NCBI GenBank assembly: GCA_009360885.1 | Contig: SPEL01000008.1 | Span: 1 to 64,000 of the forward strand | DNA from: Sphingobium sp. | GTDB taxonomy: Bacteria > Pseudomonadota > Alphaproteobacteria > Sphingomonadales > Sphingomonadaceae | Direction: 5' to 3' | Length of the DNA stretch: 64,000 bases | Shown: in pieces, positions 1 through 64,000 of the stretch | Layout of the letters: each line of letters starts with the position of its first letter | Position numbering within the stretch: position 1 is the first letter of the stretch | Notes under the pieces: generated by a model | What the model saw: only the letters and a program-made list of their open reading frames with translations | Database searches by the model: none | What the model was told of the DNA's origin: nothing | Translations under genes and position numbers: made by a program

Positions 1-151
1 CGCCGCGCGGCTGCGGCAAAGACGCGTCAGAATAATTCTGCGTATCAGGGACGACGGCTACGGTGAACTTCTCCGCCTGCGCGGGTAGTGCAGACCCTAA
101 CAGCCCCAGCGCCATCACGGCCGAAAAATATCGGCGGTTCATCTTAATCAT
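1..151 (-). CDS. exported metallophosphoesterase-like protein (5' part only)
   Basis: Only the first ~50 codons are inside the window; the gene runs off the left edge. The N-terminus has two or three basic residues, a hydrophobic stretch and an Ala-x-Ala site (LPAQA before EKF), a typical Sec signal peptide. The mature protein begins EKFTVAVVPDTQNYSD; VVPDTQNYS is the first strand and metal-loop style found in calcineurin-like phosphoesterases, so a periplasmic phosphohydrolase is likely. ATG at 149-151 and the in-frame ATG at 140-142 are both possible; the GGTGGA ribosome site fits the second better by spacing. It lies 82 bp downstream of the TonB receptor on the same strand, so it may be co-transcribed and act on what the receptor imports. 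The family call rests on one short motif. Confidence 0.5.
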   Translation of the reverse strand, partial: MIKMNRRYFSAVMALGLLGSALPAQAEKFTVAVVPDTQNYSDASLPQPRG

Positions 152-233
152 ATTCCACCTATAGATATAAAAGACGTTGATTTGATGAAAGAAAGGGAGA
201 GTAATATTTTACTATCCCTTGCATTTCCTTGGT

Positions 234-3200
234 TTAGAACCGGGCCTTCAGGCTCATGAAGAAATTACGACCAACAACGTCATAAGTACCACCTGCGCCC
301 AGATAGGTGCTGGGGTTGAAAGGAGGCAGAATATCCAAAAGATTATTCACGCCTATCGTCAGTTGAAACATCTCATTTATTTTATACCCGACAGAAATAT
401 CATTGTATAAAATTGCAGGAATATTCTGTTCATCATTATATTCATCCGTCAATGCGTTGGGATCGACGATAACGGCACCATGCAATCGGCTATTCCACGC
501 AAGGTCGATGTGCTTATTGCTATATGTGGCCAGCAAATTGCCCCTGAAACGAGGATTTTGGCTATTACCCATTTGCTTCACAATACTGGCGGGCATACCG
601 GGAACAGCTTCAATTTCTTTCTTCAGCAGATACGTGCCCTTGAGGCTGAGACCGACCTGCCCTTCGCCCAACGGAATCCGATAGTTTACCCCGAAATCAA
701 TACCCTTCGCCTGAAATTTCGATGCATTGAGGGTCTGTGTTGAAATGGCGGTGACAGAACGAATAGGGTCATTGGGGTCACGGGTGATCTGCTGGCAAAA
801 GACATTGTCAGTGGTTGGCAGATCAACGCAATAATTCAGGATAGTATTGGCGCTGAACTGGGTGATGATCTCGTCAATTTTGATATCCCAATAGTCCACC
901 GTGACATCCAGACCGGGAATGAAACGGGGTTGCAGTACAACGCCCAGAGTCAGGCTGTTCGATGTTTCGGGTTGCAGGTTCGGGTTGCCGCCTGCCGTGA
1001 TGTCAGACACATCAAGGCTGTTGAGGGGAGGGGTCGTGATGCCCAGCGCGCGGCAGTTGGCCGAACGGGTGGGGCTTGCGTAAAAGAAGGGGTCTTCACA
1101 AGGGTCGCTCAGATTATTCTGGGTGACGTTAATTGGTTCATAAAGCTCACCAAAATTAGGGGTGCGGACGCTGCGGGACCGCACACCGCGCAGGGTAACA
1201 CCCTCAACCGGCACCCATGTCGCCCCGACTTTCCATGTATCTGTCGCGCCGACGGTGCTGTAATCGGAATAACGATATGCGCCTTCGATCTCCAGATGGC
1301 GGGCAAAGGGCAGATCGCGCAATAATGGCACTACGACTTCGCCATAAATGTCGGTTACACTGAAATTCGCTTTAATATCAGGATGTTTTCCGATGAGATA
1401 GCCATGGGCCAGCTCGCCGCTGGTGGCCAGTGGATCATCCACCGTGTTCAGGCTTTCTTTGCGGTGCTCAACACCTGCGGCAATCGACAAATCGCCATAA
1501 GGCAACGCCATGACGGGGCCAACGATGTTACCACCATAGATACGCTGGGTATTTTCGCGTTTTTCCCGTCTGGTAGCGAACAGCCAGTCGCGCTGGGCAT
1601 CTGTCGGGCTATCCTGACTGAAAATATCATAGGGGATACAGCCAGCGCCGCGCGCCGCTACATCACGGCAAACGGGCAGGTTTGACACCGGGTCTGCGAT
1701 AACATCGCGCGAAGCCAACCAGCGCGATGCGCGGATGAAATTGGGGTTGGAAATGGTGTTGGTGGTGCGACCATATTGGAAATAGGCCTCCCACTGGAAT
1801 CTGCTGGCAATTTTGCCGGACAAGGTTTCAGAGAAAGTAAACGAATCTCTGTCCTGAATATTACCGATCTGGCCAAATTCCTTATAGGCTCTTGAAATAC
1901 GCAATTTATCGACGCCATTGGCGATCATCATCTGACGGACGGCGTCAGGCAAGTAGGGGTTGTCGAGATACGCCCATGGACTGCCTGCGCCATGCATGAA
2001 ATTACCACGGCTGTCTTCGCGGTAATAAGTTGTGACGCCATCATATTTGGTGCGACCATAATCAAATCGAGTGGTGCTCTCGATGAAATCTGTTAGCTCA
2101 TAATTGAAGCGGGTTGTGATAGCGAATTGTTCGATAGGGGCGACCAGTTGGTTACCTTCGTTCAGGTTGCGAATATCGCTGATGCCGCCGCCGTCGCCGC
2201 CATAAAACTCACCGCGATTATTAACCGGGGTTTTGACATAGAGTTGGCGAACGGAGCCATTTTCAAAGCCATAATTATTATTGTTAAAAATAAATGTGGG
2301 ATAAAACTGATAATAAAACTCACCAAAATCATAAGAAATAATGCGATCTGCTATGCCGTCATTTGCGCTTTTATTCAGGGGGTTGTTGACATAATTGAGG
2401 CGCGTTCGTGCAAAGCTGCGATCCTGCGTATAGAGGCCTTTGCTGGATAAATAGGTGCCGCCAATACTGATAGAGCCGCGCCCGTCAGCAAATTTTCCAC
2501 CCCCAGAAGCGGATACTGAAAAAGTTTGGGAGTCCCCTCGCTGGGAAATGCCCTGATTTGCTTTGATATCGAAACCTTCAATGTCATGCTTGGTAATGAC
2601 GTTGACGGCACCTGTTACGGCGTCTGCCCCGTAAATAGCCGCTGCGCCGCCGGTAATTACCTCTATCCGGTCTATCATCCCCGCCGGGATCATGTTGAGG
2701 TCAACCGCCGAAGAGCGAGCAGACCCGCTTACTCTGCGCTTGCCATCGATTAGTACTAGAGTGCGGTTGGTGCCCATATTGCGCAAATCGATAGATGCCG
2801 TGCCGCCATCCATATCGGTGACAGCCGCTCGTCCAAGCCCTACGCCGATGGCTGGTTCGCGCAATAATGCGTCATAGGCCGTCAACAAGCCGAAGCGTTC
2901 AGCGTCCTCCATCCTGATGACGCTGACCGGCATGGCGGATTCCAGTTCAGGCCGCGCGATACGCGAACCCGTGACGACGATAGCCGCATCGTTATTGACG
3001 GCCGCGCTGGTCAGGCTGGTTAAGATTGCAACCTTGCCATCGAAGGACCGCACAGTGAGGCCTGTTCCTTCGATCAGCCTATCCAACGCAGTTCGAACAT
3101 CTATCACCCCCTGTACAGCATTGGTTGTACGACCCTGAGTGGCCTGCCCGGAGGTGATAATCTCAATATTGCCTTGCCGCGCCAGCATGCGAATGCCCTC

Positions 3201-3320
3201 GGCGGCGGGCTGAGATGCTATGTTAAACTTATATTCCTGTGCATTTGCTATAGATGATGTGGAAACCAATGCCGAAATAGCAAATACAGGATAGGAACAT
3301 GATGAATATAAGCAACGCAT
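234..3320 (-). CDS. TonB-dependent receptor with N-terminal STN signalling domain
   Basis: A 1028-aa outer-membrane receptor. A signal peptide ends near residue 27 (SIANA before QEYKF). An STN domain (about residues 28-105) follows, which in FecA-type transducers contacts a FecR-like anti-sigma in the periplasm. The plug domain (about 115-240) contains IRMEDAERFGL, VLIDGKRR and DRIEVITGGAAAIYGADAV. The rest is a long beta-barrel ending in an aromatic residue (SLKARF), the usual outer-membrane insertion signal. FecR-like and ECF sigma genes sit directly upstream on the same strand, the standard cell-surface-signalling arrangement. It is longer than siderophore receptors (700-850 aa) and resembles the large sphingomonad/Caulobacter receptors for carbohydrates or peptides. 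The substrate cannot be read from the sequence. Confidence 0.9.
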   Translation of the reverse strand: MRCLYSSCSYPVFAISALVSTSSIANAQEYKFNIASQPAAEGIRMLARQGNIEIITSGQATQGRTTNAVQGVIDVRTALDRLIEGTGLTVRSFDGKVAILTSLTSAAVNNDAAIVVTGSRIARPELESAMPVSVIRMEDAERFGLLTAYDALLREPAIGVGLGRAAVTDMDGGTASIDLRNMGTNRTLVLIDGKRRVSGSARSSAVDLNMIPAGMIDRIEVITGGAAAIYGADAVTGAVNVITKHDIEGFDIKANQGISQRGDSQTFSVSASGGGKFADGRGSISIGGTYLSSKGLYTQDRSFARTRLNYVNNPLNKSANDGIADRIISYDFGEFYYQFYPTFIFNNNNYGFENGSVRQLYVKTPVNNRGEFYGGDGGGISDIRNLNEGNQLVAPIEQFAITTRFNYELTDFIESTTRFDYGRTKYDGVTTYYREDSRGNFMHGAGSPWAYLDNPYLPDAVRQMMIANGVDKLRISRAYKEFGQIGNIQDRDSFTFSETLSGKIASRFQWEAYFQYGRTTNTISNPNFIRASRWLASRDVIADPVSNLPVCRDVAARGAGCIPYDIFSQDSPTDAQRDWLFATRREKRENTQRIYGGNIVGPVMALPYGDLSIAAGVEHRKESLNTVDDPLATSGELAHGYLIGKHPDIKANFSVTDIYGEVVVPLLRDLPFARHLEIEGAYRYSDYSTVGATDTWKVGATWVPVEGVTLRGVRSRSVRTPNFGELYEPINVTQNNLSDPCEDPFFYASPTRSANCRALGITTPPLNSLDVSDITAGGNPNLQPETSNSLTLGVVLQPRFIPGLDVTVDYWDIKIDEIITQFSANTILNYCVDLPTTDNVFCQQITRDPNDPIRSVTAISTQTLNASKFQAKGIDFGVNYRIPLGEGQVGLSLKGTYLLKKEIEAVPGMPASIVKQMGNSQNPRFRGNLLATYSNKHIDLAWNSRLHGAVIVDPNALTDEYNDEQNIPAILYNDISVGYKINEMFQLTIGVNNLLDILPPFNPSTYLGAGGTYDVVGRNFFMSLKARF

Positions 3321-3411
3321 ATGTTGAAGCCCTTTGCATTATAAAATTCGGCTTCAAGACGTTTTCATTTTTATAATCCGTCAAAAAATATAATATTAAT
3401 TTGAAAAGACA

Positions 3412-4407
3412 TTATTTTTTCAATTTTATTACAATATTTCGTCCTTCATATGATAATTCACCGCCGGCAAGAATGGCCGCAGATTTGGCAAAGCGGTCAG
3501 GGTTATTGGCGTTAAACAGGCCAACAATCTCTACTTCCCCAATTTCCGGGTCTGAGATGATGATCTGGCGGCTATTCACCTTGTTGAAACGGGCTACCGC
3601 TTGCGCCAGAGGAACATTATCCAATGATATTTTGGCGACGGCTGGCTGTGGTAATGGCATGGACGCCTGGGCCTGAGCATTGTCAGAATGATTGGGCTGC
3701 GTGTCCAGCGTCAGCCTGTCTCCGGCATGTAGTAATACGGCTTGTTCCCGTTCGTCCCGCGCCCATACCAGCACACTGCCTTCGGTTACGTGAACCGCAC
3801 CGCCTAATGTTCCCATACGTTGGACAGAGTACACAGTGCCCGTTGCTTGTGCGTAAATGGCGCCGGATTGAACCACAAATGGGCGCGTTGTGTCTTTGGC
3901 GACATGGAACACGGCCTTGCCCGATAGCAGGGTGATTTTACGAGTGTCGCCCGTCATCGCAACGTGAATTTGTGCGCCGTGACTGAGGGTGACGACAGAA
4001 CCATCTTTGAGCTTTTGAGTTGCTGCCAGTGATTGAGCCATTGGCGGAGACAAAGATGGCTGTGTAACGGTGACCAGACCGGCTATGCAGGCGGCAATCG
4101 CCAGAGAAGCGAGTGCGACGCCTCCAAAACGGCGGATAATGCGCCTGTCCTTGGTGACGGGGTCTGTTGCGTCATTATCATTTTGCGGGATACGCCCCTG
4201 TTCTTCGGCCAGCACACCTCGTTCCATTATTTTGAGCCCGGCCTTTGCCCGCAGATAAGCGCCCTGATGGCGCGTGTCCGCCGCCAACCAGTTGCGTAAT
4301 GCATCCTTATCCTGCGCACTCATGCTATTATGGGCAGCGCGCACGGCCCAATGGATGGCATTCTGTTGTACTGTATGGCTATCATGGGATGTGGAAATGT
4401 CGTTCAT
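3412..4407 (-). CDS. FecR-type anti-sigma factor / transmembrane sensor
   Basis: A 331-aa protein with FecR-family layout. The cytoplasmic N-terminal DUF4880-like region includes AIHWAVRAAHNSMSAQDKD and WLAADTRHQGAYLRAKA. One transmembrane helix lies near residues 93-113 (RFGGVALASLAIAACIAGLV), preceded by arginines. The periplasmic FecR domain includes LLSGKAVFHVAKDTTRPFVV, and a DUF4974-like C-terminus ends IVIKLKK. By family knowledge it holds the ECF sigma factor and relays receptor occupancy sensed through the STN domain. Its start overlaps the stop of the sigma gene by 4 bp (4404-4407), so translation is coupled. The STN receptor lies 91 bp downstream. No frameshift or missing segment is seen. 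Confidence 0.88.
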   Translation of the reverse strand: MNDISTSHDSHTVQQNAIHWAVRAAHNSMSAQDKDALRNWLAADTRHQGAYLRAKAGLKIMERGVLAEEQGRIPQNDNDATDPVTKDRRIIRRFGGVALASLAIAACIAGLVTVTQPSLSPPMAQSLAATQKLKDGSVVTLSHGAQIHVAMTGDTRKITLLSGKAVFHVAKDTTRPFVVQSGAIYAQATGTVYSVQRMGTLGGAVHVTEGSVLVWARDEREQAVLLHAGDRLTLDTQPNHSDNAQAQASMPLPQPAVAKISLDNVPLAQAVARFNKVNSRQIIISDPEIGEVEIVGLFNANNPDRFAKSAAILAGGELSYEGRNIVIKLKK

Positions 4408-4955
4408 TTCCCGCCACTTTCTTCAAGAGCCTTGTTATCTTCTTCCTGCATGGCTGTAAGAATTTTTCGCACACCTCTCACCAGATTATTTTCGACTATA
4501 TGTTCGCTGACACCTAAATGTTTGGCGGTTTCTTTCTGTGACAGCCCATGTATCCGCCTCAGCACAATGACCTGACGGCTGATGTGCGTTAATTGGGCCA
4601 GGGCGCTTTGTAGCCTGCCGAGTTCCTGACGCCCTTCAGCGATCCGGTCCGGGGTTGGGCTATCATCTATGACGTAATCCCATTCGATTTCCGTCAAGCC
4701 GCGTATATTGGCGACCTTGGCATGGCGCATGGCATCCATGACGATGGATTGGACGGTTTTGAAGAAATAGGCGCGGCCACTGCTTATATGGTTGACGGAG
4801 GACAGGCCGGAGATTCTGTAATAGGCGTCCTGAATAACCTCTTCTACATCAACCAGATGTCCCCACCGACGGGCGAGCCAGTTACGTACATAGGCTTCGT
4901 GCGGTAATATTTCATCCGCAACCCATTCGGCGATACTATCATTCTCGTCATCCAT
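4404..4955 (-). CDS. ECF-family RNA polymerase sigma factor
   Basis: A 183-aa protein with the two ECF sigma domains. Region 2 covers about residues 18-85 (VDVEEVIQDAYYRI, then a stretch ending VMDAMRHAK). Region 4 covers about 115-170 (LTHISRQVIVLRRIHGLSQ, then KETAKHLGVSEHIVENNLV), a clear helix-turn-helix for -35 recognition. Order on the minus strand is sigma, FecR anti-sigma, STN TonB receptor, as in FecI/FecR/FecA systems. The likely main target is the receptor promoter in the 91-bp gap before 3320, but no -35/-10 pair could be assigned with confidence. The sigma gene is the last recognisable host gene before the integrative element. Confidence 0.88.
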   Translation of the reverse strand: MDDENDSIAEWVADEILPHEAYVRNWLARRWGHLVDVEEVIQDAYYRISGLSSVNHISSGRAYFFKTVQSIVMDAMRHAKVANIRGLTEIEWDYVIDDSPTPDRIAEGRQELGRLQSALAQLTHISRQVIVLRRIHGLSQKETAKHLGVSEHIVENNLVRGVRKILTAMQEEDNKALEESGGK

Positions 4956-5632
4956 CGGGGGCGATCAGGTGGCTGGTTATAGGGGAGGGGGTATCATCCA
5001 AAGTGGATGGGGAAGCCATAAGCAAAATCAGGTTACAATTACATGACGTTGATGGAGGTGGGGTGGCTGTGGCGTGGCCAAATAATATGCACCGAAGAAT
5101 TCCCCGGAGGGAAATCCAGAGGTAGCGGGAACCACAAAATATATAATAAATGGCGTATTTATGTGGTTTATATGAACGCTGTTTCGCAAAACACCCCCAA
5201 TCATACCCCCAAATGTTCTGGATAGGGACGAACGGGAACGGACGCGCCATCATTCTTTGAAGGTCAACATTCCCCTATAGGCAGGTAAGTAGCATATCCT
5301 GATCCTCACCTGTTACCCTGTCATGGCATATGATGGGTTCGCCGTTTTTTGGATGTCATTCAAACTTGACCAACGCATCGCGCGCGCGATGTGTCCGGGT
5401 CACGTAATTCTTTTTCAAGTCAGGTTTGGCCCTGATGCTACAGCTATAGGCCCTCTAACCGTCTACTACTTTAGAGATTAAACACCTCAACCACCCCTTT
5501 TTTTATGGACTGGCGAAAATACTATCCAACGGTATCAATCGGGAAGTTTACTACTCTCTGCTATTTTAGCTGTCACTCGCCTTTTAGGGCGTCTGGTAAT
5601 TACCGCTTATCTGTATTTACCAGATACCCTGC
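4956..5632. other. 677-bp intergenic region, probable left flank of the integrative element
   Basis: No convincing gene is seen. The open frames here are short, Cys- and aromatic-rich, and lack ribosome sites. The region is AT-richer than its neighbours. It should contain the promoter of the ECF sigma gene (leftward) and the left end of the tRNA-Gly-linked element. GGTAGCGGGAA near 5121-5131 also occurs in the T-arm of the tRNA-Gly gene and is a weak attachment-site candidate. Near the right end TCTGGTAA (5592-5599) and TTACCAGA (5617-5624) form an inverted repeat just downstream of the XRE gene, and GGTAATTACC (5594-5603) is a perfect 10-bp palindrome. Confidence 0.5.
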
Positions 5633-5899
5633 CTATTCCTGTTCGTCATCGCATGTGCATGGTATCGCTGCCAGTCTTGCCGCTTCCGCCATGCCATCTG
5701 GATCACGAGTGATAGCAGCCACGATCAGCCGCATGGCCCTTGTCGGCTGGGTTCTGCCTTGTTCCAGATCGCGGATGGTCGGATAGCCAAGTCCATATCT
5801 TTTGGCGAAAGCCTTTTGGGAAAGATGCAACCTCCGAAAGCGAAGGCGAAACAGGTGGCGGGCAAAGCCCTCTTTCCCAAAATCTGGGTCAAAGGTCAT
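5633..5899 (-). CDS. XRE-family helix-turn-helix regulator
   Basis: An 88-aa protein. The centre (LHLSQKAFAKRYGLGYPTIR then DLEQGRTQPTRAMRLI) is a canonical lambda-repressor-like helix-turn-helix, with the recognition helix around YGLGYPTIRDLEQGR. The C-terminus is short and ends in acidic residues, without an oligomerisation or protease domain. ATG at 5897-5899 is chosen because it overlaps the stop of the preceding gene by 4 bp (ATGA); a longer in-frame start at 5935 would only add low-complexity residues. It is the last gene of the overlapping element operon. Such proteins resemble NadS-type antitoxin-like or element control regulators. No toxin-like partner is adjacent on the far side, so control of the element's own operon is more likely. 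Confidence 0.8.
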   Translation of the reverse strand: MTFDPDFGKEGFARHLFRLRFRRLHLSQKAFAKRYGLGYPTIRDLEQGRTQPTRAMRLIVAAITRDPDGMAEAARLAAIPCTCDDEQE

Positions 5900-6402
5900 G
5901 GCTGCAACTCCCACACGGGAACAAAGGGATTGCATAGCCGATTGAGAAAGCCTTTAGCGCAACTGCTATTTCCACCCGGTAGGGGCAGGCGATATAATGC
6001 CCTATCTGCATCAATCTTAATCACATTGCCGCCGTGAAGCCGCCATGCCAACCCGCCAGAGGGATGCTGATAACAGGCTCCCTCTCTTGCAACTCCGAAC
6101 AGATCAATCGCCGTCCAGCCTATTGATGCTGCATCCATTGCAAATCCATCCAGCACTTTATGGCAATCTCCGATAAATTGCCGCCAGCGTGCAGGAGGAT
6201 AGCTGCCGCACGGAATGTCAGGATTGAGCGAGGCAATGCCTTTCGTCCATTCGGACAGCAGATTATGGGCAAGAGGGGGCAGGACATTAGAGACATTAGG
6301 GACATTAGCTTCTTCACTTACCCTTTTGTCCCTATCGTCTCTATTGTCCCCGGCATCCTTTCCCATTTCAAGGCGATTTGCCAGTTCCAGCCAGTGCCCC
6401 AT
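5896..6402 (-). CDS. conserved hypothetical protein of alphaproteobacterial integrative elements
   Basis: A 168-aa protein of unknown function. The C-terminal half (ARWRQFIGDCHKVLDGFAMD, then ASIGWTAIDLFGVAREGAC, then GGLAWRLHGGNVIKIDADRA) matches a pattern I recognise from small proteins encoded by rhizobial and sphingomonad elements (GW..DLFG..., GL.W.L.G..V..). I know no assigned function. The N-terminal third is charged and low-complexity; part of it is encoded by a 9-bp tandem repeat at 6283-6309. The ATG at 6400-6402 overlaps the stop of the DUF3987 gene (TAATG), and its own stop overlaps the XRE start. A longer in-frame start at 6495 lies inside the DUF3987 gene and is not preferred. 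Confidence 0.75.
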   Translation of the reverse strand: MGHWLELANRLEMGKDAGDNRDDRDKRVSEEANVPNVSNVLPPLAHNLLSEWTKGIASLNPDIPCGSYPPARWRQFIGDCHKVLDGFAMDAASIGWTAIDLFGVAREGACYQHPSGGLAWRLHGGNVIKIDADRALYRLPLPGGNSSCAKGFLNRLCNPFVPVWELQP

Positions 6403-7961
6403 TACTGTTCTCCGAACACGGCAGGATGGATAACATAATCTCCGCTCTTGCGACCGCCGTTGCCATCTTCCCGTGTTCCTGCCTCCATTAGCCATGCGGC
6501 ATCACAAAGATATTGGATAGCTTCATCCATTGGCTGGGCCGTCCGCATCGTTGGCAAATGGCTCTTGTGCGGGGACCGCTTCAAATCGCGTTTATTAATG
6601 CGTTTCATGCCCGTCTTGATAATATAGCGAGCAAGGATCGCTGCATTGCGCTCCACGACAGGCAGGGAAGCATCCCCATAAACCCGTAGCGCCATGGGCT
6701 TGGCATAATTATCCACCCACTCGGCAACCGCTCCCAGAGTCAATGCACTGATGCTCTGGGGTTCATCGCCACCCCGGATTGCCCATTGCACCAACTCCAT
6801 TGTCAGGGCGAGGCGCAAGACCACGCCTTCCAGCTTACCGCAGAAGGATTTATAGAGTGACCCGGCATCCTCCATGCCCTCACTGTTAGCTTTACCCCAT
6901 GCCTCGAATAAATCGGCTGCTTGTGGCGTAAGGGGAACAGTAATGGCCGTTGCATTCCCGGCCTCATCCCTTCCCCATACAAGGGCATCAAGGCGGCGAT
7001 AGATCGTCTCAAGCAGTCCCATATCCGCCAACTGGCGCGGGCGACGGAATGGCAATGGGTCTGGCCATGCCCATAGGAAACGCGCCACAAGCCCGTCATC
7101 AACCGCTCCCAGCAATGCACCTGCCATCTTCTCCGGCTGGATACCGCCCAGCACGGAAACGCCGTTGAACGGGATTGTAAGCGCCGTCTTGCTGCCTTTA
7201 CGGTCGATCACGAACGGACGCCCGCCATAGGCTTCCAACCAAAATTCACGCCCTCCGGGGGAATAGCGGTCGAAACTGGTAAGCCAACCTGCCAATTCAT
7301 CACGAAAATGTAATGTACCAGACGGATTGCCTGACAATATCGCGCCTACTGCTTCTGGTGTGGCGTCCATTATCATTGTGCGCCGCCGTTGCGGTTCTTC
7401 CGGTTCTACCGCCGCAACAGGCATGGAAGGCGTCCCCAGCCCATTCTTGTGCGCGTCATCGATCAGTTTCTCCCACGCCTTCTTTTCAACCTTGGCCCGC
7501 TCCACATCGGCATAATAGCCAAGCATCCGGCTTTGGTGGTCAAAGGCATGGTCAGCCTCAATAGCCCGCAGGGGCGCGGTAATGGCATCCAGCGCAGGGG
7601 ACTTCTTGGCGGAAGGATCACCAACTGCACCCGCCCAGATAATGCACGGTTCCCGCCACTGGCTTTCCCCATAAGGTCGAACGCGCCTCTTGCCGCCAAT
7701 CAGGCTGGCGCAGGATGCTATGAATCCGATAGCGGCATAATCGACAGGGGACCCCGTCCCTTCTGCCACATCACAAATCAGCTTCCATGCCTGCCCGAAC
7801 ATATCGGACGGCATGATAACGGCGGGACGCCTCCCGGCCCGCAAAATCTCCATGTCCGGTGTAGTTGGGAAAGGAACGGATTGCGCACCGGATATAGCGG
7901 CACGGATCGCGGCATCATCGCGGCTATCCGCAAAGTCGGTTGCGGTTGCAACATTAGGCAT
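6402..7961 (-). CDS. DUF3987 domain protein (element replication-associated)
   Basis: A 519-aa protein with DUF3987 features: GFIASCASLIGGKRRVRPY, an AGAVGDPSAKKSPALDAI segment that replaces a classical P-loop, FRDELAGWLTSFDRYSPGG, the highly conserved WLEAYGGRPFVIDRK, VLGGIQPEKMAGAL and DGLVARFLWAWPDP. DUF3987 proteins are found in phages and integrative elements next to toprim/primase genes and are thought to be helicase-like replication proteins; a biochemical role is not established here. ATG at 7959-7961 is preferred over the start at 8063 because AAGGAG lies at proper spacing and it overlaps the end of the toprim gene by 8 bp. GDPSAKKSP is a relaxed P-loop-like sequence in this family. 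Confidence 0.85.
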   Translation of the reverse strand: MPNVATATDFADSRDDAAIRAAISGAQSVPFPTTPDMEILRAGRRPAVIMPSDMFGQAWKLICDVAEGTGSPVDYAAIGFIASCASLIGGKRRVRPYGESQWREPCIIWAGAVGDPSAKKSPALDAITAPLRAIEADHAFDHQSRMLGYYADVERAKVEKKAWEKLIDDAHKNGLGTPSMPVAAVEPEEPQRRRTMIMDATPEAVGAILSGNPSGTLHFRDELAGWLTSFDRYSPGGREFWLEAYGGRPFVIDRKGSKTALTIPFNGVSVLGGIQPEKMAGALLGAVDDGLVARFLWAWPDPLPFRRPRQLADMGLLETIYRRLDALVWGRDEAGNATAITVPLTPQAADLFEAWGKANSEGMEDAGSLYKSFCGKLEGVVLRLALTMELVQWAIRGGDEPQSISALTLGAVAEWVDNYAKPMALRVYGDASLPVVERNAAILARYIIKTGMKRINKRDLKRSPHKSHLPTMRTAQPMDEAIQYLCDAAWLMEAGTREDGNGGRKSGDYVIHPAVFGEQ

Positions 7962-8544
7962 GGGACTTCTCCTTGGGCGGCAGCGCCACACGTCCACCCA
8001 CTGCCGATGCAGCAGCACGGGCAGCTTCCAGCCCCACATTTTTCTGAATTGTTGGATGGTCAATCAGGTGTGAGTCATCATCCGCAAGGATCACCAGATC
8101 GCAACCGGGATAGGTAGCGGCCATGGCTTGCGCCGTTTCCATCAGGTTCATTGCCGAGAAAGCGACTGCAACGGCATATCCTGTTGCCCGGCGTGCAGCC
8201 GCGCATGTGGCATAACCTTCGCCCATCATCAGCACCGCGTCAGGCTGCCCGATAAGGCAGGATAAGCCTTTCTGCCTTGCCCCCTTGGCGAAACGCTTGG
8301 AACCATCCGGCGCTATGGTCTGAAGGTTCCACATCACCCCAACGGGATCGAACATTGGCACCAGCAGGCGATTACCCTCCTGCCTCAATCCTTCCCCGGA
8401 TATGCGTTTGCGCGCCAGATAAGGGTGGGCCGGATCAACAATCCTGGCATTGACCCAACGGGTCCGGCACCGCTCCGCCGCTTGCTCCTGTTCCGCCAGC
8501 TTTGCAGCATCGCGCTCCGCCTGCTTCCGGCGATAGTCTGCCAT
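7954..8544 (-). CDS. toprim-domain primase-like protein, C-terminal part after an in-frame stop
   Basis: This 196-aa open frame contains a toprim domain: LLVPMFDPVGVMWNLQTIAP, an MMGEGYATCAAARRATG segment with the conserved Glu, and DLVILADDDSH with the DxD-type metal-binding motif. The N-terminus (MADYRRKQAERDAAKLAEQE) is a charged helix that in relatives sits in the middle of a longer protein. The 86-aa frame at 8551-8811 is in the same reading frame, separated only by TGA (8551-8553) and two codons, and ends LTPAER where relatives continue into this helix. I read the two as one gene interrupted by a nonsense codon. The ATG at 8542-8544 has no good ribosome site, though reinitiation after the nearby stop is possible. 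Likely role: priming of element replication with the DUF3987 protein. Confidence 0.7.
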   Translation of the reverse strand: MADYRRKQAERDAAKLAEQEQAAERCRTRWVNARIVDPAHPYLARKRISGEGLRQEGNRLLVPMFDPVGVMWNLQTIAPDGSKRFAKGARQKGLSCLIGQPDAVLMMGEGYATCAAARRATGYAVAVAFSAMNLMETAQAMAATYPGCDLVILADDDSHLIDHPTIQKNVGLEAARAAASAVGGRVALPPKEKSHA

Positions 8545-8550
8545 GCGTTC

Positions 8551-8811
8551 TCAGCGTTCGGCTGGCGTCAGACGCCCGACAGAACCAGCCCGCCATGTTT
8601 CCGACACCTGCAAACGATAATTGCCGAACGCCCCGGCGGGGATACCATCCAGATGGAGAACAGCCCAGCCATTGCGCTTGCCTTTACCATCCCCTTCGCA
8701 GGCAAAGCGGATCAGGTCATTGCCCAAATTCGCGCCGATAGGTTCGACAGGATGCACACCAGCCGCCTGCATCGCATCCAGAAAGGCGATTATGGTTTCT
8801 GCCTCTGTCAT
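8551..8811 (-). CDS. N-terminal fragment of the toprim primase-like gene
   Basis: An 86-aa frame starting at an ATG that overlaps the preceding stop by 4 bp (8808-8811). Features: MTEAETIIAFLDAMQAAGVH, IRFACEGDGKGKRNGWAVLH (a small zinc-finger-like or beta domain without the usual cysteines) and GAFGNYRLQVSETWRAG. This matches the N-terminal module that precedes toprim in element-borne primase-like proteins (FGNWR...WRA, then PAER and a charged helix). TGA at 8551-8553 ends it in the same frame as the downstream toprim part. Either one gene was broken by a point mutation or two short genes are made separately; the intact overlap cascade on both sides favours one gene of about 285 codons. Confidence 0.65.
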   Translation of the reverse strand: MTEAETIIAFLDAMQAAGVHPVEPIGANLGNDLIRFACEGDGKGKRNGWAVLHLDGIPAGAFGNYRLQVSETWRAGSVGRLTPAER

Positions 8812-9122
8812 TGCAGCGCCTCCCTTCCCTTATCGGTCAGGCGCAGGACAGCAGCCCATTTGCCGGAAGGATTGCGGCGACGTGCGCCGGTTGGCTCCAC
8901 CAGCTTTAACGCCCGCAGTTCAGAGAAACGCGGTTGTAGGCTTTCGCGGGTGACACCCGCAGCCTCTACCGCTTCCAGCACGGTTGCATCGCCCAGTTTT
9001 AGCAAAGCTAGCATGGCTTGTCGGCGTAGATACGGACCGCGAGGTGTTATAGCTTCCGCCGCTGCCTGACTGGTGCCATCAGGCCCCTTCGCACCGGGCA
9101 TATCATGGTAGCGTTCAGACAT
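8808..9122 (-). CDS. small winged-helix DNA-binding protein
   Basis: A 104-aa protein. Residues about 35-100 (RRQAMLALLKLGDATVLEAV, EAAGVTRESLQPRFSELRAL, KLVEPTGARR, AAVLRLTDKGREALQ) have the helix-turn-helix-wing pattern of winged-helix proteins that sense nothing obvious and bind DNA; the wing lies around TGARRRNPSGKW. It is commonly encoded ahead of primase/helicase genes in element operons. ATG at 9120-9122 is chosen because GGGAGG stands at the right distance and it overlaps the upstream gene by 8 bp. Its stop overlaps the next start by 4 bp. Function beyond DNA binding is not known. Confidence 0.7.
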   Translation of the reverse strand: MSERYHDMPGAKGPDGTSQAAAEAITPRGPYLRRQAMLALLKLGDATVLEAVEAAGVTRESLQPRFSELRALKLVEPTGARRRNPSGKWAAVLRLTDKGREALQ

Positions 9123-9300
9123 AATCGCCTCCCCCGAAAGCAACCGCCGCCAGCATCACGGCCAGTTCAGGGCGAAGGCCATAGACACCAATCAGATATT
9201 GAACGCGATAGGCCGAAAGGGTAAGAGGATCACGGAACCAGCCGCCACAGCTATTCCGCGACGCCCCGCCTTTACGCGGGGTTTCGCATTTATGGGGCAT
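9115..9300 (-). CDS. small hypothetical protein of the element operon
   Basis: A 61-aa protein, MPHKCETPRKGGASRNSCGG at the N-terminus followed by WFRDPLTLSAYRVQYLIGVY and a hydrophobic C-terminal stretch (ELAVMLAAVAFGG). I recognise no family. It is probably real because it lies 3 bp after the excisionase-like gene and its stop overlaps the next start by 8 bp, and all genes here share this dense packing. The C-terminal hydrophobic segment is too short to call a membrane helix with confidence. Confidence 0.5.
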   Translation of the reverse strand: MPHKCETPRKGGASRNSCGGWFRDPLTLSAYRVQYLIGVYGLRPELAVMLAAVAFGGGDYV

Positions 9301-9303
9301 GGC

Positions 9304-9492
9304 TTACACCTCCCCCGCGATCAGCGCGTGCAGCGCCTCGGCCGGGATGATCGTCCTGCCACCGACACGAACAACGCGAAGGCGACCAGCCGATATGTGA
9401 TTGTAGATCGTCGTCCGGCCAAGGCTGGACGCCCGACAGGCTTCCTTTACGGAATAACCCAGCTTTGGAGGATCGTTCTTGATAGACTGCAT
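9304..9492 (-). CDS. AlpA/excisionase-like helix-turn-helix protein
   Basis: A 62-aa MerR-like DNA-binding protein of the AlpA/Xis type: LGYSVKEACRASSLGRTTIY, NHISAGRLRVVRVGGRTIIP, then AEALHALIAG. The helix-turn-helix (SVKEAC..SSLGRTTIYNHI) and the following wing with arginines are typical of proteins that bind attachment-site arms and help excision or activate integrase expression. It is first in the overlapping operon leading to the winged-helix, toprim and DUF3987 genes. Its presence beside a tyrosine integrase supports the integrative-element reading. Whether it still works is doubtful, since the integrase is broken. Confidence 0.82.
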   Translation of the reverse strand: MQSIKNDPPKLGYSVKEACRASSLGRTTIYNHISAGRLRVVRVGGRTIIPAEALHALIAGEV

Positions 9493-9628
9493 TTGCGCGG
9501 TCCCTTTTTGGCCCGTGCGGAACGTCGCGGGGCTTCGTGGGACAGCAAATTATGCAGATACAGCCATGCTTGAAGATGATTTAATTGTTGAAAAAATCGA
9601 CATGTCGAAACTCATCGCAATTTCCACA

Positions 9629-10309
9629 CTACGGCTTAAACAGGTTTCCACCCCTTCCAAACATTCCTTTTGGTGTTAAACCGAAAGCTAAAGATGATAA
9701 AATGCCACGTTCCAAGGCAATAATATCCGCAAGCGCCATTCGCGCGCCTTTCTCAATTTCTTTAATAGTCATATTATCTTCAGGACGGCCGTTCTTCGCA
9801 GTATAGTCTGCGATGTTGGCGTGGGCTTCTTTTAGCATAACAGCCGCTCGGTCGGCCCAGCCCTCGAAAGTCCCAAGTTCTCCCAAGGCGCGCAAGTGGG
9901 TTTGGTAGGGGTAGTCTGTCTCACTAATCAACCATGCGTGGATAATAGTAAGACAGACCCTCCTTTCGCTCAACTTTTGCAAGATACGGCGGTGTGTTGC
10001 GGGACAACTTTGACCGGGATTTTGAGCCGCATAGTCCTTCGCAATAGAATAGTTAGATCGCTCAGAAAACGGGTCTTCGCCATCCAACCACTTGCGCGCG
10101 TCCTCCTGCAATACGCGATGAAGTTCAGGCCAGTCCGCTTCCGGCTTCCGGCCTACCTTCCTTTTCGTCTGGAGTTTAACGGCCTCTTTAACCGCCTCAG
10201 CACCGTAGCGATCAATCGCCCGGCGAACATCGTCATCTACAGTCGGTCCCACCAAATCCCAGCTTGCAGGAACAGGCGACCCGATATGTGCAAGTTCATT
10301 ATTGCTCAT
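9629..10309 (-). CDS. hypothetical protein of the element
   Basis: A 226-aa protein with an excellent ribosome site (GGGAGGTGGG just before ATG at 10307-10309). I do not recognise it. Visible features: a basic segment (KLQTKRKVGRKPEADWPELH) that could contact DNA, a charged middle (ARKWLDGEDPFSERSNYSIA), a helix with THRRILQKLSERR that looks like the second half of a helix-turn-helix, and a helical C-terminus rich in Ala and Ile ending GRGGNLFKP. No signal peptide or membrane helix. It stands alone, with about 135 bp to the excisionase-like gene and 170 bp to the next gene. It could be a resolvase-like or replication accessory protein, but that is a guess. Confidence 0.6.
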   Translation of the reverse strand: MSNNELAHIGSPVPASWDLVGPTVDDDVRRAIDRYGAEAVKEAVKLQTKRKVGRKPEADWPELHRVLQEDARKWLDGEDPFSERSNYSIAKDYAAQNPGQSCPATHRRILQKLSERRVCLTIIHAWLISETDYPYQTHLRALGELGTFEGWADRAAVMLKEAHANIADYTAKNGRPEDNMTIKEIEKGARMALADIIALERGILSSLAFGLTPKGMFGRGGNLFKP

Positions 10310-10482
10310 CCCACCTCCCTAGCGGTTCCCAAATGTTGACGGGGAAGCACGTGGGATGCGCGCTTGTCGGCTGGCCGGCCTATCCCCATACGAACATATA
10401 TGAATGCATGGGAACAAAACAAGATCAAGATATATGCTTCCGATGCCGACGGGGGCGCATCAGGCTTGTGAAATGCCCGCTT

Positions 10483-10806
10483 TTAATCGGCGGGCCGTTC
10501 TCCGTTTCTTTGAGCGGCAAGGCGTCGGCAGACATCATCTCGCTCTGCTTCATTCAGTTGCGCCCACATGGTTCTGAAATGAGCCATTCTATCCATTTCA
10601 CGAAAGCCTTCCCGCATCCATTCAGCTATCGCAATCGCATCGGCACGGCTGGAACACCGATGACGCCGGTCCTGATGCCCTATGCGCCGGGCGACCGCGT
10701 ACCAGCGGGTGCGATGATGGACTTTCACTAACACCCGTTCGCTTTCGACCGTCACGATCCAATGATCCGCGAGAATGAAAGGCAGGATATTGGGAGAGGC
10801 TTTCAT
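10483..10806 (-). CDS. small hypothetical protein coupled to the integrase
   Basis: A 107-aa protein that begins at an ATG overlapping the integrase stop by 4 bp (10803-10806), so it belongs to the integrase transcript. It is basic and helical: LPFILADHWIVTVESERVLV, SSRADAIAIAEWMREGFREM, then FRTMWAQLNEAERDDVCRRL. The last part (LNEAERDDVCRRLAAQ) resembles a generic helical DNA-binding or dimerisation segment. No family recognised. A longer in-frame start at 10905 lies inside the integrase and is not preferred. The overlap argues for a real gene. Confidence 0.5.
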   Translation of the reverse strand: MKASPNILPFILADHWIVTVESERVLVKVHHRTRWYAVARRIGHQDRRHRCSSRADAIAIAEWMREGFREMDRMAHFRTMWAQLNEAERDDVCRRLAAQRNGERPAD

Positions 10807-12027
10807 CTCGCTCCCCTCTTGGGCAGCGGGACAATATCGGCCCCTTTGCGAAGCTGATCGAGATAATCGCTCCACCATTGGGCCATCTCGACACGCTCTT
10901 TCCAATGTGCACCGCGATGATAGGCCGCACGCACCTTGTCATCATCGGCATGAGCAAGTGCCCGTTCGATAGCATCAGGGTGCCATTTGCCGCTTTCGTT
11001 CAAGAGCGTTGACGCCATCGCCCGGAAGCCGTGCGCGGTCATTTCATCGCTGGCATAGCCCAGCCGCCGCAGCCCGGCATTGATGGTGTTCTCACTCATC
11101 GGACGGGCGCGGGTGCGGATTGAAGGAAAGACATAACCGCTTGGTCCGCTCGCCGCCATCACCTCTCGAAACAAGGCGATAGCCTGCCGTGACAATGGCA
11201 CATGATGCGCCTTACGCATTTTCATTTTTTTCAGCCGGGATGAGAGCGCGCCATCCAGATCGACCTCACTCCATTCGGCGTGACGTAGTTCACCGGGCCG
11301 CACAAATATACATGCGGCGATATCTGCATCGCCAGCTTGGTCAACCCCTGTCCTTCATAGCCATCTATCGCTCTCAGCAACTCGCCTACACGGCTGGCAT
11401 CGGTAACAGCGCCATAATGCGTCACCTTGGGAGCAGTCAGCGCACCTTTCAGATCACGGGTAGGGTCAGAGCGCAAGCGGGCCGTAGCGACGGCATAACG
11501 GATACCATGCTTGCCAGTTGCAGTGTGCGACGGGCGCTTTCCATATTACCTTTGGCTTCAATCTTGCGAACGGCAGCTAATATGTCCGCTGGCTCTATCT
11601 CGCGTATCGGCATGCGACCTATGTCAACCGTAAGCAGCGATAGCAGATATTCGCTTCGGGTTGACGTTGCAGGTGACCAGCTTTCTTCACGTTTGCGTTT
11701 GTCGCAAAATTCAGCGACGATTGCGGAAAAGCTGTTTTCGGCATTGATCGTAGCCCGCACCTTTGCCCGTTGCTTCTCGCGGGAAGGGTCTTTTCCGGCG
11801 GCAATCAATTCCTGTGCTCCATCCCGGCGGCGGCGGGCTTCACTCAAGGTAATTTCAGGATATGTGCCGAGGCTAAGTTTTTTCTCGCGACCATCAACGC
11901 GATGTTTAAGCCGCCATAACTTCCCTCCTGATGGCTGGACCAGCAAGAACAAACCCAATGCATCGCCCATCTTATAGGGCTTCTCTTTCGGTTTTGCAGT
12001 ACGGATCGCAATATCAGTCAGGGCCAT
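10803..12027 (-). pseudogene. P4-type tyrosine integrase, frameshifted
   Basis: Three consecutive leftward frames together make a P4-family integrase of about 408 aa. Frame 1 (start ATG 12025-12027, MALTDIAIRTAKPKEKPYKM) is the DUF4102 arm-binding domain with LGTYPEITLSEARRRRDGA. Frame 2 carries LRSDPTRDLKGALTAPKVTH and GELLRAIDGYEGQGLTKLA (core-binding domain). Frame 3 carries RPGELRHAEWSEVDLDGA (catalytic Arg), TAHGFRAMASTLLNE (HxxR region) and the C-terminal Tyr region with HKERVEMAQWWSDYLD-type sequence. The first break, near 11500, reads as loss of one T (expected Val-Phe-Arg-Tyr). The second lies near 11305. Between VDLDGA and KMKMRK two compensating indels seem present, including seven T (plus strand) where six would restore the expected Pro-Ala-Glu-Lys. 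It is unlikely to make a working recombinase. Confidence 0.85.
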
Positions 12028-12226
12028 ATCCAAAGGCCTCATTATACCTTGTGGCCTCCTCATGGGGGCCATCCACATTGGCCTAAAACATCTGGCCCCT
12101 GACATGGTCCCCAACATACTGTGGCTGCCATTGGAAAAGGATGGACGCTATCGGCCTGTTATTGGCAGAAATATTGCATTTTTCTAGCAAAGGCCAGAGA
12201 GATGCAAACAACGATGGACAGGAAGT

Positions 12227-12300
12227 TGGAGCGGGTAGCGGGAATCGAACCCGCCTGACTAGCTTGGAAGGCTAGGACATTACCACTATGCTATACCCGC
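12227..12300 (-). tRNA. tRNA-Gly (anticodon TCC)
   Basis: Read on the minus strand the gene starts GCGGGTATAGC and ends TACCCGCTCCA. The 7-bp acceptor stem GCGGGTA/TACCCGC is perfect. The anticodon stem CTAGC/GCTAG holds the loop CTTCCAA, giving anticodon TCC (reads GGA, and GGG by wobble). The T-arm is GCGGG-TTCGATT-CCCGC. The discriminator T is followed by an encoded CCA, total 74 nt. Its 3' end faces the integrase gene of the neighbouring element, the usual geometry for P4-type integrases that use tRNA 3' ends as attachment sites. Confidence 0.97.
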
Positions 12301-12442
12301 TTGGTGGAAGGGGGCTTTGCCATGATGCAGGGGGATTAGTCAACGGGAAAAGTCACTTCTGCCTCCTAGGCCACCCTCCCTTCATAAGATGACGTGATGA
12401 AAAAGCACATATTGCTGGCTTCCTGGCCGGATTTAGATGGCC

Positions 12443-13963
12443 CTAATCTTGATGATAGGGCGGGGATTGCCCCGTCAACGGGCTGCCGGGCGGTGCACCT
12501 TCTGAAAATAATGCGGCGGCAGAAGGCAGGCTATCAGGCGTAGAGATGCTGGTGGGGGCAGGGGCATTTGCGCTGACCTGCATATCATGTTCACTGCGCC
12601 AGTTACCGAAACGGTAGAGCAGCATTGCAAAGAACATGGAGGCCACCATCCCGGCGGGGAAGCTGTGCCAGATGGCGTCACTGCCCAGCCACCCTTGCAA
12701 TCCATAAGCAAAGCCGAGCCGTACCGGAAACATCGAAAGGAACAGGATTATCAGCGGCCAGAGGACCTGCCCATTGGCGCGCACCGTTGCGAACAACACC
12801 ATCGTCACACCAAAGGGGATGAAGCTCCATGTTGCGATTTTGGCGATATGCTGTCCAATAGCCACGGCGGATGAAGCGTCGCCGAGGAAAATCTCCATCG
12901 CCGTGCGTTCTGCGGCCAGCAGGAGGATAACCAGCCCGCCAGTCAGCATCAAATTATAGAATATGCCCATATGGGTGATGCGTTTCACCCGGTCCCACCT
13001 GCCAGCGCCGATATTTTGGGCCGTCATGGTACTGACGGCGGCACCAATGGCCATGGCTGGCATTTGCACATAGGTCCATAGCTGCTGCGTCGCACCAAAG
13101 GCGGCGGCTGTATCCACGCCCTGACGGTTCACCAATGTCATCATCGCGAGCATGGAACTGGAAACAACGATCATCTGCGCCCCCATCGGCAGGCCTTTTC
13201 GCAGCATGAGCGAGAGAATTTCCATATCCGGCTTTAGAAAACGCAGTTCCTCTCCCTTCAGCCTGAGCGGAAGATCGCGTCGATATATCCAGATAATCAT
13301 GCCGATCAGACTGACATAGTTGGCGACAGCTGTTGCGACCGCAGACCCGCCAATGCCGACCTTTGGAAAGGGACCGAGGCCGAGTATAAAAACCGGGTTC
13401 AGCAACACATCCAGCCCGGCGGCCACGGCCATGAAGAGCAGGGGCGTTATCGCATCCCCGCTACCACGTAGGGCCATCATAAGCATGGTCAGCAACAATA
13501 TGGCGGGAAGAGCGAGAAATGTGAGCCTGAGAAAAGCCTTGGATAACGGGGTGATTGCCGGGTCTGTCCCCAACAAAGCCAAAACATAAGGAGCGAGAAA
13601 CCAGCCAATGATGGCGAGTAAAAGCGATACTGGTATGAATGTGCCGATGGCGGTCCCCACCACCCGGCGGGCTGCCATTATATCACCCCGGCCTATGGAC
13701 TGGCCGATTAAGATGGTGGAGGACATGCCGAAGCCAAATACAAAGGCCGTCAGCAGAAACATGACGAGGTGGCCATTGGTGGTGGCGGCAACGGCAGCCT
13801 CGCCCAGCAAATGGCCTACCCATATGGTGTTGATGGAACCATTGGCCGATTGCAGCATGGAAGAGGCCATGGTTGGTAACGCAAAGATGAGCAGCGTTGA
13901 TGCAATGGGCGCTGTCACCAGATTATTTTTTGCCTTCACACCTACTCCAATATGCTGCCTCAT
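12443..13963 (-). CDS. MATE-family multidrug/metabolite efflux transporter
   Basis: A 506-aa inner-membrane protein with 12 predicted helices in two MatE repeats. The first repeat starts TAPIASTLLIFALPTMASSM with INTIWVGHLLGEAAVAATTN (the N-lobe 'GxLG..A.AA' pattern), then FGFGMSSTILIGQSIGRGD, the conserved G-Q-x-G-A/R-G-D motif. The second repeat has LPMGAQMIVVSSSMLAMMTL and STMTAQNIGAGRWDRV, the matching A-Q-N-x-G-A motif. MATE proteins exchange Na+ or H+ for cationic drugs or metabolites; specificity is not visible. The C-terminal ~50 residues are Ser/Pro-rich and probably cytoplasmic. ATG at 13961-13963 is used; an upstream in-frame ATG at 13999 lies in a short palindrome and adds only basic residues. 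Confidence 0.92.
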   Translation of the reverse strand: MRQHIGVGVKAKNNLVTAPIASTLLIFALPTMASSMLQSANGSINTIWVGHLLGEAAVAATTNGHLVMFLLTAFVFGFGMSSTILIGQSIGRGDIMAARRVVGTAIGTFIPVSLLLAIIGWFLAPYVLALLGTDPAITPLSKAFLRLTFLALPAILLLTMLMMALRGSGDAITPLLFMAVAAGLDVLLNPVFILGLGPFPKVGIGGSAVATAVANYVSLIGMIIWIYRRDLPLRLKGEELRFLKPDMEILSLMLRKGLPMGAQMIVVSSSMLAMMTLVNRQGVDTAAAFGATQQLWTYVQMPAMAIGAAVSTMTAQNIGAGRWDRVKRITHMGIFYNLMLTGGLVILLLAAERTAMEIFLGDASSAVAIGQHIAKIATWSFIPFGVTMVLFATVRANGQVLWPLIILFLSMFPVRLGFAYGLQGWLGSDAIWHSFPAGMVASMFFAMLLYRFGNWRSEHDMQVSANAPAPTSISTPDSLPSAAALFSEGAPPGSPLTGQSPPYHQD

Positions 13964-13978
13964 TTTGCGCTGCCACGC

Positions 13979-13995
13979 TAGGGTCCTGACCCTAA
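13979..13995. repeat. short REP-like palindrome (TAGGGTC-CT-GACCCTA)
   Basis: TAGGGTC and GACCCTA form a perfect inverted repeat around CT. A closely similar palindrome lies 73 bp to the right (14068-14085) and a partial one at 61281-61297. All share the centre CCTG flanked by C-runs and TTAGGG-like arms. It lies just upstream of the MATE start on the coding strand, so it could also act on that mRNA. Confidence 0.55.
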
Positions 13996-14067
13996 GCATG
14001 AAAGGGCAGGGTTGGCAATGCGGGGCAGGAAATCATGCGGGGAGAAGAGGGCCGGTCAGGCGGATAT

Positions 14068-14085
14068 TTAGGGGCCTGCCCCTAA
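14068..14085. repeat. short REP-like palindrome overlapping the motB stop
   Basis: TTAGGGGC and GCCCCTAA are perfect inverted repeats separated by CT. The minus-strand motB stop TAG (14082-14084) falls inside the right arm. No T-run follows, so it is not a standard intrinsic terminator, though it may protect the motB mRNA 3' end. Confidence 0.55.
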
Positions 14086-15143
14086 TGTTCGCTCTTTCCC
14101 GATGATTTCTTACCATCCGTCTTGGCGTTGATGGGGACTGCGCCAGTGGGAAGGCTGGTGCCGCCCATATCCTGCGCCCGTATATTGGCTTGCACCCGGT
14201 GCTGGCGGTCGGCGGCGGTGCTGCTTTCCGGGCCGCTTTGTGCGGCGTCTTCGGCAGCTTGTCCTGCGCCATGGCTCCACGCCAATATGATCGACATACG
14301 CCGGTTGCGCGGGTCATAAATATCGCCGGGAATGAACGGATCGCGGTCTGCCACGCCTTCAATTTTGGAGAAGCGCGTGCCGACAAGGCCATTATCGGCG
14401 AGGGTTTTGCGCGTCGCCTCTGCGCGGGCGGAGGACAAGAGCCAGTTGTTCATCGTACGCCCCGCGGCATAAGGGAGGCCATCGGTATGCCCGCGCACGA
14501 TCACATCATTAGGGACGCCAATGATGACCTTCGCCACTTCGCCAATCAGCTTGCGGGCTTGGGGCACCAGACGGTCTGTTCCCATGCCGAACATCGCGAA
14601 GTCAGCCTCGTCGATGATGTCAATGCGCAGCCCTTCCTGTGTTTCGCGGAAGCGGACATGTTTGGCGAGGCGGCGCATTTCGGCGCTGCTTTCCAGCTTG
14701 GCCTGCAACTGGGCGCGGATACGCTCAAACTTGGCGCGGTCTGCGGCGCGGTCTTTATGGTCCTTACCGCCGCGCTGTGCGGTGCCGGTGGCGTCGCGCG
14801 GGATGGTGATGGCGAGCGTTCCCTGACCGCCAGTGGTCGGGTAATTATCCTTGCCCACCATGCTATCACCGCCCATCAGCCCATCAGCCCCGGCGCTACC
14901 CTGTTTTACCTCGGTCAGCGTGGGTGTGAAATAATCGGCAATGCCTTTGCGCTGGTCTTCGGTGGTCGCGCCGAGCAGCCACATCAACAGGAAGAACGCC
15001 ATCATCGCCGTCACAAAGTCAGCATAAGCGACCTTCCACGCGCCGCCATGGTGCCCACCATGGCCTTCGACAATGATTTTCTTGACAATGATAGGCCTGG
15101 GTTCAGGCTCGTTAGAACCGCGCTTTGCGGGGCGGGATGCCAT
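14082..15143 (-). CDS. motB: flagellar motor stator protein MotB
   Basis: A 353-aa stator subunit. A short basic N-terminus is followed by GAWKVAYADFVTAMMAFFLL with the conserved channel Asp (D42) in its single membrane helix. The linker contains DYFTPTL, the plug region. The C-terminal OmpA-like peptidoglycan-binding domain spans about residues 185-300: DFAMFGMGTDRLVPQARKL, then VIVRGHTDGLPY, NWLLSSARAEATRKTL and DPRNRRMSIIL with the arginines that bind diaminopimelate. The tail (~50 residues) is polar and low-complexity. It follows motA by 3 bp, so both are co-transcribed, probably from the sigma28-like promoter at 16082-16108. Confidence 0.96.
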   Translation of the reverse strand: MASRPAKRGSNEPEPRPIIVKKIIVEGHGGHHGGAWKVAYADFVTAMMAFFLLMWLLGATTEDQRKGIADYFTPTLTEVKQGSAGADGLMGGDSMVGKDNYPTTGGQGTLAITIPRDATGTAQRGGKDHKDRAADRAKFERIRAQLQAKLESSAEMRRLAKHVRFRETQEGLRIDIIDEADFAMFGMGTDRLVPQARKLIGEVAKVIIGVPNDVIVRGHTDGLPYAAGRTMNNWLLSSARAEATRKTLADNGLVGTRFSKIEGVADRDPFIPGDIYDPRNRRMSIILAWSHGAGQAAEDAAQSGPESSTAADRQHRVQANIRAQDMGGTSLPTGAVPINAKTDGKKSSGKSEH

Positions 15144-15146
15144 GGC

Positions 15147-16010
15147 TTATTTGCCCCTCATGCCGTCAAATACCTCGGCAAAGGCGGGTTGATTGGCGTG
15201 GGACAGGCTGGAGCGCGCGGCCTCGATCACCAACGGCTGCGGGTGGCCATGAAGCGATGCCACAATGATCTGCTTGACCACATGATAGATCGAGCCATCT
15301 TCCTCAATCACCTGACGGCAGCGATTGGCAAACGGGCCGACCATACCATAAGCGAGAAGCACGCCGAGAAATGTCCCGACCAGTGCCGAGCCGATCATGC
15401 CGCCCAAAATGGCAGGAGGCTGGTCGATGGAGCCCATGGTTTTCACCACGCCCAGAACCGCCGCCACAATGCCGAGGGCAGGGAGGGCGTCGGCCAGACC
15501 CTGAAGATTATCCGCCGGACGGATGGCTTCATGATGATGCGTTTTGAGGGAGTTATCCATCACTTCTTCAACGGCATGGGGGTCCAGCGTGCCGGAGGAA
15601 ACCACAACAAGGCGCAGCGTATCGCAGATCAGCGCAATCAGCGTATGATCGGCCATCAGGCGTGGATATTCGGCGAACACGGCGGAGCTTTTCGGGTCTT
15701 CAATATGGGGTTCCAGCGCCACCGGCCCTTCGACGCGTAGCATCTTCATCAGCTTGGAAACGAGAAAAATGCAGTCGAGATAATCCTGCTTTTTATATTT
15801 CGGGCCTTTGAATACTTTGCCAAGGCCCGCGCCTAGAGCCTTCAGGTCCGCCCCGCTATTACCGATGATGAGCGCGCCCACGGCGGCCCCACCGATAATC
15901 AGCATTTCATGCGGCAAAGCATGCATCACAGGGCCAAGATCACCCCCGGTAAAGGCAAATCCGCCAAATACCATAGCGAGCAGAACGACTAGGCCGATGA
16001 TGGCAAACAT
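15147..16010 (-). CDS. motA: flagellar motor stator protein MotA
   Basis: A 287-aa membrane protein with four helices: two near the N-terminus (MFAIIGLVVLLAMVFGGFAF and MLIIGGAAVGALIIGNSGAD), a large cytoplasmic loop, and two after residue 170. The second pair contains ADALPALGIVAAVLGVVKTM and GGMIGSALVGTFLGVLLAYG with the prolines and glycines of the proton path. The loop holds the charged residues that contact FliG. It forms the 5:2 MotA-MotB complex that drives rotation by ion flow. It lies 3 bp before motB. A terminator separates it from flgL upstream, so motAB is probably its own late transcript. Confidence 0.96.
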   Translation of the reverse strand: MFAIIGLVVLLAMVFGGFAFTGGDLGPVMHALPHEMLIIGGAAVGALIIGNSGADLKALGAGLGKVFKGPKYKKQDYLDCIFLVSKLMKMLRVEGPVALEPHIEDPKSSAVFAEYPRLMADHTLIALICDTLRLVVVSSGTLDPHAVEEVMDNSLKTHHHEAIRPADNLQGLADALPALGIVAAVLGVVKTMGSIDQPPAILGGMIGSALVGTFLGVLLAYGMVGPFANRCRQVIEEDGSIYHVVKQIIVASLHGHPQPLVIEAARSSLSHANQPAFAEVFDGMRGK

Positions 16011-16081
16011 GGAAATCCCCGTATGATTGACAATAGTTCAAACCGATAATGCGAGCGCCCTGACGGTGCCTTGCCTGCTTT

Positions 16082-16108
16082 AATACGGCCCTTTTCAGAT
16101 ATGGTTTA
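16082..16108 (-). promoter_or_regulatory. sigma28 (FliA)-type promoter for motAB
   Basis: On the minus strand TAAA (16105-16108) is followed after exactly 15 bases by GCCGTATT (16082-16089). The FliA consensus is TAAA-N15-GCCGATAA, so the -35 is exact, the spacing is exact, and the -10 keeps GCCG. It stands about 70 bp upstream of the motA ATG and just after the flgL terminator. fliA and flgM are both in this window. Confidence 0.6.
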
Positions 16109-16181
16109 GCCCGTTGGTTATTATTGAATTGATAATGCTATTTTATTGATATTCTGTGCATTTTTATATTTTGATTATAAG

Positions 16182-16227
16182 AAAAAACCGGCAGGAAAGG
16201 GGCGTAATGCTTCCTTTCCCACCGGTT
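16182..16227 (-). terminator. intrinsic terminator after flgL
   Basis: On the minus strand AACCGG..GGAAAGG pairs with CCTTTCC..CCGGTT and is followed by a run of six T. The two stem segments are separated by a symmetrical 2-nt internal loop; the apical loop is 12 nt. It lies about 90 bp after the flgL stop and separates the rod-hook operon from motAB. Confidence 0.8.
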
Positions 16228-16314
16228 GTTGTTGCGGTGTGAATATGATGATCTTTGGTCGCAATTTCAGGTGCGAAACCTGTGACCATTATACCAGAGC
16301 TATGGATTGCTCCG

Positions 16315-17157
16315 TCAGCGTATCAGATCAAACAAGCTTTGCTGGCTGATTTTGGTATAAGTGGTCTGGGCCGCCTGCAGCGACAGCAAATTGGCCTGTA
16401 CCTGCGCGATGGCAGTGGCGAGGTCCGTGTCCTGCAGCGCCATGCGGCGTTCCTCTGTCTGCATACCGTTGGTTTCGAGGGTTTCGATGACTTTGTCGAT
16501 CCGGTCGCCTCTGATACCATGCAAGGTACGGGCGGTGGCAATATGATCGCCCGCGCTGTTCACAGCATCCAGCGATGATGTAAGGGCGGTGCTATCCCCG
16601 CTGTTAATCGCCGCCACCGCGTTCGAAAGAATGTTGTCCAGCGTTTGCGGGGCGCCGCCTACGCTGATACCCTGTGTCAGGCTCTCAACCGTTGGTACGG
16701 CTTCGATATTATATCCATTGGCGACGGGAATGCGTACAGGCTGCCCGCTATCAAACACCGGCAGGCCCGATGCATCCTTCTGGGAAAGCAACTGGTTGAT
16801 GCTTTCGCGTACGCCGTCCAGCTCCGCCGCGATGGAGGACTGGCTGCTGGCTCTGGCGGGTGAGCTTGCACTGATGACTAGTTCCCGCGCCCGCACCAAC
16901 AATGTTGATAGTTCGTCCATCGCGCTATCGGCGGTGGCATAGCGCGATTGCGCATAGTCGGCATTAGCAGACCAATTCGACTGCTGGGCCTGTGCCCGGC
17001 CAATTTCCGAAATCTGTACCCATGCTTGCGGGTCATCCGACGCTTTGTTGATTTTTGTGCCGGTGGAAATCTGCGTTACCAGATTGGTGATGTTTTCCGA
17101 CAATTTCTGCTGGCGCTTTATTTCGTCGGTCAGGCGCTGGGTGGTGATGGAAACCAT
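16315..17157 (-). CDS. flgL: flagellar hook-filament junction protein FlgL
   Basis: A 280-aa protein of the flagellin superfamily. The N-terminal helix region contains ISTGTKINKASDDPQAWVQI, the FlgL version of the flagellin signature (flagellins have S-G-x-R-I-N-x-A-x-D-D-A-A-G). A coiled segment with LSTLLVRARELVISASSPA follows. The C-terminal helix carries LEERRMALQDTDLATAIAQV-like sequence (here starting TEERRMALQDTDLATAIAQV) and QAAQTTYTKISQQSLFDLIR. It joins FlgK to the filament. It follows flgK by 20 bp and is the last gene of the leftward rod-hook operon. It could be mistaken for a minor flagellin, but the DDPQAW motif and position decide for FlgL. Confidence 0.93.
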   Translation of the reverse strand: MVSITTQRLTDEIKRQQKLSENITNLVTQISTGTKINKASDDPQAWVQISEIGRAQAQQSNWSANADYAQSRYATADSAMDELSTLLVRARELVISASSPARASSQSSIAAELDGVRESINQLLSQKDASGLPVFDSGQPVRIPVANGYNIEAVPTVESLTQGISVGGAPQTLDNILSNAVAAINSGDSTALTSSLDAVNSAGDHIATARTLHGIRGDRIDKVIETLETNGMQTEERRMALQDTDLATAIAQVQANLLSLQAAQTTYTKISQQSLFDLIR

Positions 17158-17177
17158 GATTTCGTCCTTTCCGCGGG

Positions 17178-18506
17178 TCAGATATTCAGCATCGTGTCGA
17201 TCAGGTCCTTGGCGACCTGAATGATTTTTGCGCTCGCCTGATAGGCTTGCTGTACGCGCAGCAAATCGGCGGCTTCACGGTCCAGATCCACGCCGGATAG
17301 CTTGTCTCGCTCTACGCGGGCGGCCTCATCCAGCCCGGCGGCGGATGCCTGATCCAGCTTGGCGGATTTGACCGCATTGCCCTGTTTGGAAATCAGCGCA
17401 TCCCATGATTTTTCCGTGCCATGGGTCGGGCGCAGCGCGGAAAGGTCCAGCAGATTGCCGTTTGTGCGCCCGTCAGATGTGGCAACGGCCAGATCAGCCG
17501 GATTGCTGGTGGTAACAGCGAGGGTGGCTGCGGATGTTCCGCTGATGAGGTCCGCGCCGGGGGCGCCCGCATCGGTTTGTCCGGCGGCGTGCCAGCTATT
17601 GATATTATTGGCGAAGCTAACGGCCAGCGCATCCAGTTCGTCCAGACGGGCGCGGGTAGTGGTGGCGGCAGCAACGGTTGCGCCCATTGATCCGCCTGTA
17701 GGGGCTGTGACCGCCGTACCATTGACCGCTAGGCCAAGTGCGCCATTGCCCGCCTGTGTTACGGCAACGGTGGCGTTGCTGGTGCTGTCTGCCAGCACAG
17801 CGCCGCCATAGCTGACGGTGGCATTGCCTTTCGCGCCGAATTCAATGGAGACATTCAGCTTTGCCGACAGGGTGTTCAGCAGCGCATCCCTGCTATCTTC
17901 CAGCATGGCCTTATTTTCGGTTCCATCCTGTGAATTCAGCAGGCCTCGGTTGATTTCCTGCAATTGTTTCAATGAATCATTGACCAAGGTGGCGTCAGAA
18001 TCCGCGCTGGCCTTTGTGCTGGTGAACATGTCATTGAGGCTGCTGGAGCTGGCCTTAAAGGCGTCCGTTACCTGTTCCAGTTGATAAAGTGCGGTGTTAC
18101 GCAGAGGCTGGCTGGTCGGGTTGGCGGCCAGTTGATCCATCATTCCATAGAAATTGCCGATGGACGACCCAACGCCGGTTTTATCATCCTTCAGCGCGGT
18201 TTCAATGTCGGTCATCCAGCGCAAATGCGTGTTAGAATTGGCCAGCTTCGCGCCTGTATCGCGTACCTTGGCGTCTAGCAGAGGATCGCTGACGCGGTAA
18301 ACACCGGCGGCCTCTGACCCCGCGAAATTGGCAAAGGAGCGATAAAGCACCTGCGTGCTGCCCGCAGCGAAGCTCTCTTGCACAGGCGTGTTACGCCGGG
18401 TGTAGTTTTCGGACCCGGAGTTAGAGATATTCTGGGAAATCGTAGAAATCTGGCTACGATAACTACGCAGGCCCGCAGAGCCGATGGAATAAAGGTCTCC
18501 GCTCAT
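17178..18506 (-). CDS. flgK: flagellar hook-associated protein FlgK
   Basis: A 442-aa hook-associated protein 1. The N-terminus GLRSYRSQISTISQNISNSG is the rod/hook-family SxxxxxxxxxNIxNxxT-like motif. The C-terminus has GVDLDREAADLLRVQQAYQA and SAKIIQVAKDLIDTMLNI, the conserved helical tail. The middle is Ala/Thr/Ser-rich and shorter than in enterobacteria (547 aa). FlgK is secreted by the flagellar export machine and caps the hook beneath FlgL. Its start overlaps flgJ by 4 bp, and flgL follows 20 bp later. Confidence 0.95.
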   Translation of the reverse strand: MSGDLYSIGSAGLRSYRSQISTISQNISNSGSENYTRRNTPVQESFAAGSTQVLYRSFANFAGSEAAGVYRVSDPLLDAKVRDTGAKLANSNTHLRWMTDIETALKDDKTGVGSSIGNFYGMMDQLAANPTSQPLRNTALYQLEQVTDAFKASSSSLNDMFTSTKASADSDATLVNDSLKQLQEINRGLLNSQDGTENKAMLEDSRDALLNTLSAKLNVSIEFGAKGNATVSYGGAVLADSTSNATVAVTQAGNGALGLAVNGTAVTAPTGGSMGATVAAATTTRARLDELDALAVSFANNINSWHAAGQTDAGAPGADLISGTSAATLAVTTSNPADLAVATSDGRTNGNLLDLSALRPTHGTEKSWDALISKQGNAVKSAKLDQASAAGLDEAARVERDKLSGVDLDREAADLLRVQQAYQASAKIIQVAKDLIDTMLNI

Positions 18507-18991
18507 AATCCTTCACTCCCTTTGATGGTGCTGGCTTTTACTGCGCTGGCACCAGATATTCGGGCATCGGCTGATGCTATATCCTGCATTTTTACGGCGG
18601 CATTGGCAGGGGTTACACCTGCCGTAGTCGCTTTGGGGCCAAGCTGTTTCATCAGCAGATCGGCAATGCCAAAGCGGCTGGTGCTGGCCAGTTCATCGGC
18701 AGTTTTGGCGTCAGCCATGTCCCGAAATTGCTGGGTCGCACTGGAATCGAACATGCCTTCGGCAAGGCTGGAAGACCGCATTGAACCGATCATCTGACGC
18801 AGGAAGATGGCCTCAAACTGTTGGGCGACTTTCTGAAGCTTTGGGTCCGCTTGCGGAGCGGTGATAGAACGCGCAGCATCAGGTGCCGTCGTGCTGGTCG
18901 CAGCGATTTTGCTCTTCGAGGCGCTGGTCGCGGCCCCATTGGTGCCGATTGCACTCGTTCCTGTTATATTCAGGCCGGTCATATTCATCAC
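18503..18991 (-). CDS. flgJ: FlgJ-type rod-binding protein (no muramidase domain)
   Basis: A 162-aa protein matching only the N-terminal rod-binding half of enterobacterial FlgJ: KLQKVAQQFEAIFLRQMIGS, MRSSSLAEGMFDSSATQQFR and ADELASTSRFGIADLLMKQL. There is no glucosaminidase domain. A separate lytic transglycosylase with its own sigma54-like promoter lies at 28215-29066 and may supply the cell-wall cutting step. The first ~45 residues are Ser/Thr/Ala-rich, and several ATGs are possible at the start (MMNM). It overlaps flgI and flgK by 4 bp on either side, so it is firmly inside the rod-hook operon. Confidence 0.88.
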   Translation of the reverse strand: MMNMTGLNITGTSAIGTNGAATSASKSKIAATSTTAPDAARSITAPQADPKLQKVAQQFEAIFLRQMIGSMRSSSLAEGMFDSSATQQFRDMADAKTADELASTSRFGIADLLMKQLGPKATTAGVTPANAAVKMQDIASADARISGASAVKASTIKGSEGL

Positions 18992-20112
18992 AGCACCACC
19001 AGTTCCGCTTTCATGGCCCCAGCCTGTTTTAACCCTTCGAGGATCGCCACCATATCGGCGGGGGATGCCCCGATCGCATTCACTGCCTTCACTATATCGG
19101 CCAAATTCGCGCCACCTTTAAAACCAATCATCGGTTTTTTATCTTCGGTGATGGAAATGCTGCTTGATGGCTCTATTGCCGTCTGCCCTTGGGAGAAGGG
19201 AGCGGGCTGAACCACCGTGGGTTTTTCATCAACGGAAACAGTCAGCTTGCCATGGGCAATGGCCGCCGGGGCAATGCGCACTGCGCCGTTAATCACCACT
19301 GTTCCGGTGCGTGCATTAACAATGACGCGGGCAGGGGCTTCGGCAGGTTTTACTTCGATATTTTCGATGAGCCCCATCATCATGATGCGCTGTTCCGCGC
19401 CGGGTTCTGCATCAATGGCGATGCTGACCGCGTCCATCGCGCGGGCGCGCTTGTCACCAAAGGCTGAGTTGATGGCATCGGCCACGCGCAGCGCAGTGGT
19501 GAGGTCTGCATCAGCAAGGTTGAAATTGAGCTGTGGGCTGGTGTCAAAGCCCGTGGCGACGGCCTGTTCCACCGTTGCCCCGCCCGGAATGCGCCCGGCA
19601 GAAGGAATGTTGACCGAAACCTGGCTGCCATCAGAACCCGATACACCAAGGCCGCCTACCGCAAGATTGCCCTGTGACATGGCGTAAATCTGGCCATCTG
19701 CACCGCGCAGAGGCGTGAGGATGAGGGTGCCACCGCGCAAGGATTTTGCCTTGCCCATTGCGGAAACGGTTACGTCCAGCCGCTGACCGGGCTTTGCAAA
19801 GGCGGGAAGATCCGCCGTTACCAGCACCGCCGCCGCATTTTTCAGCGATGGGTTGACCCCCGCTGGCAAAGTAAGACCGAAGCGGGAAATCACGCCCTTC
19901 ATGCCCTGTGTCGAATAATCGAGGCTGTCATCCCCCGTACCCGCCAGCCCGACGACAATGCCATAGCCAGTAAGCTGGTTTGGACGCACGCCCTGAAAAC
20001 CACCCAGATCCTTGATCCGTTCGGCATGGGCCGCAGGGGCTATCACTATCCCAGCCGATGTCAATGCAACGGAGAGGAGGAGAGCGATAAGGGCAAGGCG
20101 GAAACGGTGCAT
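18988..20112 (-). CDS. flgI: flagellar P-ring protein FlgI
   Basis: A 374-aa periplasmic protein. The signal peptide is MHRFRLALIALLLSVALTSA with cleavage after PAAHA. The mature start ERIKDLGGFQGVRPNQLTGY and GIVVGLAGTGDDSLDYSTQG is highly conserved in FlgI. The C-terminus has GASPADMVAILEGLKQAGAM and ELVVL. It builds the P-ring bushing around the rod, needing the chaperone FlgA (encoded at 26797). The start is placed at ATG 20110-20112 because the longer frame to 20313 overlaps flgH and lacks a signal sequence. AAGGA lies a little far (about 14 nt) upstream. Confidence 0.95.
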   Translation of the reverse strand: MHRFRLALIALLLSVALTSAGIVIAPAAHAERIKDLGGFQGVRPNQLTGYGIVVGLAGTGDDSLDYSTQGMKGVISRFGLTLPAGVNPSLKNAAAVLVTADLPAFAKPGQRLDVTVSAMGKAKSLRGGTLILTPLRGADGQIYAMSQGNLAVGGLGVSGSDGSQVSVNIPSAGRIPGGATVEQAVATGFDTSPQLNFNLADADLTTALRVADAINSAFGDKRARAMDAVSIAIDAEPGAEQRIMMMGLIENIEVKPAEAPARVIVNARTGTVVINGAVRIAPAAIAHGKLTVSVDEKPTVVQPAPFSQGQTAIEPSSSISITEDKKPMIGFKGGANLADIVKAVNAIGASPADMVAILEGLKQAGAMKAELVVL

Positions 20113-20131
20113 GATGATGTTCCGATCTTCC

Positions 20132-20854
20132 TTAGAAAGGACTGATGATACTGAAGAAACGGGAGAGCCAACCCTGACGGCTGGCGCGGGCGATTTCGCC
20201 CTTGCCGGAATAGGTGATTTTGGCATCCGCCACGCGGGTGGACAGCACCCGGTTATCCGGCGTGATGTCCGCCGCGCGCACAAGGCCTGAAATCTGGATG
20301 AATTCATCCCCACGGTTGAGGGTCAGTGCCTTTTGTCCCTTCACCAGCATGGTGCCATTGGGGAAAACCTGCGCGACCGTGACAGTGACTTCGCCAGACA
20401 GGCTGTTGGACTGGCTGGCCTTACCCGCGCCGGAAAAATCCTGTGATCCGCTTGCGGCTACGTCACTGGACGAAAACAGCTTGGAAAACAGGCCTGTTGC
20501 TGGCGGAGACAGGCCGATGCTGCCGCTGCGGTCGGTATTGGCGGCTGTGCTTTTGCTGGCCTGTGTGCGCTCTACCAGCATGATGGTGATGACATCGCCC
20601 ACCTGCGCGGCGCGTGCGCCACTGGTGAGCGGGGCATAGCCGTGAGATGCCTGAAAAATTCCGCCATTGGCCTGCGGCACAGGCGCTGCGGGCATTGCAT
20701 AAGTGGGTGCATAGGCAAGATCGTCCGGCTTGCTCTTTTTGGCGTCTGCATGGGGTGCCAGCAACAATATGGATGCACTTGCCGCCGCCAGCAGAGCCAG
20801 TCTGATGGCCAGCCATGGATATAAGGACGTTTTCCGGGGCAGGGGGGATGTCAT
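20132..20854 (-). CDS. flgH: flagellar L-ring protein FlgH, without lipobox cysteine
   Basis: A 240-aa L-ring protein. Conserved segments: ARAAQVGDVITIMLVERTQA, ASKSTAANTDRSGSIGL, SNSLSGEVTVTVAQVFPNGT, MLVKGQKALTLNRGDEFIQI, SGLVRAADITPDNRVLSTRV and ADAKITYSGKGEI. FlgH normally carries an L-x-x-C lipobox and a lipid anchor in the outer membrane. Here the N-terminal hydrophobic segment (AASASILLLAPHADAKKSKP) ends in a type-I Ala-x-Ala site, and the whole protein has no cysteine. It may be retained in the ring without acylation. It sits between flgG and flgI in the operon. Confidence 0.94.
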   Translation of the reverse strand: MTSPLPRKTSLYPWLAIRLALLAAASASILLLAPHADAKKSKPDDLAYAPTYAMPAAPVPQANGGIFQASHGYAPLTSGARAAQVGDVITIMLVERTQASKSTAANTDRSGSIGLSPPATGLFSKLFSSSDVAASGSQDFSGAGKASQSNSLSGEVTVTVAQVFPNGTMLVKGQKALTLNRGDEFIQISGLVRAADITPDNRVLSTRVADAKITYSGKGEIARASRQGWLSRFFSIISPF

Positions 20855-20865
20855 GCTATAGTCCC

Positions 20866-21660
20866 TTATGCCGAGAGCTGCTGCGTTACATATTGCAGCA
20901 TTTCATCGGTGGATTTTATCATCTTGCTGTTCACCTCATAGGCGCGCTGCGTTTCGATCATATCGACCAGTTCTTCGACGATATTGACGTTGGAGCCTTC
21001 CAGCGCGCCTTGTTGAATGGTGCCGCGCCCATCAAGGCCCGCGACGCCTACTTGCGGCGCGCCGCTGGCCGGGGTTTCGAGCAGCAAATTGCCGCCGATA
21101 TTGCGTAGCCCCGAACTGTTGGTGAAATTCGCCAGTTCAATCTGGCCCAGTTCCACTGGTGCGGTCTGGCCCGTTATTGTGGCCGACACCATGCCATCAT
21201 TGCCGATGGTGATATCCGTCGTGCCTTCGGGTAACTGAATTTGCGGAATGAGGGGCAGGCCATCGAGGTTGACGACAACGCCTTCCGCAGTGGGCTTGAA
21301 ATTGCCGTCACGGGTATAGGCGATGGTGCCGTCGGGGCGCTGTAGCTGGAAAAAACCATCGCCCTGCACGGCAAGGTCCAGCGAACCGCCGGTCGGCACA
21401 TTGGTCCCCTGCGTCACGATCTTGCTGGTCCCCGCGAGCTTCACCCCGGTGCCGAGCGACAGGCCGGTGGCAAATTTATTCTCGCTATCGGCGGCAGAGC
21501 CAGCGGCGATCAGATGTTGATAGGCCAGATTCTGAAAATCTGCCCGGTCTTTCTTGAACCCCGTCGTGTTGACGTTGGCGAGGTTGTGGGCGATCACCTG
21601 CATCTTGGTGTTCTGGGCATCAAGGCCGGTGCGGGCGACGTGCAAGGCTGCGTTGGTCAT
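20866..21660 (-). CDS. flgG: flagellar distal rod protein FlgG
   Basis: A 264-aa axial protein of the usual FlgG length. The N-terminus (ARTGLDAQNTKMQVIAHNLA then NVNTTGFKKDRADFQNLAYQ) is the standard rod motif. The middle has LDLAVQGDGFFQLQRPDGTI and AYTRDGNFKPTAEGVVVNLD. The C-terminus has EGSNVNIVEELVDMIETQRA and YEVNSKMIKSTDEMLQYV. It polymerises into the distal rod between FlgF and the hook. Order flgF-flgG-flgH is conserved; the gap to flgH is 11 bp. Confidence 0.96.
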   Translation of the reverse strand: MTNAALHVARTGLDAQNTKMQVIAHNLANVNTTGFKKDRADFQNLAYQHLIAAGSAADSENKFATGLSLGTGVKLAGTSKIVTQGTNVPTGGSLDLAVQGDGFFQLQRPDGTIAYTRDGNFKPTAEGVVVNLDGLPLIPQIQLPEGTTDITIGNDGMVSATITGQTAPVELGQIELANFTNSSGLRNIGGNLLLETPASGAPQVGVAGLDGRGTIQQGALEGSNVNIVEELVDMIETQRAYEVNSKMIKSTDEMLQYVTQQLSA

Positions 21661-21695
21661 GGCTTCAAATCCTCTTTTGGTTCAGTCCGGCCAAA

Positions 21696-22439
21696 TCAAT
21701 CTGGAAGACGCATCAGGCTGGCGCCGCCGTCATCCATCTGTTTCGCGGTGTCGATCATCTTCACCTGCGTTTCCCATGCACGGCTGGCCTCTATCATCTG
21801 CACCAGCATGGATGTTGCATTGACGTTGGAGCCTTCCAGCGCCTCTGGCATTACGCTGGCCAAAGGGTCCTCTGGCAGGGCACCGCCATTAATTTCACGG
21901 AACAGGCCATCCAGCCCCTTGGCGACATCTGACCCTACCGGACTGGCGAGCTTCAGCTTATCGACCTGAATGGGTTGGGCGGCGTCGCCCCCCTGTGGAA
22001 CTATCCAGATACCGCCATCCTTGGAGATGGAGATGCTGTTATAGGCCGGAACGGTAATCGGCCCTGCCTGACCAATGACGGGTAGCCCGTCACCAGTGGT
22101 CATCAGGCCGGTATCGCTCAGTTTCAGGTCGCCGCGCCGAGTATAGGCTTCGCTGCCATCGCTGGCTTGTACAGCGAGCAGCGCGTCCCCCTCCATCGCG
22201 ACATCGAGAGGGTTTCCGGTCTGTGTGACGGAACCCTCCCGCATATCAGCACCCAGCACCTGCTCAGATGACTGAACACGGCTGTTATAGGTCTGGCCGT
22301 TGATCCACATGGATGTAGCATTGGCGACTTCAGCGCGAAAACCAGTGGTGTTCGCGTTGGCGAGGTTATGGGCGGTCGTCGTCTGCCGCGCCATAGAGCC
22401 ACGCATAGCCGTCAAAGCCGTATTCAGCACCCGATCCAT
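21696..22439 (-). CDS. flgF: flagellar proximal rod protein FlgF
   Basis: A 247-aa rod protein. It starts MDRVLNTALTAMRGSMARQT with AHNLANANTTGFRAEVANAT, the rod-protein motif. Further features: NPLDVAMEGDALLAVQASDG, AYTRRGDLKLSDTGLMTTGD, and the C-terminal LEGSNVNATSMLVQMIEASR and AWETQVKMIDTAKQMDDG. It differs from FlgG by the shorter middle and the MLVQMIEASRAWE ending. It is the first of the flgF-G-H-I-J-K-L series after flgE. Confidence 0.94.
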   Translation of the reverse strand: MDRVLNTALTAMRGSMARQTTTAHNLANANTTGFRAEVANATSMWINGQTYNSRVQSSEQVLGADMREGSVTQTGNPLDVAMEGDALLAVQASDGSEAYTRRGDLKLSDTGLMTTGDGLPVIGQAGPITVPAYNSISISKDGGIWIVPQGGDAAQPIQVDKLKLASPVGSDVAKGLDGLFREINGGALPEDPLASVMPEALEGSNVNATSMLVQMIEASRAWETQVKMIDTAKQMDDGGASLMRLPD

Positions 22440-22480
22440 AGTCAGACCCTTAGTTTAGATGTTCAGATCAACTATTGCGC

Positions 22481-23335
22481 TTAGGTGCGCATGTTGATGA
22501 TGGAGCTGGCGACCGTTGACTGTGTTTCAATGGTCTTGGCATTGGCCTGGAAGTTCTGCTGTGCCGCGATCAGCGCCACGAGTTCTTCGGTAAGGTCAAC
22601 GTTGGAACGTTCCAGAGCGCCCGAACGGATGGTGCCGAAAATACCGGCATTGCCTTCGCCATAAATCGGATCACCGGAATTCAGCGTCGCCTGCCAGTGG
22701 GCATCGCCCTTCTGGCGCAGGCCTTCCTGAGATGGGAAAGCGGCGAGGGCGATGTTGCCCAGTTTCTGCGTTGTGCCATCGGCAAAGGTTGCGGAAACCA
22801 GCCCCTTTTCATTGACAGCAACGCTCGAAAGCTGAACCACTGTGCCAGCATTGGGGAGGCCTGCTGGTACAACATAGCTTTGCGGGATCACCAGATCGGT
22901 CATGTCTGTGGGGGCGGTCGATGTCACGACGCCTGAGGTCGGATCAACCGGCATAATCTGAAGGCGTGCGCCGGTGGTGTCGATAACATTGCGATTTTCA
23001 TCGAGCTGGAACGCACCGTTACGGGTATAGCTGACCTGTGCGGTCGGCGGGGGGGTGCGTACGGTGAAAAAGGCCTCGCCGGTAATCATCATATCCAGCG
23101 TTTTATCGGTCGTTTCGACCGTGCCCTGCTTAAACTGCTGCTGGATACCGGAAATGCGTGTACCTTGCCCTGCAACCTGAGAAGTGGTCTGGAGCGGGGC
23201 GGAGGCGAAAATATCACCGAACACGGCGCGGCTTTTCTTAAACGCGGTCGAGTTAACGTTGGCGACGTTATTCGAAATGACCGAGAGATCCGCCTGTGCG
23301 GCCTTCAGGCCGGAGAGAGAGGTATAAAAGGACAT
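22481..23335 (-). CDS. flgE: flagellar hook protein FlgE (short form)
   Basis: A 284-aa hook protein. N-terminal MSFYTSLSGLKAAQADLSVI with SNNVANVNSTAFKKSRAVFG is the hook signature. The conserved core segments are QQFKQGTVETTDKTLDMMIT and GEAFFTVRTP. C-terminal ERSNVDLTEELVALIAAQQN and FQANAKTIETQSTVASSI. It is much shorter than enterobacterial FlgE (about 400 aa), so the variable outer domain is small. It could be confused with FlgG, but position between flgD and flgF and the SFYTSLSGL start identify the hook. It is exported in the FlgD-capped early phase. Confidence 0.93.
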   Translation of the reverse strand: MSFYTSLSGLKAAQADLSVISNNVANVNSTAFKKSRAVFGDIFASAPLQTTSQVAGQGTRISGIQQQFKQGTVETTDKTLDMMITGEAFFTVRTPPPTAQVSYTRNGAFQLDENRNVIDTTGARLQIMPVDPTSGVVTSTAPTDMTDLVIPQSYVVPAGLPNAGTVVQLSSVAVNEKGLVSATFADGTTQKLGNIALAAFPSQEGLRQKGDAHWQATLNSGDPIYGEGNAGIFGTIRSGALERSNVDLTEELVALIAAQQNFQANAKTIETQSTVASSIINMRT

Positions 23336-23381
23336 GTTTTCCTCCGTAGGTGAAAGGCTGATGGGGTGAGAGAAAGAAGGT

Positions 23382-24077
23382 TCAGAGCAGTTTCAGGGCA
23401 TCGCTCGGCTTGAAGGTGCCCAATGGCGTAATCAGTTTGCTGGCTGTGCTATCCGCAGGGGATTGAATGGCGGCGATGCTGGTCCAACTCGCGATGCTGC
23501 TGGCTGTTGCGCCGCTCACCTCTATTTTATAGCTGTCGCCTGCCACATAATTGCCGGCGTCGTCGCGGCCATCCCAATGGAAGGCCACGTCGCCTTTGTT
23601 CTGTGAACCAAGGTTAATGGTTTTGACCGTGGCGCCATTGCTATCGACCAGACGAACGGAAACATCGCTGCCTGCTTCGGAAAGGGTGACCTGCCCATTA
23701 TAATTGCCGGTGGAGCCGGGGGCGGTGTAGTTGCTTTCCACCAGCATATCCCGGCCAATCCAGCTTGCTGCATCACCAAAGCGGGCGGATGTGACCATCC
23801 CCTCCATCTTGGCAACAGCGGCGGATATATTGGCCATAGACTGGTTCATTTCAGAAATGCCGCTGGTGGTGGTGATGGTGGCCATCTGGGCGACCAGATC
23901 AGCATTCTGCACCGGGTTCAGCGGGTCCTGCGCCTGTAATTGTGCGGTCAGCAGGCGCAGAAAGTCATCCTGCCCCAGCTTTTGCTGTGACATGACGCTC
24001 TTGCTGCCTGTGGTCAGGCTATCGGCGCTGCCGATGTAATTTTTTACGCCATTGGAATCTGTGGAAACGGTGGTCAT
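23382..24077 (-). CDS. flgD: flagellar hook cap / hook assembly protein FlgD
   Basis: A 231-aa protein. The N-terminal export and capping region contains SQQKLGQDDFLRLLTAQLQA and QDPLNPVQNADLVAQMATIT, the FlgD hallmark. The C-terminal part (VSVRLVDSNGATVKTINLGS, then GDVAFHWDGRDDAGNYVAGD) is the FlgD immunoglobulin-like domain, ending KPSDALKLL. It caps the growing hook and is absent from the finished structure. It overlaps flgC by 4 bp, and flgE lies 46 bp downstream. Confidence 0.95.
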   Translation of the reverse strand: MTTVSTDSNGVKNYIGSADSLTTGSKSVMSQQKLGQDDFLRLLTAQLQAQDPLNPVQNADLVAQMATITTTSGISEMNQSMANISAAVAKMEGMVTSARFGDAASWIGRDMLVESNYTAPGSTGNYNGQVTLSEAGSDVSVRLVDSNGATVKTINLGSQNKGDVAFHWDGRDDAGNYVAGDSYKIEVSGATASSIASWTSIAAIQSPADSTASKLITPLGTFKPSDALKLL

Positions 24078-24484
24078 TTACCCATCCTTACGGTTTCGAG
24101 CAGCAGCTTTTTGGATGTTTCCAGTACCTGCACATTATTCTGATATTGACGCGCGGTTTCGATCATATCGACCAGCTCGGTGCTGCTATCGACGGCGGAT
24201 TCCCACACAAAACCGTCCTTGTCGGCAAGGGGGTGGCCGGGGTCGTGCCGCTTAATTGGCTGCGCATCGGTGGTGACGATATTTTCCACCTTCACCGTCG
24301 AAACACCGGGCTTTTCGGTGACAGAGCGGAAAACCGGGCGAATGGCGCGATAGGCCTCGCCCTCGGTGGCGGTCACATTTCCGGCATTGGCCATGTTGGA
24401 TGCCGTGGCGTTCAAACGCACGAGCTGGGCCGACATGGCCCGCCCGGTAATATCGAAGATGCTCATGGGCTTATCCATGCTCAT
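24074..24484 (-). CDS. flgC: flagellar proximal rod protein FlgC
   Basis: A 136-aa rod protein. SIFDITGRAMSAQLVRLNAT with ASNMANAGNVTATEGEAYRA is the FlgC N-terminus (A-S-N-x-A-N). DPGHPLADKDGFVWESAVDS is close to the FlgC core motif (DPxHPxADxxGYV). The C-terminus has VDMIETARQYQNNVQVLETS and KKLLLETVRMGK. Several ATGs near the start are possible (M1, M3, M7); the first overlaps flgB by 4 bp. It is the second gene of the operon. Confidence 0.95.
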   Translation of the reverse strand: MSMDKPMSIFDITGRAMSAQLVRLNATASNMANAGNVTATEGEAYRAIRPVFRSVTEKPGVSTVKVENIVTTDAQPIKRHDPGHPLADKDGFVWESAVDSSTELVDMIETARQYQNNVQVLETSKKLLLETVRMGK

Positions 24485-24837
24485 TCTCCTTTCAGCGCGC
24501 GGGTGATGGTGTTGATGCGTCCTTCAAGGAAGGACAGGGTGGTGCGATATTTGACGGCGTTTTCCGCAAAGATCGTCTGTTCGGTGGACAGTTCCACCGT
24601 ATTACCGTCCAGGCTGGGCTGTACCGGGATGCGATAGCCCATATTGCCGGTGCCTGCGGAGCCGGTGCTTTTGCCTTGTTCGGTCGCGTCCTTGAGGGCG
24701 GCCTCAAAATCAATATCGCGGGCCTTGTAACCGGGGGTGGCGGCGTTGGCGATGTTGGACGCGAGCAGATTGAGCCGCTGGGACCGTAGTTCCAGTGCCT
24801 TTCCGTGCAATCCGAATACCCTGTCTTCCAGAGCCAT
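24481..24837 (-). CDS. flgB: flagellar proximal rod protein FlgB
   Basis: A 118-aa rod protein, first gene of the long leftward flgBCDEFGHIJKL operon. FGLHGKALELRSQRLNLLAS with NIANAATPGYKARDIDFEAA is the FlgB signature (N-I-A-N-A-x-T-P-x-Y-K-A-R-D-I-D-F). C-terminal TEQTIFAENAVKYRTTLSFL and EGRINTITRALKGE. A TGGCAC box lies about 40-50 bp upstream but its -12 partner is one base off the strict sigma54 spacing. The divergent spacer also carries CGGCAAA/TTTGCCG palindromes. Confidence 0.95.
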   Translation of the reverse strand: MALEDRVFGLHGKALELRSQRLNLLASNIANAATPGYKARDIDFEAALKDATEQGKSTGSAGTGNMGYRIPVQPSLDGNTVELSTEQTIFAENAVKYRTTLSFLEGRINTITRALKGE

Positions 24838-25250
24838 CGTGTCGTTCCTTCATTCCCAGTTTGCGCGATGGAGTGTGCCAAAGCGCTTAAACCCAAAAAA
24901 ACTTCTAAACCTTATCTGCCCTTTGCCGTTCTAAGCCTGTGAAGGGACCGGGCATTGCCATCTTCGCAGATGGTGTATGTTTATAAGCAAAGGCCGTGCC
25001 AAATTTGTTAAATGGCGAATTTATGAGGTTTTTGAGGGTGTGATGACGCTGTGTGAATAGCGTGCTGGTGGGTGCATCTGGCCGGGGTGGCAGCTTTTTG
25101 CCGTAAGGCGGCAAATATTTGCCGCAGCAGGACCGGGGCAGATATTTGGTGAGTATTTGGGTGATTGGGTAAGTTTTTCTTCCGGTACTGCGCCTGTTTT
25201 ATGCGTGTCTCGGATTGGGGCGCAGGCTGGGGAATGGAAAGGCCGCATCA
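24838..25250. other. 413-bp divergent spacer between flgB and the second mot pair
   Basis: No gene is seen. It should hold promoters for the leftward flg operon and the rightward mot2 pair. Leftward, TGGCAC (revcomp near 24876-24881) is followed by ATCGCG rather than TTGC and the GG-to-GC distance is 11 instead of 10, so the sigma54 match is imperfect. At 25095-25124 there is a cluster of CGGCAAA/TTTGCCG inverted repeats. No good rightward -24/-12 or sigma28 promoter was found before 25251. Confidence 0.6.
25095..25124. promoter_or_regulatory. palindromic activator-type boxes (CGGCAAATATTTGCCG and neighbour)
   Basis: CGGCAAATATTTGCCG at 25109-25124 is a perfect 16-bp palindrome. TTTGCCG at 25097-25103 and CGGCAAA at 25109-25115 make a second, overlapping inverted repeat with a 5-bp spacer. 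Similar boxes occur at 44085-44097 and 44101-44116 near the sigma54 activator gene. Position about 260-270 bp upstream of flgB fits an enhancer. The resemblance to Caulobacter ftr sites bound by FlbD is from memory and is an inference. Confidence 0.45.
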
Positions 25251-25916
25251 ATGCAGATTTTGTCTAACCTGTTTAACCCCATCACTCTGGCGCTGATGCT
25301 GGGTGGGTGTATTGCCATTTCTGTGGCGCAAAATGGGTTGGGAACAATGGGGCGGGCCTTTGCGGCGCTGGCGGCCTTTTGGCGGGCAGACCCTGACCGC
25401 GACATGCTTCTTGCCCGCGCTACTATGACACAGGTTGACCATATTGCTGGCCTTCGCGGGCTTTCCTGCACGGACAGAGTGCGGGCGGCTAATCCCTTTC
25501 TTGCTGTCGCCATTCGCAAGCTGGCTGATGCTGATAGTACGGATAAGTTTGAGATGTGGGCGCAGCAGAGCCTTGCCGATCGTCGCGCCCGGCACGAAAA
25601 AGTCCATAAATTCTGGCTTTCCATTGCCGATAGCGCCCCTGCATTGGGTATGGCGGGCACGATTGTCGGGCTGGTCGGTATGTTCGGGGCGATGGATGAT
25701 CCGGCGAAAATCGGTCCTGCTATGGCGCTGGCGCTGTTGACGACGCTTTATGGTGTGGTGATTGCTAATTTCGTTGCGGTGCCTATTGCGGCGCGGCTTG
25801 TTGATCTGTCAGAGCGTGAACTGTTCTGGCAGACTGAGTTATGTGATCGGATGTTGCGCGTTGCCCGGCGGGAAATTGCCCCGCTACGGCGGGCCTCCAT
25901 CCGCGAAGTGGCGTGA
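25251..25916 (+). CDS. second MotA-like (MotA/TolQ/ExbB) ion-channel protein
   Basis: A 221-aa membrane protein. It opens with MQILSNLFNPITLALMLGGC, one helix, then a cytoplasmic stretch, then two helices with the MotA/ExbB signature: SIADSAPALGMAGTIVGLVG followed by PAMALALLTTLYGVVIANFV and AVPIAARL. The proline-alanine-glycine pattern of the ion path is present. It is shorter than the MotA at 15147 (287 aa). The next gene is MotB-like and overlaps it by 4 bp, so they form a stator-type pair. ATG at 25251 is used; the frame from 25215 adds a basic leader. It might alternatively be an ExbB-like energiser, but the partner has a MotB-like helix and an OmpA-like tail, and the site is inside the flagellar cluster. 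Confidence 0.78.
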   Translation: MQILSNLFNPITLALMLGGCIAISVAQNGLGTMGRAFAALAAFWRADPDRDMLLARATMTQVDHIAGLRGLSCTDRVRAANPFLAVAIRKLADADSTDKFEMWAQQSLADRRARHEKVHKFWLSIADSAPALGMAGTIVGLVGMFGAMDDPAKIGPAMALALLTTLYGVVIANFVAVPIAARLVDLSERELFWQTELCDRMLRVARREIAPLRRASIREVA

Positions 25917-26518
25917 GAAAGCGGCGAGAGATGGCGTTTTCATCACCCTCTGTTGGCCAGATGCACTCTGTAGGTGGCGTGGGACAGGGTGCCGCAGCGA
26001 AGGGGGCGGCATTGGCGCGGCGCAGTCGCTGGGCGATTAGCTTTGCTGATCTTTCCTTGTTGCTTCTGGGCTTTTTCGTGCTGTTACAGGCCAATAGCAG
26101 CCGCCAGCAGGATATTATCAATGGCGTCGCCCAGCAATTCGGCGCACCGGTTGGGCCGAGTGACCGTATCGCGGCCGCAAAACTTTTTCAGCCAGGTGAG
26201 GCGTTGCTAACGCCAGAAGGGCAGGCGCAGCTTACCGCCGTTGCTCACCGTTATGCTGATGGGGGGCAGATGGTCGAAATTCGCTCTATCGGGTTAGACC
26301 GGGGCGTTCATCGCTTTGATGGGTGGGATTTAGCCGCCGCCCGTCTTGGTGCGGTGGCGCGGGCCCTTGCGAGTGCGGGAATAGCGCGCGAGCGTATAAT
26401 AGTGCGCGGGCTGGATCAGGAAGATCAGGGAGAGGCGGGGCAGACCCTTATCCTATCTGCAAAATCGCCGGAAAGTGGCCAAAAATCTTTGGAGACTACG
26501 ATAAACAAGGTCCGATAA
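25913..26518 (+). CDS. second MotB-like stator partner
   Basis: A 201-aa protein with one membrane helix, SRWAISFADLSLLLLGFFVL, that keeps the MotB channel Asp (D46 from the GTG start). The C-terminal region (LLTPEGQAQLTAVAHRYADG, DRGVHRFDGWDLAAARLGAV, ARALASAGIARERIIVRGLD) is OmpA-like: WDLAAARLGAVARAL matches the helix that follows the HTD/xGHxD loop. The loop itself (MVEIRSIGLDRGVHRFDGW) is degenerate, so peptidoglycan binding may be weak. GTG at 25913 overlaps the MotA-like stop; ATG at 25931 is an alternative. Together with the gene before it, this gives the cell a second stator set in addition to motAB. Confidence 0.72.
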   Translation: MRKRREMAFSSPSVGQMHSVGGVGQGAAAKGAALARRSRWAISFADLSLLLLGFFVLLQANSSRQQDIINGVAQQFGAPVGPSDRIAAAKLFQPGEALLTPEGQAQLTAVAHRYADGGQMVEIRSIGLDRGVHRFDGWDLAAARLGAVARALASAGIARERIIVRGLDQEDQGEAGQTLILSAKSPESGQKSLETTINKVR

Positions 26519-26521
26519 GGA

Positions 26522-26688
26522 CTAGTGTGGTGGATTTGAAATACGCCACATTATAGCGGCTAAGCCAAGAGCGTATTTCAAATCCATAAACCACACTAGA
26601 ATCATATATTTGCTAGTGACCTTCATGAATCTAAAGTTCGTTCAACCCTTGCCTAACAATGTGACGAACTTCAGATTTAGGTCACTGG
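26522..26688. repeat. 167-bp double-palindrome dispersed repeat, copy 1
   Basis: It consists of two large palindromes: 26522-26599 (CTAGTGTGGTGGATTTGAAA ... ending CCACACTAG) and 26613-26688 (CTAGTGACC ... ending GGTCACTGG), joined by a 13-bp AT-rich spacer. Arms of the first pair over about 25 bp with a 3-nt bulge. The second has CTAGTGACC and AATCTAAAGTTCGT arms. Copy 2 at 61117-61283 has the same length and I count 6 differences. It starts 3 bp after the MotB-like stop codon and ends 22 bp before the sigma54-type promoter of flgA. Confidence 0.9.
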
Positions 26689-26709
26689 TATCATCATTTC
26701 ATCTCGAAA

Positions 26710-26725
26710 TGGCACGATATTTGCT
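26710..26725 (+). promoter_or_regulatory. sigma54 (RpoN) promoter of flgA
   Basis: TGGCACGATATTTGCT matches the -24/-12 consensus TGGCACG-N4-TTGCW with correct spacing (GG and GC exactly 10 bases apart). It is about 70 bp upstream of the flgA start. A FlbD/FleQ-type activator is encoded at 44217. This is one of the two best sigma54 matches found. Confidence 0.85.
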
Positions 26726-26796
26726 TTTCTCTGTGAGGTAAGGTGGAGCTATGGCCTTTTTAAACGCCGCAGCTTCATAAGCAGGAGGTCAGGCAA

Positions 26797-27372
26797 ATGT
26801 TTCATATGCGCAGGCAAGGCGGTTTTTATGCGATGGGTGCCATTGCCATGGTGGCGGGCGTTTCACCGGTTATGGCGCAAGCGCAGCGATTTGAAAATCT
26901 CGACCGGCTGGATTCCCTTGTGGCGATGACAGTTGGTGCAGCCATTGGTGAGCCGGGTGGGGCCTCCGCACCGGTGGACCGTCGGCTTAAACTGACGGCG
27001 TGCCCGCAACTTCCTGAGGTAAATGGCCCTGTATTCGGGGCAGCTATGGTGGAATGTAAGACGCTGGGCTGGCGTATCAGGGTGCCGCTGCGTGCCGGTG
27101 GGGCGGCCGGTGCGTCTGCTGTGCCTGCATCGGCGCAGCGTTCCGGTGGTTTCGTACGGCCTGCGGCGGCGGAGGTGAAAACCGCTGTTGTGCGTAAGGG
27201 CGATCCGGTACAACTGGTTGCGGGGGGGGGCAGTTTTACGGTCTCGCGCCTGATGGTGGCCGATGAAGATGGCGGGCCGGGGGATATGATCCGTGTGCGG
27301 GAAGACCGCAAATCTGCCCCTATTTTGGCGCAGGTTGTAGAAATCGGTGTTGTTCGTGTTCCGGGGATTTAA
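26797..27372 (+). CDS. flgA: flagellar P-ring assembly chaperone FlgA
   Basis: A 191-aa periplasmic protein. Signal peptide MRRQGGFYAMGAIAMVAGVS with cleavage after VMAQA. The C-terminal SAF domain has AAEVKTAVVRKGDPVQLVAG and GDMIRVREDRKSAPILAQVV, the FlgA pattern (V.rGd.V.l...). The middle has LKLTACPQLPEVNGPVFGAA, a cysteine-containing FlgA segment. FlgA helps FlgI assemble the P-ring. It lies behind a sigma54-type promoter and just before flgM. The ATG at 26797 has AGGAGGTCAGGC upstream, a strong ribosome site. Confidence 0.9.
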   Translation: MFHMRRQGGFYAMGAIAMVAGVSPVMAQAQRFENLDRLDSLVAMTVGAAIGEPGGASAPVDRRLKLTACPQLPEVNGPVFGAAMVECKTLGWRIRVPLRAGGAAGASAVPASAQRSGGFVRPAAAEVKTAVVRKGDPVQLVAGGGSFTVSRLMVADEDGGPGDMIRVREDRKSAPILAQVVEIGVVRVPGI

Positions 27373-27423
27373 ACTATTCTGAAATCTGTCGTATTGTATA
27401 GGGACAGGTGAAAGGACAATGTC

Positions 27424-27702
27424 ATGATCAAGTCGGTTGGACAGATGATTACCTCCTCGGCTGACCTTGCGAAATTACGTGAGGGCACGAAGGCTAAGGC
27501 GGCATCAGCAGCGACAGACACTGCGGCGGCGCGCGGGCCATCAGGCGCGGCGGCAACGCCGGCAGCCCGTATGGCGGCCGAAGGGGCGCCGGTCGATATG
27601 GATCGCGTTTCCGCGATAAAGGATGCCATTGCGTCCGGTAATTATCCGGTGAACCCGGAGCGTATCGCCGAACAGATGATTGAGCTGGATTTGGGCAAAT
27701 AA
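27424..27702 (+). CDS. flgM: anti-sigma28 factor FlgM
   Basis: A 92-aa protein. The C-terminal half (DMDRVSAIKDAIASGNYPVN then PERIAEQMIELDLGK) is the FlgM core that binds FliA region 4. The N-terminal half is Ala-rich and probably disordered; it serves as the export signal. It holds FliA until hook completion and is then exported. It follows flgA by 51 bp, and the FlgN-like gene starts 1 bp after its stop codon. FliA is encoded at 31262 on the same strand. Confidence 0.9.
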   Translation: MIKSVGQMITSSADLAKLREGTKAKAASAATDTAAARGPSGAAATPAARMAAEGAPVDMDRVSAIKDAIASGNYPVNPERIAEQMIELDLGK

Positions 27703-27703
27703 T

Positions 27704-28015
27704 ATGGCGGGCCTCCATCATTCGGTAGAGCATCTGGAAAAAGTGCTGACCATGTTGCGTCAGTCGCTGGACCATAAGGATGCAGCGGCCATCATGCTGG
27801 CAACGCGCGAGGTTGGTGTTGCGATTGATGCCGTGCGGGCGCGGCAGAGCGAGGTTATCAGCCCGGAAATCCGTAGTCGGCTGGAGGCGATGGTGCCGAT
27901 GATCGAAAATGCCCGGATGCGCGTTAATGTCGCGGCGGATGATGTGCGTCGGCGGATTGACCATCTGGCGCAACAAGGTGTGGAGCAGGCTTCATCCCTT
28001 TATGGGCGCCGGTAA
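27704..28015 (+). CDS. FlgN-like flagellar chaperone (probable)
   Basis: A 103-aa helical protein immediately after flgM. HHSVEHLEKVLTMLRQSLDH, RARQSEVISPEIRSRLEAMV, and IENARMRVNVAADDVRRRID suggest two or three long amphipathic helices like FlgN-family chaperones that bind FlgK and FlgL. The sequence is too divergent to be certain. The flgM-flgN order is conserved in many bacteria and is the main support. ATG at 27704 is preferred over 27680, which lies within flgM. The gene is followed by a good terminator. Confidence 0.6.
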   Translation: MAGLHHSVEHLEKVLTMLRQSLDHKDAAAIMLATREVGVAIDAVRARQSEVISPEIRSRLEAMVPMIENARMRVNVAADDVRRRIDHLAQQGVEQASSLYGRR

Positions 28016-28069
28016 GCATTTGGTGGGGTAAGCTCCGTCTGGAAATGGCATAGCATTGTGGTTGAAAGG

Positions 28070-28093
28070 GCGCGGTTTTCCCGCGCTTTTTTT
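28070..28093 (+). terminator. intrinsic terminator after the flgA-flgM-flgN-like operon
   Basis: GCGCGG-TTTTC-CCGCGC followed by seven T. The stem is 6 bp, all G-C, with a 5-nt loop. It lies about 55 bp after the stop of the FlgN-like gene and ahead of the next sigma54-type promoter. Confidence 0.85.
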
Positions 28094-28138
28094 ATTTTGG
28101 TGCCCGATTTCTTATCCCATTAACCTTGTTTGTAAAAC

Positions 28139-28154
28139 TGGCATGATATTTGCT
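28139..28154 (+). promoter_or_regulatory. sigma54 (RpoN) promoter of the lytic transglycosylase
   Basis: TGGCATGATATTTGCT differs from the flgA promoter by one base (T for C at position 6) and keeps the GG-N10-GC spacing. It is about 60 bp upstream of the transglycosylase start and just after a terminator, so it probably drives that gene and perhaps flhA and fliA. Confidence 0.8.
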
Positions 28155-28214
28155 TAATATCCTGTGATGAAACAAGGGCGGCATCACGCCCTTGTGATGA
28201 CACGGGATGGATGA

Positions 28215-29066
28215 ATGTCCGCAGGGACCAACATGACAGTGCAGGGGGCCGCGTCGGGAACGACGCGCAGCGATCGCGTGACCAGCGCGATTGCGCAGGC
28301 TAGCCGTCGCACCGGCATGGATTTTGGTTATCTTCTGGGGCAGGCGAAAATCGAAAGCAGCCTTAACCCTACGGCAAAGGCGCGGACCTCCTCAGCCACG
28401 GGCCTGTATCAGTTCATTGACCAAAGCTGGCTGGCCGTTATCGACAAACATGGCGATAAATATGGCCTTGGCTGGGCGGCGGATGCGGTAAAGCGCTCAG
28501 CAAGCGGGCGCTATTCCGTGTCGGACCCACAGCTTCGCCAGCAAATACTGGACCTGCGCAAGCACCCGGAAACGGCATCGGTCATGGCGGCGGAGCACGC
28601 GGCGGATAATAAAGAATTTCTCGAAGAACGCCTTGGTCGCAAGGCGGAGTCGGTGGATCTTTACCTTGCGCATTTTCTGGGCGCGGGCGGCGCGGCAAAG
28701 TTTCTGCGCACCCATGACGCCTATCCCAATGCCAGCGCAGCGTCGATGTTCCCGGCGGCAGCAAGTGCCAATAAATCAATTTTCTACGACAAATCAGGCC
28801 AGCCCCGCAGCTTTGCCGAAATCCGGCAGAATTTTGCCGCTAAGCTGGGCCGGGCCACGCAGAATGCGATGAATGGCGGCTCTGCTGCTAACATAGCAGG
28901 GCAGGATTTTGCCGCCCTTGCCCTGAGCGGCACGGATCAATCGGCAGAATATGCCCGCACAGAAACGCAGCGCCTACAGCAAAGCCTGACCGCCAATGAT
29001 CTTGTCCGTCCGCAACCGCAGACGGCCCGGCTCGCCTATCTCATGCTCGCCACCTTCGGAAGGTAA
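28215..29066 (+). CDS. flagellum-associated lytic transglycosylase (SLT domain)
   Basis: A 283-aa protein. The SLT-like fold has the catalytic Glu in LLGQAKIESSLNPTAKARTS (E47), followed by SSATGLYQFIDQSWLAVIDK, the conserved A-x-G-L-x-Q-F motif. ESVDLYLAHFLGAGGAAKFL is a third family motif. There is no signal peptide visible; the N-terminus is polar (MSAGTNMTVQGAASGTT). If it acts in the periplasm it may leave by the flagellar export apparatus, as FlgJ does in enterobacteria. This would complement the short FlgJ at 18503. It has its own sigma54-type promoter and lies 9 bp before flhA. Confidence 0.83.
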   Translation: MSAGTNMTVQGAASGTTRSDRVTSAIAQASRRTGMDFGYLLGQAKIESSLNPTAKARTSSATGLYQFIDQSWLAVIDKHGDKYGLGWAADAVKRSASGRYSVSDPQLRQQILDLRKHPETASVMAAEHAADNKEFLEERLGRKAESVDLYLAHFLGAGGAAKFLRTHDAYPNASAASMFPAAASANKSIFYDKSGQPRSFAEIRQNFAAKLGRATQNAMNGGSAANIAGQDFAALALSGTDQSAEYARTETQRLQQSLTANDLVRPQPQTARLAYLMLATFGR

Positions 29067-29075
29067 AGCACTATT

Positions 29076-31211
29076 ATGACCCGCAGCGAAGTGAACGGAA
29101 AACTATGGATGAACACGGCAAAGGGGGCGGTATTGCCGCTCGCGACGCTGTTGCTCGTCATGTTCATGGTGGTTCCGGTTCCGGTGATTTTGCTGGATAT
29201 TGGCTTTATCGGCAATATCATGATTTCGCTGGCGGTGCTGATGGTGGCGCTGAATGCCGCCCGCCCGCTGGATTTTTCCAGCTTTCCGACGGTGTTGCTG
29301 TTTGCGACATTGATGCGGCTGGCGCTGAACGTTGCGTCTACTCGCGTGGTGCTGGTCGATGGGCATAATGGCTCAGACGCGGCGGGCCATGTGATTGAGG
29401 CCTTTGGCCATTTCATGATTGGCGGCGATTATATCGTTGGTCTGTTCGTGTTCGCTATTCTGATGATTATCAACCTTGTCGTCATCACCAAGGGCGCGGG
29501 CCGCGTGTCGGAAGTGTCCGCCCGCTTCACTCTTGATGCGATGCCCGGCAAGCAGATGGCGATTGATGCTGACCTTAATGCGGGCCTGTTGACCCCTGAA
29601 GAAGCCAAAATCCGCCGCGCCGAAGTGGCGACTGAGGCGGATTTCTATGGTTCGATGGATGGTGCCAGCAAATTTGTGAAGGGGGATGCCATTGCCGGTG
29701 TCCTCATCCTGATCGTCAACATATTGGGCGGTATCATATTGGGTGTGGCCAGCCATGGCTTGTCTTTGTCGCAGGCGGCGCAGACTTATATCATCCTCGC
29801 TATTGGTGATGCGCTGGTGGCGCAGGTTCCGGCCCTGTTGCTCTCCATCGCAGCGGCCAGCATCGTTACTCGCGTTAACAGCGAGCATGATCTTGGCGGC
29901 CAGATTTCCAGCCAGTTCGGCAGCAGCAAGGCATGGACCCCGGTCGCGGTAATATTGGGCATCATGGGTATTATTCCCGGCATGCCGCACCTCATCATCC
30001 TGCCAGCAGCTGCGCTTGCCGGCTTTATCGCATGGCGTTTGTCGAAGGCGGCAAAGCAGGCGGCGATCGTGCCTGAGGTCATTCCCGAACCGGAAAATCC
30101 GGCGAAGATTGAATGGGGTGATGTGTCGGATGCGACCGTGCTGGGCCTCGAAATTGGCTATGGCCTCATCGGCATGGTGGATGATCGTAAGGGCGCGCCG
30201 CTGATGGGCCGCATTACCGGCATTCGCAAGCAATTGTCGCGCGAACTGGGCTTTGTCGTCCCGTTGGTGCGTGTGAAGGATAATCTGGCGCTGGAGCCTA
30301 ATGGTTATCGTATCACTATTGGCGGTGTGATCGTTGGTGAAGATGAAATCTGGCCAGATGATCTGCTCGCACTGGATAGCGGCGCTCTGGAATCTATCGT
30401 TGAGGGACGTCCGTGCAAAGACCCAACCTTTGGCCTTGATGCGGTGTGGATCAGTCAGGATAAGCGTAGCGAGGCCGTGGTTGCGGGCTATACGGTGGTG
30501 GACCCATCAACCGTCGCGGCGACGCACCTCAACCAGCTCATCGCTATGAACGCATCGGAAATGTTCGGCATGGATGAAGCACGTAAGCTGATTGACACGC
30601 TGAAGGAAAATGCGCCGCAATTGGTCGAAGGGCTGACGCCATCGCTGCTCAGCCTTGCGCAGATTACGGCGCTTTGTCGGGCGCTGCTGGTAGAAGGGAT
30701 ACCGCTGAAGGATTTCCGCCGTATCGCCGAAGCAATGATTGATGCTTATCGCCCGGATATGACCATCGACATGCTGGTGGAGGCGGTACGTCAGCGAATT
30801 GGATCGCTGATTATTCAAACGCTGGTGCCCGTCAAAATGCCGCTGCCGGTCATCACGCTGGATGGTGATCTGGAAGGGTTGTTGGCGCAGGCTATGCGAG
30901 TCGCGGGCGATGCGCGCCATCCGATTGAACCGGCGCTGGCCAATCGTATTACCGAGGCCGTTATTAATGCAGCCCGGCCCATCATGGCCGAAGCGCGCAA
31001 TTTCGCTATCGTCACATCGCCGGTGGCACGCAGGGCGCTGGCGCGGCTGTTTCGCCCGCATCTCCCTGAAACTCCGGTACTTTCTTTCCTTGAAATACCA
31101 GATGGCAAGCCGGTTGAGGTCGTTGCGGTCGTTGGGGGAAATAACCAGCAAGGCGGCAGGCCCGAAATTCCCGGCATGGGCGGAAATGGGCCGAAAGAAA
31201 GAATTGCCTAA
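29076..31211 (+). CDS. flhA: flagellar type III export protein FlhA
   Basis: A 711-aa export gate component. The first half has about eight membrane helices (for example VLPLATLLLVMFMVVPVPVI and FPTVLLFATLMRLALNVAST). The loop GRVSEVSARFTLDAMPGKQM with AIDADLNAG (from about residue 143) is the FHIPEP signature. The second half is the cytoplasmic domain that receives chaperone-cargo complexes, ending KERIA. It forms a nonameric ring in the export apparatus with FliPQR and FlhB. It is followed at 50 bp by fliA; flhF and flhG, often placed between them, are absent here. Confidence 0.97.
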   Translation: MTRSEVNGKLWMNTAKGAVLPLATLLLVMFMVVPVPVILLDIGFIGNIMISLAVLMVALNAARPLDFSSFPTVLLFATLMRLALNVASTRVVLVDGHNGSDAAGHVIEAFGHFMIGGDYIVGLFVFAILMIINLVVITKGAGRVSEVSARFTLDAMPGKQMAIDADLNAGLLTPEEAKIRRAEVATEADFYGSMDGASKFVKGDAIAGVLILIVNILGGIILGVASHGLSLSQAAQTYIILAIGDALVAQVPALLLSIAAASIVTRVNSEHDLGGQISSQFGSSKAWTPVAVILGIMGIIPGMPHLIILPAAALAGFIAWRLSKAAKQAAIVPEVIPEPENPAKIEWGDVSDATVLGLEIGYGLIGMVDDRKGAPLMGRITGIRKQLSRELGFVVPLVRVKDNLALEPNGYRITIGGVIVGEDEIWPDDLLALDSGALESIVEGRPCKDPTFGLDAVWISQDKRSEAVVAGYTVVDPSTVAATHLNQLIAMNASEMFGMDEARKLIDTLKENAPQLVEGLTPSLLSLAQITALCRALLVEGIPLKDFRRIAEAMIDAYRPDMTIDMLVEAVRQRIGSLIIQTLVPVKMPLPVITLDGDLEGLLAQAMRVAGDARHPIEPALANRITEAVINAARPIMAEARNFAIVTSPVARRALARLFRPHLPETPVLSFLEIPDGKPVEVVAVVGGNNQQGGRPEIPGMGGNGPKERIA

Positions 31212-31261
31212 CCAATTGGGTGTAGAAACATGAATCAGAACCACGGGGACATTGGTTTATT

Positions 31262-32002
31262 ATGTTCATGAACCGGATAACGGCAGGCGGTGAAACGCTT
31301 ACCTATGGTCGCAAAGGGACCGCCCATAATCCTGAGCAACTGGCGCGCCAATATATGCCGCTGGTGCGCAAGATTGCATGGCATGTGCATGGCCGCGTTT
31401 CCAATGCGGTTGATGTAGAAGATTTGCTGCAAATCGGCATGGTTGCGCTGGTTGAGGCCGCCAACGGTTTTGAGGACCGTGGCTTTGGCTTTGCCGCTTA
31501 TGCTAAGATGCGGATAAGAGGGGCGATGATTGACCATCTGCGTCGTCACGCCACTATTTGTCGTTCCGCTATGGCAAAGCGCAAGCAATTGCAGGCGGTT
31601 CGCGCCCGGCTGGGGCAACAGCTTGGCCGGACACCAACCGAGGCGGAAATGTCCGCCGAGATGGGGATGGACCCGGCAGACTATCGCGAAATGGCCGATG
31701 CCGCTGAACTGGTTCAGGAAACCAGCATTGATGAGGTCTATTCTGACCAGTCCATGTGGTTTGCCGATGTCGAAGAACGCGCGGATGAGGCGCTGGAACG
31801 GGCATCGCTCAAAACCGCATTGGCGGCGTGTATCGGGCAATTGCCAGAGCGGGAAGCAATGGTGCTTCAGCTTTATTTCGTTGAGGAAATGAACCTTGAG
31901 GAAATAGGCGCGGTGCTGGATATTGGCGCTGCCCGCGTGTGTCAGATCAAGAAATCTGCATTGGATAAGATGCGCGACATGCTGCGCGAAACTCTGGAAT
32001 AA
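31262..32002 (+). CDS. fliA: flagellar sigma28 factor FliA
   Basis: A 246-aa sigma factor. Region 2 has GRVSNAVDVEDLLQIGMVAL and GFGFAAYAKMRIRGAMIDHL, the FliA core. Region 3 has LGQQLGRTPTEAEMSAEMGM. Region 4 has LPEREAMVLQLYFVEEMNLE and EIGAVLDIGAARVCQIKKSA, the helix-turn-helix. It directs late flagellar genes (motAB, fliD and flagellin by the promoters noted here) and is held by FlgM. It ends the rightward flgA-to-fliA stretch, 50 bp after flhA. Confidence 0.95.
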   Translation: MFMNRITAGGETLTYGRKGTAHNPEQLARQYMPLVRKIAWHVHGRVSNAVDVEDLLQIGMVALVEAANGFEDRGFGFAAYAKMRIRGAMIDHLRRHATICRSAMAKRKQLQAVRARLGQQLGRTPTEAEMSAEMGMDPADYREMADAAELVQETSIDEVYSDQSMWFADVEERADEALERASLKTALAACIGQLPEREAMVLQLYFVEEMNLEEIGAVLDIGAARVCQIKKSALDKMRDMLRETLE

Positions 32003-32052
32003 GCCATAATTCCGCCTGCTTTATAGGGGCTGTGCTGTTCCGCACTATATTA

Positions 32053-32090
32053 AAAAAGAGGCCATAGGAAGATTTGCTTCCTATGGCCTT
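32053..32090 (-). terminator. intrinsic terminator of the amidohydrolase operon
   Basis: AGGCCATAGGAAG-ATTTG-CTTCCTATGGCCT is a perfect 13-bp stem. On the minus strand it is followed by six T, so it fits termination of the leftward ECF/receptor/amidohydrolase genes. It sits between that operon and the convergent fliA gene and may weakly stop both directions. Confidence 0.85.
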
Positions 32091-32140
32091 CATCGGTTGC
32101 GACCCGAAGAAATGAAGAAATAGCGCTCTAATACAAAGCC

Positions 32141-33553
32141 TTATGTGAAGATGATGGATTCTGCCTGAGGAATGACGCGTGCCTGCATGTCATGGGCTTT
32201 TTTCTTCAACATGCCCCAGTCAACCCCGATCATTGCGCCCTTATGCTTGCGCAAAGTGCCAGCAACCCAAACACTATCGATATCCTGCCAGTGGGCGAAG
32301 TTGACGACGCGATCCGCCAGTGACCCCATCATAGCAAAGCCGATGCGACCCGTATTGAGAAGCACCAGATCGGCGCGTTTGCCAATGGTCAGTGACCCGG
32401 TTTCATCCCCAATACCCAGCGATTTTGCGCCCAGCGAGGTTGCGAACGCCAGAACATCGGTGGATGTATAATCTTCCGCCAGCTTTGTGCCTTGCGGGGA
32501 ACGATACAGGCTCCAGAAGCTGTTGCGTGTATGTTCAAAATAATCATGGCACAAAGCAACCGGCACATCCATACCGATGCCGACGGAAACCCCGGCGGCC
32601 CTTGCCCGGCCATGAATTTGCGGCTGGTCATAGGCATATTCGCCCATGGTAGAACAGCCCAGTTTCACACCGCGTTTTGCCATGATGGCCAGTTCTTCGT
32701 CGGAAAGGCCATTGCCGTGGCTGACATGCATGTCTGCGCCCAGCAAGCCCGCCTTTTCCAGATGCATGATGGTGTGGCCATGTAATGTCATCAGGAAAGG
32801 GGAAAGGGCGCGGGCCTGTTCCAGCTCCCATGCGACATTATCAATGGTTCGCTTTGGTCCGACGCTGAGGCCGCTAAGCCCGATGCCGAAACGCAGTGGG
32901 GCTTTTTTGTCGGTAAAATATTTATCCCGCGTCGATTTCGCCCATGCAAGATGCGCCACGTCCGCGCCCGCGCCAAATTCTGCGGCGGCCTGAGCCGCTG
33001 GTAAGGTGTCCCCGGCACCATAAGTCGGGCTATGCGTGATCTGGAAACAGAACACGCCGCCTATGCCGGAATCCTGCAACCCCTTGCCTGCTGCATCGCC
33101 TTTTTCAGCGGTGTGGATGACATGGGCCTGATCCAGCACGGATGTGACGCCGCCATCAATCATGATGGTGCCGCCCAGCCAGTTGCCAAGATAAACATCA
33201 TCCGCGGTCATGCAAACGCCGACGCGCTGGTTGTTGAATGGAATATAGTTGGAATAGCGCTTTGGCTCAGTCTTTACCAACTCACCCAGAAAAGGGGTTT
33301 CCCATGTGTGGCGATGGCTGTCTACCATGCCGGGCATCAATATCATGCCTTTGGCATCGATGATTTGCGCGCCAGCGGGTGCCTTCAGTCCCTTACCAAT
33401 TTTCGTAATAAGGCCATCTTCGATCAACAGGTCTGTGCCCGGCATTTCACCAAGCTGTGTATCCATAGTGAGCAAATCAGCACCACGGATCAATGTGCTG
33501 CGCGCTGCTTTTGGCTGGGCCCCAAGCAAGGCGCGACGGGAAAAATTAGTCAT
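32141..33553 (-). CDS. amidohydrolase-superfamily protein, possibly cytoplasmic
   Basis: A 470-aa metal-dependent hydrolase of the TRZ/ATZ-like amidohydrolase group. It has [20 protein letters not shown] (metal His pair H80 and H82), [17 protein letters not shown] (H258/H260), [19 protein letters not shown] (H279) and [17 protein letters not shown] (D329), the HxH...H...H...D set. The C-terminal [20 protein letters not shown] is the returning beta-sandwich strand. The N-terminus ([20 protein letters not shown]) looks like a twin-arginine start but has no hydrophobic stretch, so it is probably cytosolic. The paralogue upstream (33579) has an export signal. Both follow two TonB receptors. Substrate unknown: a cyclic amide, amidine or ester are all possible. 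Confidence 0.85.
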
Positions 33554-33578
33554 CGTCTGTGTCTCCGTTTGCTATGGC

Positions 33579-35114
33579 TCAGATAAAGTTGATGGTGGCG
33601 GTCTGGGCTTCCAGACGTTCCTGAATGCTATGCAGGCGGGCCTTGATCGTGGCCCAGTTTACGCCGATCATCTGCCCGTTGCGTTTCACTGCTTTGCCAG
33701 AGGCCCAGACGCTGTCGACATCTGGTAGCTGGGCGAAGTTCAGCACGCGGTCTGCCAGCGAACCCATGATTGCAAAGCTATAACGATCCGTGCGTAAAAG
33801 AACGAGATCAGCCCGCTTGCCAATGGTGATAGTGCCGGTTTCATCACTCAGACGCAGGGCCTTTGCCCCAAGGGCGGTGGTGAAATCCAGCGTGTCGGCT
33901 GATTTATAGTCTTTGGCGAGGGCAACCCCTTCCGGGTCAAGATAGAGGTTCCAGAATGCGCAGCGCATATTTTCAAAATAATCCTGCGTCAGCGCGACAC
34001 TCACGTCGAGGCCAGTACCAACCGCAACGCCTGCGGCGCGGGCGCGGCCATGCACAGAGCCGGGCAGGCCACGTGCTTTATAAGGAAATTCCCCCATGGC
34101 GGTGGCGCAGATCATACCGCCTGTATCCGCGAGCATCTTCAGTTCATCATCGGTCAGGCCGTTACCGTGGCTAAGGTGAAGATCAGGGCCGAGCAAACCG
34201 GCATCTTTGAGATCAGCAATGCCGCTGCCCCGCGCCCCGAAATGACCAGCTGGAAATTGCTTGTTGGGCCGGTGGCTATGCGCGGCAACCATGCCAATGC
34301 CATAGCCGCGCATCCGTTCCATTTCGGCTTTTACTTTGTCGATGGGGGCACCAAATGCGCCGTTGCTCATGCACAGGCCAAGGCGCAGAGGGGCTGAACT
34401 GTCGGAAAATACTTCCTTTGCCAATATGTCGGCGGTGCGGAAATGGGCATCATCACCCATCGCGCCTTGTTCTGCGTCGGCCTGCTTCATCGGAACAGTA
34501 TCGCCCGGCCCGTAAGTGGGGGTATGGGATATCTGATAGCCGAACCAGCCACCAATACCGGTTTCCTGCAAGCCTCTGGCGGATGCAATGGCCCGGTCCT
34601 GGCTCCATTGAATATGGGCGTAATCCAGCACGGTTGTTACGCCGGAATCTAGCGCCTGAAGACCACCAAGATAGGCCGCGAAGTGATGATCTTCTGCCGT
34701 CATGCAGACCATGATCTTCTTCTTGGACGTTTGATAGGTGGCGTAATCTTTCGGATTGGTTTTGACCAGATGACCGGCCTCTATCCCTTCCCAGATGTGG
34801 CGATGGCCATCGGTCATACCGGGCATTAAAATCATGCCGGTGGCGTCGATCACTTCTGCATCCGCAGCGGCGATGTTTTTACCAATAGCGATGATTTTAC
34901 CGCCATCAATCAGGACGTCCGTGCCGGGCATTTCGCCCAGTTTTGGGTCCATCGTCAGTACATCTGCATTACGGATCAGCGTTTTGCGCGCAGCGCGCGG
35001 AGCAGCAAAGGACTGCGCTTTGGCTGATACAGGAACGCCAGCGCTGGCGACCGCGGTTGCGGCTGCTGCACTGGCAGACAATTTCAGAAAATCTTTGCGG
35101 GTGATGTCGATCAT
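33579..35114 (-). CDS. exported amidohydrolase-superfamily protein
   Basis: A 511-aa paralogue of the downstream protein with the same motif order: [20 protein letters not shown] (H104, H106), GMVAAHSHRPNKQFPAGHFG (H279, H281), DLHLSHGNGLTDDELKMLAD (H316) and VAVGTGLDVSVALTQDYFEN (D370). It differs by an insertion after H281 (NKQFPAGHFGARGSGIADLK) and by its N-terminus, MIDITRKDFLKLSASAAAAT then a long Ala/Val stretch and an Ala-x-Ala site. That is an R-K version of the Tat motif (T-R-K-D-F-L-K), so periplasmic export is likely. It is 25 bp before the cytosolic paralogue and 84 bp after the TonB receptor gene, on one strand. Confidence 0.86.
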   Translation of the reverse strand: MIDITRKDFLKLSASAAAATAVASAGVPVSAKAQSFAAPRAARKTLIRNADVLTMDPKLGEMPGTDVLIDGGKIIAIGKNIAAADAEVIDATGMILMPGMTDGHRHIWEGIEAGHLVKTNPKDYATYQTSKKKIMVCMTAEDHHFAAYLGGLQALDSGVTTVLDYAHIQWSQDRAIASARGLQETGIGGWFGYQISHTPTYGPGDTVPMKQADAEQGAMGDDAHFRTADILAKEVFSDSSAPLRLGLCMSNGAFGAPIDKVKAEMERMRGYGIGMVAAHSHRPNKQFPAGHFGARGSGIADLKDAGLLGPDLHLSHGNGLTDDELKMLADTGGMICATAMGEFPYKARGLPGSVHGRARAAGVAVGTGLDVSVALTQDYFENMRCAFWNLYLDPEGVALAKDYKSADTLDFTTALGAKALRLSDETGTITIGKRADLVLLRTDRYSFAIMGSLADRVLNFAQLPDVDSVWASGKAVKRNGQMIGVNWATIKARLHSIQERLEAQTATINFI

Positions 35115-35198
35115 GTGAACCTTCCTTCTCCAAACGAAGGGGCGACATTCTCATAAGGGGTAGGGAAGAATGTCGCCCAGTTGCACCTCAGAAGTGTG

Positions 35199-37472
35199 TC
35201 AGAAGTTGCGACGAACGCTCAGGCCAACAGTGCGGGGTGTTGAGCTGATCGTTGCCTGTTCAAGGTTAGAGAAAGTGTTAGATGACACCCTTATCAAACC
35301 GGTTTTGTCGAACAGATTATTGATGAAGACCGACACATTCCAATCCGCATATTCGATGCCAGCGCGGGCATTAACCATACTGAAATTGCCCATTTTTTCG
35401 AAAATCGGGCTATTCGGGCGGAACTCTGAATTGGATTTGCCGGTATAGCTGTAATCCATGCGGACAAACGCATCCACAGCATCCGAAGCGGCCCATCCAT
35501 ATTCCGCGCCAACCGCCGCGGTGAAGGATGGTTCATTGGGAATACGGTCGCCCTTTTTCCCGGCTGCGGTTACAACGCCGTTAATCTGGTCTGTGCGCAG
35601 CTTGCCGCGCTGAAACGCCATATTACCGTTGATAGACAGTCCTTCCACCAGATAAGCGGCGAATTCAACTTCCGTACCGCGAATGCGTGATGCACCTACG
35701 TTGGTGATGAAGTTGAAGTTAGGAATAGCAGCGGAAATCTGCATATTCTTCCAGTCGATCTGATAGGCAGAGACGTTGAACGTCACCTTTCTGTCAAACC
35801 ATGAGGTCTTTATCCCCATTTCATAGTTTGTCAGGGAATCTGACGTGTAGGCGATCAAGTCATCAGGCAGGCCTGGCGTGTTGTTGAGGCCACCGGGGCG
35901 GAAGCCTTCTGAACGCTGGGCATAGACCATGATGTCCCTTGTGGGTTCATAGCTGACGTTGATTTTCGTGACCCAGCCAGATGCATCGGCATTGGTGGTG
36001 AGAGGCGGCCCGGCAATAGAGGCGTTGATATAGCTGGTGCTGAGAACCTGTCCGGTCGACTCCTTCTTGTAGGAATAGCGCCGTAACCCGCCTGTAATAT
36101 TCAGGCCTTCAACCGGGCGAACGGTTGCTTCGCCAAAAAACGCTGTTTGTTTTAGCGATACATCAATCGAGCGGGAGAAGTTGTAAACGATCGGGAATTT
36201 TACGAGGCCCGTAACGCCATCGGCTTCTACAGTGGAACTGACTGCGCTATCGCTCCGGCTTTCGCGGAAAATACCGACGGTCCAGTCCAGCCATTTGCCG
36301 CTGGTGCCGGAAAGGCGGCCTTCCCATACCCATGCGCCTACCTTCATCGGCTGATAGCCAGAAAGAGGGAGGAGGGAGTAAACCCAGTCCTTATATTCCT
36401 GCTTTTGCGCGTCAGTGCAGGCACCGGTGACGTTGAAATAACGCGAGCAATAAGCATAGCGGTCGCCCGCCGCGCGGGCAGAACGGGTGCCGTCAATATA
36501 TTTCGTACCATCCCATGTATAGCGCGATCCTGATGCAGTCAGTGTTGCAAAGCCTAGATCTGCCTCGCCATTCAGGCTGTACAGACGGAAGCTATTGGGG
36601 AAGGGCTGTTTATGTTCAGCATCGGTTTTATATTTACCGACAGCGGGGAACCACATCGGGGAATCATGGGATTCCTGCTCTTGCAATATCGCCGTTGCAT
36701 TGATTTTCACGCCAGTTGCCGGGGTGAGTTGCAGCATGAACCGGCCACCGTATGAGCGGGCGCTGTTCACATCTTTCTGATTAAGGACGACATTGTCGAC
36801 AAAACCGGCGCGGCGATCATAGAAACCGACAGCGCGGAAACCCAGAACATCTTCAACCAGCGGAATATTGACCATGCCGCGCGTTGAATAATTCATGCCG
36901 CCGCCTTTGATGTCGGAAATCGACCCGTCAAACGCGCCTGCATATTCATTGGAATTGGGTTCGTTAAAGATGAGTTTGAAGGTGCCGCTCATGGAACCGG
37001 AGCCATAGAGCGTGCCTTGCGGGCCGCGCAGTACCTCAACCCGTGCAACATCAAACAGGTTAAGATCGGGCGTGATGCTCGATGGGTCTGATGTGGCGCT
37101 ATTGGGGCCGCTCACCGGTGTTTCACCCAGATAGAGGCCGACGGTGCTTTCGCCGGCGCTCTGCACGCCGCGAATAGAAATACGGCGCTGTGACGTGTTG
37201 GTTTCCGTCATATTGAGGCCCGGAACCTGACGGATCATATCCGTTGCGGAACTGGCGCCCTGCTTCAGAAGGGTTTCACCACCAACGGCGGAAATGGATA
37301 ATGGCGTATCCTGTAACCGTGTTTCGCGTTTCAGTGCCGTAACAATGATTTCGTGGCCAGTGCTATCATTATCAGATGCGGTTTGCGCATATGCTGCGTT
37401 GCAAGAAAAAAATACAAGTATCCCCGTGCTGCAAGCGAGTGTTCGCCGCAGCCGCATAGCATGCGTTGTCAT
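35199..37472 (-). CDS. TonB-dependent receptor without STN domain
   Basis: A 757-aa outer-membrane receptor. The signal peptide is LRRTLACSTGILVFFSCNAA, cleaved after AYAQ or AYA. A TonB-box-like GHEIIVTALKRETRLQDTPL follows. The plug carries DMIRQVPGLNMTETNTSQRR, ISIRGVQSAGESTVGLYLGE, TPVSGPNSATSDPSSITPDL and VARVEVLRGPQGTLYGSGSM. The barrel ends STPRTVGLSVRRNF (C-terminal Phe). It is a clear paralogue of the next receptor (37554), with shared segments such as YLGETPVSGP, FRPGGLNNTPGLPDDL and GYQPMKV. It has no STN domain, so it probably transports without signalling. It lies between the STN receptor and the exported amidohydrolase, so the likely substrate passes from receptor to hydrolase. 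Confidence 0.92.
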   Translation of the reverse strand: MTTHAMRLRRTLACSTGILVFFSCNAAYAQTASDNDSTGHEIIVTALKRETRLQDTPLSISAVGGETLLKQGASSATDMIRQVPGLNMTETNTSQRRISIRGVQSAGESTVGLYLGETPVSGPNSATSDPSSITPDLNLFDVARVEVLRGPQGTLYGSGSMSGTFKLIFNEPNSNEYAGAFDGSISDIKGGGMNYSTRGMVNIPLVEDVLGFRAVGFYDRRAGFVDNVVLNQKDVNSARSYGGRFMLQLTPATGVKINATAILQEQESHDSPMWFPAVGKYKTDAEHKQPFPNSFRLYSLNGEADLGFATLTASGSRYTWDGTKYIDGTRSARAAGDRYAYCSRYFNVTGACTDAQKQEYKDWVYSLLPLSGYQPMKVGAWVWEGRLSGTSGKWLDWTVGIFRESRSDSAVSSTVEADGVTGLVKFPIVYNFSRSIDVSLKQTAFFGEATVRPVEGLNITGGLRRYSYKKESTGQVLSTSYINASIAGPPLTTNADASGWVTKINVSYEPTRDIMVYAQRSEGFRPGGLNNTPGLPDDLIAYTSDSLTNYEMGIKTSWFDRKVTFNVSAYQIDWKNMQISAAIPNFNFITNVGASRIRGTEVEFAAYLVEGLSINGNMAFQRGKLRTDQINGVVTAAGKKGDRIPNEPSFTAAVGAEYGWAASDAVDAFVRMDYSYTGKSNSEFRPNSPIFEKMGNFSMVNARAGIEYADWNVSVFINNLFDKTGLIRVSSNTFSNLEQATISSTPRTVGLSVRRNF

Positions 37473-37553
37473 AATATTTCCCCTGATATTATCCGCTTAC
37501 TAGCGGCCTGTATAAAGGGACGAATGAGAAAATTTTTTCCTCATCAAATTTTT

Positions 37554-40112
37554 TCATTTATTTTGCGATGCGGAAAATTTTCGCGTCAACTCTAGCCCGA
37601 AGGTGCGTGGTTGGGTGGTAATCATGATATCTGCCTGATCGAAGTTGGATTCCATCCGACGTTTTCCAACGCTATTGAACAGGTTGGAAATGCTGGCTTT
37701 TATTGTCCATCCGGGCAGGTTGAGGGACCCGCGCAGGGTAATATCTGTATAGCCGCCCATTTTTTCATAATAAGCGCTGTCGGATCGAAATTCTGAAAAG
37801 GAATGGCCGATATAGCTGAACTCTGTGTCAATGCTGGCATAGGCCTGTTTGCTCAAATAGAATTTCCGTTCCAGTTGCGCGGCCAGCTTTATCTGTGGTT
37901 CAAAGGGGATGTTATCTCCCTTTAGCCCCGGTGCGACGACCACCGATGTGGTCTGATCTTTGGTTAGCTGGGCGCGTAGGATATTCGCGTTGATGCGAAC
38001 ATTGGTGGCCTGCCCTAATGATGCACGAAGGTCTATATCCGCCCCGATTACCCGCGCGCTGCCAGAATTGCTGACGAAAAGAAAACTCGGTATTCTGGAT
38101 GTCGCCTGCATATTGCGCCAGTCAGTCCAGTAAAAGGAAAAGCTGCTGAATATGCCTGGCTCTGTCCAGCGTTTGTGAAATCCCAGTTCATATGATGTAG
38201 CTGAGTCGGATTTGAAAACTTTTAGATTTTCTGGCAAATTCGGCACGGAATTCACCCCGCCTGGTCGAAAACCCGTTGCCATTTGCGCGTAGAGCAGAAA
38301 ATCCGGCGATGACGTATAAGACAGATTAATCCGGCCAGTATTACCACCTGCTTCCGATATATAGGCCACAGGAGGGCCAGCAATCGCTCCGTTGGTATAG
38401 CTGGTCTGTAGAATCTGCGCGAACAGGCTTTTTCTATAATAATATCCGCGCATCCCCATGGTCAATGTAAAGGGCGGGGCAATTTTCCATGCAACATCGG
38501 CAAAAATTGCAAATTGTCTGGTGTTGATATCAACCGACCTTTTATATTCGGCCTGAAAAGGGGTCTGTATCTGTCCTGTCTGCGCATTCACACGATATGT
38601 GCCGTTCGTGCTGTTGTCAGTACGCTTTTCAATGAAGGCACCTGCGGTCAGCATGAAAGGAAGGCCGGGAATGGTTGCGATACGCAATTCACCGATTTTT
38701 GCTTCTACCTGCATCGGCTGATAGCCGACAAGAGGAAGCGTTTGTCTTATATAAGACTGATATTGGGTCATTTGTTCTGATGTGCAACTGGAACTGCCGA
38801 TGAATAAAGGGCAATATGTTCCGCTTTCCATAGCCCTTATTGCCGGGGCGGTCGCCGCGATAGTCCGCGTCACATCCCATTTATAGTAAGATGCTGTCGC
38901 GGTTATTTCCGCTATTCCTGCCCGCGCATGGCTTGTCATGTTGAGCAATAGTAGCTTGTTGGGGAAGGGCAGTCGCTCTGATATGCTGGTCTTAAAGGTG
39001 CCTAATTCCTTATATTGTGTGCTGGGGTCTGCGATTTCCTGTTTCTGATACAGGGTGCTGAGGGTGAAATCGAACCCGTCGACTGGTTCTGTCCGTATTT
39101 GCAACCGCATCCCAGTGGTGCGGGACTGATTTATGTTTTTGATGCCCAGAGTGACATTATCGACATAGCCACTGTTGCGCTCGTCATATATTAGCGTCCT
39201 TAATCCGACTTTGCCGGTGATGACGGGCAGATTGAACATGCCCGTGACGCTATGGCCAAATCCTCCCTTTGCCATCTCCGTCATACCCGCCGTTGCCTGT
39301 ACGGCTATCGCCTCACTGTCAGCTTTGTTCGGCACCAGTCGCACGGCACCGCCCAGCGCCCCGGAACCAAATAATGTGCCTTGTGGACCGCGTAATACCT
39401 CTATGCGGTCCATATCATACAGGCTGATATTGGGGCTCATCTGGCTGACGTCTGATGTGACGCTGCTCGGCCCGGAAACCGGGGTTTCATCAAAGTACAG
39501 AAGAACGCTGTTTTCGCCCGCACTGTGCATACCGCGCATGGTGATCCGCCATTGCCCGGCGCCTGTTTCGCTAAGGTTCAACCCCGGTATCAGCCCCGAT
39601 ACAGAGGATAGGCTGGTGCGCCCTTGCTGTTCAACCATGGCGCCCCTGACCACTAACAGAGAGCCGGGATAGCTGCTGATAAAAGCAGGGCGTCGGCTTG
39701 CCGTTACGATGACATCAGGGGGTGGTTCCGTTACGCGCGGAGGTGGCAGGGCCGATGTAGCCTGATTGGTGGTCCAACTGGCGATTTCTTCGCTACTGCC
39801 TTTCTTTCGTCTGCGAACCAGCAAGGTATTTTGATTGAGAGCGATAACTTCGAGATCATGATAGCGGCGTATGGCTGTTTCTGTTGCGGCTTTTGGCTGC
39901 ATTGCACCGCGTACGCTGAGGGATTTGCGGCCCGCCACGGTTTGCGGCTGAAAAATGATGCTGACTTTCGCCTGTCGGCTGATTTCCTGCAGGGCCAGGG
40001 GCAAATCCTGTGCTGGAATATCATAAGGATAAGCAGGCGCAGCAAAAACAGACGTTGAACAGGTCGCCAACATCGTTGCTGATATAAACCGAAAAAGGGT
40101 TTGCCCTTTCAT
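37554..40112 (-). CDS. TonB-dependent receptor with STN signalling domain
   Basis: An 852-aa receptor. Signal peptide ends near ATCSTSVFAA. The STN domain (about residues 25-100, YDIPAQDLPLALQEISRQAK then VSIIFQPQTVAGRKSLSVRG) is the periplasmic signalling module. The plug has GLIPGLNLSETGAGQWRITM, RGMHSAGENSVLLYFDETPV, SGPSSVTSDVSQMSPNISLY and DRIEVLRGPQGTLFGSGALG. The barrel has FRPGGVNSVPNLPENLKVFK and ends TQPRTFGLELTRKFSASQNK, so a short extra tail follows the usual aromatic end. It lies 59 bp downstream of the FecR gene, giving the ECF sigma/FecR/receptor set, with a non-signalling paralogue behind it. Confidence 0.92.
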   Translation of the reverse strand: MKGQTLFRFISATMLATCSTSVFAAPAYPYDIPAQDLPLALQEISRQAKVSIIFQPQTVAGRKSLSVRGAMQPKAATETAIRRYHDLEVIALNQNTLLVRRRKKGSSEEIASWTTNQATSALPPPRVTEPPPDVIVTASRRPAFISSYPGSLLVVRGAMVEQQGRTSLSSVSGLIPGLNLSETGAGQWRITMRGMHSAGENSVLLYFDETPVSGPSSVTSDVSQMSPNISLYDMDRIEVLRGPQGTLFGSGALGGAVRLVPNKADSEAIAVQATAGMTEMAKGGFGHSVTGMFNLPVITGKVGLRTLIYDERNSGYVDNVTLGIKNINQSRTTGMRLQIRTEPVDGFDFTLSTLYQKQEIADPSTQYKELGTFKTSISERLPFPNKLLLLNMTSHARAGIAEITATASYYKWDVTRTIAATAPAIRAMESGTYCPLFIGSSSCTSEQMTQYQSYIRQTLPLVGYQPMQVEAKIGELRIATIPGLPFMLTAGAFIEKRTDNSTNGTYRVNAQTGQIQTPFQAEYKRSVDINTRQFAIFADVAWKIAPPFTLTMGMRGYYYRKSLFAQILQTSYTNGAIAGPPVAYISEAGGNTGRINLSYTSSPDFLLYAQMATGFRPGGVNSVPNLPENLKVFKSDSATSYELGFHKRWTEPGIFSSFSFYWTDWRNMQATSRIPSFLFVSNSGSARVIGADIDLRASLGQATNVRINANILRAQLTKDQTTSVVVAPGLKGDNIPFEPQIKLAAQLERKFYLSKQAYASIDTEFSYIGHSFSEFRSDSAYYEKMGGYTDITLRGSLNLPGWTIKASISNLFNSVGKRRMESNFDQADIMITTQPRTFGLELTRKFSASQNK

Positions 40113-40171
40113 TTATGCCCGCTCTTTACCCCGTCATTCTCCTTTTCCGGCGCCCCCTTCAACTTGTTATT

Positions 40172-41173
40172 TTATGATGTTATCATGTATATGGATTGGC
40201 CTTCTGCCTTGGTCTCAAGGTTGAGAAGTTCGCCCATGGCCTTTGCGAATTGTTTATTCTGTCCCATCAGGAATGTACCACTTACCCGCATGGCCCCGGC
40301 CTTCGCATCAGGCACCAGACGTATGGAATCATATCGGTTCAGCTCCGCACAGGCCTCCGTTAACGAGCTGTTCTGGAATATGAGTTGGCCATTACGCCAT
40401 GCGATAATCGGCCCCATTGCCGGGCGATCCACTATGCCCTGTGGGTTCAACCGCTCTCCTTCGTGCAATAAAACAGGGTTTGATCCGGGCTGAGAGATGC
40501 GGACATTCCCATGCAGAACCGAAACCGTCAGGCGGGATGATGTAAAGCAAACGTCGACGTCCATTGCTGCGCCGGTAATTTCATAGTCAGGTGTCGTCAC
40601 GGTAAAGAGCTGGCCATCGTCAGATAGTGTTTGCAGGCTGATCCGGCCTTTTTGCAGTTCCAGCCGACGGGAACGCATCCATGGTTGCCGGATGGTGGTT
40701 TCTGCATCCATCTGGACGGTATATCCGCCATTCAGCCGCAGGGATTTTCTCTCGGCAAGGCCGGTGGTGACGGTTCCGGCGTAGGCGACCTGCCATCCGG
40801 CTGCACCGGTGCCAGCGGCCAGCATCGCGGCTCCGGCCAGAACTTTGCGGCGACTAACCCGTGCGGGGCGGGGGAGAGCGGCCTGAGCCGGAGTAGAAAT
40901 ATGGGCCTGAGACTGAGCGTCCCCCCAGAGCTGAGTGTCAGCCTGAGCCGTCGCCCGTTGTAATTCGTCCTGCCAGCGCCCGGCCTTTACCCCGGCGACT
41001 TCATAAGCCGTGCTGACGGAATTAAAGGCACGGCGGTGCGTTTCATCCTGTGCCAGCCATTGGGAAAAGGCTGTACGATCCTGATCGCTGCAATCGTCCG
41101 CATGAAGGCGCGCCAGCCAGATTGCGGCGGCTTCCATAGCCTGGCGAAATTCGAGATTAGCGGCTGCCGTCAC
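40172..41173 (-). CDS. FecR-type anti-sigma factor with Tat-like anchor
   Basis: A 333-aa sensor starting at GTG (41171-41173), which overlaps the stop of the ECF sigma gene by 4 bp (GTGA). The cytoplasmic part has AMEAAAIWLARLHADDCSDQ, DRTAFSQWLAQDETHRRAFN (DUF4880 type). The membrane segment is VSRRKVLAGAAMLAAGTGAA, a twin-arginine S-R-R-K-V-L motif followed by a hydrophobic helix. FecR proteins are known Tat substrates, so this fits. The periplasmic FecR domain has QMDAETTIRQPWMRSRRLEL and ISLQTLSDDGQLFTVTTPDY. The C-terminal DUF4974 region has ACAELNRYDSIRLVPDAKAG. It should bind the sigma factor and respond to the STN receptor. Confidence 0.88.
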   Translation of the reverse strand: MTAAANLEFRQAMEAAAIWLARLHADDCSDQDRTAFSQWLAQDETHRRAFNSVSTAYEVAGVKAGRWQDELQRATAQADTQLWGDAQSQAHISTPAQAALPRPARVSRRKVLAGAAMLAAGTGAAGWQVAYAGTVTTGLAERKSLRLNGGYTVQMDAETTIRQPWMRSRRLELQKGRISLQTLSDDGQLFTVTTPDYEITGAAMDVDVCFTSSRLTVSVLHGNVRISQPGSNPVLLHEGERLNPQGIVDRPAMGPIIAWRNGQLIFQNSSLTEACAELNRYDSIRLVPDAKAGAMRVSGTFLMGQNKQFAKAMGELLNLETKAEGQSIYMITS

Positions 41174-41643
41174 AGATTTTCCATTCTCTCGGCTAAAAAC
41201 AGGGCGGCGCGTGCGATATGTTTTTCAACGGCACTCTGGCTGATGCCTATTGTTTCTGCAATCTCACGATATTTCCTGCCCTCTATGCGATGGAGCAGAA
41301 AAATCGTGCGGGTCCGTTCCGGTAATTGTTCAAGGGCGTCATTCACGAGTCTTAGACGTTCGCGGGCAGCAATTACCTCATCTTGTAATGGATCGGTGCT
41401 GGCGATTATGTCATAAGTTTCTTCGACGGGTTGATCGGCAATCCATTTTTTTCGCCTGTTTTCATCAACGCCGATGTTGATCGCGGTGCGAATGATGAAT
41501 GCACCGGGGTTGTTGATTTCATTATTTTGTCGATGCGCATCAAAACGGATGTAAGCACTTTGCAGCAGATCTTCGGCGGGCGCAGATGCTGGTAAGCGCC
41601 TCCGTAGCTGTTGTAACAGTGACCTCCATGTGCGGCTGTCCAG
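41170..41643 (-). CDS. ECF sigma factor with apparent CTG start
   Basis: This gene has no usual start codon, so start-codon-based finding would miss it. From CTG (41641-41643) the minus strand encodes 157 aa: region 2 LLQQLRRRLPASAPAEDLLQ with SAYIRFDAHRQNNEINNPGA and FIIRTAINIGVDENRRKKW; region 4 DALEQLPERTRTIFLLHRIE with GRKYREIAETIGISQSAVEK and HIARAALFLAERMENL. That is a complete ECF sigma4 helix-turn-helix. The frame is closed upstream by TAG at 41653-41655; no in-frame ATG, GTG or TTG lies before region 2. TAGGGGGACAAG immediately before CTG is a strong ribosome site. It overlaps the FecR start. An indel near the 5' end is the alternative to a true CTG start. Confidence 0.82.
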   Translation of the reverse strand: MDSRTWRSLLQQLRRRLPASAPAEDLLQSAYIRFDAHRQNNEINNPGAFIIRTAINIGVDENRRKKWIADQPVEETYDIIASTDPLQDEVIAARERLRLVNDALEQLPERTRTIFLLHRIEGRKYREIAETIGISQSAVEKHIARAALFLAERMENL

Positions 41644-41889
41644 CTTGTCCCCCTATTCTGACCCGTCCCCTCTTGGCGTCAGAATTTGAAACATAACCGT
41701 AATATCGAATTGATCAATATCCAAATCGGACTGTTTCTGCCCTTGGTTGATATGGGGATATGGTGAACGAAGGGGGGAGTTGGTAAACCGGCGGCGGCCT
41801 TCATATTCCATAGTCCCCGCGCAAAAGAGGGTTAATGAAAACTTGTTTTCATTGCCTGCGCATGGAGATTTCGATAACCTGCTTCCATC

Positions 41890-42618
41890 ATGGCCAGATT
41901 TTCTCTTCCTAAAGGAAAAGCGCAGCTTGCTTTCGTCGGTGTGATTGCATCGGTGGTTGGGTTGACCTTCGCCATTGCCGGAAAAGGCATTTATGATGCT
42001 GCGACTGATCCCATAGGAACCGGGGCTGTCAATGCTTCGGCTGGCGGGGCAGATCAGCCAAAGGGCAAAGCCGGACAGACGCAGGCCAATTTCGCGCTGC
42101 GGGTAGACCCGGCCCTTGGTTCCTCCCGCCCGGAAGGCGAGGGGCAGCCTGCTGTGCCGGGGCAGATGGCGCAGTTTGCCGTAAAGCGTGTGCTGAAGAT
42201 TGAAGGGCCGATGAAGCATGGCAGCTTCGTTTGGGATGAAGAGGGCGTGCCGAAGGACGGTCCGCTGATTATAACGGTTGATCTGGCCGCGCAGACTATG
42301 TCGGTTTTCCGAGATGGTTATGAAATTGGGGCGGCTGTTATTCTGTATGGTGCCGATAATAAGGAAACCCCGCTGGGTGTCTTCCCGATTTCTCAGAAAA
42401 AGGTCGATCATGTGTCGAACCTTTACGATGCGCCCATGCCTTATATGCAGCGCCTGACCAATGATGGCGTCGCTATTCACGCCAGCGAGGTGGACTGGGG
42501 CAACGCGACCCATGGCTGCATTGGTGTGCCGCTGGAATTCGCGAAAAAGCTCTATGGTGTGACCAAGCTGGGTGATGTGGTCATCATTACCGACGGCAAG
42601 AAAATGGCGGGTGTCTAA
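41890..42618 (+). CDS. L,D-transpeptidase (YkuD family)
   Basis: A 242-aa protein with an N-terminal membrane anchor (KAQLAFVGVIASVVGLTFAI) and a periplasmic YkuD domain. Catalytic signature: GVAIHASEVDWGNATHGCIG with His in AIHAS and the Cys in THGCIG (H208, C210). PLIITVDLAAQTMSVFRDGY and ETPLGVFPISQKKV are the opening strands. It forms 3-3 crosslinks in peptidoglycan or attaches proteins to it; substrate choice is not readable. It has G-V-P rather than R after the Cys (usual HGCIR), and an Ala/Gly-rich linker (residues 45-100). It stands alone, with three hairpins between it and the convergent flagellin gene. Confidence 0.88.
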   Translation: MARFSLPKGKAQLAFVGVIASVVGLTFAIAGKGIYDAATDPIGTGAVNASAGGADQPKGKAGQTQANFALRVDPALGSSRPEGEGQPAVPGQMAQFAVKRVLKIEGPMKHGSFVWDEEGVPKDGPLIITVDLAAQTMSVFRDGYEIGAAVILYGADNKETPLGVFPISQKKVDHVSNLYDAPMPYMQRLTNDGVAIHASEVDWGNATHGCIGVPLEFAKKLYGVTKLGDVVIITDGKKMAGV

Positions 42619-42760
42619 AGATTGGGTATTGGCGCTCTGGCTATGAACCCCTGATGACATTGATCTGACGCCTGTTCCTTTGATAAAGGAGCGTAGAACA
42701 GACATATCCCGGATTGATAAACCACATTTAGCTGTGCTGTTCGGCTTTTGCGGCCAAGGC

Positions 42761-42793
42761 AAAACCCCCTGCCTCGATTGAGACAGAGGGTTT
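42761..42793 (-). terminator. terminator-like hairpin downstream of flagellin
   Basis: AAACCC..CTG..CTC-AATC-GAG..CAG..GGGTTTT on the minus strand, with four T at the end. It is the last of three hairpins between flagellin and the transpeptidase gene: 42848-42880 (ATCCGTCATCG/CGATGACGGAT), 42799-42844 (ATGGGGCCTC/GAGGCCCCAT) and this one. The first two have no T-run and may stabilise the flagellin mRNA 3' end. Confidence 0.6.
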
Positions 42794-42908
42794 AGGAAAT
42801 GGGGCCTCAGCAAGGTGGGGACCATTAAACTGCCGAGGCCCCATATGATCCGTCATCGGCGGGACAAGTCGATGACGGATGTTATTCTTTATCCCGTCAA
42901 TCCGCGCC

Positions 42909-43751
42909 TTAGCGGATGAGGGTCAGAACATTCTGCTGGCTCTGGTTTGCCTGAGCAAGCATTGCGGTAGAAGCCTGCGACAGGATCTGCTGCTTGGCGA
43001 GTGCCGTGCTTTCTGACGAGAAGTCGGCATCCTGAATGCGGCTGCGGGCGTCAGACAGGTTGGCAATGTTGTTGGTCAGGTTGTTGGCAACCGATTCCAA
43101 GCGGCTCTGCGATGCACCGAGAGAGGCGCGGGTCGTTGCAACGGCATCCAGCATGGTGTCGACGTTGCCCAATGCCGTCGAAGCATTAGCGGCAGTGTCT
43201 ACGGCTGTAGCTGCTGCGAGGTCAGCCGGAGCGCCGAGCTTGATGGTGACGCTGTCGCCAGCATTGGCACCAACCTGAATGGAAATGTCGCCAGCGGTGC
43301 CGGTAAATGCCGTGTAGGTCGTGCCGGTTGTTGCGCTGTTGAAGATACGCTTGCCGTTAAATTCGGTCTTCGCCAGAATGTCGGTGATCTGCGACTTCAG
43401 TTCGGTAACTTCGGTGTTCAGCTTGGTCCGGTTGCTGTCTTCATAGGTGCCCGAAGCAGACTGAACAGCCAGTTCACGGATACGCTGCAGCATGTTGGTG
43501 ACTTCGTTGAGCGCACCTTCCGCAGTCTGGGCGAAGGAGATACCGTCATTGGCGTTGCGGACGGCCTGATTCATGCCGCGGATCTGCGATGTCATCTTGG
43601 AGGAGATGGCAAGGCCAGCGGCGTCGTCCTTGGCGCTGTTGATGCGCGAACCTGTGGACAGGCGTTCCATCGCGGTGCTGAGGTTGCGGTTGGCTACAGT
43701 AGAAGCATTGTTGGCGCGCAGAGCAGCGGTGTTGGTTGCGATAACGGTCAT
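42909..43751 (-). CDS. fliC: flagellin
   Basis: A 280-aa flagellin with only the conserved D0/D1 coiled-coil ends. N-terminus MTVIATNTAALRANNASTVA then NRNLSTAMERLSTGSRINSA and KDDAAGLAISSKMTSQIRGM carries S-G-x-R-I-N-x-A-x-D-D-A-A-G-L-A-I. C-terminus DARSRIQDADFSSESTALAK and QQILSQASTAMLAQANQSQQ then NVLTLIR. The middle is a short Ala/Thr-rich loop. It is a compact filament protein without D2/D3 domains. ATG at 43749-43751 is preferred over a longer frame to 43892 because AAAGGGAAC lies upstream and the flagellin start MTVIATN is conserved. A sigma28-like promoter at 43816-43842 is proposed. Confidence 0.96.
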   Translation of the reverse strand: MTVIATNTAALRANNASTVANRNLSTAMERLSTGSRINSAKDDAAGLAISSKMTSQIRGMNQAVRNANDGISFAQTAEGALNEVTNMLQRIRELAVQSASGTYEDSNRTKLNTEVTELKSQITDILAKTEFNGKRIFNSATTGTTYTAFTGTAGDISIQVGANAGDSVTIKLGAPADLAAATAVDTAANASTALGNVDTMLDAVATTRASLGASQSRLESVANNLTNNIANLSDARSRIQDADFSSESTALAKQQILSQASTAMLAQANQSQQNVLTLIR

Positions 43752-43815
43752 GATGTTCCCTTTCCGTAAAACTATCAGGTCGCTGCCATGCGGCGCTTGC
43801 GGCCTCGTAAGGGGA

Positions 43816-43842
43816 GAAACGACAGAGCCGATTTTTCTTTTA
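43816..43842 (-). promoter_or_regulatory. candidate sigma28 promoter of flagellin
   Basis: On the minus strand TAAA (43839-43842) is followed after 15 bases by GTCGTTTC (43816-43823). The -35 and the spacing match the FliA consensus; the -10 keeps only part of GCCGATAA. It is about 65 bp upstream of the flagellin ATG. It is weaker than the motAB promoter. Confidence 0.4.
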
Positions 43843-44084
43843 GACCATGACGTGATTTTTTTATTTTGGTCTGGGGGAAGATGGTCCCTCAATGGATGAA
43901 CAGAAACCTGCGGGGATGAGCGTGCGCGTTAAGAACGGCACAGCGAATCATAACTTTAATCGATTCGGTAAAGTTAACTTTGCGGGTAAGGGGGATTTGC
44001 CGCCTATGTTGGTGTGGTTAGCAAATAATAAACCATGCTTTATTGGAAAAAATCATTATTTTCAAATATATATTTCATTAATGG

Positions 44085-44116
44085 CGGCATTTTGCCGGGG
44101 CGGAAAAAAATTGCCG
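44085..44116. promoter_or_regulatory. two palindromic CGGC/GCCG boxes upstream of the sigma54 activator
   Basis: CGGCATTTTGCCG (44085-44097) is an inverted repeat with a 3-bp centre. CGGAAAAAAATTGCCG (44101-44116) matches the 16-bp palindrome at 25109-25124 at most positions. They are about 100 bp upstream of the activator gene and about 330 bp upstream of flagellin. They may be binding sites for the activator itself, allowing autoregulation. That is inferred from similarity of the boxes and their positions only. Confidence 0.45.
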
Positions 44117-44216
44117 ACCCGGCCATTTTTCTGTTTTTGTTAACTATATCCTAAGCGTAATAGGCCAAAATTACTCCTGTAGACGGCGAAGAAGTGGGAC
44201 ATACTTTTCGCCAGAT

Positions 44217-45611
44217 GTGGGGGCAAATATCGTGTCGATTTTTGGCATCAGTGATGCAGTGTGCGGAAAAATTCCTGCGGTGCAGGCATGGCTTGAACAT
44301 GCGTTTCTGGACATTGCGCCGGTGGCGGCAGATGCCCCCCGTGCCCGTGGCAGCCGCCATGTGCTGCTCGTCAGTGAAATTGCCCACGCCACCTGCCGTG
44401 ACATATTATTGGATTATCGCGCTGGTGAGGCAATATTTTCTCAGCCTCGTTATGTGCGCGCCGCAGATGGCATGCCTGCGCGGGTGGAATTTGGCCCGGC
44501 GGATATGGATTTCGCCTGTGCGCTGATTGCTGAACTGCTCCGTCCCTCTGGTATGCCTGCTGTCGGTGACGAAGCCAGTGCTAAGCTGATGTCGCTGGCA
44601 TCGCGCATCGCGGCGAGTGACGCGACTGTGCTTATCCAGGGTGATACCGGCACCGGTAAAGAAGGCATGGCTCGTTTCCTTCATGCGCGCTCGGTTCGCA
44701 GCAACAAGGATTTCATCGCCGTCAATTGCGCAGCCCTTCCCGAAACGATGATGGAAGCGATGCTGTTCGGCCATAAAAAGGGCAGCTTCACCGGGGCGGC
44801 TGGCAGCAATGAAGGGCTGTTTCTGGCAGCCGATGGTGGCACTTTGTTCCTCGACGAAATTGCTGAACTGCCGCTCAACCTTCAGGCGAAGCTGCTCCGC
44901 GCTCTTCAGGAAGGCGAGATTTTGCCGGTGGGCGCAACCCATCCGGTGCCGGTTAATGTGCGCGTTATCGCGGCCTGTAACCGTGATCTGCCCGCCGAAA
45001 TAGAGGCTGGCCGGTTTCGTAGTGATCTTTACTGGCGCCTCAACGTGATGCCGCTCTCGCTCAGCCCGCTGGCGCAGCGCAAGGGTGATATCATGGCGAT
45101 CAGCGCTGCAATGCTGCTGGCACTTCATGAAAGAGCCGCTGTGCAGGGGCAGGGTGATGACTTTGCGTGGCCGCGTCAGGATGCTCTTGCCGTGCTGGCT
45201 GCCCATAGCTGGCCGGGTAATGCCCGCGAACTGGGCAATGTGTTGCAGCGCGCCGTTGTGCTGCGTGAAGGCAATGGCATTGGTGCTGCGGACCTCACAT
45301 TAATGTCGGTGAGTGCGCCGATCATGGTGCCGACGCCGGTTGTGCCAGCAATGGCAGGAGTGATGCTGACAGAAAAGCCGCATATGGCTGATCCGATCAT
45401 CCTGCCCGGCGCGAATGTGCCTGCTGCCGTTGGCCGGGGGCGTCCCCTCAACAAAATGCAGGACATCACTCGTGCGTCCAAGCTGGATGCGGTGCGTCGC
45501 GCCTTGCGTGAAACGCAGGGGCATCGGGCGCAGGCGGCCCGCAAGCTGGGCATTTCCGAACGGACATTACGCTATCGCATCGCGGAGCTGCGTGATCTGG
45601 CAATAGCATGA
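44217..45611 (+). CDS. sigma54-dependent flagellar activator (FlbD/FleQ type)
   Basis: A 464-aa regulator. The AAA+ domain spans about residues 120-350: Walker A IQGDTGTGKE (from about 142), FGHKKGSFTGA (sigma54-contact GAFTGA loop, with Ser for Ala), Walker B GGTLFLDEIAELPL (about 207), and the arginine-finger region FRSDLYWRLNVMPLSLSPLA. The C-terminal Fis-type helix-turn-helix is ASKLDAVRRALRETQGHRAQ with AARKLGISERTLRYRIAEL. The N-terminal ~110 residues are not a standard receiver; no phospho-Asp pocket can be placed. It lies 40 bp before fliE and is the natural regulator for the sigma54-type promoters found here. GTG at 44217 or GTG at 44232 (MSIFGISDAV) may be the start. Confidence 0.9.
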   Translation: MGANIVSIFGISDAVCGKIPAVQAWLEHAFLDIAPVAADAPRARGSRHVLLVSEIAHATCRDILLDYRAGEAIFSQPRYVRAADGMPARVEFGPADMDFACALIAELLRPSGMPAVGDEASAKLMSLASRIAASDATVLIQGDTGTGKEGMARFLHARSVRSNKDFIAVNCAALPETMMEAMLFGHKKGSFTGAAGSNEGLFLAADGGTLFLDEIAELPLNLQAKLLRALQEGEILPVGATHPVPVNVRVIAACNRDLPAEIEAGRFRSDLYWRLNVMPLSLSPLAQRKGDIMAISAAMLLALHERAAVQGQGDDFAWPRQDALAVLAAHSWPGNARELGNVLQRAVVLREGNGIGAADLTLMSVSAPIMVPTPVVPAMAGVMLTEKPHMADPIILPGANVPAAVGRGRPLNKMQDITRASKLDAVRRALRETQGHRAQAARKLGISERTLRYRIAELRDLAIA

Positions 45612-45651
45612 ACGACCGGGGGCAAAGGGTCGCTAAAGTAAGGACGGGGCG

Positions 45652-46023
45652 ATGAGCGGAATTTCTTCAACCGACAGCGTGATGGCCATTCGTAACGCGA
45701 TACTTCAGCGCAATGCCGCGCTGCGGGATGTCGCGGCAGCGCCGGATGCTGGTGTTGTGGGGGCAGGCGCGGATGCCACGCAAGGCGTTTCGGGTGGGTC
45801 CACTACCGATTTTACGGCTGCCCTTAAAGGGGCGCTGGAAAAGGTGAACGGCCTTCAGGCGGATTCAAGCGCCGCAGCATCGGCCTATGAACGCGGCGAA
45901 ACCACCGACATCGCCGCCGTGATGATGACCAAGCAAAAGGCGTCACTAGGGTTCGAGGCCACGCTTCAGGTCCGTAATAAATTATTATCCGCTTACAAAG
46001 ATATTATGAGCATGCCGGTATGA
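45652..46023 (+). CDS. fliE: flagellar MS-ring/rod junction protein FliE
   Basis: A 123-aa protein. C-terminal DFTAALKGALEKVNGLQADS, ASAYERGETTDIAAVMMTKQ and KASLGFEATLQVRNKLLSAY, ending KDIMSMPV, is the FliE pattern. The N-terminal 45 residues are Ala/Gly-rich and poorly conserved. It joins the MS-ring (FliF) to the proximal rod and is the first substrate of the export apparatus. It begins the rightward fliE-to-flhB run, with AAGGACGGGGCG as ribosome site. Confidence 0.93.
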   Translation: MSGISSTDSVMAIRNAILQRNAALRDVAAAPDAGVVGAGADATQGVSGGSTTDFTAALKGALEKVNGLQADSSAAASAYERGETTDIAAVMMTKQKASLGFEATLQVRNKLLSAYKDIMSMPV

Positions 46024-46054
46024 TGGGCATCTGGGGTGAAGGAATACCGCAGTC

Positions 46055-47884
46055 ATGAGTGAGACAGCAGCTTCTTCTTCGGCGGTTCCCGCTGTGTCGT
46101 CCTCCGCTGGTGGTTCCGGCGGTCTGCCTGCTGCCATGGGTGGCCTGAATGACTGGCGCGCGCGGTTCACCGATATGATCCGCCAGCCTGCTGTTGCGCG
46201 CAGCCTGCCTCTTCTGGGCTTACTGGGCGTTGTGGGGGCTGCGGCTCTTTTGTGGATGAGCATGAGGGAAGCGCCGCAGCGTGACCTGTTCCGGGGCTTG
46301 CCCGACAGCGATAAGGCCGCCGTGGTTGAGGTGCTGGAGAAAAATAATATCCCCTATAAGCTGGATGCCAGCAATGGTGCGATCACCGTATCAGAGGATC
46401 AGTATTTCCCGGCAAAGATGATGTTGGCGTCGTCCGGCCTGCCCAAGAGCGCGCCTGATGGCAACACGCTGATCGACAGCCTGCCTATGGGCGCGAGCCG
46501 CGCGGTGGAGGGGGAGAAGCTCCGCTCTGCCCGCGAAATGGATCTCGCCCGTACCATTGAAGCAATCGATAGCGTTGAGAGCGCCCGCGTACATCTCGCC
46601 GTCACACCGCCCAGCGTTTTCCTGCGTGATCGCTCTAAGCCCGCAGCATCGGTGATGCTGCGTCTGGCGAAAGGCGGAAATCTGAGTGATGAACAGGTGC
46701 AGGCAATCGTGCATCTGGTTGCATCCTCCGTGCCGGAACTAACGCCGGAATCCGTTTCTGTGGTCGATCAAAATGGCCGCCTTCTCTCCAATGCAGGCGG
46801 GCTGGATGGCTCCGCTGACAAGCAGCTCGCGGTGCAGAACCGTATTGAGGACCGCTATCGCCAGGCGATTACCGCCTTGCTGACCCCGATTATTGGGGAC
46901 GGAAAATTCTCGACAGAGGTTCATGCCGATGTGAATTTTGATGAACGTCAGGCGACCCGCGAAACCTATCCGCAGGAAGAGGCTCGCCTCCGCGCCGAAA
47001 CCGGTAGCTGGCAGGCGACCAAGCCGGGCGAAGGCAAAGAAGGCGAAACGGGCGGTATTCCCGGTGCGCTCTCTAATCAGGCACCGCCGCCAGCAGTTGC
47101 CGAGACGCAGGCCGCCAATGTGCAGCAGGCTGGCGCGACCACTAACCCGGCTTCTGCCAGTGCCAATGGTCAGACTCAGCCAGAACTGGCACCGCTGCGG
47201 ACACAGGAAAATTACAATCGTAGTTTTGAACTGGGGCGTGAGGTTTCCGTCACCCGTGATGCTGTGGGCACAGTAAAGCGCTTGTCTGTGGCCGTTGCGC
47301 TGGATGTTGGCGCGGATGGCAAGCCCCGCAGTGCGCAGGAAATCGCGGCGCTGGAGGCTCTGGTCAAGAGTGCTGTGGGCTTTAGCGAGCAGCGGGGGGA
47401 TGTGGTTTCGCTTTCTTCGCGCAGCTTTGTGAAGGACCCTAATGCCAGCGCCGAAACACCCTTTTATGAAACCGACTGGTTCATGGGCCTTGCCCGTAAT
47501 GTGTCGGCCCTTGCCGTTGCCCTTGTGCTGATCTTTGGCCTTGGCCGTCCGCTAATGAAAAAGATCACGGCTGGCAAAAAGGCGCAGGCCGAAGGAGAAG
47601 CGGTTGATGGCGCAGGGCCATCTCTGTCAGGCCCCGGTGGCCCGTTGACAGCAGATCAGAAAAATATGGGCCAGAACAAGCTGGGGCATGAAATATCCGA
47701 AGAACTGATCCGCAATGCGCAGGAAAACCCGGATCAGAAAGTGACGCTGGATATGATTAGCGCCACGCCGGATTATGCCCGCCGTGCTGACCTGATCCGC
47801 AATTTCGTCAAGCAAGACCCTGACCGCGCAGCCCTTGTCGTGCGGGATCTGCTGAAAGAAAATAAGGCGAAAGAAAATGCCTGA
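46055..47884 (+). CDS. fliF: flagellar MS-ring protein FliF
   Basis: A 609-aa membrane ring protein. The first helix is near residues 47-67 (SLPLLGLLGVVGAAALLWMS) and the second near 480-500 (NVSALAVALVLIFGLGRPLM). The periplasmic part has YKLDASNGAITVSEDQYFPA, LASSGLPKSAPDGNTLIDSL, and ARTIEAIDSVESARVHLAVT, the FliF RBM motifs. The C-terminal cytoplasmic segment (about 560-609) has ATPDYARRADLIRNFVKQDP and RAALVVRDLLKENKAKENA, the FliG-binding end. It is the base on which FliG, the export gate and the rod assemble. It overlaps fliG by 8 bp. Confidence 0.96.
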   Translation: MSETAASSSAVPAVSSSAGGSGGLPAAMGGLNDWRARFTDMIRQPAVARSLPLLGLLGVVGAAALLWMSMREAPQRDLFRGLPDSDKAAVVEVLEKNNIPYKLDASNGAITVSEDQYFPAKMMLASSGLPKSAPDGNTLIDSLPMGASRAVEGEKLRSAREMDLARTIEAIDSVESARVHLAVTPPSVFLRDRSKPAASVMLRLAKGGNLSDEQVQAIVHLVASSVPELTPESVSVVDQNGRLLSNAGGLDGSADKQLAVQNRIEDRYRQAITALLTPIIGDGKFSTEVHADVNFDERQATRETYPQEEARLRAETGSWQATKPGEGKEGETGGIPGALSNQAPPPAVAETQAANVQQAGATTNPASASANGQTQPELAPLRTQENYNRSFELGREVSVTRDAVGTVKRLSVAVALDVGADGKPRSAQEIAALEALVKSAVGFSEQRGDVVSLSSRSFVKDPNASAETPFYETDWFMGLARNVSALAVALVLIFGLGRPLMKKITAGKKAQAEGEAVDGAGPSLSGPGGPLTADQKNMGQNKLGHEISEELIRNAQENPDQKVTLDMISATPDYARRADLIRNFVKQDPDRAALVVRDLLKENKAKENA

Positions 47885-48917
47885 GGTTCTGACACCCGAC
47901 CGGCCCGAAGATGATGCCGAAGCGCTTAGCCCGCTGCATGGTAGTGCCGCTGCTGCTGTATTGCTGATGTTATTCAGCGAGGATGAGGCTGCGGAAATCC
48001 TTGCTAGGCTGGAACCGGAAGAGGTTCGTCAACTTGGCTATGCGATGTATGATGTCGCCGATGTTGAAATTGAAGAGGTCAATCAGGCGCTCGATCAATT
48101 TGTAACCAAGGCGAAGAAACGCACCACCATCGGCTATGGCGCATCCAGCCATATCAGAGGGGCGATGCATAAGGCGCTGGGGCCGGAACGGGCCGATAAT
48201 ATGCTGGCCCGCATTACCCCGCCGACGCGCTCTACCCGGCTTTCCTTGCTGAAATGGATGGAGGCAGGGGAAATCGCCGCCATTGTTGAGGGAGAGCATC
48301 CGCAACTCATTGCCGTAGTGCTGGCGCATCTGGAACCGCCCGTCGCCGCTATGGTGCTGTCCCGCTTGCCATTGGAAAAGCAGGAAGACGTGATTTACCG
48401 CGTCGCCACCCTCGGCCCTATTGGCACCGAGGCGCTGGACGATGCGGAGGCGATCCTCTCCGTCGGTTCTCCGTCGGTAAAGGGTGGCACATTACAGCGT
48501 GGTGGCACCAGCGAGGCTGCTGCCATCATGAACAATGTCCGCAAGGATGTGGAGCAGCGCATCATCCGCGCCCTTAACAAGCGGGATAAGATCGTTGCCC
48601 AGACGATCGAGGAAGAAATGTTCATCTTCGATAATCTTATCGATCTGGATGACAAGAATATGGGCGCCTTGCTGCGGAATGTGGATACCGGCCTGCTGGT
48701 TGTTGCCCTCAAAGGTGCGAATGACATGCTGAAGGCCCGGATGCTGGGTTGTATGTCGCAGCGCGCTGCGCAGTCCATTACCGATGAAATGGAAGAACGC
48801 GGCCCGATGCGCCTTGCCGAGGTGATTGACGCGCAGAAGCAGATTGTCGTCGATGCGCGCCGTCTGGCGGAACAGGGCGTTATCATGCTGGCCGCGAAGG
48901 GGGATGAGTTTGTCTAG
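47877..48917 (+). CDS. fliG: flagellar motor switch protein FliG
   Basis: A 346-aa C-ring protein. The N-terminal part (VLLMLFSEDEAAEILARLEP) binds FliF. The middle domain has the EHPQ motif in IVEGEHPQLIAVVLAHLEPP. The C-terminal domain has FDNLIDLDDKNMGALLRNVD and RAAQSITDEMEERGPMRLAE with the charged residues that face MotA. It rotates with the rotor and sets torque direction. The fliH start lies inside its 3' end. Confidence 0.96.
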   Translation: MPEVLTPDRPEDDAEALSPLHGSAAAAVLLMLFSEDEAAEILARLEPEEVRQLGYAMYDVADVEIEEVNQALDQFVTKAKKRTTIGYGASSHIRGAMHKALGPERADNMLARITPPTRSTRLSLLKWMEAGEIAAIVEGEHPQLIAVVLAHLEPPVAAMVLSRLPLEKQEDVIYRVATLGPIGTEALDDAEAILSVGSPSVKGGTLQRGGTSEAAAIMNNVRKDVEQRIIRALNKRDKIVAQTIEEEMFIFDNLIDLDDKNMGALLRNVDTGLLVVALKGANDMLKARMLGCMSQRAAQSITDEMEERGPMRLAEVIDAQKQIVVDARRLAEQGVIMLAAKGDEFV

Positions 48918-49644
48918 AATATTCTCCGCGGCACAGATGGAGGGTGCGCAGCCCATTGGTGTGATGGCTCTGGGGCGGGATGAACCTGCCGGTGGTTTTC
49001 ATACGCGCTTCGGGCTGAGTCAGGATCAGGGGTGGAAGCCCGGTTCCCTTGCGGGGATGATGAGGGGCACCAAGGGCGCGGGGTCATCTGGCGCGCGTCC
49101 GGCTGCCGCTGCTGCGCCTGCCGCCGATAATGCGAATGATATTCCCCATGATAGCCCTGCGGTTGATCCGGTCGATCAGGCACGGGCTGATGCTTTTGCG
49201 CTGGGCTTTGACGAGGGGATGCGGGTCGCCACCGAAAGCATGGTCGCAGATGATGCCGCGATCAGCCATCTGGCGGAATCGCTGGCGCTGCTGGCCCCTG
49301 CGGCGACGGGTGCGCTGCCTGCGCTGCTTTCCGCCGCCGTGCTGCGGCTGGTGGAACAGGTTGTCGGTAAGGCGCAGGTCGATGTTGATCTGCTAACCCG
49401 GCGGGTAGAGGCCGTCGCAGCCTTTATCGAGGAAGAGCAGGCGCGTAAGAGCCTGCATCTGCACCCGGATGATATTGCTTTGCTGGCGGGGCATGAACTG
49501 GGCGTGGAATTGACGCCCGACACGGGCATGACGCGGGGCAGTGTACGCCTTGATAGCGGCGAGGGCTGGATAGAAGACGGCCCTGATGTTCAACTGTCAC
49601 GTCTAAAGGCGATGCTGGATACGATGGAGGATGGGGCGATATGA
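48904..49644 (+). CDS. fliH: flagellar export regulator FliH
   Basis: A 246-aa protein. N-terminus MSLSRIFSAAQMEGAQPIGV, a Gly/Ala-rich linker, then the FliH core: DQARADAFALGFDEGMRVAT (coiled region) and LPALLSAAVLRLVEQVVGKA with EEEQARKSLHLHPDDIALL, the ATPase-stator-like C-terminal domain. The C-terminal RGSVRLDSGEGWIEDGPDVQ then LSRLKAMLDTM is the expected end. ATG at 48904 overlaps the fliG stop by 14 bp and fits the length. A longer frame to 48826 lies wholly inside fliG. FliH holds FliI until delivery to FlhA. Divergence makes the family call less direct than for its neighbours. Confidence 0.88.
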   Translation: MSLSRIFSAAQMEGAQPIGVMALGRDEPAGGFHTRFGLSQDQGWKPGSLAGMMRGTKGAGSSGARPAAAAAPAADNANDIPHDSPAVDPVDQARADAFALGFDEGMRVATESMVADDAAISHLAESLALLAPAATGALPALLSAAVLRLVEQVVGKAQVDVDLLTRRVEAVAAFIEEEQARKSLHLHPDDIALLAGHELGVELTPDTGMTRGSVRLDSGEGWIEDGPDVQLSRLKAMLDTMEDGAI

Positions 49645-50969
49645 TCGAAGCCGCCATCGCTCAGGCTGAAACTCTGCTGAATCATGTGCAGATCAGTGAT
49701 GCGCCGCGCCGTGTAGGGCGGCTCGTCAGCCTTGATGGCGGGATGCTGGAGGTGACGGGCTTTAACCGTCCCATTGGCACGGGGGCGCGGATTATCGCAT
49801 CGGACGGGAGCTGCGCCCGCGCCGAAGTTATCGGCTTTCGTGGCAATCGCGCCATTTTGGTGCCGCTGGATGAAGGCGCGCCGCTCAGTGCCGGGGCGCG
49901 GGTCGAACCGGATGCCGCCGCCAATATGGTGCAGGTGGGCGAGGGACTGATTGGTCGGGTTATTGATGCCATGGGGCAGCCGCTTGACCGTAAGGGGCCG
50001 ATTTTGGCGCAGGGTGTCTGGCCGATTAATGGCGTGCGTGGCAATGTGCTGGACCGTGGCCGCGTGACGGAGCCTTTTGATCTTGGCGTGCGGGCGGTCA
50101 ATGCGCTGCTGACGGCAGGGCGCGGCCAGCGTATTGCGATTATCGCCGGGTCTGGCGTCGGTAAATCGGTGCTGATGGGCCAGATGATTGCGGGCGCAGA
50201 CGCTGATGTGGTCGTCACCGGCCTGATCGGGGAACGCGGCCGCGAAGTTGCGGATTTCCTCGAAACCAAATTATCGGGCGATATGATGCGCAAGAGCGTC
50301 GTGGTCGCCGTACCAGCGGATCATCCGCCGGTGCTGCGTCTGCGCGCCGCCGCCCGCGCCACTGCCATTGCCGAATATTTCCGGTCGCGCGGCCTAAAAG
50401 TGTTGCTGCTGATCGACAGCTTAACCCGCTGCGCGCATGCCCAGCGTGAAATTGGCCTGTCATTGGGGGAGCCGCCTGCGATGAAGGGCTATCCGCCATC
50501 GGCCCTCGCGCTTATCCCTCGTCTGGTGGAACGGGCGGGCGTTGATGTGCGCACGGGTGGTTCCATCACCGCGCTTTATACCGTGCTGGCCGATGGTGAT
50601 GATACCGATGACCCGATTGTGGATGCCGCCCGCGCCATTGTGGATGGGCATATCGTGTTGTCTCGGCACCTTTCGGAACAGTCGATTTTCCCGGCGATCG
50701 ACATTGGAAAATCCTTGTCCCGCGTGATGGCGGATGTGACCAATGACGATCATTTGCGCGCTGCCGCGACCTATCGGGCATTATGGGCCGCCTATGAGGA
50801 AAATAAGGACCTTATCCTGATGGGAGCCTATCGTCCCGGTAATGACCCGTTGATTGATGAGGCTGTGAGCCGGCGGCAGGAAGTGCTGAATTTCCTGCGC
50901 CAAAGCGCGAAATCGCAAATTGATATCGACACTAGTATATCCGCGCTGACGGCGGAATTCGGCAGATGA
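49641..50969 (+). CDS. fliI: flagellum-specific ATPase FliI
   Basis: A 442-aa F1-ATPase-beta-like protein. Walker A is IIAGSGVGKSVLMGQM (about residues 168-180). DVVVTGLIGERGREVADFLE and KVLLLIDSLTRCAHAQREIG (Walker B) are strongly conserved. PPSALALIPRLVERAGVDVR then GSITALYTVLADGDDTDDPI are family hallmarks, as is DGHIVLSRHLSEQSIFPAID. It energises loading of export substrates with FliH and FliJ. It overlaps fliH by 4 bp and fliJ by 4 bp. Confidence 0.97.
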   Translation: MIEAAIAQAETLLNHVQISDAPRRVGRLVSLDGGMLEVTGFNRPIGTGARIIASDGSCARAEVIGFRGNRAILVPLDEGAPLSAGARVEPDAAANMVQVGEGLIGRVIDAMGQPLDRKGPILAQGVWPINGVRGNVLDRGRVTEPFDLGVRAVNALLTAGRGQRIAIIAGSGVGKSVLMGQMIAGADADVVVTGLIGERGREVADFLETKLSGDMMRKSVVVAVPADHPPVLRLRAAARATAIAEYFRSRGLKVLLLIDSLTRCAHAQREIGLSLGEPPAMKGYPPSALALIPRLVERAGVDVRTGGSITALYTVLADGDDTDDPIVDAARAIVDGHIVLSRHLSEQSIFPAIDIGKSLSRVMADVTNDDHLRAAATYRALWAAYEENKDLILMGAYRPGNDPLIDEAVSRRQEVLNFLRQSAKSQIDIDTSISALTAEFGR

Positions 50970-51391
50970 GCCGGAGGCTCGTTACACGGCGTCAGCGTCT
51001 TGTTCGCGTGCGGGAGGCCCAGCACGCTATGGCCATTGCCGAAACCATCCGCGCAAAGGATGTGGTGCAATCCCTCTCCGATAATGCGGCGCGGGTGGCG
51101 CGGGTACGCGGGGAACTGTTCGAGGCGCAGGTGGCGCAAATGGGCGGCAGCTTTGCCGCACATCGTGAACTGGCGGATCGGCTGGAAAAAGCTGGCAAGC
51201 AACTGGAGGGTGCAATTTATGATGCACATAAAGTTGTTAACCAAAAGCAGGATATGCAGGTTAGTGCGAATCGTGATCGGGAAATCGCTTTGCGGCTGAA
51301 AGACCGGGCACGAGCATTGCAGGAAGCGCAGATGGAGGCACGCATCGCCGCCATAACGCGCTATCGTCGTATGAAGCAGCAAGGGGAATGA
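50966..51391 (+). CDS. fliJ: flagellar export chaperone FliJ
   Basis: A 141-aa, almost entirely helical, charged protein with heptad-like runs (VTRRQRLVRVREAQHAMAIA, AAHRELADRLEKAGKQLEGA, RALQEAQMEARIAAITRYRR). This is the coiled coil that inserts into the FliI hexamer. FliJ proteins share little sequence, so identity rests on position between fliI and fliK, size and coiled-coil character. It overlaps both neighbours by 4 bp. Confidence 0.82.
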   Translation: MSRRLVTRRQRLVRVREAQHAMAIAETIRAKDVVQSLSDNAARVARVRGELFEAQVAQMGGSFAAHRELADRLEKAGKQLEGAIYDAHKVVNQKQDMQVSANRDREIALRLKDRARALQEAQMEARIAAITRYRRMKQQGE

Positions 51392-53307
51392 GCATGAATT
51401 TGCTGGCATCATCGGGCGGGGCTGGGGTGAACGGGGCGGGAGCATCCGGTCAGCCTGCGTCGCTTTTCGCCCTATCTGCGCAGGCTTCGTCTGCCAATGG
51501 CATGGCCGTTGATGGTGCAGGCAATTCCTTGCTCAATGGTGCGTCCCCTACGGTTGATTTTGCGTCCCTGTTACAGGGCAAGAGGGAAGAGATCGCACCT
51601 GTTCCGGTGGCGAGCAATGCTCCTTCCTTCTCCTTGTCGGTATCCGGTGGCATGTCTGGGGGGACGGCGCTGAATGCGCTGGCGCTGGCAAGCGGCATGA
51701 TGGGGGATGCTACGATCGGGGGCGGTGATATTCGTGATTTCACCCTGCCTGCTTCGCCCAATGCAGGGGTTCCTGCCGCGCCGGAGGGCATAGAAATCAT
51801 GGCGATGGCGTCTTCATCCATCGCTGTTTCGACTTTGCCAATGTCTGAAGAAGGCGAGCCGGAACAAGCGAAATCAGAGGACGAGGCAGAGAATATCGGC
51901 GTTGCTCAATCAGACGCTGAATCGGCAGATCGCCTTTCCTCTGTTGCTGATGCCAATGAAGGGGCGCAGCCCGTTGCCGCCTTTGCGCCGATTGCACCTG
52001 TTATAACAGCCGCTCCCGTTGCAGCTGCACCAGCATCGGATGTGCCTGCCTCTGGTACAGAAAGGGTCTCGGCGGACGCTGTTCCTGCGGGAAGCGGGGG
52101 CGCGGGAAGCAGGACTGCGGTACTACGCACCGCTGGCATGGAGGGAGAGAGCGAAGGCACGATTTCTTCTTCGCTTTTCTCGGCTGTGCCAACCGCATCT
52201 GTGATGCGTGATAAAGCTGTGACCAGTGATAGAGTACAAGAGCCAGCAGAGCCTGTGCCAGCAACATCTGTAATAGCAGATGACGCCCCATCCCGCCCGG
52301 TTGCTGCTGCAGTAAAGCCGGGTGAGGCGACGGCGCTGCTCGCCAGCCTGCGCGCTGCTTTCCCTTCGGTCGAACCCGCAGTGGATGCGCCAGAAGGGAC
52401 CATAATGACCGGCGATAGCGCGGCACACGCGCTTTCCCGCCAGCATCAGGGGGCATCATCGCTGGCGGAATCCTTGACCGGGGCATTATCGGCGGGCGCA
52501 TTATCCGCCTCGCCTTCTTCCCTTTCGGCTCAGGCCACCAAAGGCGAACAGCCTGACATTGGCGTGGTCGTCACTCTCTCCTCTGGTACGGATAGCGATG
52601 GTGCCGGTGCGGGGGACAGTGCATCATATGGCGAGGGAGGGCAGTCGGCTGCTCCGTCTTCTTCCATTCCGTCTGTGGCAAGCTCAACCGCGCCATCGGG
52701 CGCATTCTCTGTTGCGCTGAATAATGCCTCCGGTCTTTCGTCGCCAGTGGCGGCTGCCCTTAATCAGCAAGTGATTGATCTGGGTGTTTCGGGCCAGTGG
52801 ATTGATGATATTGCCCGCGAAATCGCCAGCATAAGCGCCAATCCGGGGCAGGGTAGTTTTCGCATTGCTTCGCCGCATCTGGGCGGGGTGAAGGTGGATC
52901 TGATGCCTGGCACGCACGGCACGGATATTCGTATGACGGTGGAGAGCGAACTGGCTCATGCGGCCTTGCAAAAAGATCAGTCGCGTCTGCTTCAGGATGC
53001 TGAATTGGCGGCGCTGCGTATCGGCGATGTGCGCATAGAACGCGCCCCGGCCAGTGATACTACCCGCAACGAATCGCACGCCAATGGGCAGCATCAGGGT
53101 CAGGCCACCGCGCAGGCAGGGGCAGGGCAGCATCAGGGGCAGGGAAATTCATCCGCCCGGCAGGATATGGCCGGAACAAATGATGGAAATTCGGGCCAGA
53201 ATAATGCTAAAACCCCGTTCACCAAAACCGTTATGAAGGAAGTGGGGGACGGTGATGCAGGTGCTAATCTGCGCAGCGGAAGGGGTGGTGACGCTCGTTA
53301 CGCCTGA
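51388..53307 (+). CDS. fliK: flagellar hook-length control protein FliK
   Basis: A 639-aa protein, long and Ala/Ser/Pro-rich for the first ~440 residues, as expected of the disordered ruler. The C-terminal domain (about 455-575) has LGVSGQWIDDIAREIASISA then GQGSFRIASPHLGGVKVDLM and DIRMTVESELAHAALQKDQS with RLLQDAELAALRIGDVRIE, the FliK C-terminal (switch) fold. The tail is Gln/Asn/Gly-rich. Exported FliK measures the hook and makes FlhB switch to late substrates. ATG at 51388 or 51394 may be used. The Ala/Ser-rich part codes many long shadow frames. Confidence 0.88.
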   Translation: MSMNLLASSGGAGVNGAGASGQPASLFALSAQASSANGMAVDGAGNSLLNGASPTVDFASLLQGKREEIAPVPVASNAPSFSLSVSGGMSGGTALNALALASGMMGDATIGGGDIRDFTLPASPNAGVPAAPEGIEIMAMASSSIAVSTLPMSEEGEPEQAKSEDEAENIGVAQSDAESADRLSSVADANEGAQPVAAFAPIAPVITAAPVAAAPASDVPASGTERVSADAVPAGSGGAGSRTAVLRTAGMEGESEGTISSSLFSAVPTASVMRDKAVTSDRVQEPAEPVPATSVIADDAPSRPVAAAVKPGEATALLASLRAAFPSVEPAVDAPEGTIMTGDSAAHALSRQHQGASSLAESLTGALSAGALSASPSSLSAQATKGEQPDIGVVVTLSSGTDSDGAGAGDSASYGEGGQSAAPSSSIPSVASSTAPSGAFSVALNNASGLSSPVAAALNQQVIDLGVSGQWIDDIAREIASISANPGQGSFRIASPHLGGVKVDLMPGTHGTDIRMTVESELAHAALQKDQSRLLQDAELAALRIGDVRIERAPASDTTRNESHANGQHQGQATAQAGAGQHQGQGNSSARQDMAGTNDGNSGQNNAKTPFTKTVMKEVGDGDAGANLRSGRGGDARYA

Positions 53308-53368
53308 TCTGCTTCCCTATTCGGGATATGATATTCCTTCGTAAGTGTGGGGCTGAGAGACAGACGGA

Positions 53369-54007
53369 ATGAGTGACGAAGCGAAAGCTCCGAAGAAAAA
53401 GGGTGGCAAAGGCCGGCTGATACTTCTCGTCCTTGCAGCATTTTTGCTGGGTGGGGCCGGGGTGGTCGGTGTGCTATATGGCATGGGTATGTTCAATTCC
53501 GCGCCAGCAGGCCCGGTGGAGGACCCCAATAGGCCAAAGCTGGTGCCCAAGGGCGAAGACCCTGTTGCCATTGCGGACAAGGCTAGGGCCGATGCAGGGG
53601 TGAAGGGTGAAGGGAATAGCCATATTCCTACCGATGTTCATGTGCCCAAAGAAGGGGTGGATTTGCTGCGTCCAAAGGATGTTTCCGGCTATCAGGCCAC
53701 CTATTTTCAGATGCCCGCGCCCTATACATCTAACCTCTCAGACAGTGATGCGCTGGTGCAGATCGCGCTTGCGGTATCCACTTATTATGACGCCCGTGTC
53801 ACCGAGGCCGTGAAGACGCATGAGATGGCAATACGCTCTGCGATTCTTATGATGTTGGCACAGGAACAGGAAATGACGCTGACAACCCCGGAAGGGAAGC
53901 AGGCGTTGCAAAAGAAATTAACCAACCTTATCAATAAGATATTGAAAGAGAAAACCGGTTATTCGGGTATTGATAACGTTTATTTTACCAATTTCGTTAT
54001 TCAATAG
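53369..54007 (+). CDS. fliL: flagellar basal-body protein FliL
   Basis: A 212-aa inner-membrane protein. The N-terminal basic stretch (KAPKKKGGKGRLILLVLAAF) and helix lead to a periplasmic domain: TYFQMPAPYTSNLSDSDALV, QIALAVSTYYDARVTEAVKT, HEMAIRSAILMMLAQEQEMT, TLTTPEGKQALQKKLTNLIN. The helix with EMAIRSAIL and the ending IDNVYFTNFVIQ are typical of FliL. It sits at the stator and affects torque and stability. It is 61 bp after fliK and 47 bp before fliM. Confidence 0.9.
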   Translation: MSDEAKAPKKKGGKGRLILLVLAAFLLGGAGVVGVLYGMGMFNSAPAGPVEDPNRPKLVPKGEDPVAIADKARADAGVKGEGNSHIPTDVHVPKEGVDLLRPKDVSGYQATYFQMPAPYTSNLSDSDALVQIALAVSTYYDARVTEAVKTHEMAIRSAILMMLAQEQEMTLTTPEGKQALQKKLTNLINKILKEKTGYSGIDNVYFTNFVIQ

Positions 54008-54025
54008 GGGGTCCGAAGCTGGGGT

Positions 54026-54050
54026 GTCCCCCTGCCAAGGGCAGGGGACC
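54026..54050 (+). promoter_or_regulatory. hairpin enclosing the fliM ribosome-binding site
   Basis: TCCCCCTGCC (54027-54036) pairs with GGCAGGGGA (54040-54048) around AAG, with one bulged C. AGGGGA (54043-54048) is the likely Shine-Dalgarno of fliM, 6 nt before its ATG at 54055. The site is thus in the 3' arm of a G-C-rich stem. This may limit fliM translation or tie it to reading through fliL. No U-run follows, so it is not a terminator. Confidence 0.5.
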
Positions 54051-54054
54051 AGCA

Positions 54055-54945
54055 ATGACGGACGATATTCAAACTTATAAATTTGGTGCATCAGAGGCTC
54101 AGGCTTCTGTTTCCCTGACGGGTCTAGACCGGGTGGGGGAGCGGATGGCACGCCGTATTCGTGCATTGCTGGAGCCTATTGCCGGGCAGCGACCGGCCCT
54201 GTCCGCGCAAAATGCGGAAATGGTGAATTTTGATCTCTGGTCCGCCATGGCCCCCAGTTTTTGCGCGCTTTCTACCTATCGTCTGCATCCGCTGAAAGGG
54301 ATGATCCTCGTCCGGCTGGACCCGGCGATGGTCTGGGCGCTGGTGGATCGTTTCTATGGCGGGGCGGGGGATCGTGCCGCGCCAGAGCGCAGTGAGTTCT
54401 CGCGTGGCGAAGAGCGGATGATCGCCCGCATTTCCGATATTGTCATGCACGCGCTGGTCGAAAGCTGGTCGGACCTGCTGACGATGGAAATGGCACCCGT
54501 AGCCCGCGAATCAGACCCGCAGGTGCTGGTCTTTGCCGAGGCGAATGAAGAATTACTGAGCCAGAGCCTGACCGTTGATTTCGGTAAGGGGCAAAGCTGG
54601 ACAATTGAAATTTTATTCCCGCATAGCGCGCTGCGGCAGATGGAGCCATTGCTGGATAACAGCACGCCTGAGGAAGTGCGGCACAAGGACCCATTGTGGC
54701 AGGCCCGTCTTGCCCAGCAAATGGGGGGCATCAGCTTCCCGACGCGCACGGTTCTGGCACGACCATCCTTGTCGCTGCATGAACTGTTAAACCTTAAAAA
54801 TGGCGATGTTATTCCTATTGGCATCGCCCGCAGCCTGCCGCTGATTGTCGGTAACAGGGTAGTGGCTGAAGGATCGGTGGGTGAGCAAAATGGCCGCGCC
54901 GCCTTCATGATAGAAAATATGTTGAACAAGGACCCTATCGCATGA
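54055..54945 (+). CDS. fliM: flagellar motor switch protein FliM
   Basis: A 296-aa C-ring protein. FDLWSAMAPSFCALSTYRLH, LKGMILVRLDPAMVWALVDR, and FYGGAGDRAAPERSEFSRGE are the CheC-like middle domain, with the GG..GD that binds FliG. The C-terminal SpoA-like part is LSLHELLNLKNGDVIPIGIA. The N-terminal CheY-binding EIDALL motif is not obvious; the N-terminus reads DDIQTYKFGASEAQASVSLT. That may mean altered or weak CheY contact. It overlaps fliN by 4 bp. Confidence 0.93.
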   Translation: MTDDIQTYKFGASEAQASVSLTGLDRVGERMARRIRALLEPIAGQRPALSAQNAEMVNFDLWSAMAPSFCALSTYRLHPLKGMILVRLDPAMVWALVDRFYGGAGDRAAPERSEFSRGEERMIARISDIVMHALVESWSDLLTMEMAPVARESDPQVLVFAEANEELLSQSLTVDFGKGQSWTIEILFPHSALRQMEPLLDNSTPEEVRHKDPLWQARLAQQMGGISFPTRTVLARPSLSLHELLNLKNGDVIPIGIARSLPLIVGNRVVAEGSVGEQNGRAAFMIENMLNKDPIA

Positions 54946-55268
54946 GTGACATGAGCGAAGCGCCGAAAGTGGAAAGCGCCATTGGTCGGCTGAACGGCAA
55001 TCCGCAATATCATCTGCTATCCAATATTCCGGTGCGCTTATCGGTAGAGGTCGGCTCTACCAGCTTGCGTTTGTCGGAAATTATGGACCTGAGCGAAGGG
55101 TCAATCGTCGAATTGGACCGTCAGGCTGATGATCTTCTCGACATCATGGTTAATGGTGCGCTAATTGCACGGGGTGAGGTGGTTACCGTCAACGGGCGCT
55201 ATGGTGTGCGCGTGGTGGACGTCGCCAATACCGAAACGATGATGGCGGGCGTTGAACGGCGCTCTTAA
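54942..55268 (+). CDS. fliN: flagellar motor switch protein FliN
   Basis: A 108-aa C-ring protein with a SpoA domain: LLSNIPVRLSVEVGSTSLRL, SEIMDLSEGSIVELDRQADD, LLDIMVNGALIARGEVVTVN, GRYGVRVVDV. This is nearly the whole of the standard FliN fold. It binds FliH and forms the bottom of the C-ring. It overlaps fliM by 4 bp and is followed by fliO after 67 bp. Confidence 0.95.
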   Translation: MSDMSEAPKVESAIGRLNGNPQYHLLSNIPVRLSVEVGSTSLRLSEIMDLSEGSIVELDRQADDLLDIMVNGALIARGEVVTVNGRYGVRVVDVANTETMMAGVERRS

Positions 55269-55335
55269 ACGATATACGGCCTGAACGGCGTTTGGGCCTG
55301 AAGGTGGCCTGAATAATGGGGGGCTTGGGGGGCGA

Positions 55336-55692
55336 ATGTTCTGGTACTTCGTGAAACTGATCGTTCTGCTGCCTCTGTTGGGCGGGATGATCTATGCCTC
55401 TCTCTGGCTCTGGCGCAAATATCAGCCCGCGATGATGGGTGCGCAGGGGGATCGTTCCATCAAAATCATTGAAATGCTGCCGGTCGGCACCTTTGGTAAG
55501 CTGGCTGTGGTGGAATTTGATGGTAAGCGCCTGCTGGTGTCGATGACGCGGGGGCGCATTGAAAAGCTGGCCGAAGGTCATGCGGTGGACGCCGCGACGG
55601 GAGAGGTGCTTATCAATGATCCGACCGGAAATATCGGCGCTGCTGATGGTTTTCGTTCCGGTAAATATGAAAGCCCTTATCGTGCGCGGTAA
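55336..55692 (+). CDS. fliO: flagellar export assembly protein FliO
   Basis: A 118-aa protein with one N-terminal helix (MFWYFVKLIVLLPLLGGMIY) and a cytoplasmic FliO domain: GDRSIKIIEMLPVGTFGKLA and VVEFDGKRLLVSMTRGRIEK. FliO stabilises FliP during assembly of the export gate. It lies directly before fliP and matches the fliO slot of the operon. Identity rests on the KIIEMLPVGxxxxLAVVEFDGK pattern and position. Confidence 0.87.
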   Translation: MFWYFVKLIVLLPLLGGMIYASLWLWRKYQPAMMGAQGDRSIKIIEMLPVGTFGKLAVVEFDGKRLLVSMTRGRIEKLAEGHAVDAATGEVLINDPTGNIGAADGFRSGKYESPYRAR

Positions 55693-55735
55693 TGAGGTGG
55701 TGCCGAGGCGCTTATCCTCCCATCATTGCTTTCCC

Positions 55736-56548
55736 ATGATGGTGAAAATTGCGCTGGCCGCCGGGCTGGCGCTTTTGTGCTGGTGGCTGATGGCTGACCC
55801 GGCGCTGGCACAGGCCGCCCCCGGTGCGGTCCCGCCTCCTGCTGCCCCGCCGCCGCCTTCGCCCATAACGGGCGGCGCGCTGACGCGGGCGCTGGGCGAT
55901 GTATCCGGCAATGGCGCGCCTATGTCCCTATCGCTGCAAATCCTCATCCTGATGAGCCTGCTGACGGTATTGCCGTCGCTGGTGCTGATGATGACGAGCT
56001 TTACCCGCATCATCATCGTTATGTCGTTGCTGCGTCAGGCATTGGGCCTTCAGCAGACCCCGCCTAATCAGGTATTGGTAGGCATTGCCTTGTTCCTTTC
56101 GCTGTTCGTGATGCGCCCGACCATTGATGAGATTAACCGCAACGCCATCACCCCTTATGGCGCGGAGCAGATCAGCATGGAGGAGGCGGTTGGCCGTGCG
56201 GGCAAAGTTCTCCACACCTTCATGGCGAAGCAGACGCGTGAAAATGACCTCAAAATGTTTGCCAATCTGGCCGAAGCACCCCCTTTCCAGACGGTGGCGG
56301 ATGTGCCTTTTTCGATATTAATGCCCGCCTTTGTGACCAGCGAGCTGAAAACGGCCTTCCAAATCGGCTTCATGATCTTTCTGCCTTTCCTCATCATTGA
56401 CCTTGTCGTGGCATCCACGTTGATGTCCCTTGGTATGATGATGCTATCGCCCACGATCATATCCATGCCGTTCAAGCTATTGCTGTTCGTGATGGTGGAT
56501 GGATGGGCGCTGACCATGGGTTCCCTCGCTAGTTCTTTTGTGACCTGA
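55736..56548 (+). CDS. fliP: flagellar export gate protein FliP
   Basis: A 270-aa membrane protein with a cleavable signal (MVKIALAAGLALLCWWLMAD, cut near ALAQA), then a Pro-rich linker. The FliP core has LILMSLLTVLPSLVLMMTSF, TRIIIVMSLLRQALGLQQTP and VGIALFLSLFVMRPTIDEIN. It ends IMLMPTIISMPFKLLLF-type sequence (read here as SPTIISMPFKLLLFVMVDGW). The five FliP form the export pore with FliQ and FliR. ATG at 55736 or 55739 is used; longer starts reach into fliO. Confidence 0.95.
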   Translation: MMVKIALAAGLALLCWWLMADPALAQAAPGAVPPPAAPPPPSPITGGALTRALGDVSGNGAPMSLSLQILILMSLLTVLPSLVLMMTSFTRIIIVMSLLRQALGLQQTPPNQVLVGIALFLSLFVMRPTIDEINRNAITPYGAEQISMEEAVGRAGKVLHTFMAKQTRENDLKMFANLAEAPPFQTVADVPFSILMPAFVTSELKTAFQIGFMIFLPFLIIDLVVASTLMSLGMMMLSPTIISMPFKLLLFVMVDGWALTMGSLASSFVT

Positions 56549-56570
56549 CCGCAGGAAGGGGACGCAATCC

Positions 56571-56846
56571 ATGGAAAATACAGATTATTTTATCGGTGTC
56601 GCGCAGCAGGCCTTATGGATTACCGCGCTTGCCGCCGCGCCTATCCTCATTCCCGCACTGATCGCAGGCGTGCTGCTGGGGATGATACAGGCGGCGACAT
56701 CCATCAATGAACAGACGCTGAGCTTCGTGCCAAAGCTGATCGTCGTGGCGGTAATGTTGGCGCTGTTCGGTGGCTCTATCATGCTGCTGGTAGCGGATTT
56801 TACGCGGGAGATATTTGAACGTATCCCTGATCTGACGGCAAGCTGA
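56571..56846 (+). CDS. fliQ: flagellar export gate protein FliQ
   Basis: A 91-aa protein with two helices: FIGVAQQALWITALAAAPIL and LIPALIAGVLLGMIQAATSI, then NEQTLSFVPKLIVVAVMLAL and LFGGSIMLLVADFTREIFE. The Q-A-x-T-x-I-x-E-Q-T-L-x-F-x-P-K signature is the FliQ hallmark. It joins FliP and FliR in the gate. It lies between fliP and fliR as usual. Confidence 0.96.
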   Translation: MENTDYFIGVAQQALWITALAAAPILIPALIAGVLLGMIQAATSINEQTLSFVPKLIVVAVMLALFGGSIMLLVADFTREIFERIPDLTAS

Positions 56847-56872
56847 GGCAAGGGCAGGAGGGCGCATCATCC

Positions 56873-57655
56873 ATGTATCCTACTGGCTTCATCGGTGTTG
56901 AGCATCAGCTCTGGCTCTGGCTGATTGCGATGATCCGTCCCGGCGCGGCTTTACTGGCTGCACCCATTTATGGGGCGCGCGCAACACCGGTGCAGCTTCG
57001 CCTGATCCTCAGCCTCGCCATTGGTATGGCGGCGATGAACAGTGCGGTGTTCACCGTGCCGGAAGATGGCGTCGCCAGTTTTGCGATGGTGCTGCTGGTG
57101 CTGGGGGAGGTGTTGGCGGGCCTCGCCATGGGCTTTGCGCTGCAAATCGGTTATTCGGCGTCCTTTGTTGCGGGGGAAACCATTGCGAACGTCATGGGCC
57201 TTGGCTTCGCGTCGATGATGGACCCGCAATCGGGCCAGTCCACGCAGGTGGTGGGCCAGTTTCTCTCTATCCTCGCGACCTTCATGCTATTGGGGATGGA
57301 TGGGCATTTGCTGCTCATTTCCTATATTATTCAAAGCTATCAGGCGATGCCGCCGGGTGGGCCGATGTTGTCCAATGATGCCATTTATGGGCTGGTGATG
57401 TTCGGCGGGGCCTTGCTGGGGGCGGGGCTGACCATCGCCCTGCCGGTTGGTTTTTCGCTGATTCTCATTCAGCTCGTCATGGGGATGCTGGCGCGCTCTG
57501 CTCCGGCGCTCAATATTTTCTCGGTCGGCATACCGGTGGCGTTGTTTGCGGGCCTTGTCTTAATGGCCATCGCCGCGCCGATTATGGGGCAGGGGCTGGT
57601 CGACGCCATCAGGCAGGGGCTGGAGCAAGCGCAAATCATATCGGAGGGGCGCTGA
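56873..57655 (+). CDS. fliR: flagellar export gate protein FliR
   Basis: A 260-aa membrane protein with about six helices. LWLWLIAMIRPGAALLAAPI and RATPVQLRLILSLAIGMAAM begin it. GEVLAGLAMGFALQIGYSAS and ASMMDPQSGQSTQVVGQFLS are the conserved FliR core, and SAPALNIFSVGIPVALFAGL follows. It ends the FliP5-Q4-R1 gate. It is followed by flhB after 1 bp. Confidence 0.95.
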   Translation: MYPTGFIGVEHQLWLWLIAMIRPGAALLAAPIYGARATPVQLRLILSLAIGMAAMNSAVFTVPEDGVASFAMVLLVLGEVLAGLAMGFALQIGYSASFVAGETIANVMGLGFASMMDPQSGQSTQVVGQFLSILATFMLLGMDGHLLLISYIIQSYQAMPPGGPMLSNDAIYGLVMFGGALLGAGLTIALPVGFSLILIQLVMGMLARSAPALNIFSVGIPVALFAGLVLMAIAAPIMGQGLVDAIRQGLEQAQIISEGR

Positions 57656-57656
57656 T

Positions 57657-58826
57657 ATGTCCCAATCCAATGGTGGTGGCGAAAAGACCGAAAAACCGAC
57701 CCAGAAAAAGCTGGATGATGCGGCAAAAGAAGGTGACCTCCTTCAATCGAAAGATTTGGCGACGGCCTTGGTGGTGCTGGCGGGGGCGGGGTGGCTGGCC
57801 TTTGCCGGGCCGATGATATTGAAGGCGCTACAGGAAATGCTGGTGCTTGCCTTGCAGTTCGGCAGCAAGGATGTGGCGGATTTTGATCCTGCCATTCGCA
57901 GTTACAAATTATTGACGGGTCTGCTGTTGCCTATTGGGGGCGTCATGGTGGCGACGATCATTGCCGCCATCGCGGCACCAGCCTTGTTGGGGTCTTTGGG
58001 TTTCCGCGCCAGTGCGATGAAGCCTAAGCCATCGAAGCTCAACCCCGCCAAGGGGCTAAAGCGCATGTTTGGCACCCATGGCCTGATTGAGCTGGCCAAG
58101 TCGCTTGCCAAAGTGTTGCTGATGGGCGGCGTTGGCGTGTGGTTAATCTGGGGCAGCATCGCGGAAATCAGCGTGATGGGAACGGGCGGGCTGGAGGCGG
58201 CGCTCGACCAGATTGGCGGCCTGTTTATTACGGCCTGCCTTGTGATGGGCGGTGCGTTGCTGCTGATTGCGGGCATAGATGTGCCCGCGCAGATGTTTCA
58301 GCGTAACAAGCGCCTGATGATGAGCAAGCAGGACATCAAGGACGAGCATAAGGAGAGCGAAGGCTCGCCGGAAATGAAGGGGCAAATCCGCCGTCGTCAG
58401 TTTGAAATGCTCTCCGGCAATACGCGCAAGGCCATAGCCGAGGCCAATGTGGTGCTGATGAACCCGACCCACTTTGCCGTCGCGTTGCGGTATAAGCCGG
58501 GGCAGGATGCTGCGCCCATCGTGGTGGCGCGGGGCTGTGATGCGCTGGCCTTTGCGATCAGGGATCTGGCCGATGCCAATGCGGTGCCGGTGCTACAATA
58601 TCCGGAGCTGACCCGCGCGCTATATTTCACCTCTCGCGCCGGAAAAATGGTGGATGAACAGCTTTATATCGCGGTGGCGACTTTGCTGGCCTTCCTGTTC
58701 CGCATTGAGAATCAATTGGCGAGCGAGATGGACAGGCCGCATATTGACCTTCCTGAAGATATGAAATTTGACGGAGATGGCCGTAAAACCGGTAAGCCAA
58801 AGCCCGATGCAAAGGCGGAGGATTAG
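57657..58826 (+). CDS. flhB: flagellar export switch protein FlhB
   Basis: A 389-aa protein. N-terminal SNGGGEKTEKPTQKKLDDAA is the FlhB start, followed by four helices (for example SLAKVLLMGGVGVWLIWGSI and GGLFITACLVMGGALLLIAG). KQDIKDEHKESEGSPEMKGQ, IRRRQFEMLSGNTRKAIAEA, NVVLMNPTHFAVALRYKPG holds the autocleavage site N-P-T-H (about residues 269-272). It changes export specificity after FliK reports hook length. The tail is charged and variable. GGAGGGGCGCTGAT is the ribosome site. Confidence 0.96.
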   Translation: MSQSNGGGEKTEKPTQKKLDDAAKEGDLLQSKDLATALVVLAGAGWLAFAGPMILKALQEMLVLALQFGSKDVADFDPAIRSYKLLTGLLLPIGGVMVATIIAAIAAPALLGSLGFRASAMKPKPSKLNPAKGLKRMFGTHGLIELAKSLAKVLLMGGVGVWLIWGSIAEISVMGTGGLEAALDQIGGLFITACLVMGGALLLIAGIDVPAQMFQRNKRLMMSKQDIKDEHKESEGSPEMKGQIRRRQFEMLSGNTRKAIAEANVVLMNPTHFAVALRYKPGQDAAPIVVARGCDALAFAIRDLADANAVPVLQYPELTRALYFTSRAGKMVDEQLYIAVATLLAFLFRIENQLASEMDRPHIDLPEDMKFDGDGRKTGKPKPDAKAED

Positions 58827-58941
58827 TCCCTGTTTCGGGCCTAAGAATGCGCTAATGGTTTTTCAGCAAAAAATAGGGTTAAAATCTTCTAAACCCCGTT
58901 CATCAGCATGTTTTTCATCATCCCTTCCGTAAAAGGGTGAC

Positions 58942-59403
58942 ATGGTTGATCTCGTGCCTCGCATCGACAGCGTAGTGGCCGATTCCATGGCCCCAACTCG
59001 TGTCGTACCCGCCGTTTCGGCGGTGCAGCCCGTTGCGGCTCTTTCCAGTTCGGGAAGTGACGCGGGCGTGAACGCCGATGGCGGGGATAGCGCGCGGCGT
59101 CAGCAAATGGCCAGTGCCGCTGATTATGCGAGGGTGCAGGCCCGCATTGCCCAGATATTATCCGATATTGGCGGCCGCATGGGGCTTTCCTCTGCACAGA
59201 GGCAGGCGCAGGCGAGCACGGAAATGGATGCGATGATGCCGCGTTCCACCGTGATCGTTCCTTTACCACCAGCCACCACCGAATCTATCGAACGGGCGGT
59301 TAAGCTGGCGCGGGACATGGTGCGTCAGGCAGAGCTGACACGCCGTGCACAAGCTAATATCGCGCCTGCTGTGGCCGATCAGCTTCTCACACGTTCGGCC
59401 TGA
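58942..59403 (+). CDS. unknown protein between flhB and fliD
   Basis: A 153-aa protein I do not recognise. The N-terminal ~50 residues are Ala/Val/Ser-rich. The rest is helical: QQMASAADYARVQARIAQIL, SDIGGRMGLSSAQRQAQAST, then ESIERAVKLARDMVRQAELT and RRAQANIAPAVADQLLTRSA. No signal peptide or membrane helix. FlaG often occupies this slot, but the FlaG pattern (G-x-V-V-V-x-I-x-D) is absent. Position after flhB and before fliD on the same strand suggests a flagellar accessory or regulatory role. The ATG at 58942 has AAGGGTGAC upstream. Confidence 0.6.
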   Translation: MVDLVPRIDSVVADSMAPTRVVPAVSAVQPVAALSSSGSDAGVNADGGDSARRQQMASAADYARVQARIAQILSDIGGRMGLSSAQRQAQASTEMDAMMPRSTVIVPLPPATTESIERAVKLARDMVRQAELTRRAQANIAPAVADQLLTRSA

Positions 59404-59527
59404 TTTACCTGCATTTTCTGATATAGCGCGGCAGCACCCTCATGCGCGTCAGGTGACAAAGCTGCCATGATTACCCCATTATCTGCCGGGTGTTTCTTAG
59501 GGAAACCTTGCTTTTTCAACAAAATTG

Positions 59528-59555
59528 GAAAGTTTTGTTAAACATTGGCTGATAA
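59528..59555 (+). promoter_or_regulatory. sigma28-like promoter of fliD
   Basis: GAAA (59528-59531) and GCTGATAA (59548-59555) with a 16-base spacer resemble the FliA consensus TAAA-N15-GCCGATAA; seven of the eight -10 bases match. It stands about 30 bp upstream of the fliD ATG. FliD is normally a late gene, so FliA control is expected. Confidence 0.5.
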
Positions 59556-59587
59556 CGGTCGTCTCTGTCTTTCAGGAGGACTCTATA

Positions 59588-60997
59588 ATGGTAAGCAGTG
59601 CAGGTAGCAGCATCATCAGCGCCCTTGGTGGCGGATCCGGCCTGAATACAACATCCTTGGTTGCTGATCTGGTGTCCGCTGCGCGCGGCCCCAAGCAAAC
59701 TGCCATTACCGATAAGCAATCGCTTAATAATGCGCGGGTTTCTGCAATGGCATCTGCGATCAGTTCGATGAGCACCTTCTCCACTACATTAAGCACGATG
59801 CTGAAGGACCCTACTTATACAGGGAAACCCGCATCGGCAGACCCGTCGATTGTTTCGGTATCGACCCTTTCCACCGGCAAGCCAGCTGGCCTTCCTGCAC
59901 AGATAGAGGTGCAGCAACTGGCGCAGGCGCAAGTGCTGAAATCGGAAACACTGGCGACGTCCGGCACGGCTGTTGGGCAGGGTAGCCTGACGCTGACCAC
60001 AGCATCTGGCGCGCATAAAATTACCATCGGTGAAGGGAATGACAGCCTTGCAGGGCTGGCGCAGGCCATCAATGATTCCGGCGCGGGTGTCACCGCTACG
60101 GTCATGAGTGACGCTAGCGGCTCCCGTCTCGTGCTGAAGGGGGCTACCGGCGCAGACAATAGCTTTACCCTGACGAAAGAAGCAGATGACACGGCATCGG
60201 CGGATTTAGAACGCTTCACCTTTGGCAGTGGTAGCAATGGCACGATGGCCAGCACGCAGGATGCGCGCAATGCCATCATTCGCCTGGATGGTGTGGAAAT
60301 GCAGTTTGCGACCAATACGGTGAAAGAGGCGCTGCCGAATGTGCAGATCGACCTCAATAAAGCTGCGCCGGGGACAAAAGTGGCATTGGGCATGGATACG
60401 CCTGCGACATCCATTCAGGATATGCTGAAGGATTTTGTGAGCGGTTATAACAGTATGCGCGGTGCGCTGAATAGCGTTTCAGCGGGTGGGCAGAATGCCA
60501 GCGCAACCGGTGCCCTTGCGGGGGATAGCAGCATTCGCGAAATGAAATCACGGCTGAGTGAACTCACCACGACGGAATTATTGTCTGACGGACCCTATAA
60601 GTCCTTGAGCGACATTGGCGTGAAAACCAACCGGGATGGCACGCTGACGCTGGATACAGACCGTCTGAAAGCGGTGATGGAGACCAGCCCTGATATTGTG
60701 GAGCGGATGATAAACCCCGCCACCAGCACGGACGATAACCCCGGTCTGGCAAAGATTGTTACCGATGTGAATGATCGTTTGCAGGGCAAAGACGGCGCGC
60801 TGACTGTCGCCAAAGCAAAATATGATGCGCTGACCAAAAGCTATGCTGAGCAGATGGAAAAGCTGAACACTCAGATGGAAAATTATGAAGAGCGGATGAC
60901 CGCTGTTTATGCCCGTCTGGGTACGCAGCTTAACACTATCAAGGCAACGCAAAGCTATATGGAACAGCAGATTTCCGTATGGACCAATAAAGAATAA
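59588..60997 (+). CDS. fliD: flagellar filament cap protein FliD
   Basis: A 469-aa cap protein. The N-terminus (SSAGSSIISALGGGSGLNTT, SLVADLVSAARGPKQTAITD) is the FliD start. TGKPAGLPAQIEVQQLAQAQ is the FliD_N pattern. DMLKDFVSGYNSMRGALNSV and IREMKSRLSELTTTELLSDG belong to the FliD_C half, ending YEERMTAVYARLGTQLNTIK and ATQSYMEQQISVWTNKE. It caps the filament and guides flagellin folding. ATG at 59588 follows AGGAGGA. A longer frame to 59525 is not used. Confidence 0.95.
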   Translation: MVSSAGSSIISALGGGSGLNTTSLVADLVSAARGPKQTAITDKQSLNNARVSAMASAISSMSTFSTTLSTMLKDPTYTGKPASADPSIVSVSTLSTGKPAGLPAQIEVQQLAQAQVLKSETLATSGTAVGQGSLTLTTASGAHKITIGEGNDSLAGLAQAINDSGAGVTATVMSDASGSRLVLKGATGADNSFTLTKEADDTASADLERFTFGSGSNGTMASTQDARNAIIRLDGVEMQFATNTVKEALPNVQIDLNKAAPGTKVALGMDTPATSIQDMLKDFVSGYNSMRGALNSVSAGGQNASATGALAGDSSIREMKSRLSELTTTELLSDGPYKSLSDIGVKTNRDGTLTLDTDRLKAVMETSPDIVERMINPATSTDDNPGLAKIVTDVNDRLQGKDGALTVAKAKYDALTKSYAEQMEKLNTQMENYEERMTAVYARLGTQLNTIKATQSYMEQQISVWTNKE

Positions 60998-61029
60998 TTC
61001 CTGACTTTCGGGTTGCAGGAATTTTTTGG

Positions 61030-61090
61030 CTGATGAATCTGAAGCGTGTTTAATGCTGATGCATAGTGCAGCAAGCTTCAGATTTATCAG
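61030..61090. repeat. palindrome between fliD and the double-palindrome repeat
   Basis: CTGATGAATCTGAAGC (61030-61045) pairs with GCTTCAGATTTATCAG (61075-61090) with one mismatch. Inside, TGCT and AGCA pair again. Its GAATCTGAAG core resembles the arms of the second palindrome of the 167-bp repeat (AATCTAAAG/CTTCAGATT), so it may be a relative of that element. It may also end the fliD message, though no T-run follows. Confidence 0.6.
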
Positions 61091-61116
61091 GAACGCGTGC
61101 CCATCAAAATCACCAG

Positions 61117-61283
61117 CTAGTGTGGTGGATTTGAAATACGCCACATTATAGCGGCTAAGCCCAGAGCGTATTTCAAATCTATGAACCACACTAGAATCAT
61201 ATATTTGCTAGTGACCTTCATGAATCTAAAGTTCGTTCAACTCTTGCCTAACAATGTGACGAACTTCAGATTCAGGTCACTAG
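61117..61283. repeat. 167-bp double-palindrome dispersed repeat, copy 2
   Basis: The same two-palindrome unit as at 26522-26688 in the same orientation: first palindrome 61117-61194, second 61208-61283, with the same 13-bp spacer. Comparing base by base I count 6 differences over 167 bp, several of them in paired arms. Here the right end is CACTAG, which restores symmetry with CTAGTG at the left. It ends directly against a TAGGGTCCTGCCC short palindrome and the stop of a small leftward frame. Confidence 0.9.
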
Positions 61284-61297
61284 GGTCCTGCCCTTAA
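61281..61297. repeat. short REP-like palindrome (TAGGGTCCTGCCCTTAA)
   Basis: AGGG-TCCTG-CCCT is an imperfect inverted repeat with the same CCTG core as the palindromes at 13979-13995 and 14068-14085. It abuts copy 2 of the 167-bp repeat; the TAG is shared with its end. Confidence 0.4.
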
Positions 61298-61300
61298 TAT

Positions 61301-61468
61301 CTACCCGCGCGTAATAATATCCTCTGGCCAGACCAAAGACGGTATCTGATTAATGGGTCGCGTCTGTACCAGCGCATCAGGCAGATTTTGCTGATCTCTA
61401 CGCATCAGCCCACCGAAATCCGCAACAAAAATGGCAAGGGATTCGCGGTAGAGCCCCAAATCTCTCAT
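61301..61468 (-). CDS. small open frame or gene remnant, 55 aa
   Basis: On the minus strand ATG at 61466-61468 opens a 55-aa frame, MRDLGLYRESLAIFVADFGG then LMRRDQQNLPDALVQTRPIN and QIPSLVWPEDIITRG, ending at TAG (61301-61303). The same frame is open for about 12 codons upstream of the ATG (ending GSTHDYCW before M). The composition looks protein-like rather than random, with a plausible hydrophobic-aromatic pattern. I do not recognise it. It may be the 3' remnant of a displaced gene next to the repeat, or a short real gene. It lies between fliD and fliS and opposes them. Confidence 0.3.
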   Translation of the reverse strand: MRDLGLYRESLAIFVADFGGLMRRDQQNLPDALVQTRPINQIPSLVWPEDIITRG

Positions 61469-61559
61469 CCAGCAATAATCATGAGTGCTGCCCCTAAAGG
61501 CTTCTGATTTCTAGCCGTATCTAACCCTGAACGGCTAATGGAATGGGACTGTGACGATT

Positions 61560-61955
61560 ATGTATTATTCACCGGGATATACAGGCGCGGCAATGAAGCG
61601 TTATGCGGCCGTTCAGACTGGTAGCCGGGTTGAAGGTGCCAGCCCGCATGAACTGGTGCGCATCCTGTTTGATGAATTGCAACTGGCGATGGAGGCTTGC
61701 TCTCTGGCGTTGGATCATGGCGATGGAACAAAGGCCAGTGATAAGCAATTGCGCGCGCTTTCTATCCTTCATGCGCTGGATAGCAGCCTCGATTTTGACA
61801 AAGGCGGGGATGTCGCCATCAGCCTGGCGCAAATCTATCGTGAGGCCCGTCGGCTTCTCCTCGTTGCGCAGGATAGTCAGGATGCTGCGCATGTTCGCGC
61901 GGCTCAAGCCATTATTGCGGAAATCGCCGGTGCCTGGAACCAGATCATAGTATAA
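61560..61955 (+). CDS. fliS: flagellar export chaperone FliS
   Basis: A 131-aa protein: MYYSPGYTGAAMKRYAAVQT then GSRVEGASPHELVRILFDEL, the FliS signature (YxxxxVxTASPxxLIxMLYD). QLRALSILHALDSSLDFDKG, REARRLLLVAQDSQDAAHVR, and AAQAIIAEIAGAWNQIIV complete the four-helix chaperone fold that binds flagellin. ATG at 61560 is preferred; the same frame also opens at GTG 61551. It is separated from fliD by the repeats and may have its own promoter, which I could not identify. Confidence 0.92.
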   Translation: MYYSPGYTGAAMKRYAAVQTGSRVEGASPHELVRILFDELQLAMEACSLALDHGDGTKASDKQLRALSILHALDSSLDFDKGGDVAISLAQIYREARRLLLVAQDSQDAAHVRAAQAIIAEIAGAWNQIIV

Positions 61956-62037
61956 GGCCGCATTCAGCCCTTTTGGTTCGATATTCTAATAGTTGACGCA
62001 GTGGCGGCAGGCGCGATATAGGCTCCCGTCGCACAAG

Positions 62038-62062
62038 GGCGGCCCAATGGGGTCGCCTTTTT
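62038..62062 (+). terminator. intrinsic terminator after fliS
   Basis: GGCGGCCC-AATG-GGGTCGCC is an 8-bp stem (one G-T pair) with a tetraloop, followed by five T. It is about 80 bp after the fliS stop and about 95 bp before argD. It likely ends the flagellar run. Confidence 0.8.
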
Positions 62063-62070
62063 GCGTTGCA

Positions 62071-62102
62071 CGCGCCCGGTGGTTATTCCGGCGCGCATTT
62101 TT
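62071..62102 (+). terminator. second terminator-like hairpin upstream of argD
   Basis: CGCGCCCGG (62071-62079) pairs with CCGGCGCG (62088-62095) with one bulged C, followed by CATTTTTGTTTT. It lies right after the first terminator and 54 bp before the argD ATG. It could be a back-up terminator, or an attenuator if transcription of argD starts upstream of it. Confidence 0.6.
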
Positions 62103-62155
62103 GTTTTATATTTGTTGGAACGCCGGTTCGCCCGGCCCGATTGAAAGGGAAGCTC

Positions 62156-63346
62156 ATGTCGATCACGCCGCTCATGCCCGTATACCCCCGGTGCGATGTG
62201 CGTCCCGTGCGAGGTGAAGGCTGTTACCTGATTGGGGAACGAGGCGAGCGTTATCTGGATTTCGCGGCAGGTATTGCGGTGAATGCGCTGGGCCATGGTG
62301 ATCCGCGTTTGGTGAAAACTATTACGGAACAGGCTGCGACGCTGATGCATGTGTCGAACCTCTATGGCAGCCCTCTGGGTGAGGAACTGGCGCAGATGAT
62401 CGTCAATTCCACCTTTGCCGATACGGTGTTCTTCACCAATTCCGGCGCGGAGGCTGTCGAATGTGCGATCAAGACGGCGCGGCGCTATCATTATGCCAAG
62501 GGTGCGCCGCATCGGCATAAGATCATCACCTTCGCCAATGCCTTTCATGGGCGGACGCTGGGGACGATCTCTGCCACGAATCAGCCCAAAATGCGCGATG
62601 GGTTTGAACCGTTGCTGCCCGGTTTTGAGGTGATCGCCTTTAATGACCTTGCGGCGGCTGAGGCGGCCATTGACGAAAACACCGCCGGTTTCATGCTGGA
62701 AACGGTGCAGGGCGAAGGTGGCCTGATGCCTGCGAGTGAGGAATTCCTCACTGGCTTGCGGACTCTGTGTGATGAACATGGCCTGCTCCTCATATTGGAT
62801 GAAGTGCAATGCGGCGTTGGCCGTACCGGCACGCTGTTCGCTTATGAGCAATATGGCGTGACGCCGGATATTGTTGCTGTCGCCAAGGGCATTGGCGCGG
62901 GTTTCCCACTGGGGGCCTGCCTCGCTACGGAAAATGCGGCGCAAGGCATGGTTGCTGGCACCCATGGCTCCACTTATGGCGGCAATCCGCTGGCCATGGC
63001 GGTCGGCAAGACCGTCTGGGGCATCATACAGGATGAGGATTTCCTCGCCCATGTGCGCCAGATGGGCGAACGTCTGCGCTCTGGCCTTGAACAGCTCATC
63101 CCCAATCATGATGACCTGTTTGAGAGTGTACGTGGACGCGGCCTGATGCTGGGCCTGCGTATGAAGAGCGATAGCCGTGCCTTTGTCGCGCATTTGCGGG
63201 ATAATCATGGCCTGCTGACGGTGGCTGCGGGCGATAATATCGTGCGTATTCTGCCGCCGCTGGTGATTGAGGAAAATCACATTAGCGAATGTCTGGAAAA
63301 GCTGTCAGCCGCCGCGCGGGATTATACCCCGCCTGTTGCCAGCTAA
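62156..63346 (+). CDS. argD: acetylornithine aminotransferase
   Basis: A 396-aa PLP enzyme of the class-III aminotransferases. YLDFAAGIAVNALGHGDPRL and THGSTYGGNPLAMAVGKTVW are ArgD-like. HGRTLGTISATNQPKMRDGF, LLILDEVQCGVGRTGTLFAY (the PLP Asp region DEVQ) and DIVAVAKGIGAGFPLGACLA with the catalytic Lys (K244) are present. It makes acetylornithine from N-acetylglutamate semialdehyde in arginine synthesis and may also act on succinyldiaminopimelate. ATG 62156 follows AAAGGGA. argF begins 12 bp later, so the two are co-transcribed. Confidence 0.95.
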   Translation: MSITPLMPVYPRCDVRPVRGEGCYLIGERGERYLDFAAGIAVNALGHGDPRLVKTITEQAATLMHVSNLYGSPLGEELAQMIVNSTFADTVFFTNSGAEAVECAIKTARRYHYAKGAPHRHKIITFANAFHGRTLGTISATNQPKMRDGFEPLLPGFEVIAFNDLAAAEAAIDENTAGFMLETVQGEGGLMPASEEFLTGLRTLCDEHGLLLILDEVQCGVGRTGTLFAYEQYGVTPDIVAVAKGIGAGFPLGACLATENAAQGMVAGTHGSTYGGNPLAMAVGKTVWGIIQDEDFLAHVRQMGERLRSGLEQLIPNHDDLFESVRGRGLMLGLRMKSDSRAFVAHLRDNHGLLTVAAGDNIVRILPPLVIEENHISECLEKLSAAARDYTPPVAS

Positions 63347-63358
63347 AGGGAGGGGCAG

Positions 63359-64000
63359 ATGACCCGTCATTTTCTCAATCTGTCCGATGCGGGCAGTGAA
63401 GCAATTGAAGCAATGCTGAATGACGCCACGCGTCGGAAAACCGCACGTTTGGGACAGCCCAAGGGCGTGGCAGACAGTGATGCGCCGCTTTCCGGCCATG
63501 TTCTGGCGATGATTTTCGAGAAAAACTCGACCAGAACCCGCGTTTCCTTTGACATGGCGATGCGCCAGTTGGGTGGCTCCAGCCTGATATTGGATGGTGG
63601 CACGTCACAGCTTGGACGCGGTGAAACCATTGCCGATACCGCCCGTGTTCTCTCGCGCATGTGTGATGCGATCATGATCCGCACCAGCGACCATGAAAAA
63701 ATCGAGGAAATGGCGCATTATGCGACGGTTCCGGTGATTAATGGCCTCACGGACCTTTCTCATCCCTGCCAGATCATGGCGGATATGCTGACGGTGCGTG
63801 AACATGGCGTTGCCTTGCCGGGCAGCCAGTGGGCGTGGCTAGGTGATGGCAATAATGTGCTGCACAGCATCGTAGAGGCCGCTGGTTTGATGCACTTTGA
63901 TGTGCGCATGGGGTGCCCCGAAGGCTATGATCCTGACCCGGCCTTTGCCGAGGCCGCGCGGGCGCTTGGTTCGACCGTCACATTGACGCGTGACCCGGTT
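63359..64000 (+). CDS. argF: ornithine carbamoyltransferase (5' part)
   Basis: The first 214 codons are in the window; the gene continues past the right edge. [20 protein letters not shown] holds the carbamoyl-phosphate-binding S-T-R-T-R (residues 57-61). [20 protein letters not shown] and [20 protein letters not shown] with H-P-C-Q (residues 135-138) are also specific to OTCases. [20 protein letters not shown] is the start of the ornithine domain. It makes citrulline from ornithine and carbamoyl phosphate. It follows argD by 12 bp. Confidence 0.96.

Follow-up and report, generated by a model that had tools for sequence, protein, structure and literature searches.

A two-hairpin repeat in a flagellar cluster

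Within the window, by which we mean the whole 64-kb stretch of Sphingobium sp. DNA that was analysed, lie a MotA/ExbB-family gene, a motB-like gene, flgA, fliD and fliS, and such neighbours mark it as a flagellar cluster. Between motB and flgA, starting 4 bp after the motB stop, is a repeat whose second copy is found between fliD and fliS. The two copies have the same orientation and are 97% identical over 165 bp; the first-pass annotation had placed and oriented the second copy correctly while putting the identity at about 96%. The features of the two sites are:

26522 to 26688, + strand: copy 1 of the probable MITE, full length, with left terminus CTAG and right terminus CTGG
26522 to 26599, + strand: hairpin A of copy 1, with arms 26522-26546 and 26571-26599, the inner arm having a 4-nt bulge
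26599 to 26603, no strand assigned: GANTC site (GAATC) of copy 1 at the junction of hairpin A and linker
26600 to 26612, + strand: AT-rich 13-bp linker of copy 1, AATCATATATTTG
26613 to 26688, + strand: hairpin B of copy 1, whose outer arm (the right end read inwards) resembles the transposase-3' terminal repeat of IS630-family ISs
26627 to 26631, no strand assigned: GANTC site (GAATC) of copy 1 in the inner arm of hairpin B
26710 to 26724, + strand: sigma54-type -24/-12 site of flgA, TGGCACGATATTTGC, outside the element, which separates this site from motB
61030 to 61091, + strand: separate degenerate hairpin following fliD and closely preceding copy 2, with 15/15 and 15/16 bases equal to those in the inner arm of a consensus of hairpin B
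61117 to 61283, + strand: copy 2 of the probable MITE, full length, between fliD and fliS, with GANTC at 61194, 61222 and 61269

Folded as DNA, positions 26510-26700 reach -41.6 kcal/mol, whereas 200 shuffles average -14.9 kcal/mol and none of them is as good (z = -9.7). This bears out the earlier description of two inverted repeats joined by 13 bp of AT-rich DNA, which correspond to hairpin A, the linker and hairpin B; the CTAGTG...CACTAG-type ends ascribed to them hold for the left end of copy 1, the right end being CACTGG. No ORF of at least 80 aa overlaps copy 1, and copy 2 is entered by one 203-aa ORF, antisense to fliD. In a structure alignment of 30 near-full-length copies, picked by hand, four helices comprise 49 base pairs with 96.7% of cells paired, and two-sided changes occur in 23 of the 49 pairs, compared with 6.0 in shuffles. 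Each hairpin has a small bulge in its inner arm, and the outer ends of A and B are alike (mean 18.9 of 30 bases), so that the unit seems to consist of two related halves, one inverted relative to the other. At one locus (L016:1501-1659) hairpin A has the opposite orientation to that in the other copies, apparently the result of a flip between the two arms. Judged by its sequence, the degenerate hairpin at 61030-61091 may be a lone hairpin of this family that has decayed.

Covarying arms would also suit a conserved structured RNA, or a bidirectional terminator or regulatory module, with no mobile element involved. Such a module could likewise fit the finding that 15 of 26 classifiable loci (27 examined in the Sphingobium sp. 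assembly) lie between converging ORFs, with 8 co-directional and 3 diverging, counts that depend on crude ORF calls and come with no background rate. Against this, no Rfam family matched at its gathering score (three matches were at chance level, the best with 17.7 bits against 95), no terminator-like site was found in 26400-26900, and copies occur at unrelated loci and are missing from orthologous sites. Paired arms may also be maintained by template switching or as DNA hairpins. The structured RNA that the first-pass annotation had allowed for therefore gained nothing positive beyond the arm covariation, which fits a DNA palindrome equally well, and we regard an RNA or terminator as highly improbable.

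The sigma54 promoter that had been proposed after the element was located, although copy 1 ends 21 bp before the -24/-12 site and not 22 bp. In relatives, the 3' end of motB occupies the stretch upstream of the flgA sigma54-like site, which suggests that the insertion would have displaced any upstream activator site by about 165 bp, if it did not replace it. It had also been claimed that the enhancer region of flgA is occupied; the element does appear to fill the stretch just upstream of the sigma54 site, and the claim stands in a positional sense only.

Dispersed copies and empty sites

The Sphingobium sp. assembly (2.93 Mb in 8 contigs, 79.6% complete) carries the element at 28 distinct places rather than the two seen in the window, 30 matches at E ≤ 3.6e-8 having been reduced by 2 inverted self-hits. 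Eight of these places are 94-100% identical to copy 1, and the rest, many of them partial, are 73-90% identical. The presence of near-identical beside more diverged copies looks as if the element had spread once recently and several times earlier, and the eight close copies within one assembly suggest that the element has been recently active. Relatives carry it as well: matches at E ≤ 1e-15 were found in 32 of 94 Sphingobium genomes, the window's genome counted, in a search that scored part of the candidates in each genome (at most four), so that its copy counts are lower bounds. Beyond the genus, a genome from another Sphingomonadales family (G049) has 13 near-full places and several halves, a copy of 77.6-80.0% identity is present on each of nine Roseibium/Labrenzia plasmids, and an A hairpin on two Sphingopyxis macrogoltabida plasmids. 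Copies are also present in Hongsoonwoonella, Sphingopyxis granuli and several named Sphingobium. Phage records gave no match to the element, and viral contigs gave no exact match to a 25-base pattern of it. The surroundings of the two window copies had been said to share nothing, and this held for the family at large: when the flanks of 62 loci were compared all against all, with 230 bp as the cut, longer alignments arose only between overlapping loci and from one duplicate contig, and long shared flanks of the kind left by a plain duplication were otherwise not found.

Relatives also provided sites without the element. At the site of copy 1, 10 of 11 relatives' loci have a sigma54-like site soon after motB, and the preceding 170 bp run into motB with no element; in the eleventh (L079) no sigma54-like site was found. 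The flanks of a copy in S. chungbukense, about 270 bp apart in that species, are 6-15 bp apart in at least nine genomes (G206, G211, G212, G215, G221, G241, G251, G267 and G271). The empty-site junction was visible in seven of the nine loci inspected, the other two being uninformative. These junctions establish an insertion at the S. chungbukense site, and the insert there consists of the element and, for ~100 bp of its length, a second CTAG-bounded repeat beside it; the same pair occurs again elsewhere in G251. Directly left of the element, this second repeat was seen in two species, at the unrelated sites L063:4006-4105 and L229:522-619, as though the two repeats had travelled together, and the ~100-bp repeat is also present in 16 plasmid records. 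For the Sphingopyxis copy the empty-site search produced no clean junction, and for a copy in G008, whose flanking genes are not shared, it produced more copies and no usable empty site.

Covariation of the arms and empty sites, by which the first-pass annotation had proposed to tell its readings apart, were thus both found; a clean TA duplication of a single element was not caught among the empty sites examined, the S. chungbukense insert containing the neighbouring repeat. The unit is a small dispersed mobile element, one copy of which lies directly before a flagellar gene. That it is non-autonomous and of MITE type, as had been suggested, gained support from its dispersed non-orthologous copies, from the empty sites in relatives and from an end that it shares with IS630.

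CTAG sites and the end shared with IS630

The ends were compared over 67 full-length copies, which match within 4 bases of both ends, lie at least 60 bases from the locus end and are counted once per flank pair, partial copies being excluded. CTAG is read at 115 of their 134 ends and other sequence at the remaining 19. This tetranucleotide occurs 35 times in the 64-kb window, compared with 242 expected from base composition. The ends also bear a relation to the stops of genes: among 117 NTAG ends, frames open for at least 100 codons use the element's TAG as their stop at 29, compared with 9 and 12 for the other frames (p = 3e-4, an approximate value as related copies and antisense frames are counted). 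A pair of converging, unannotated ORFs in G008, 434 and 175 aa long, stops in the element's two CTAGs, as would be expected if the empty site, here inferred, had been a four-base tail-to-tail CTAG overlap. In Roseibium, the left CTAG contains the end of an annotated SDR gene, and an annotated thioesterase gene stops past the right end.

Among the matches listed, isolated matches to element positions 134-165 in G011, G007 and G008 correspond to one end of an IS. The product of the IS that shares this B end is a 366-aa IS630-family transposase (NF033545 at 284.8 bits, with an NCBIfam cut-off of 100, and Pfam DDE_3); relatives of it at E ≤ 1e-20, some of them distant, are present in 27 of 94 Sphingobium genomes. 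Aligned in register, the consensus outer end of B agrees with the transposase-3' end of IS630 elements at 27 of 30 bases. Over the 67 copies the mean is 24.3 of 30, whereas shuffled ends average 8.9 and never exceed 19, and four unrelated IS630 ends average 12.8; the outer end of A is weaker in its agreement with the IS ends (means of 19.6 and 19.4 of 30). Where both ends of the IS are readable they start with TAG, preceded in nearly all by C, which is expected of insertion at CTAG. The B end in Roseibium is CTAGTCACCC, the first ten bases of which are the same in the matching IS end on two Rhizobium plasmids.

The IS is found, whole or partial, in 75 plasmid records, mostly from Agrobacterium, Rhizobium and Sphingobium. 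At least 80% of it is held by 35 of these, and 56 of the 75 are typed as conjugative, which suggests a possible route by which transposase could be supplied to genomes without their own. No IS630 transposase was found in the Sphingobium sp. assembly, at 79.6% completeness, or in the Hongsoonwoonella genome (G118).

Other mobile DNA was seen at the same sites. At four G049 loci (L130, L131, L132 and L133), IS5-family ISs sit at CTAG sites in or beside the element, as does another repeat with ends like those of a G049 IS630 (TAGAGTGAATTG), so that these copies serve as landing sites for CTAG-targeting elements. The IS5-family insertions were considered as a parent of the element and rejected, their ends being mismatched and the element's CTAG sites being merely what they use; a degraded IS630 that adjoins a half copy in G008 was likewise rejected for its different terminal repeat.

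The dispersal, the absence from orthologous sites, the shared end sequence, the CTAG context and the stop-frame bias are best explained by a non-autonomous miniature transposable element, about 165 bp long and of IS630/Tc1-mariner type, and we consider this identity of the unit very probable. Its outer ends would then be the terminal repeats on which an IS630-family transposase acts in trans; the transposase would excise the element, insert it at the TA of CTAG and duplicate the TA, leaving both ends to read C-TAG. Each end would be folded on itself as a separate hairpin, A and B being related inverted halves joined by the linker. CTAG being rare in this DNA and able to hold a TAG stop, copies would gather just behind genes; such a target would explain both a low-damage spread, by landing at TAG stops, and the nesting of these elements in one another. 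As the assembly yielded no IS630 transposase and the empty sites no clean TA duplication, we infer mobilisation by IS630 in trans and duplication of the TA by the element itself.

A different mover is implied by the REPIN-like reading, which the first-pass annotation had also offered. REPINs are inverted pairs of imperfect palindromes with a linker, and GTAG is their tetranucleotide. The element would in that case be two inverted palindromes forming a doublet, with a RAYT, or Y1 single-strand transposase, cutting at CTAG as its mover, and its two related inverted hairpins, each with an inner-arm bulge, do have a REPIN-like topology, including the linker. Y1 genes are also slightly commoner in element-bearing genomes (6 of 17, against 3 of 13, among 30 chosen genomes), yet 11 of these 17 have none, and Y1_Tnp was absent from the Sphingobium sp. 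assembly searched. None of the 11 Y1 loci in the 30 genomes (2.0-3.4 kb each) contains the element, the best BLAST match having an E of 0.19. The element further differs from REPIN/RAYT systems in that no linked RAYT was found, its tetranucleotide is CTAG rather than GTAG, and its B end matches those of IS630. We therefore did not retain the REPIN-like label and hold a Y1 mover to be very unlikely. Y1 genes of RAYT-like size were observed among repeats unrelated to the element at L097 in G049 (GGGGACAGTATACTATTT) and at L095 in G006 (GTAAACTGGCACCGTAATTTC).

GANTC sites and relation to known repeats

GANTC occurs 2.54 times per copy over the 67 full-length copies; mononucleotide shuffles have 0.57, and the window has 0.17 for every 167 bp. 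Among 30 representatives of pairwise identity below 88%, GANTC is kept in the linker in 26 (N being A in 21, T in 3 and G in 2), in the inner arm of B in 24, in the outer arm of B in 22 and at the matching places of A in none; the two B sites lie opposite each other in one stem and hence are not independent. In the IS630 group (30 loci examined, L134-L163), the transposase-3' terminal repeat has GANTC at positions 10-14 in 24 of 24 resolved cases (11 distinct ends, with N = A, T or C), a conservation whose weight is limited by shared descent and which in the closest relatives may be preserved by coding, as the transposase gene ends inside the terminal repeat. The opposite IS end has GANTC at these positions in 0 of 23 resolved cases, and further in for 7 of the 23. 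Plasmid copies of the IS have it in the transposase-3' end at the same position in four of four. The B end of the probable MITE has GANTC at the place that matches this IS end, and the MITE has two further sites.

We raise as a speculative possibility, to which we would give the lesser chance, that transposition of the alphaproteobacterial IS630 group and of two-hairpin MITEs is gated by CcrM methylation, with CIR repeats belonging to the same class. Such elements would be a CcrM counterpart of IS10 and IS50, which are Dam-controlled. A conserved CcrM site in one end would make cell-cycle control of transposition directly testable, and CcrM is described as widely conserved in alphaproteobacteria (PMC3667746 and PMC5172544, excerpts). 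The same sites could instead belong to a CIR-type, CcrM-associated repeat that the host retains for some function linked to methylation, its mobility being incidental. Two arms, a linker and GANTC, here in 26, 24 and 22 of 30 representatives, are features given for CIR (PMC2229807, excerpts), but the sites of the element are non-orthologous, its copy number is uneven among genomes, and 62 of 94 Sphingobium genomes are without a match at E ≤ 1e-15. We give a host-kept repeat very little credence.

For sphingomonad or Sphingobium MITEs, palindromic repeats and IS630 derivatives, searches of the open-licence PMC literature yielded one review and no other paper. Returning to the IS630-type element, it is short (165 bp), dispersed (28 places) and without its own transposase, as is a MITE, and it has a terminal repeat in common with an IS630-family IS at its B end and more weakly at its A end. 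IS630 MITEs do not usually consist of two hairpins. We would class the element with the IS630-type MITEs and call its build CIR-like, a likeness that is one of description.

Among known systems, RUP of Streptococcus pneumoniae is a 107-bp MITE whose attribution to IS630-Spn1 rests on comparable evidence (PMC2229807, excerpts). As described in that source, RUP is like our element in being short and intergenic, in its IS630-family-like ends, in its TA-containing target and in its tendency to lie at ISs. The element differs in its length of about 165 bp, in the hairpin in each end and in its CTAG target; RUP enters ISs, whereas in G049 the ISs sit in or beside the element. IS630 and ISY100, of the Tc1/mariner family, target TA and duplicate it (PMC2170065, excerpts), and an IS630-associated transposon prefers TA in CTAG, to go by a title cited there (Tenzen and Ohtsubo 1991, via PMC2170065). 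Unlike IS630 and ISY100, the element has no transposase gene.

CIR of Caulobacter (Chen and Shapiro 2003, via PMC2229807, excerpts) has two arms, a linker and conserved GANTC, and its mobility is said to need more information. Two long inverted repeats, a linker, conserved GANTC, an intergenic position and a common occurrence among alphaproteobacteria are features of CIR and our element alike, but CIR is about 110 bp long with GANTC at or partly in the terminal loop, whereas the element has 165 bp with GANTC in the linker and the B stem. For two-armed, GANTC-bearing alphaproteobacterial repeats, which are reviewed in these excerpts without established mobility, the element suggests both a mover and a target rule.
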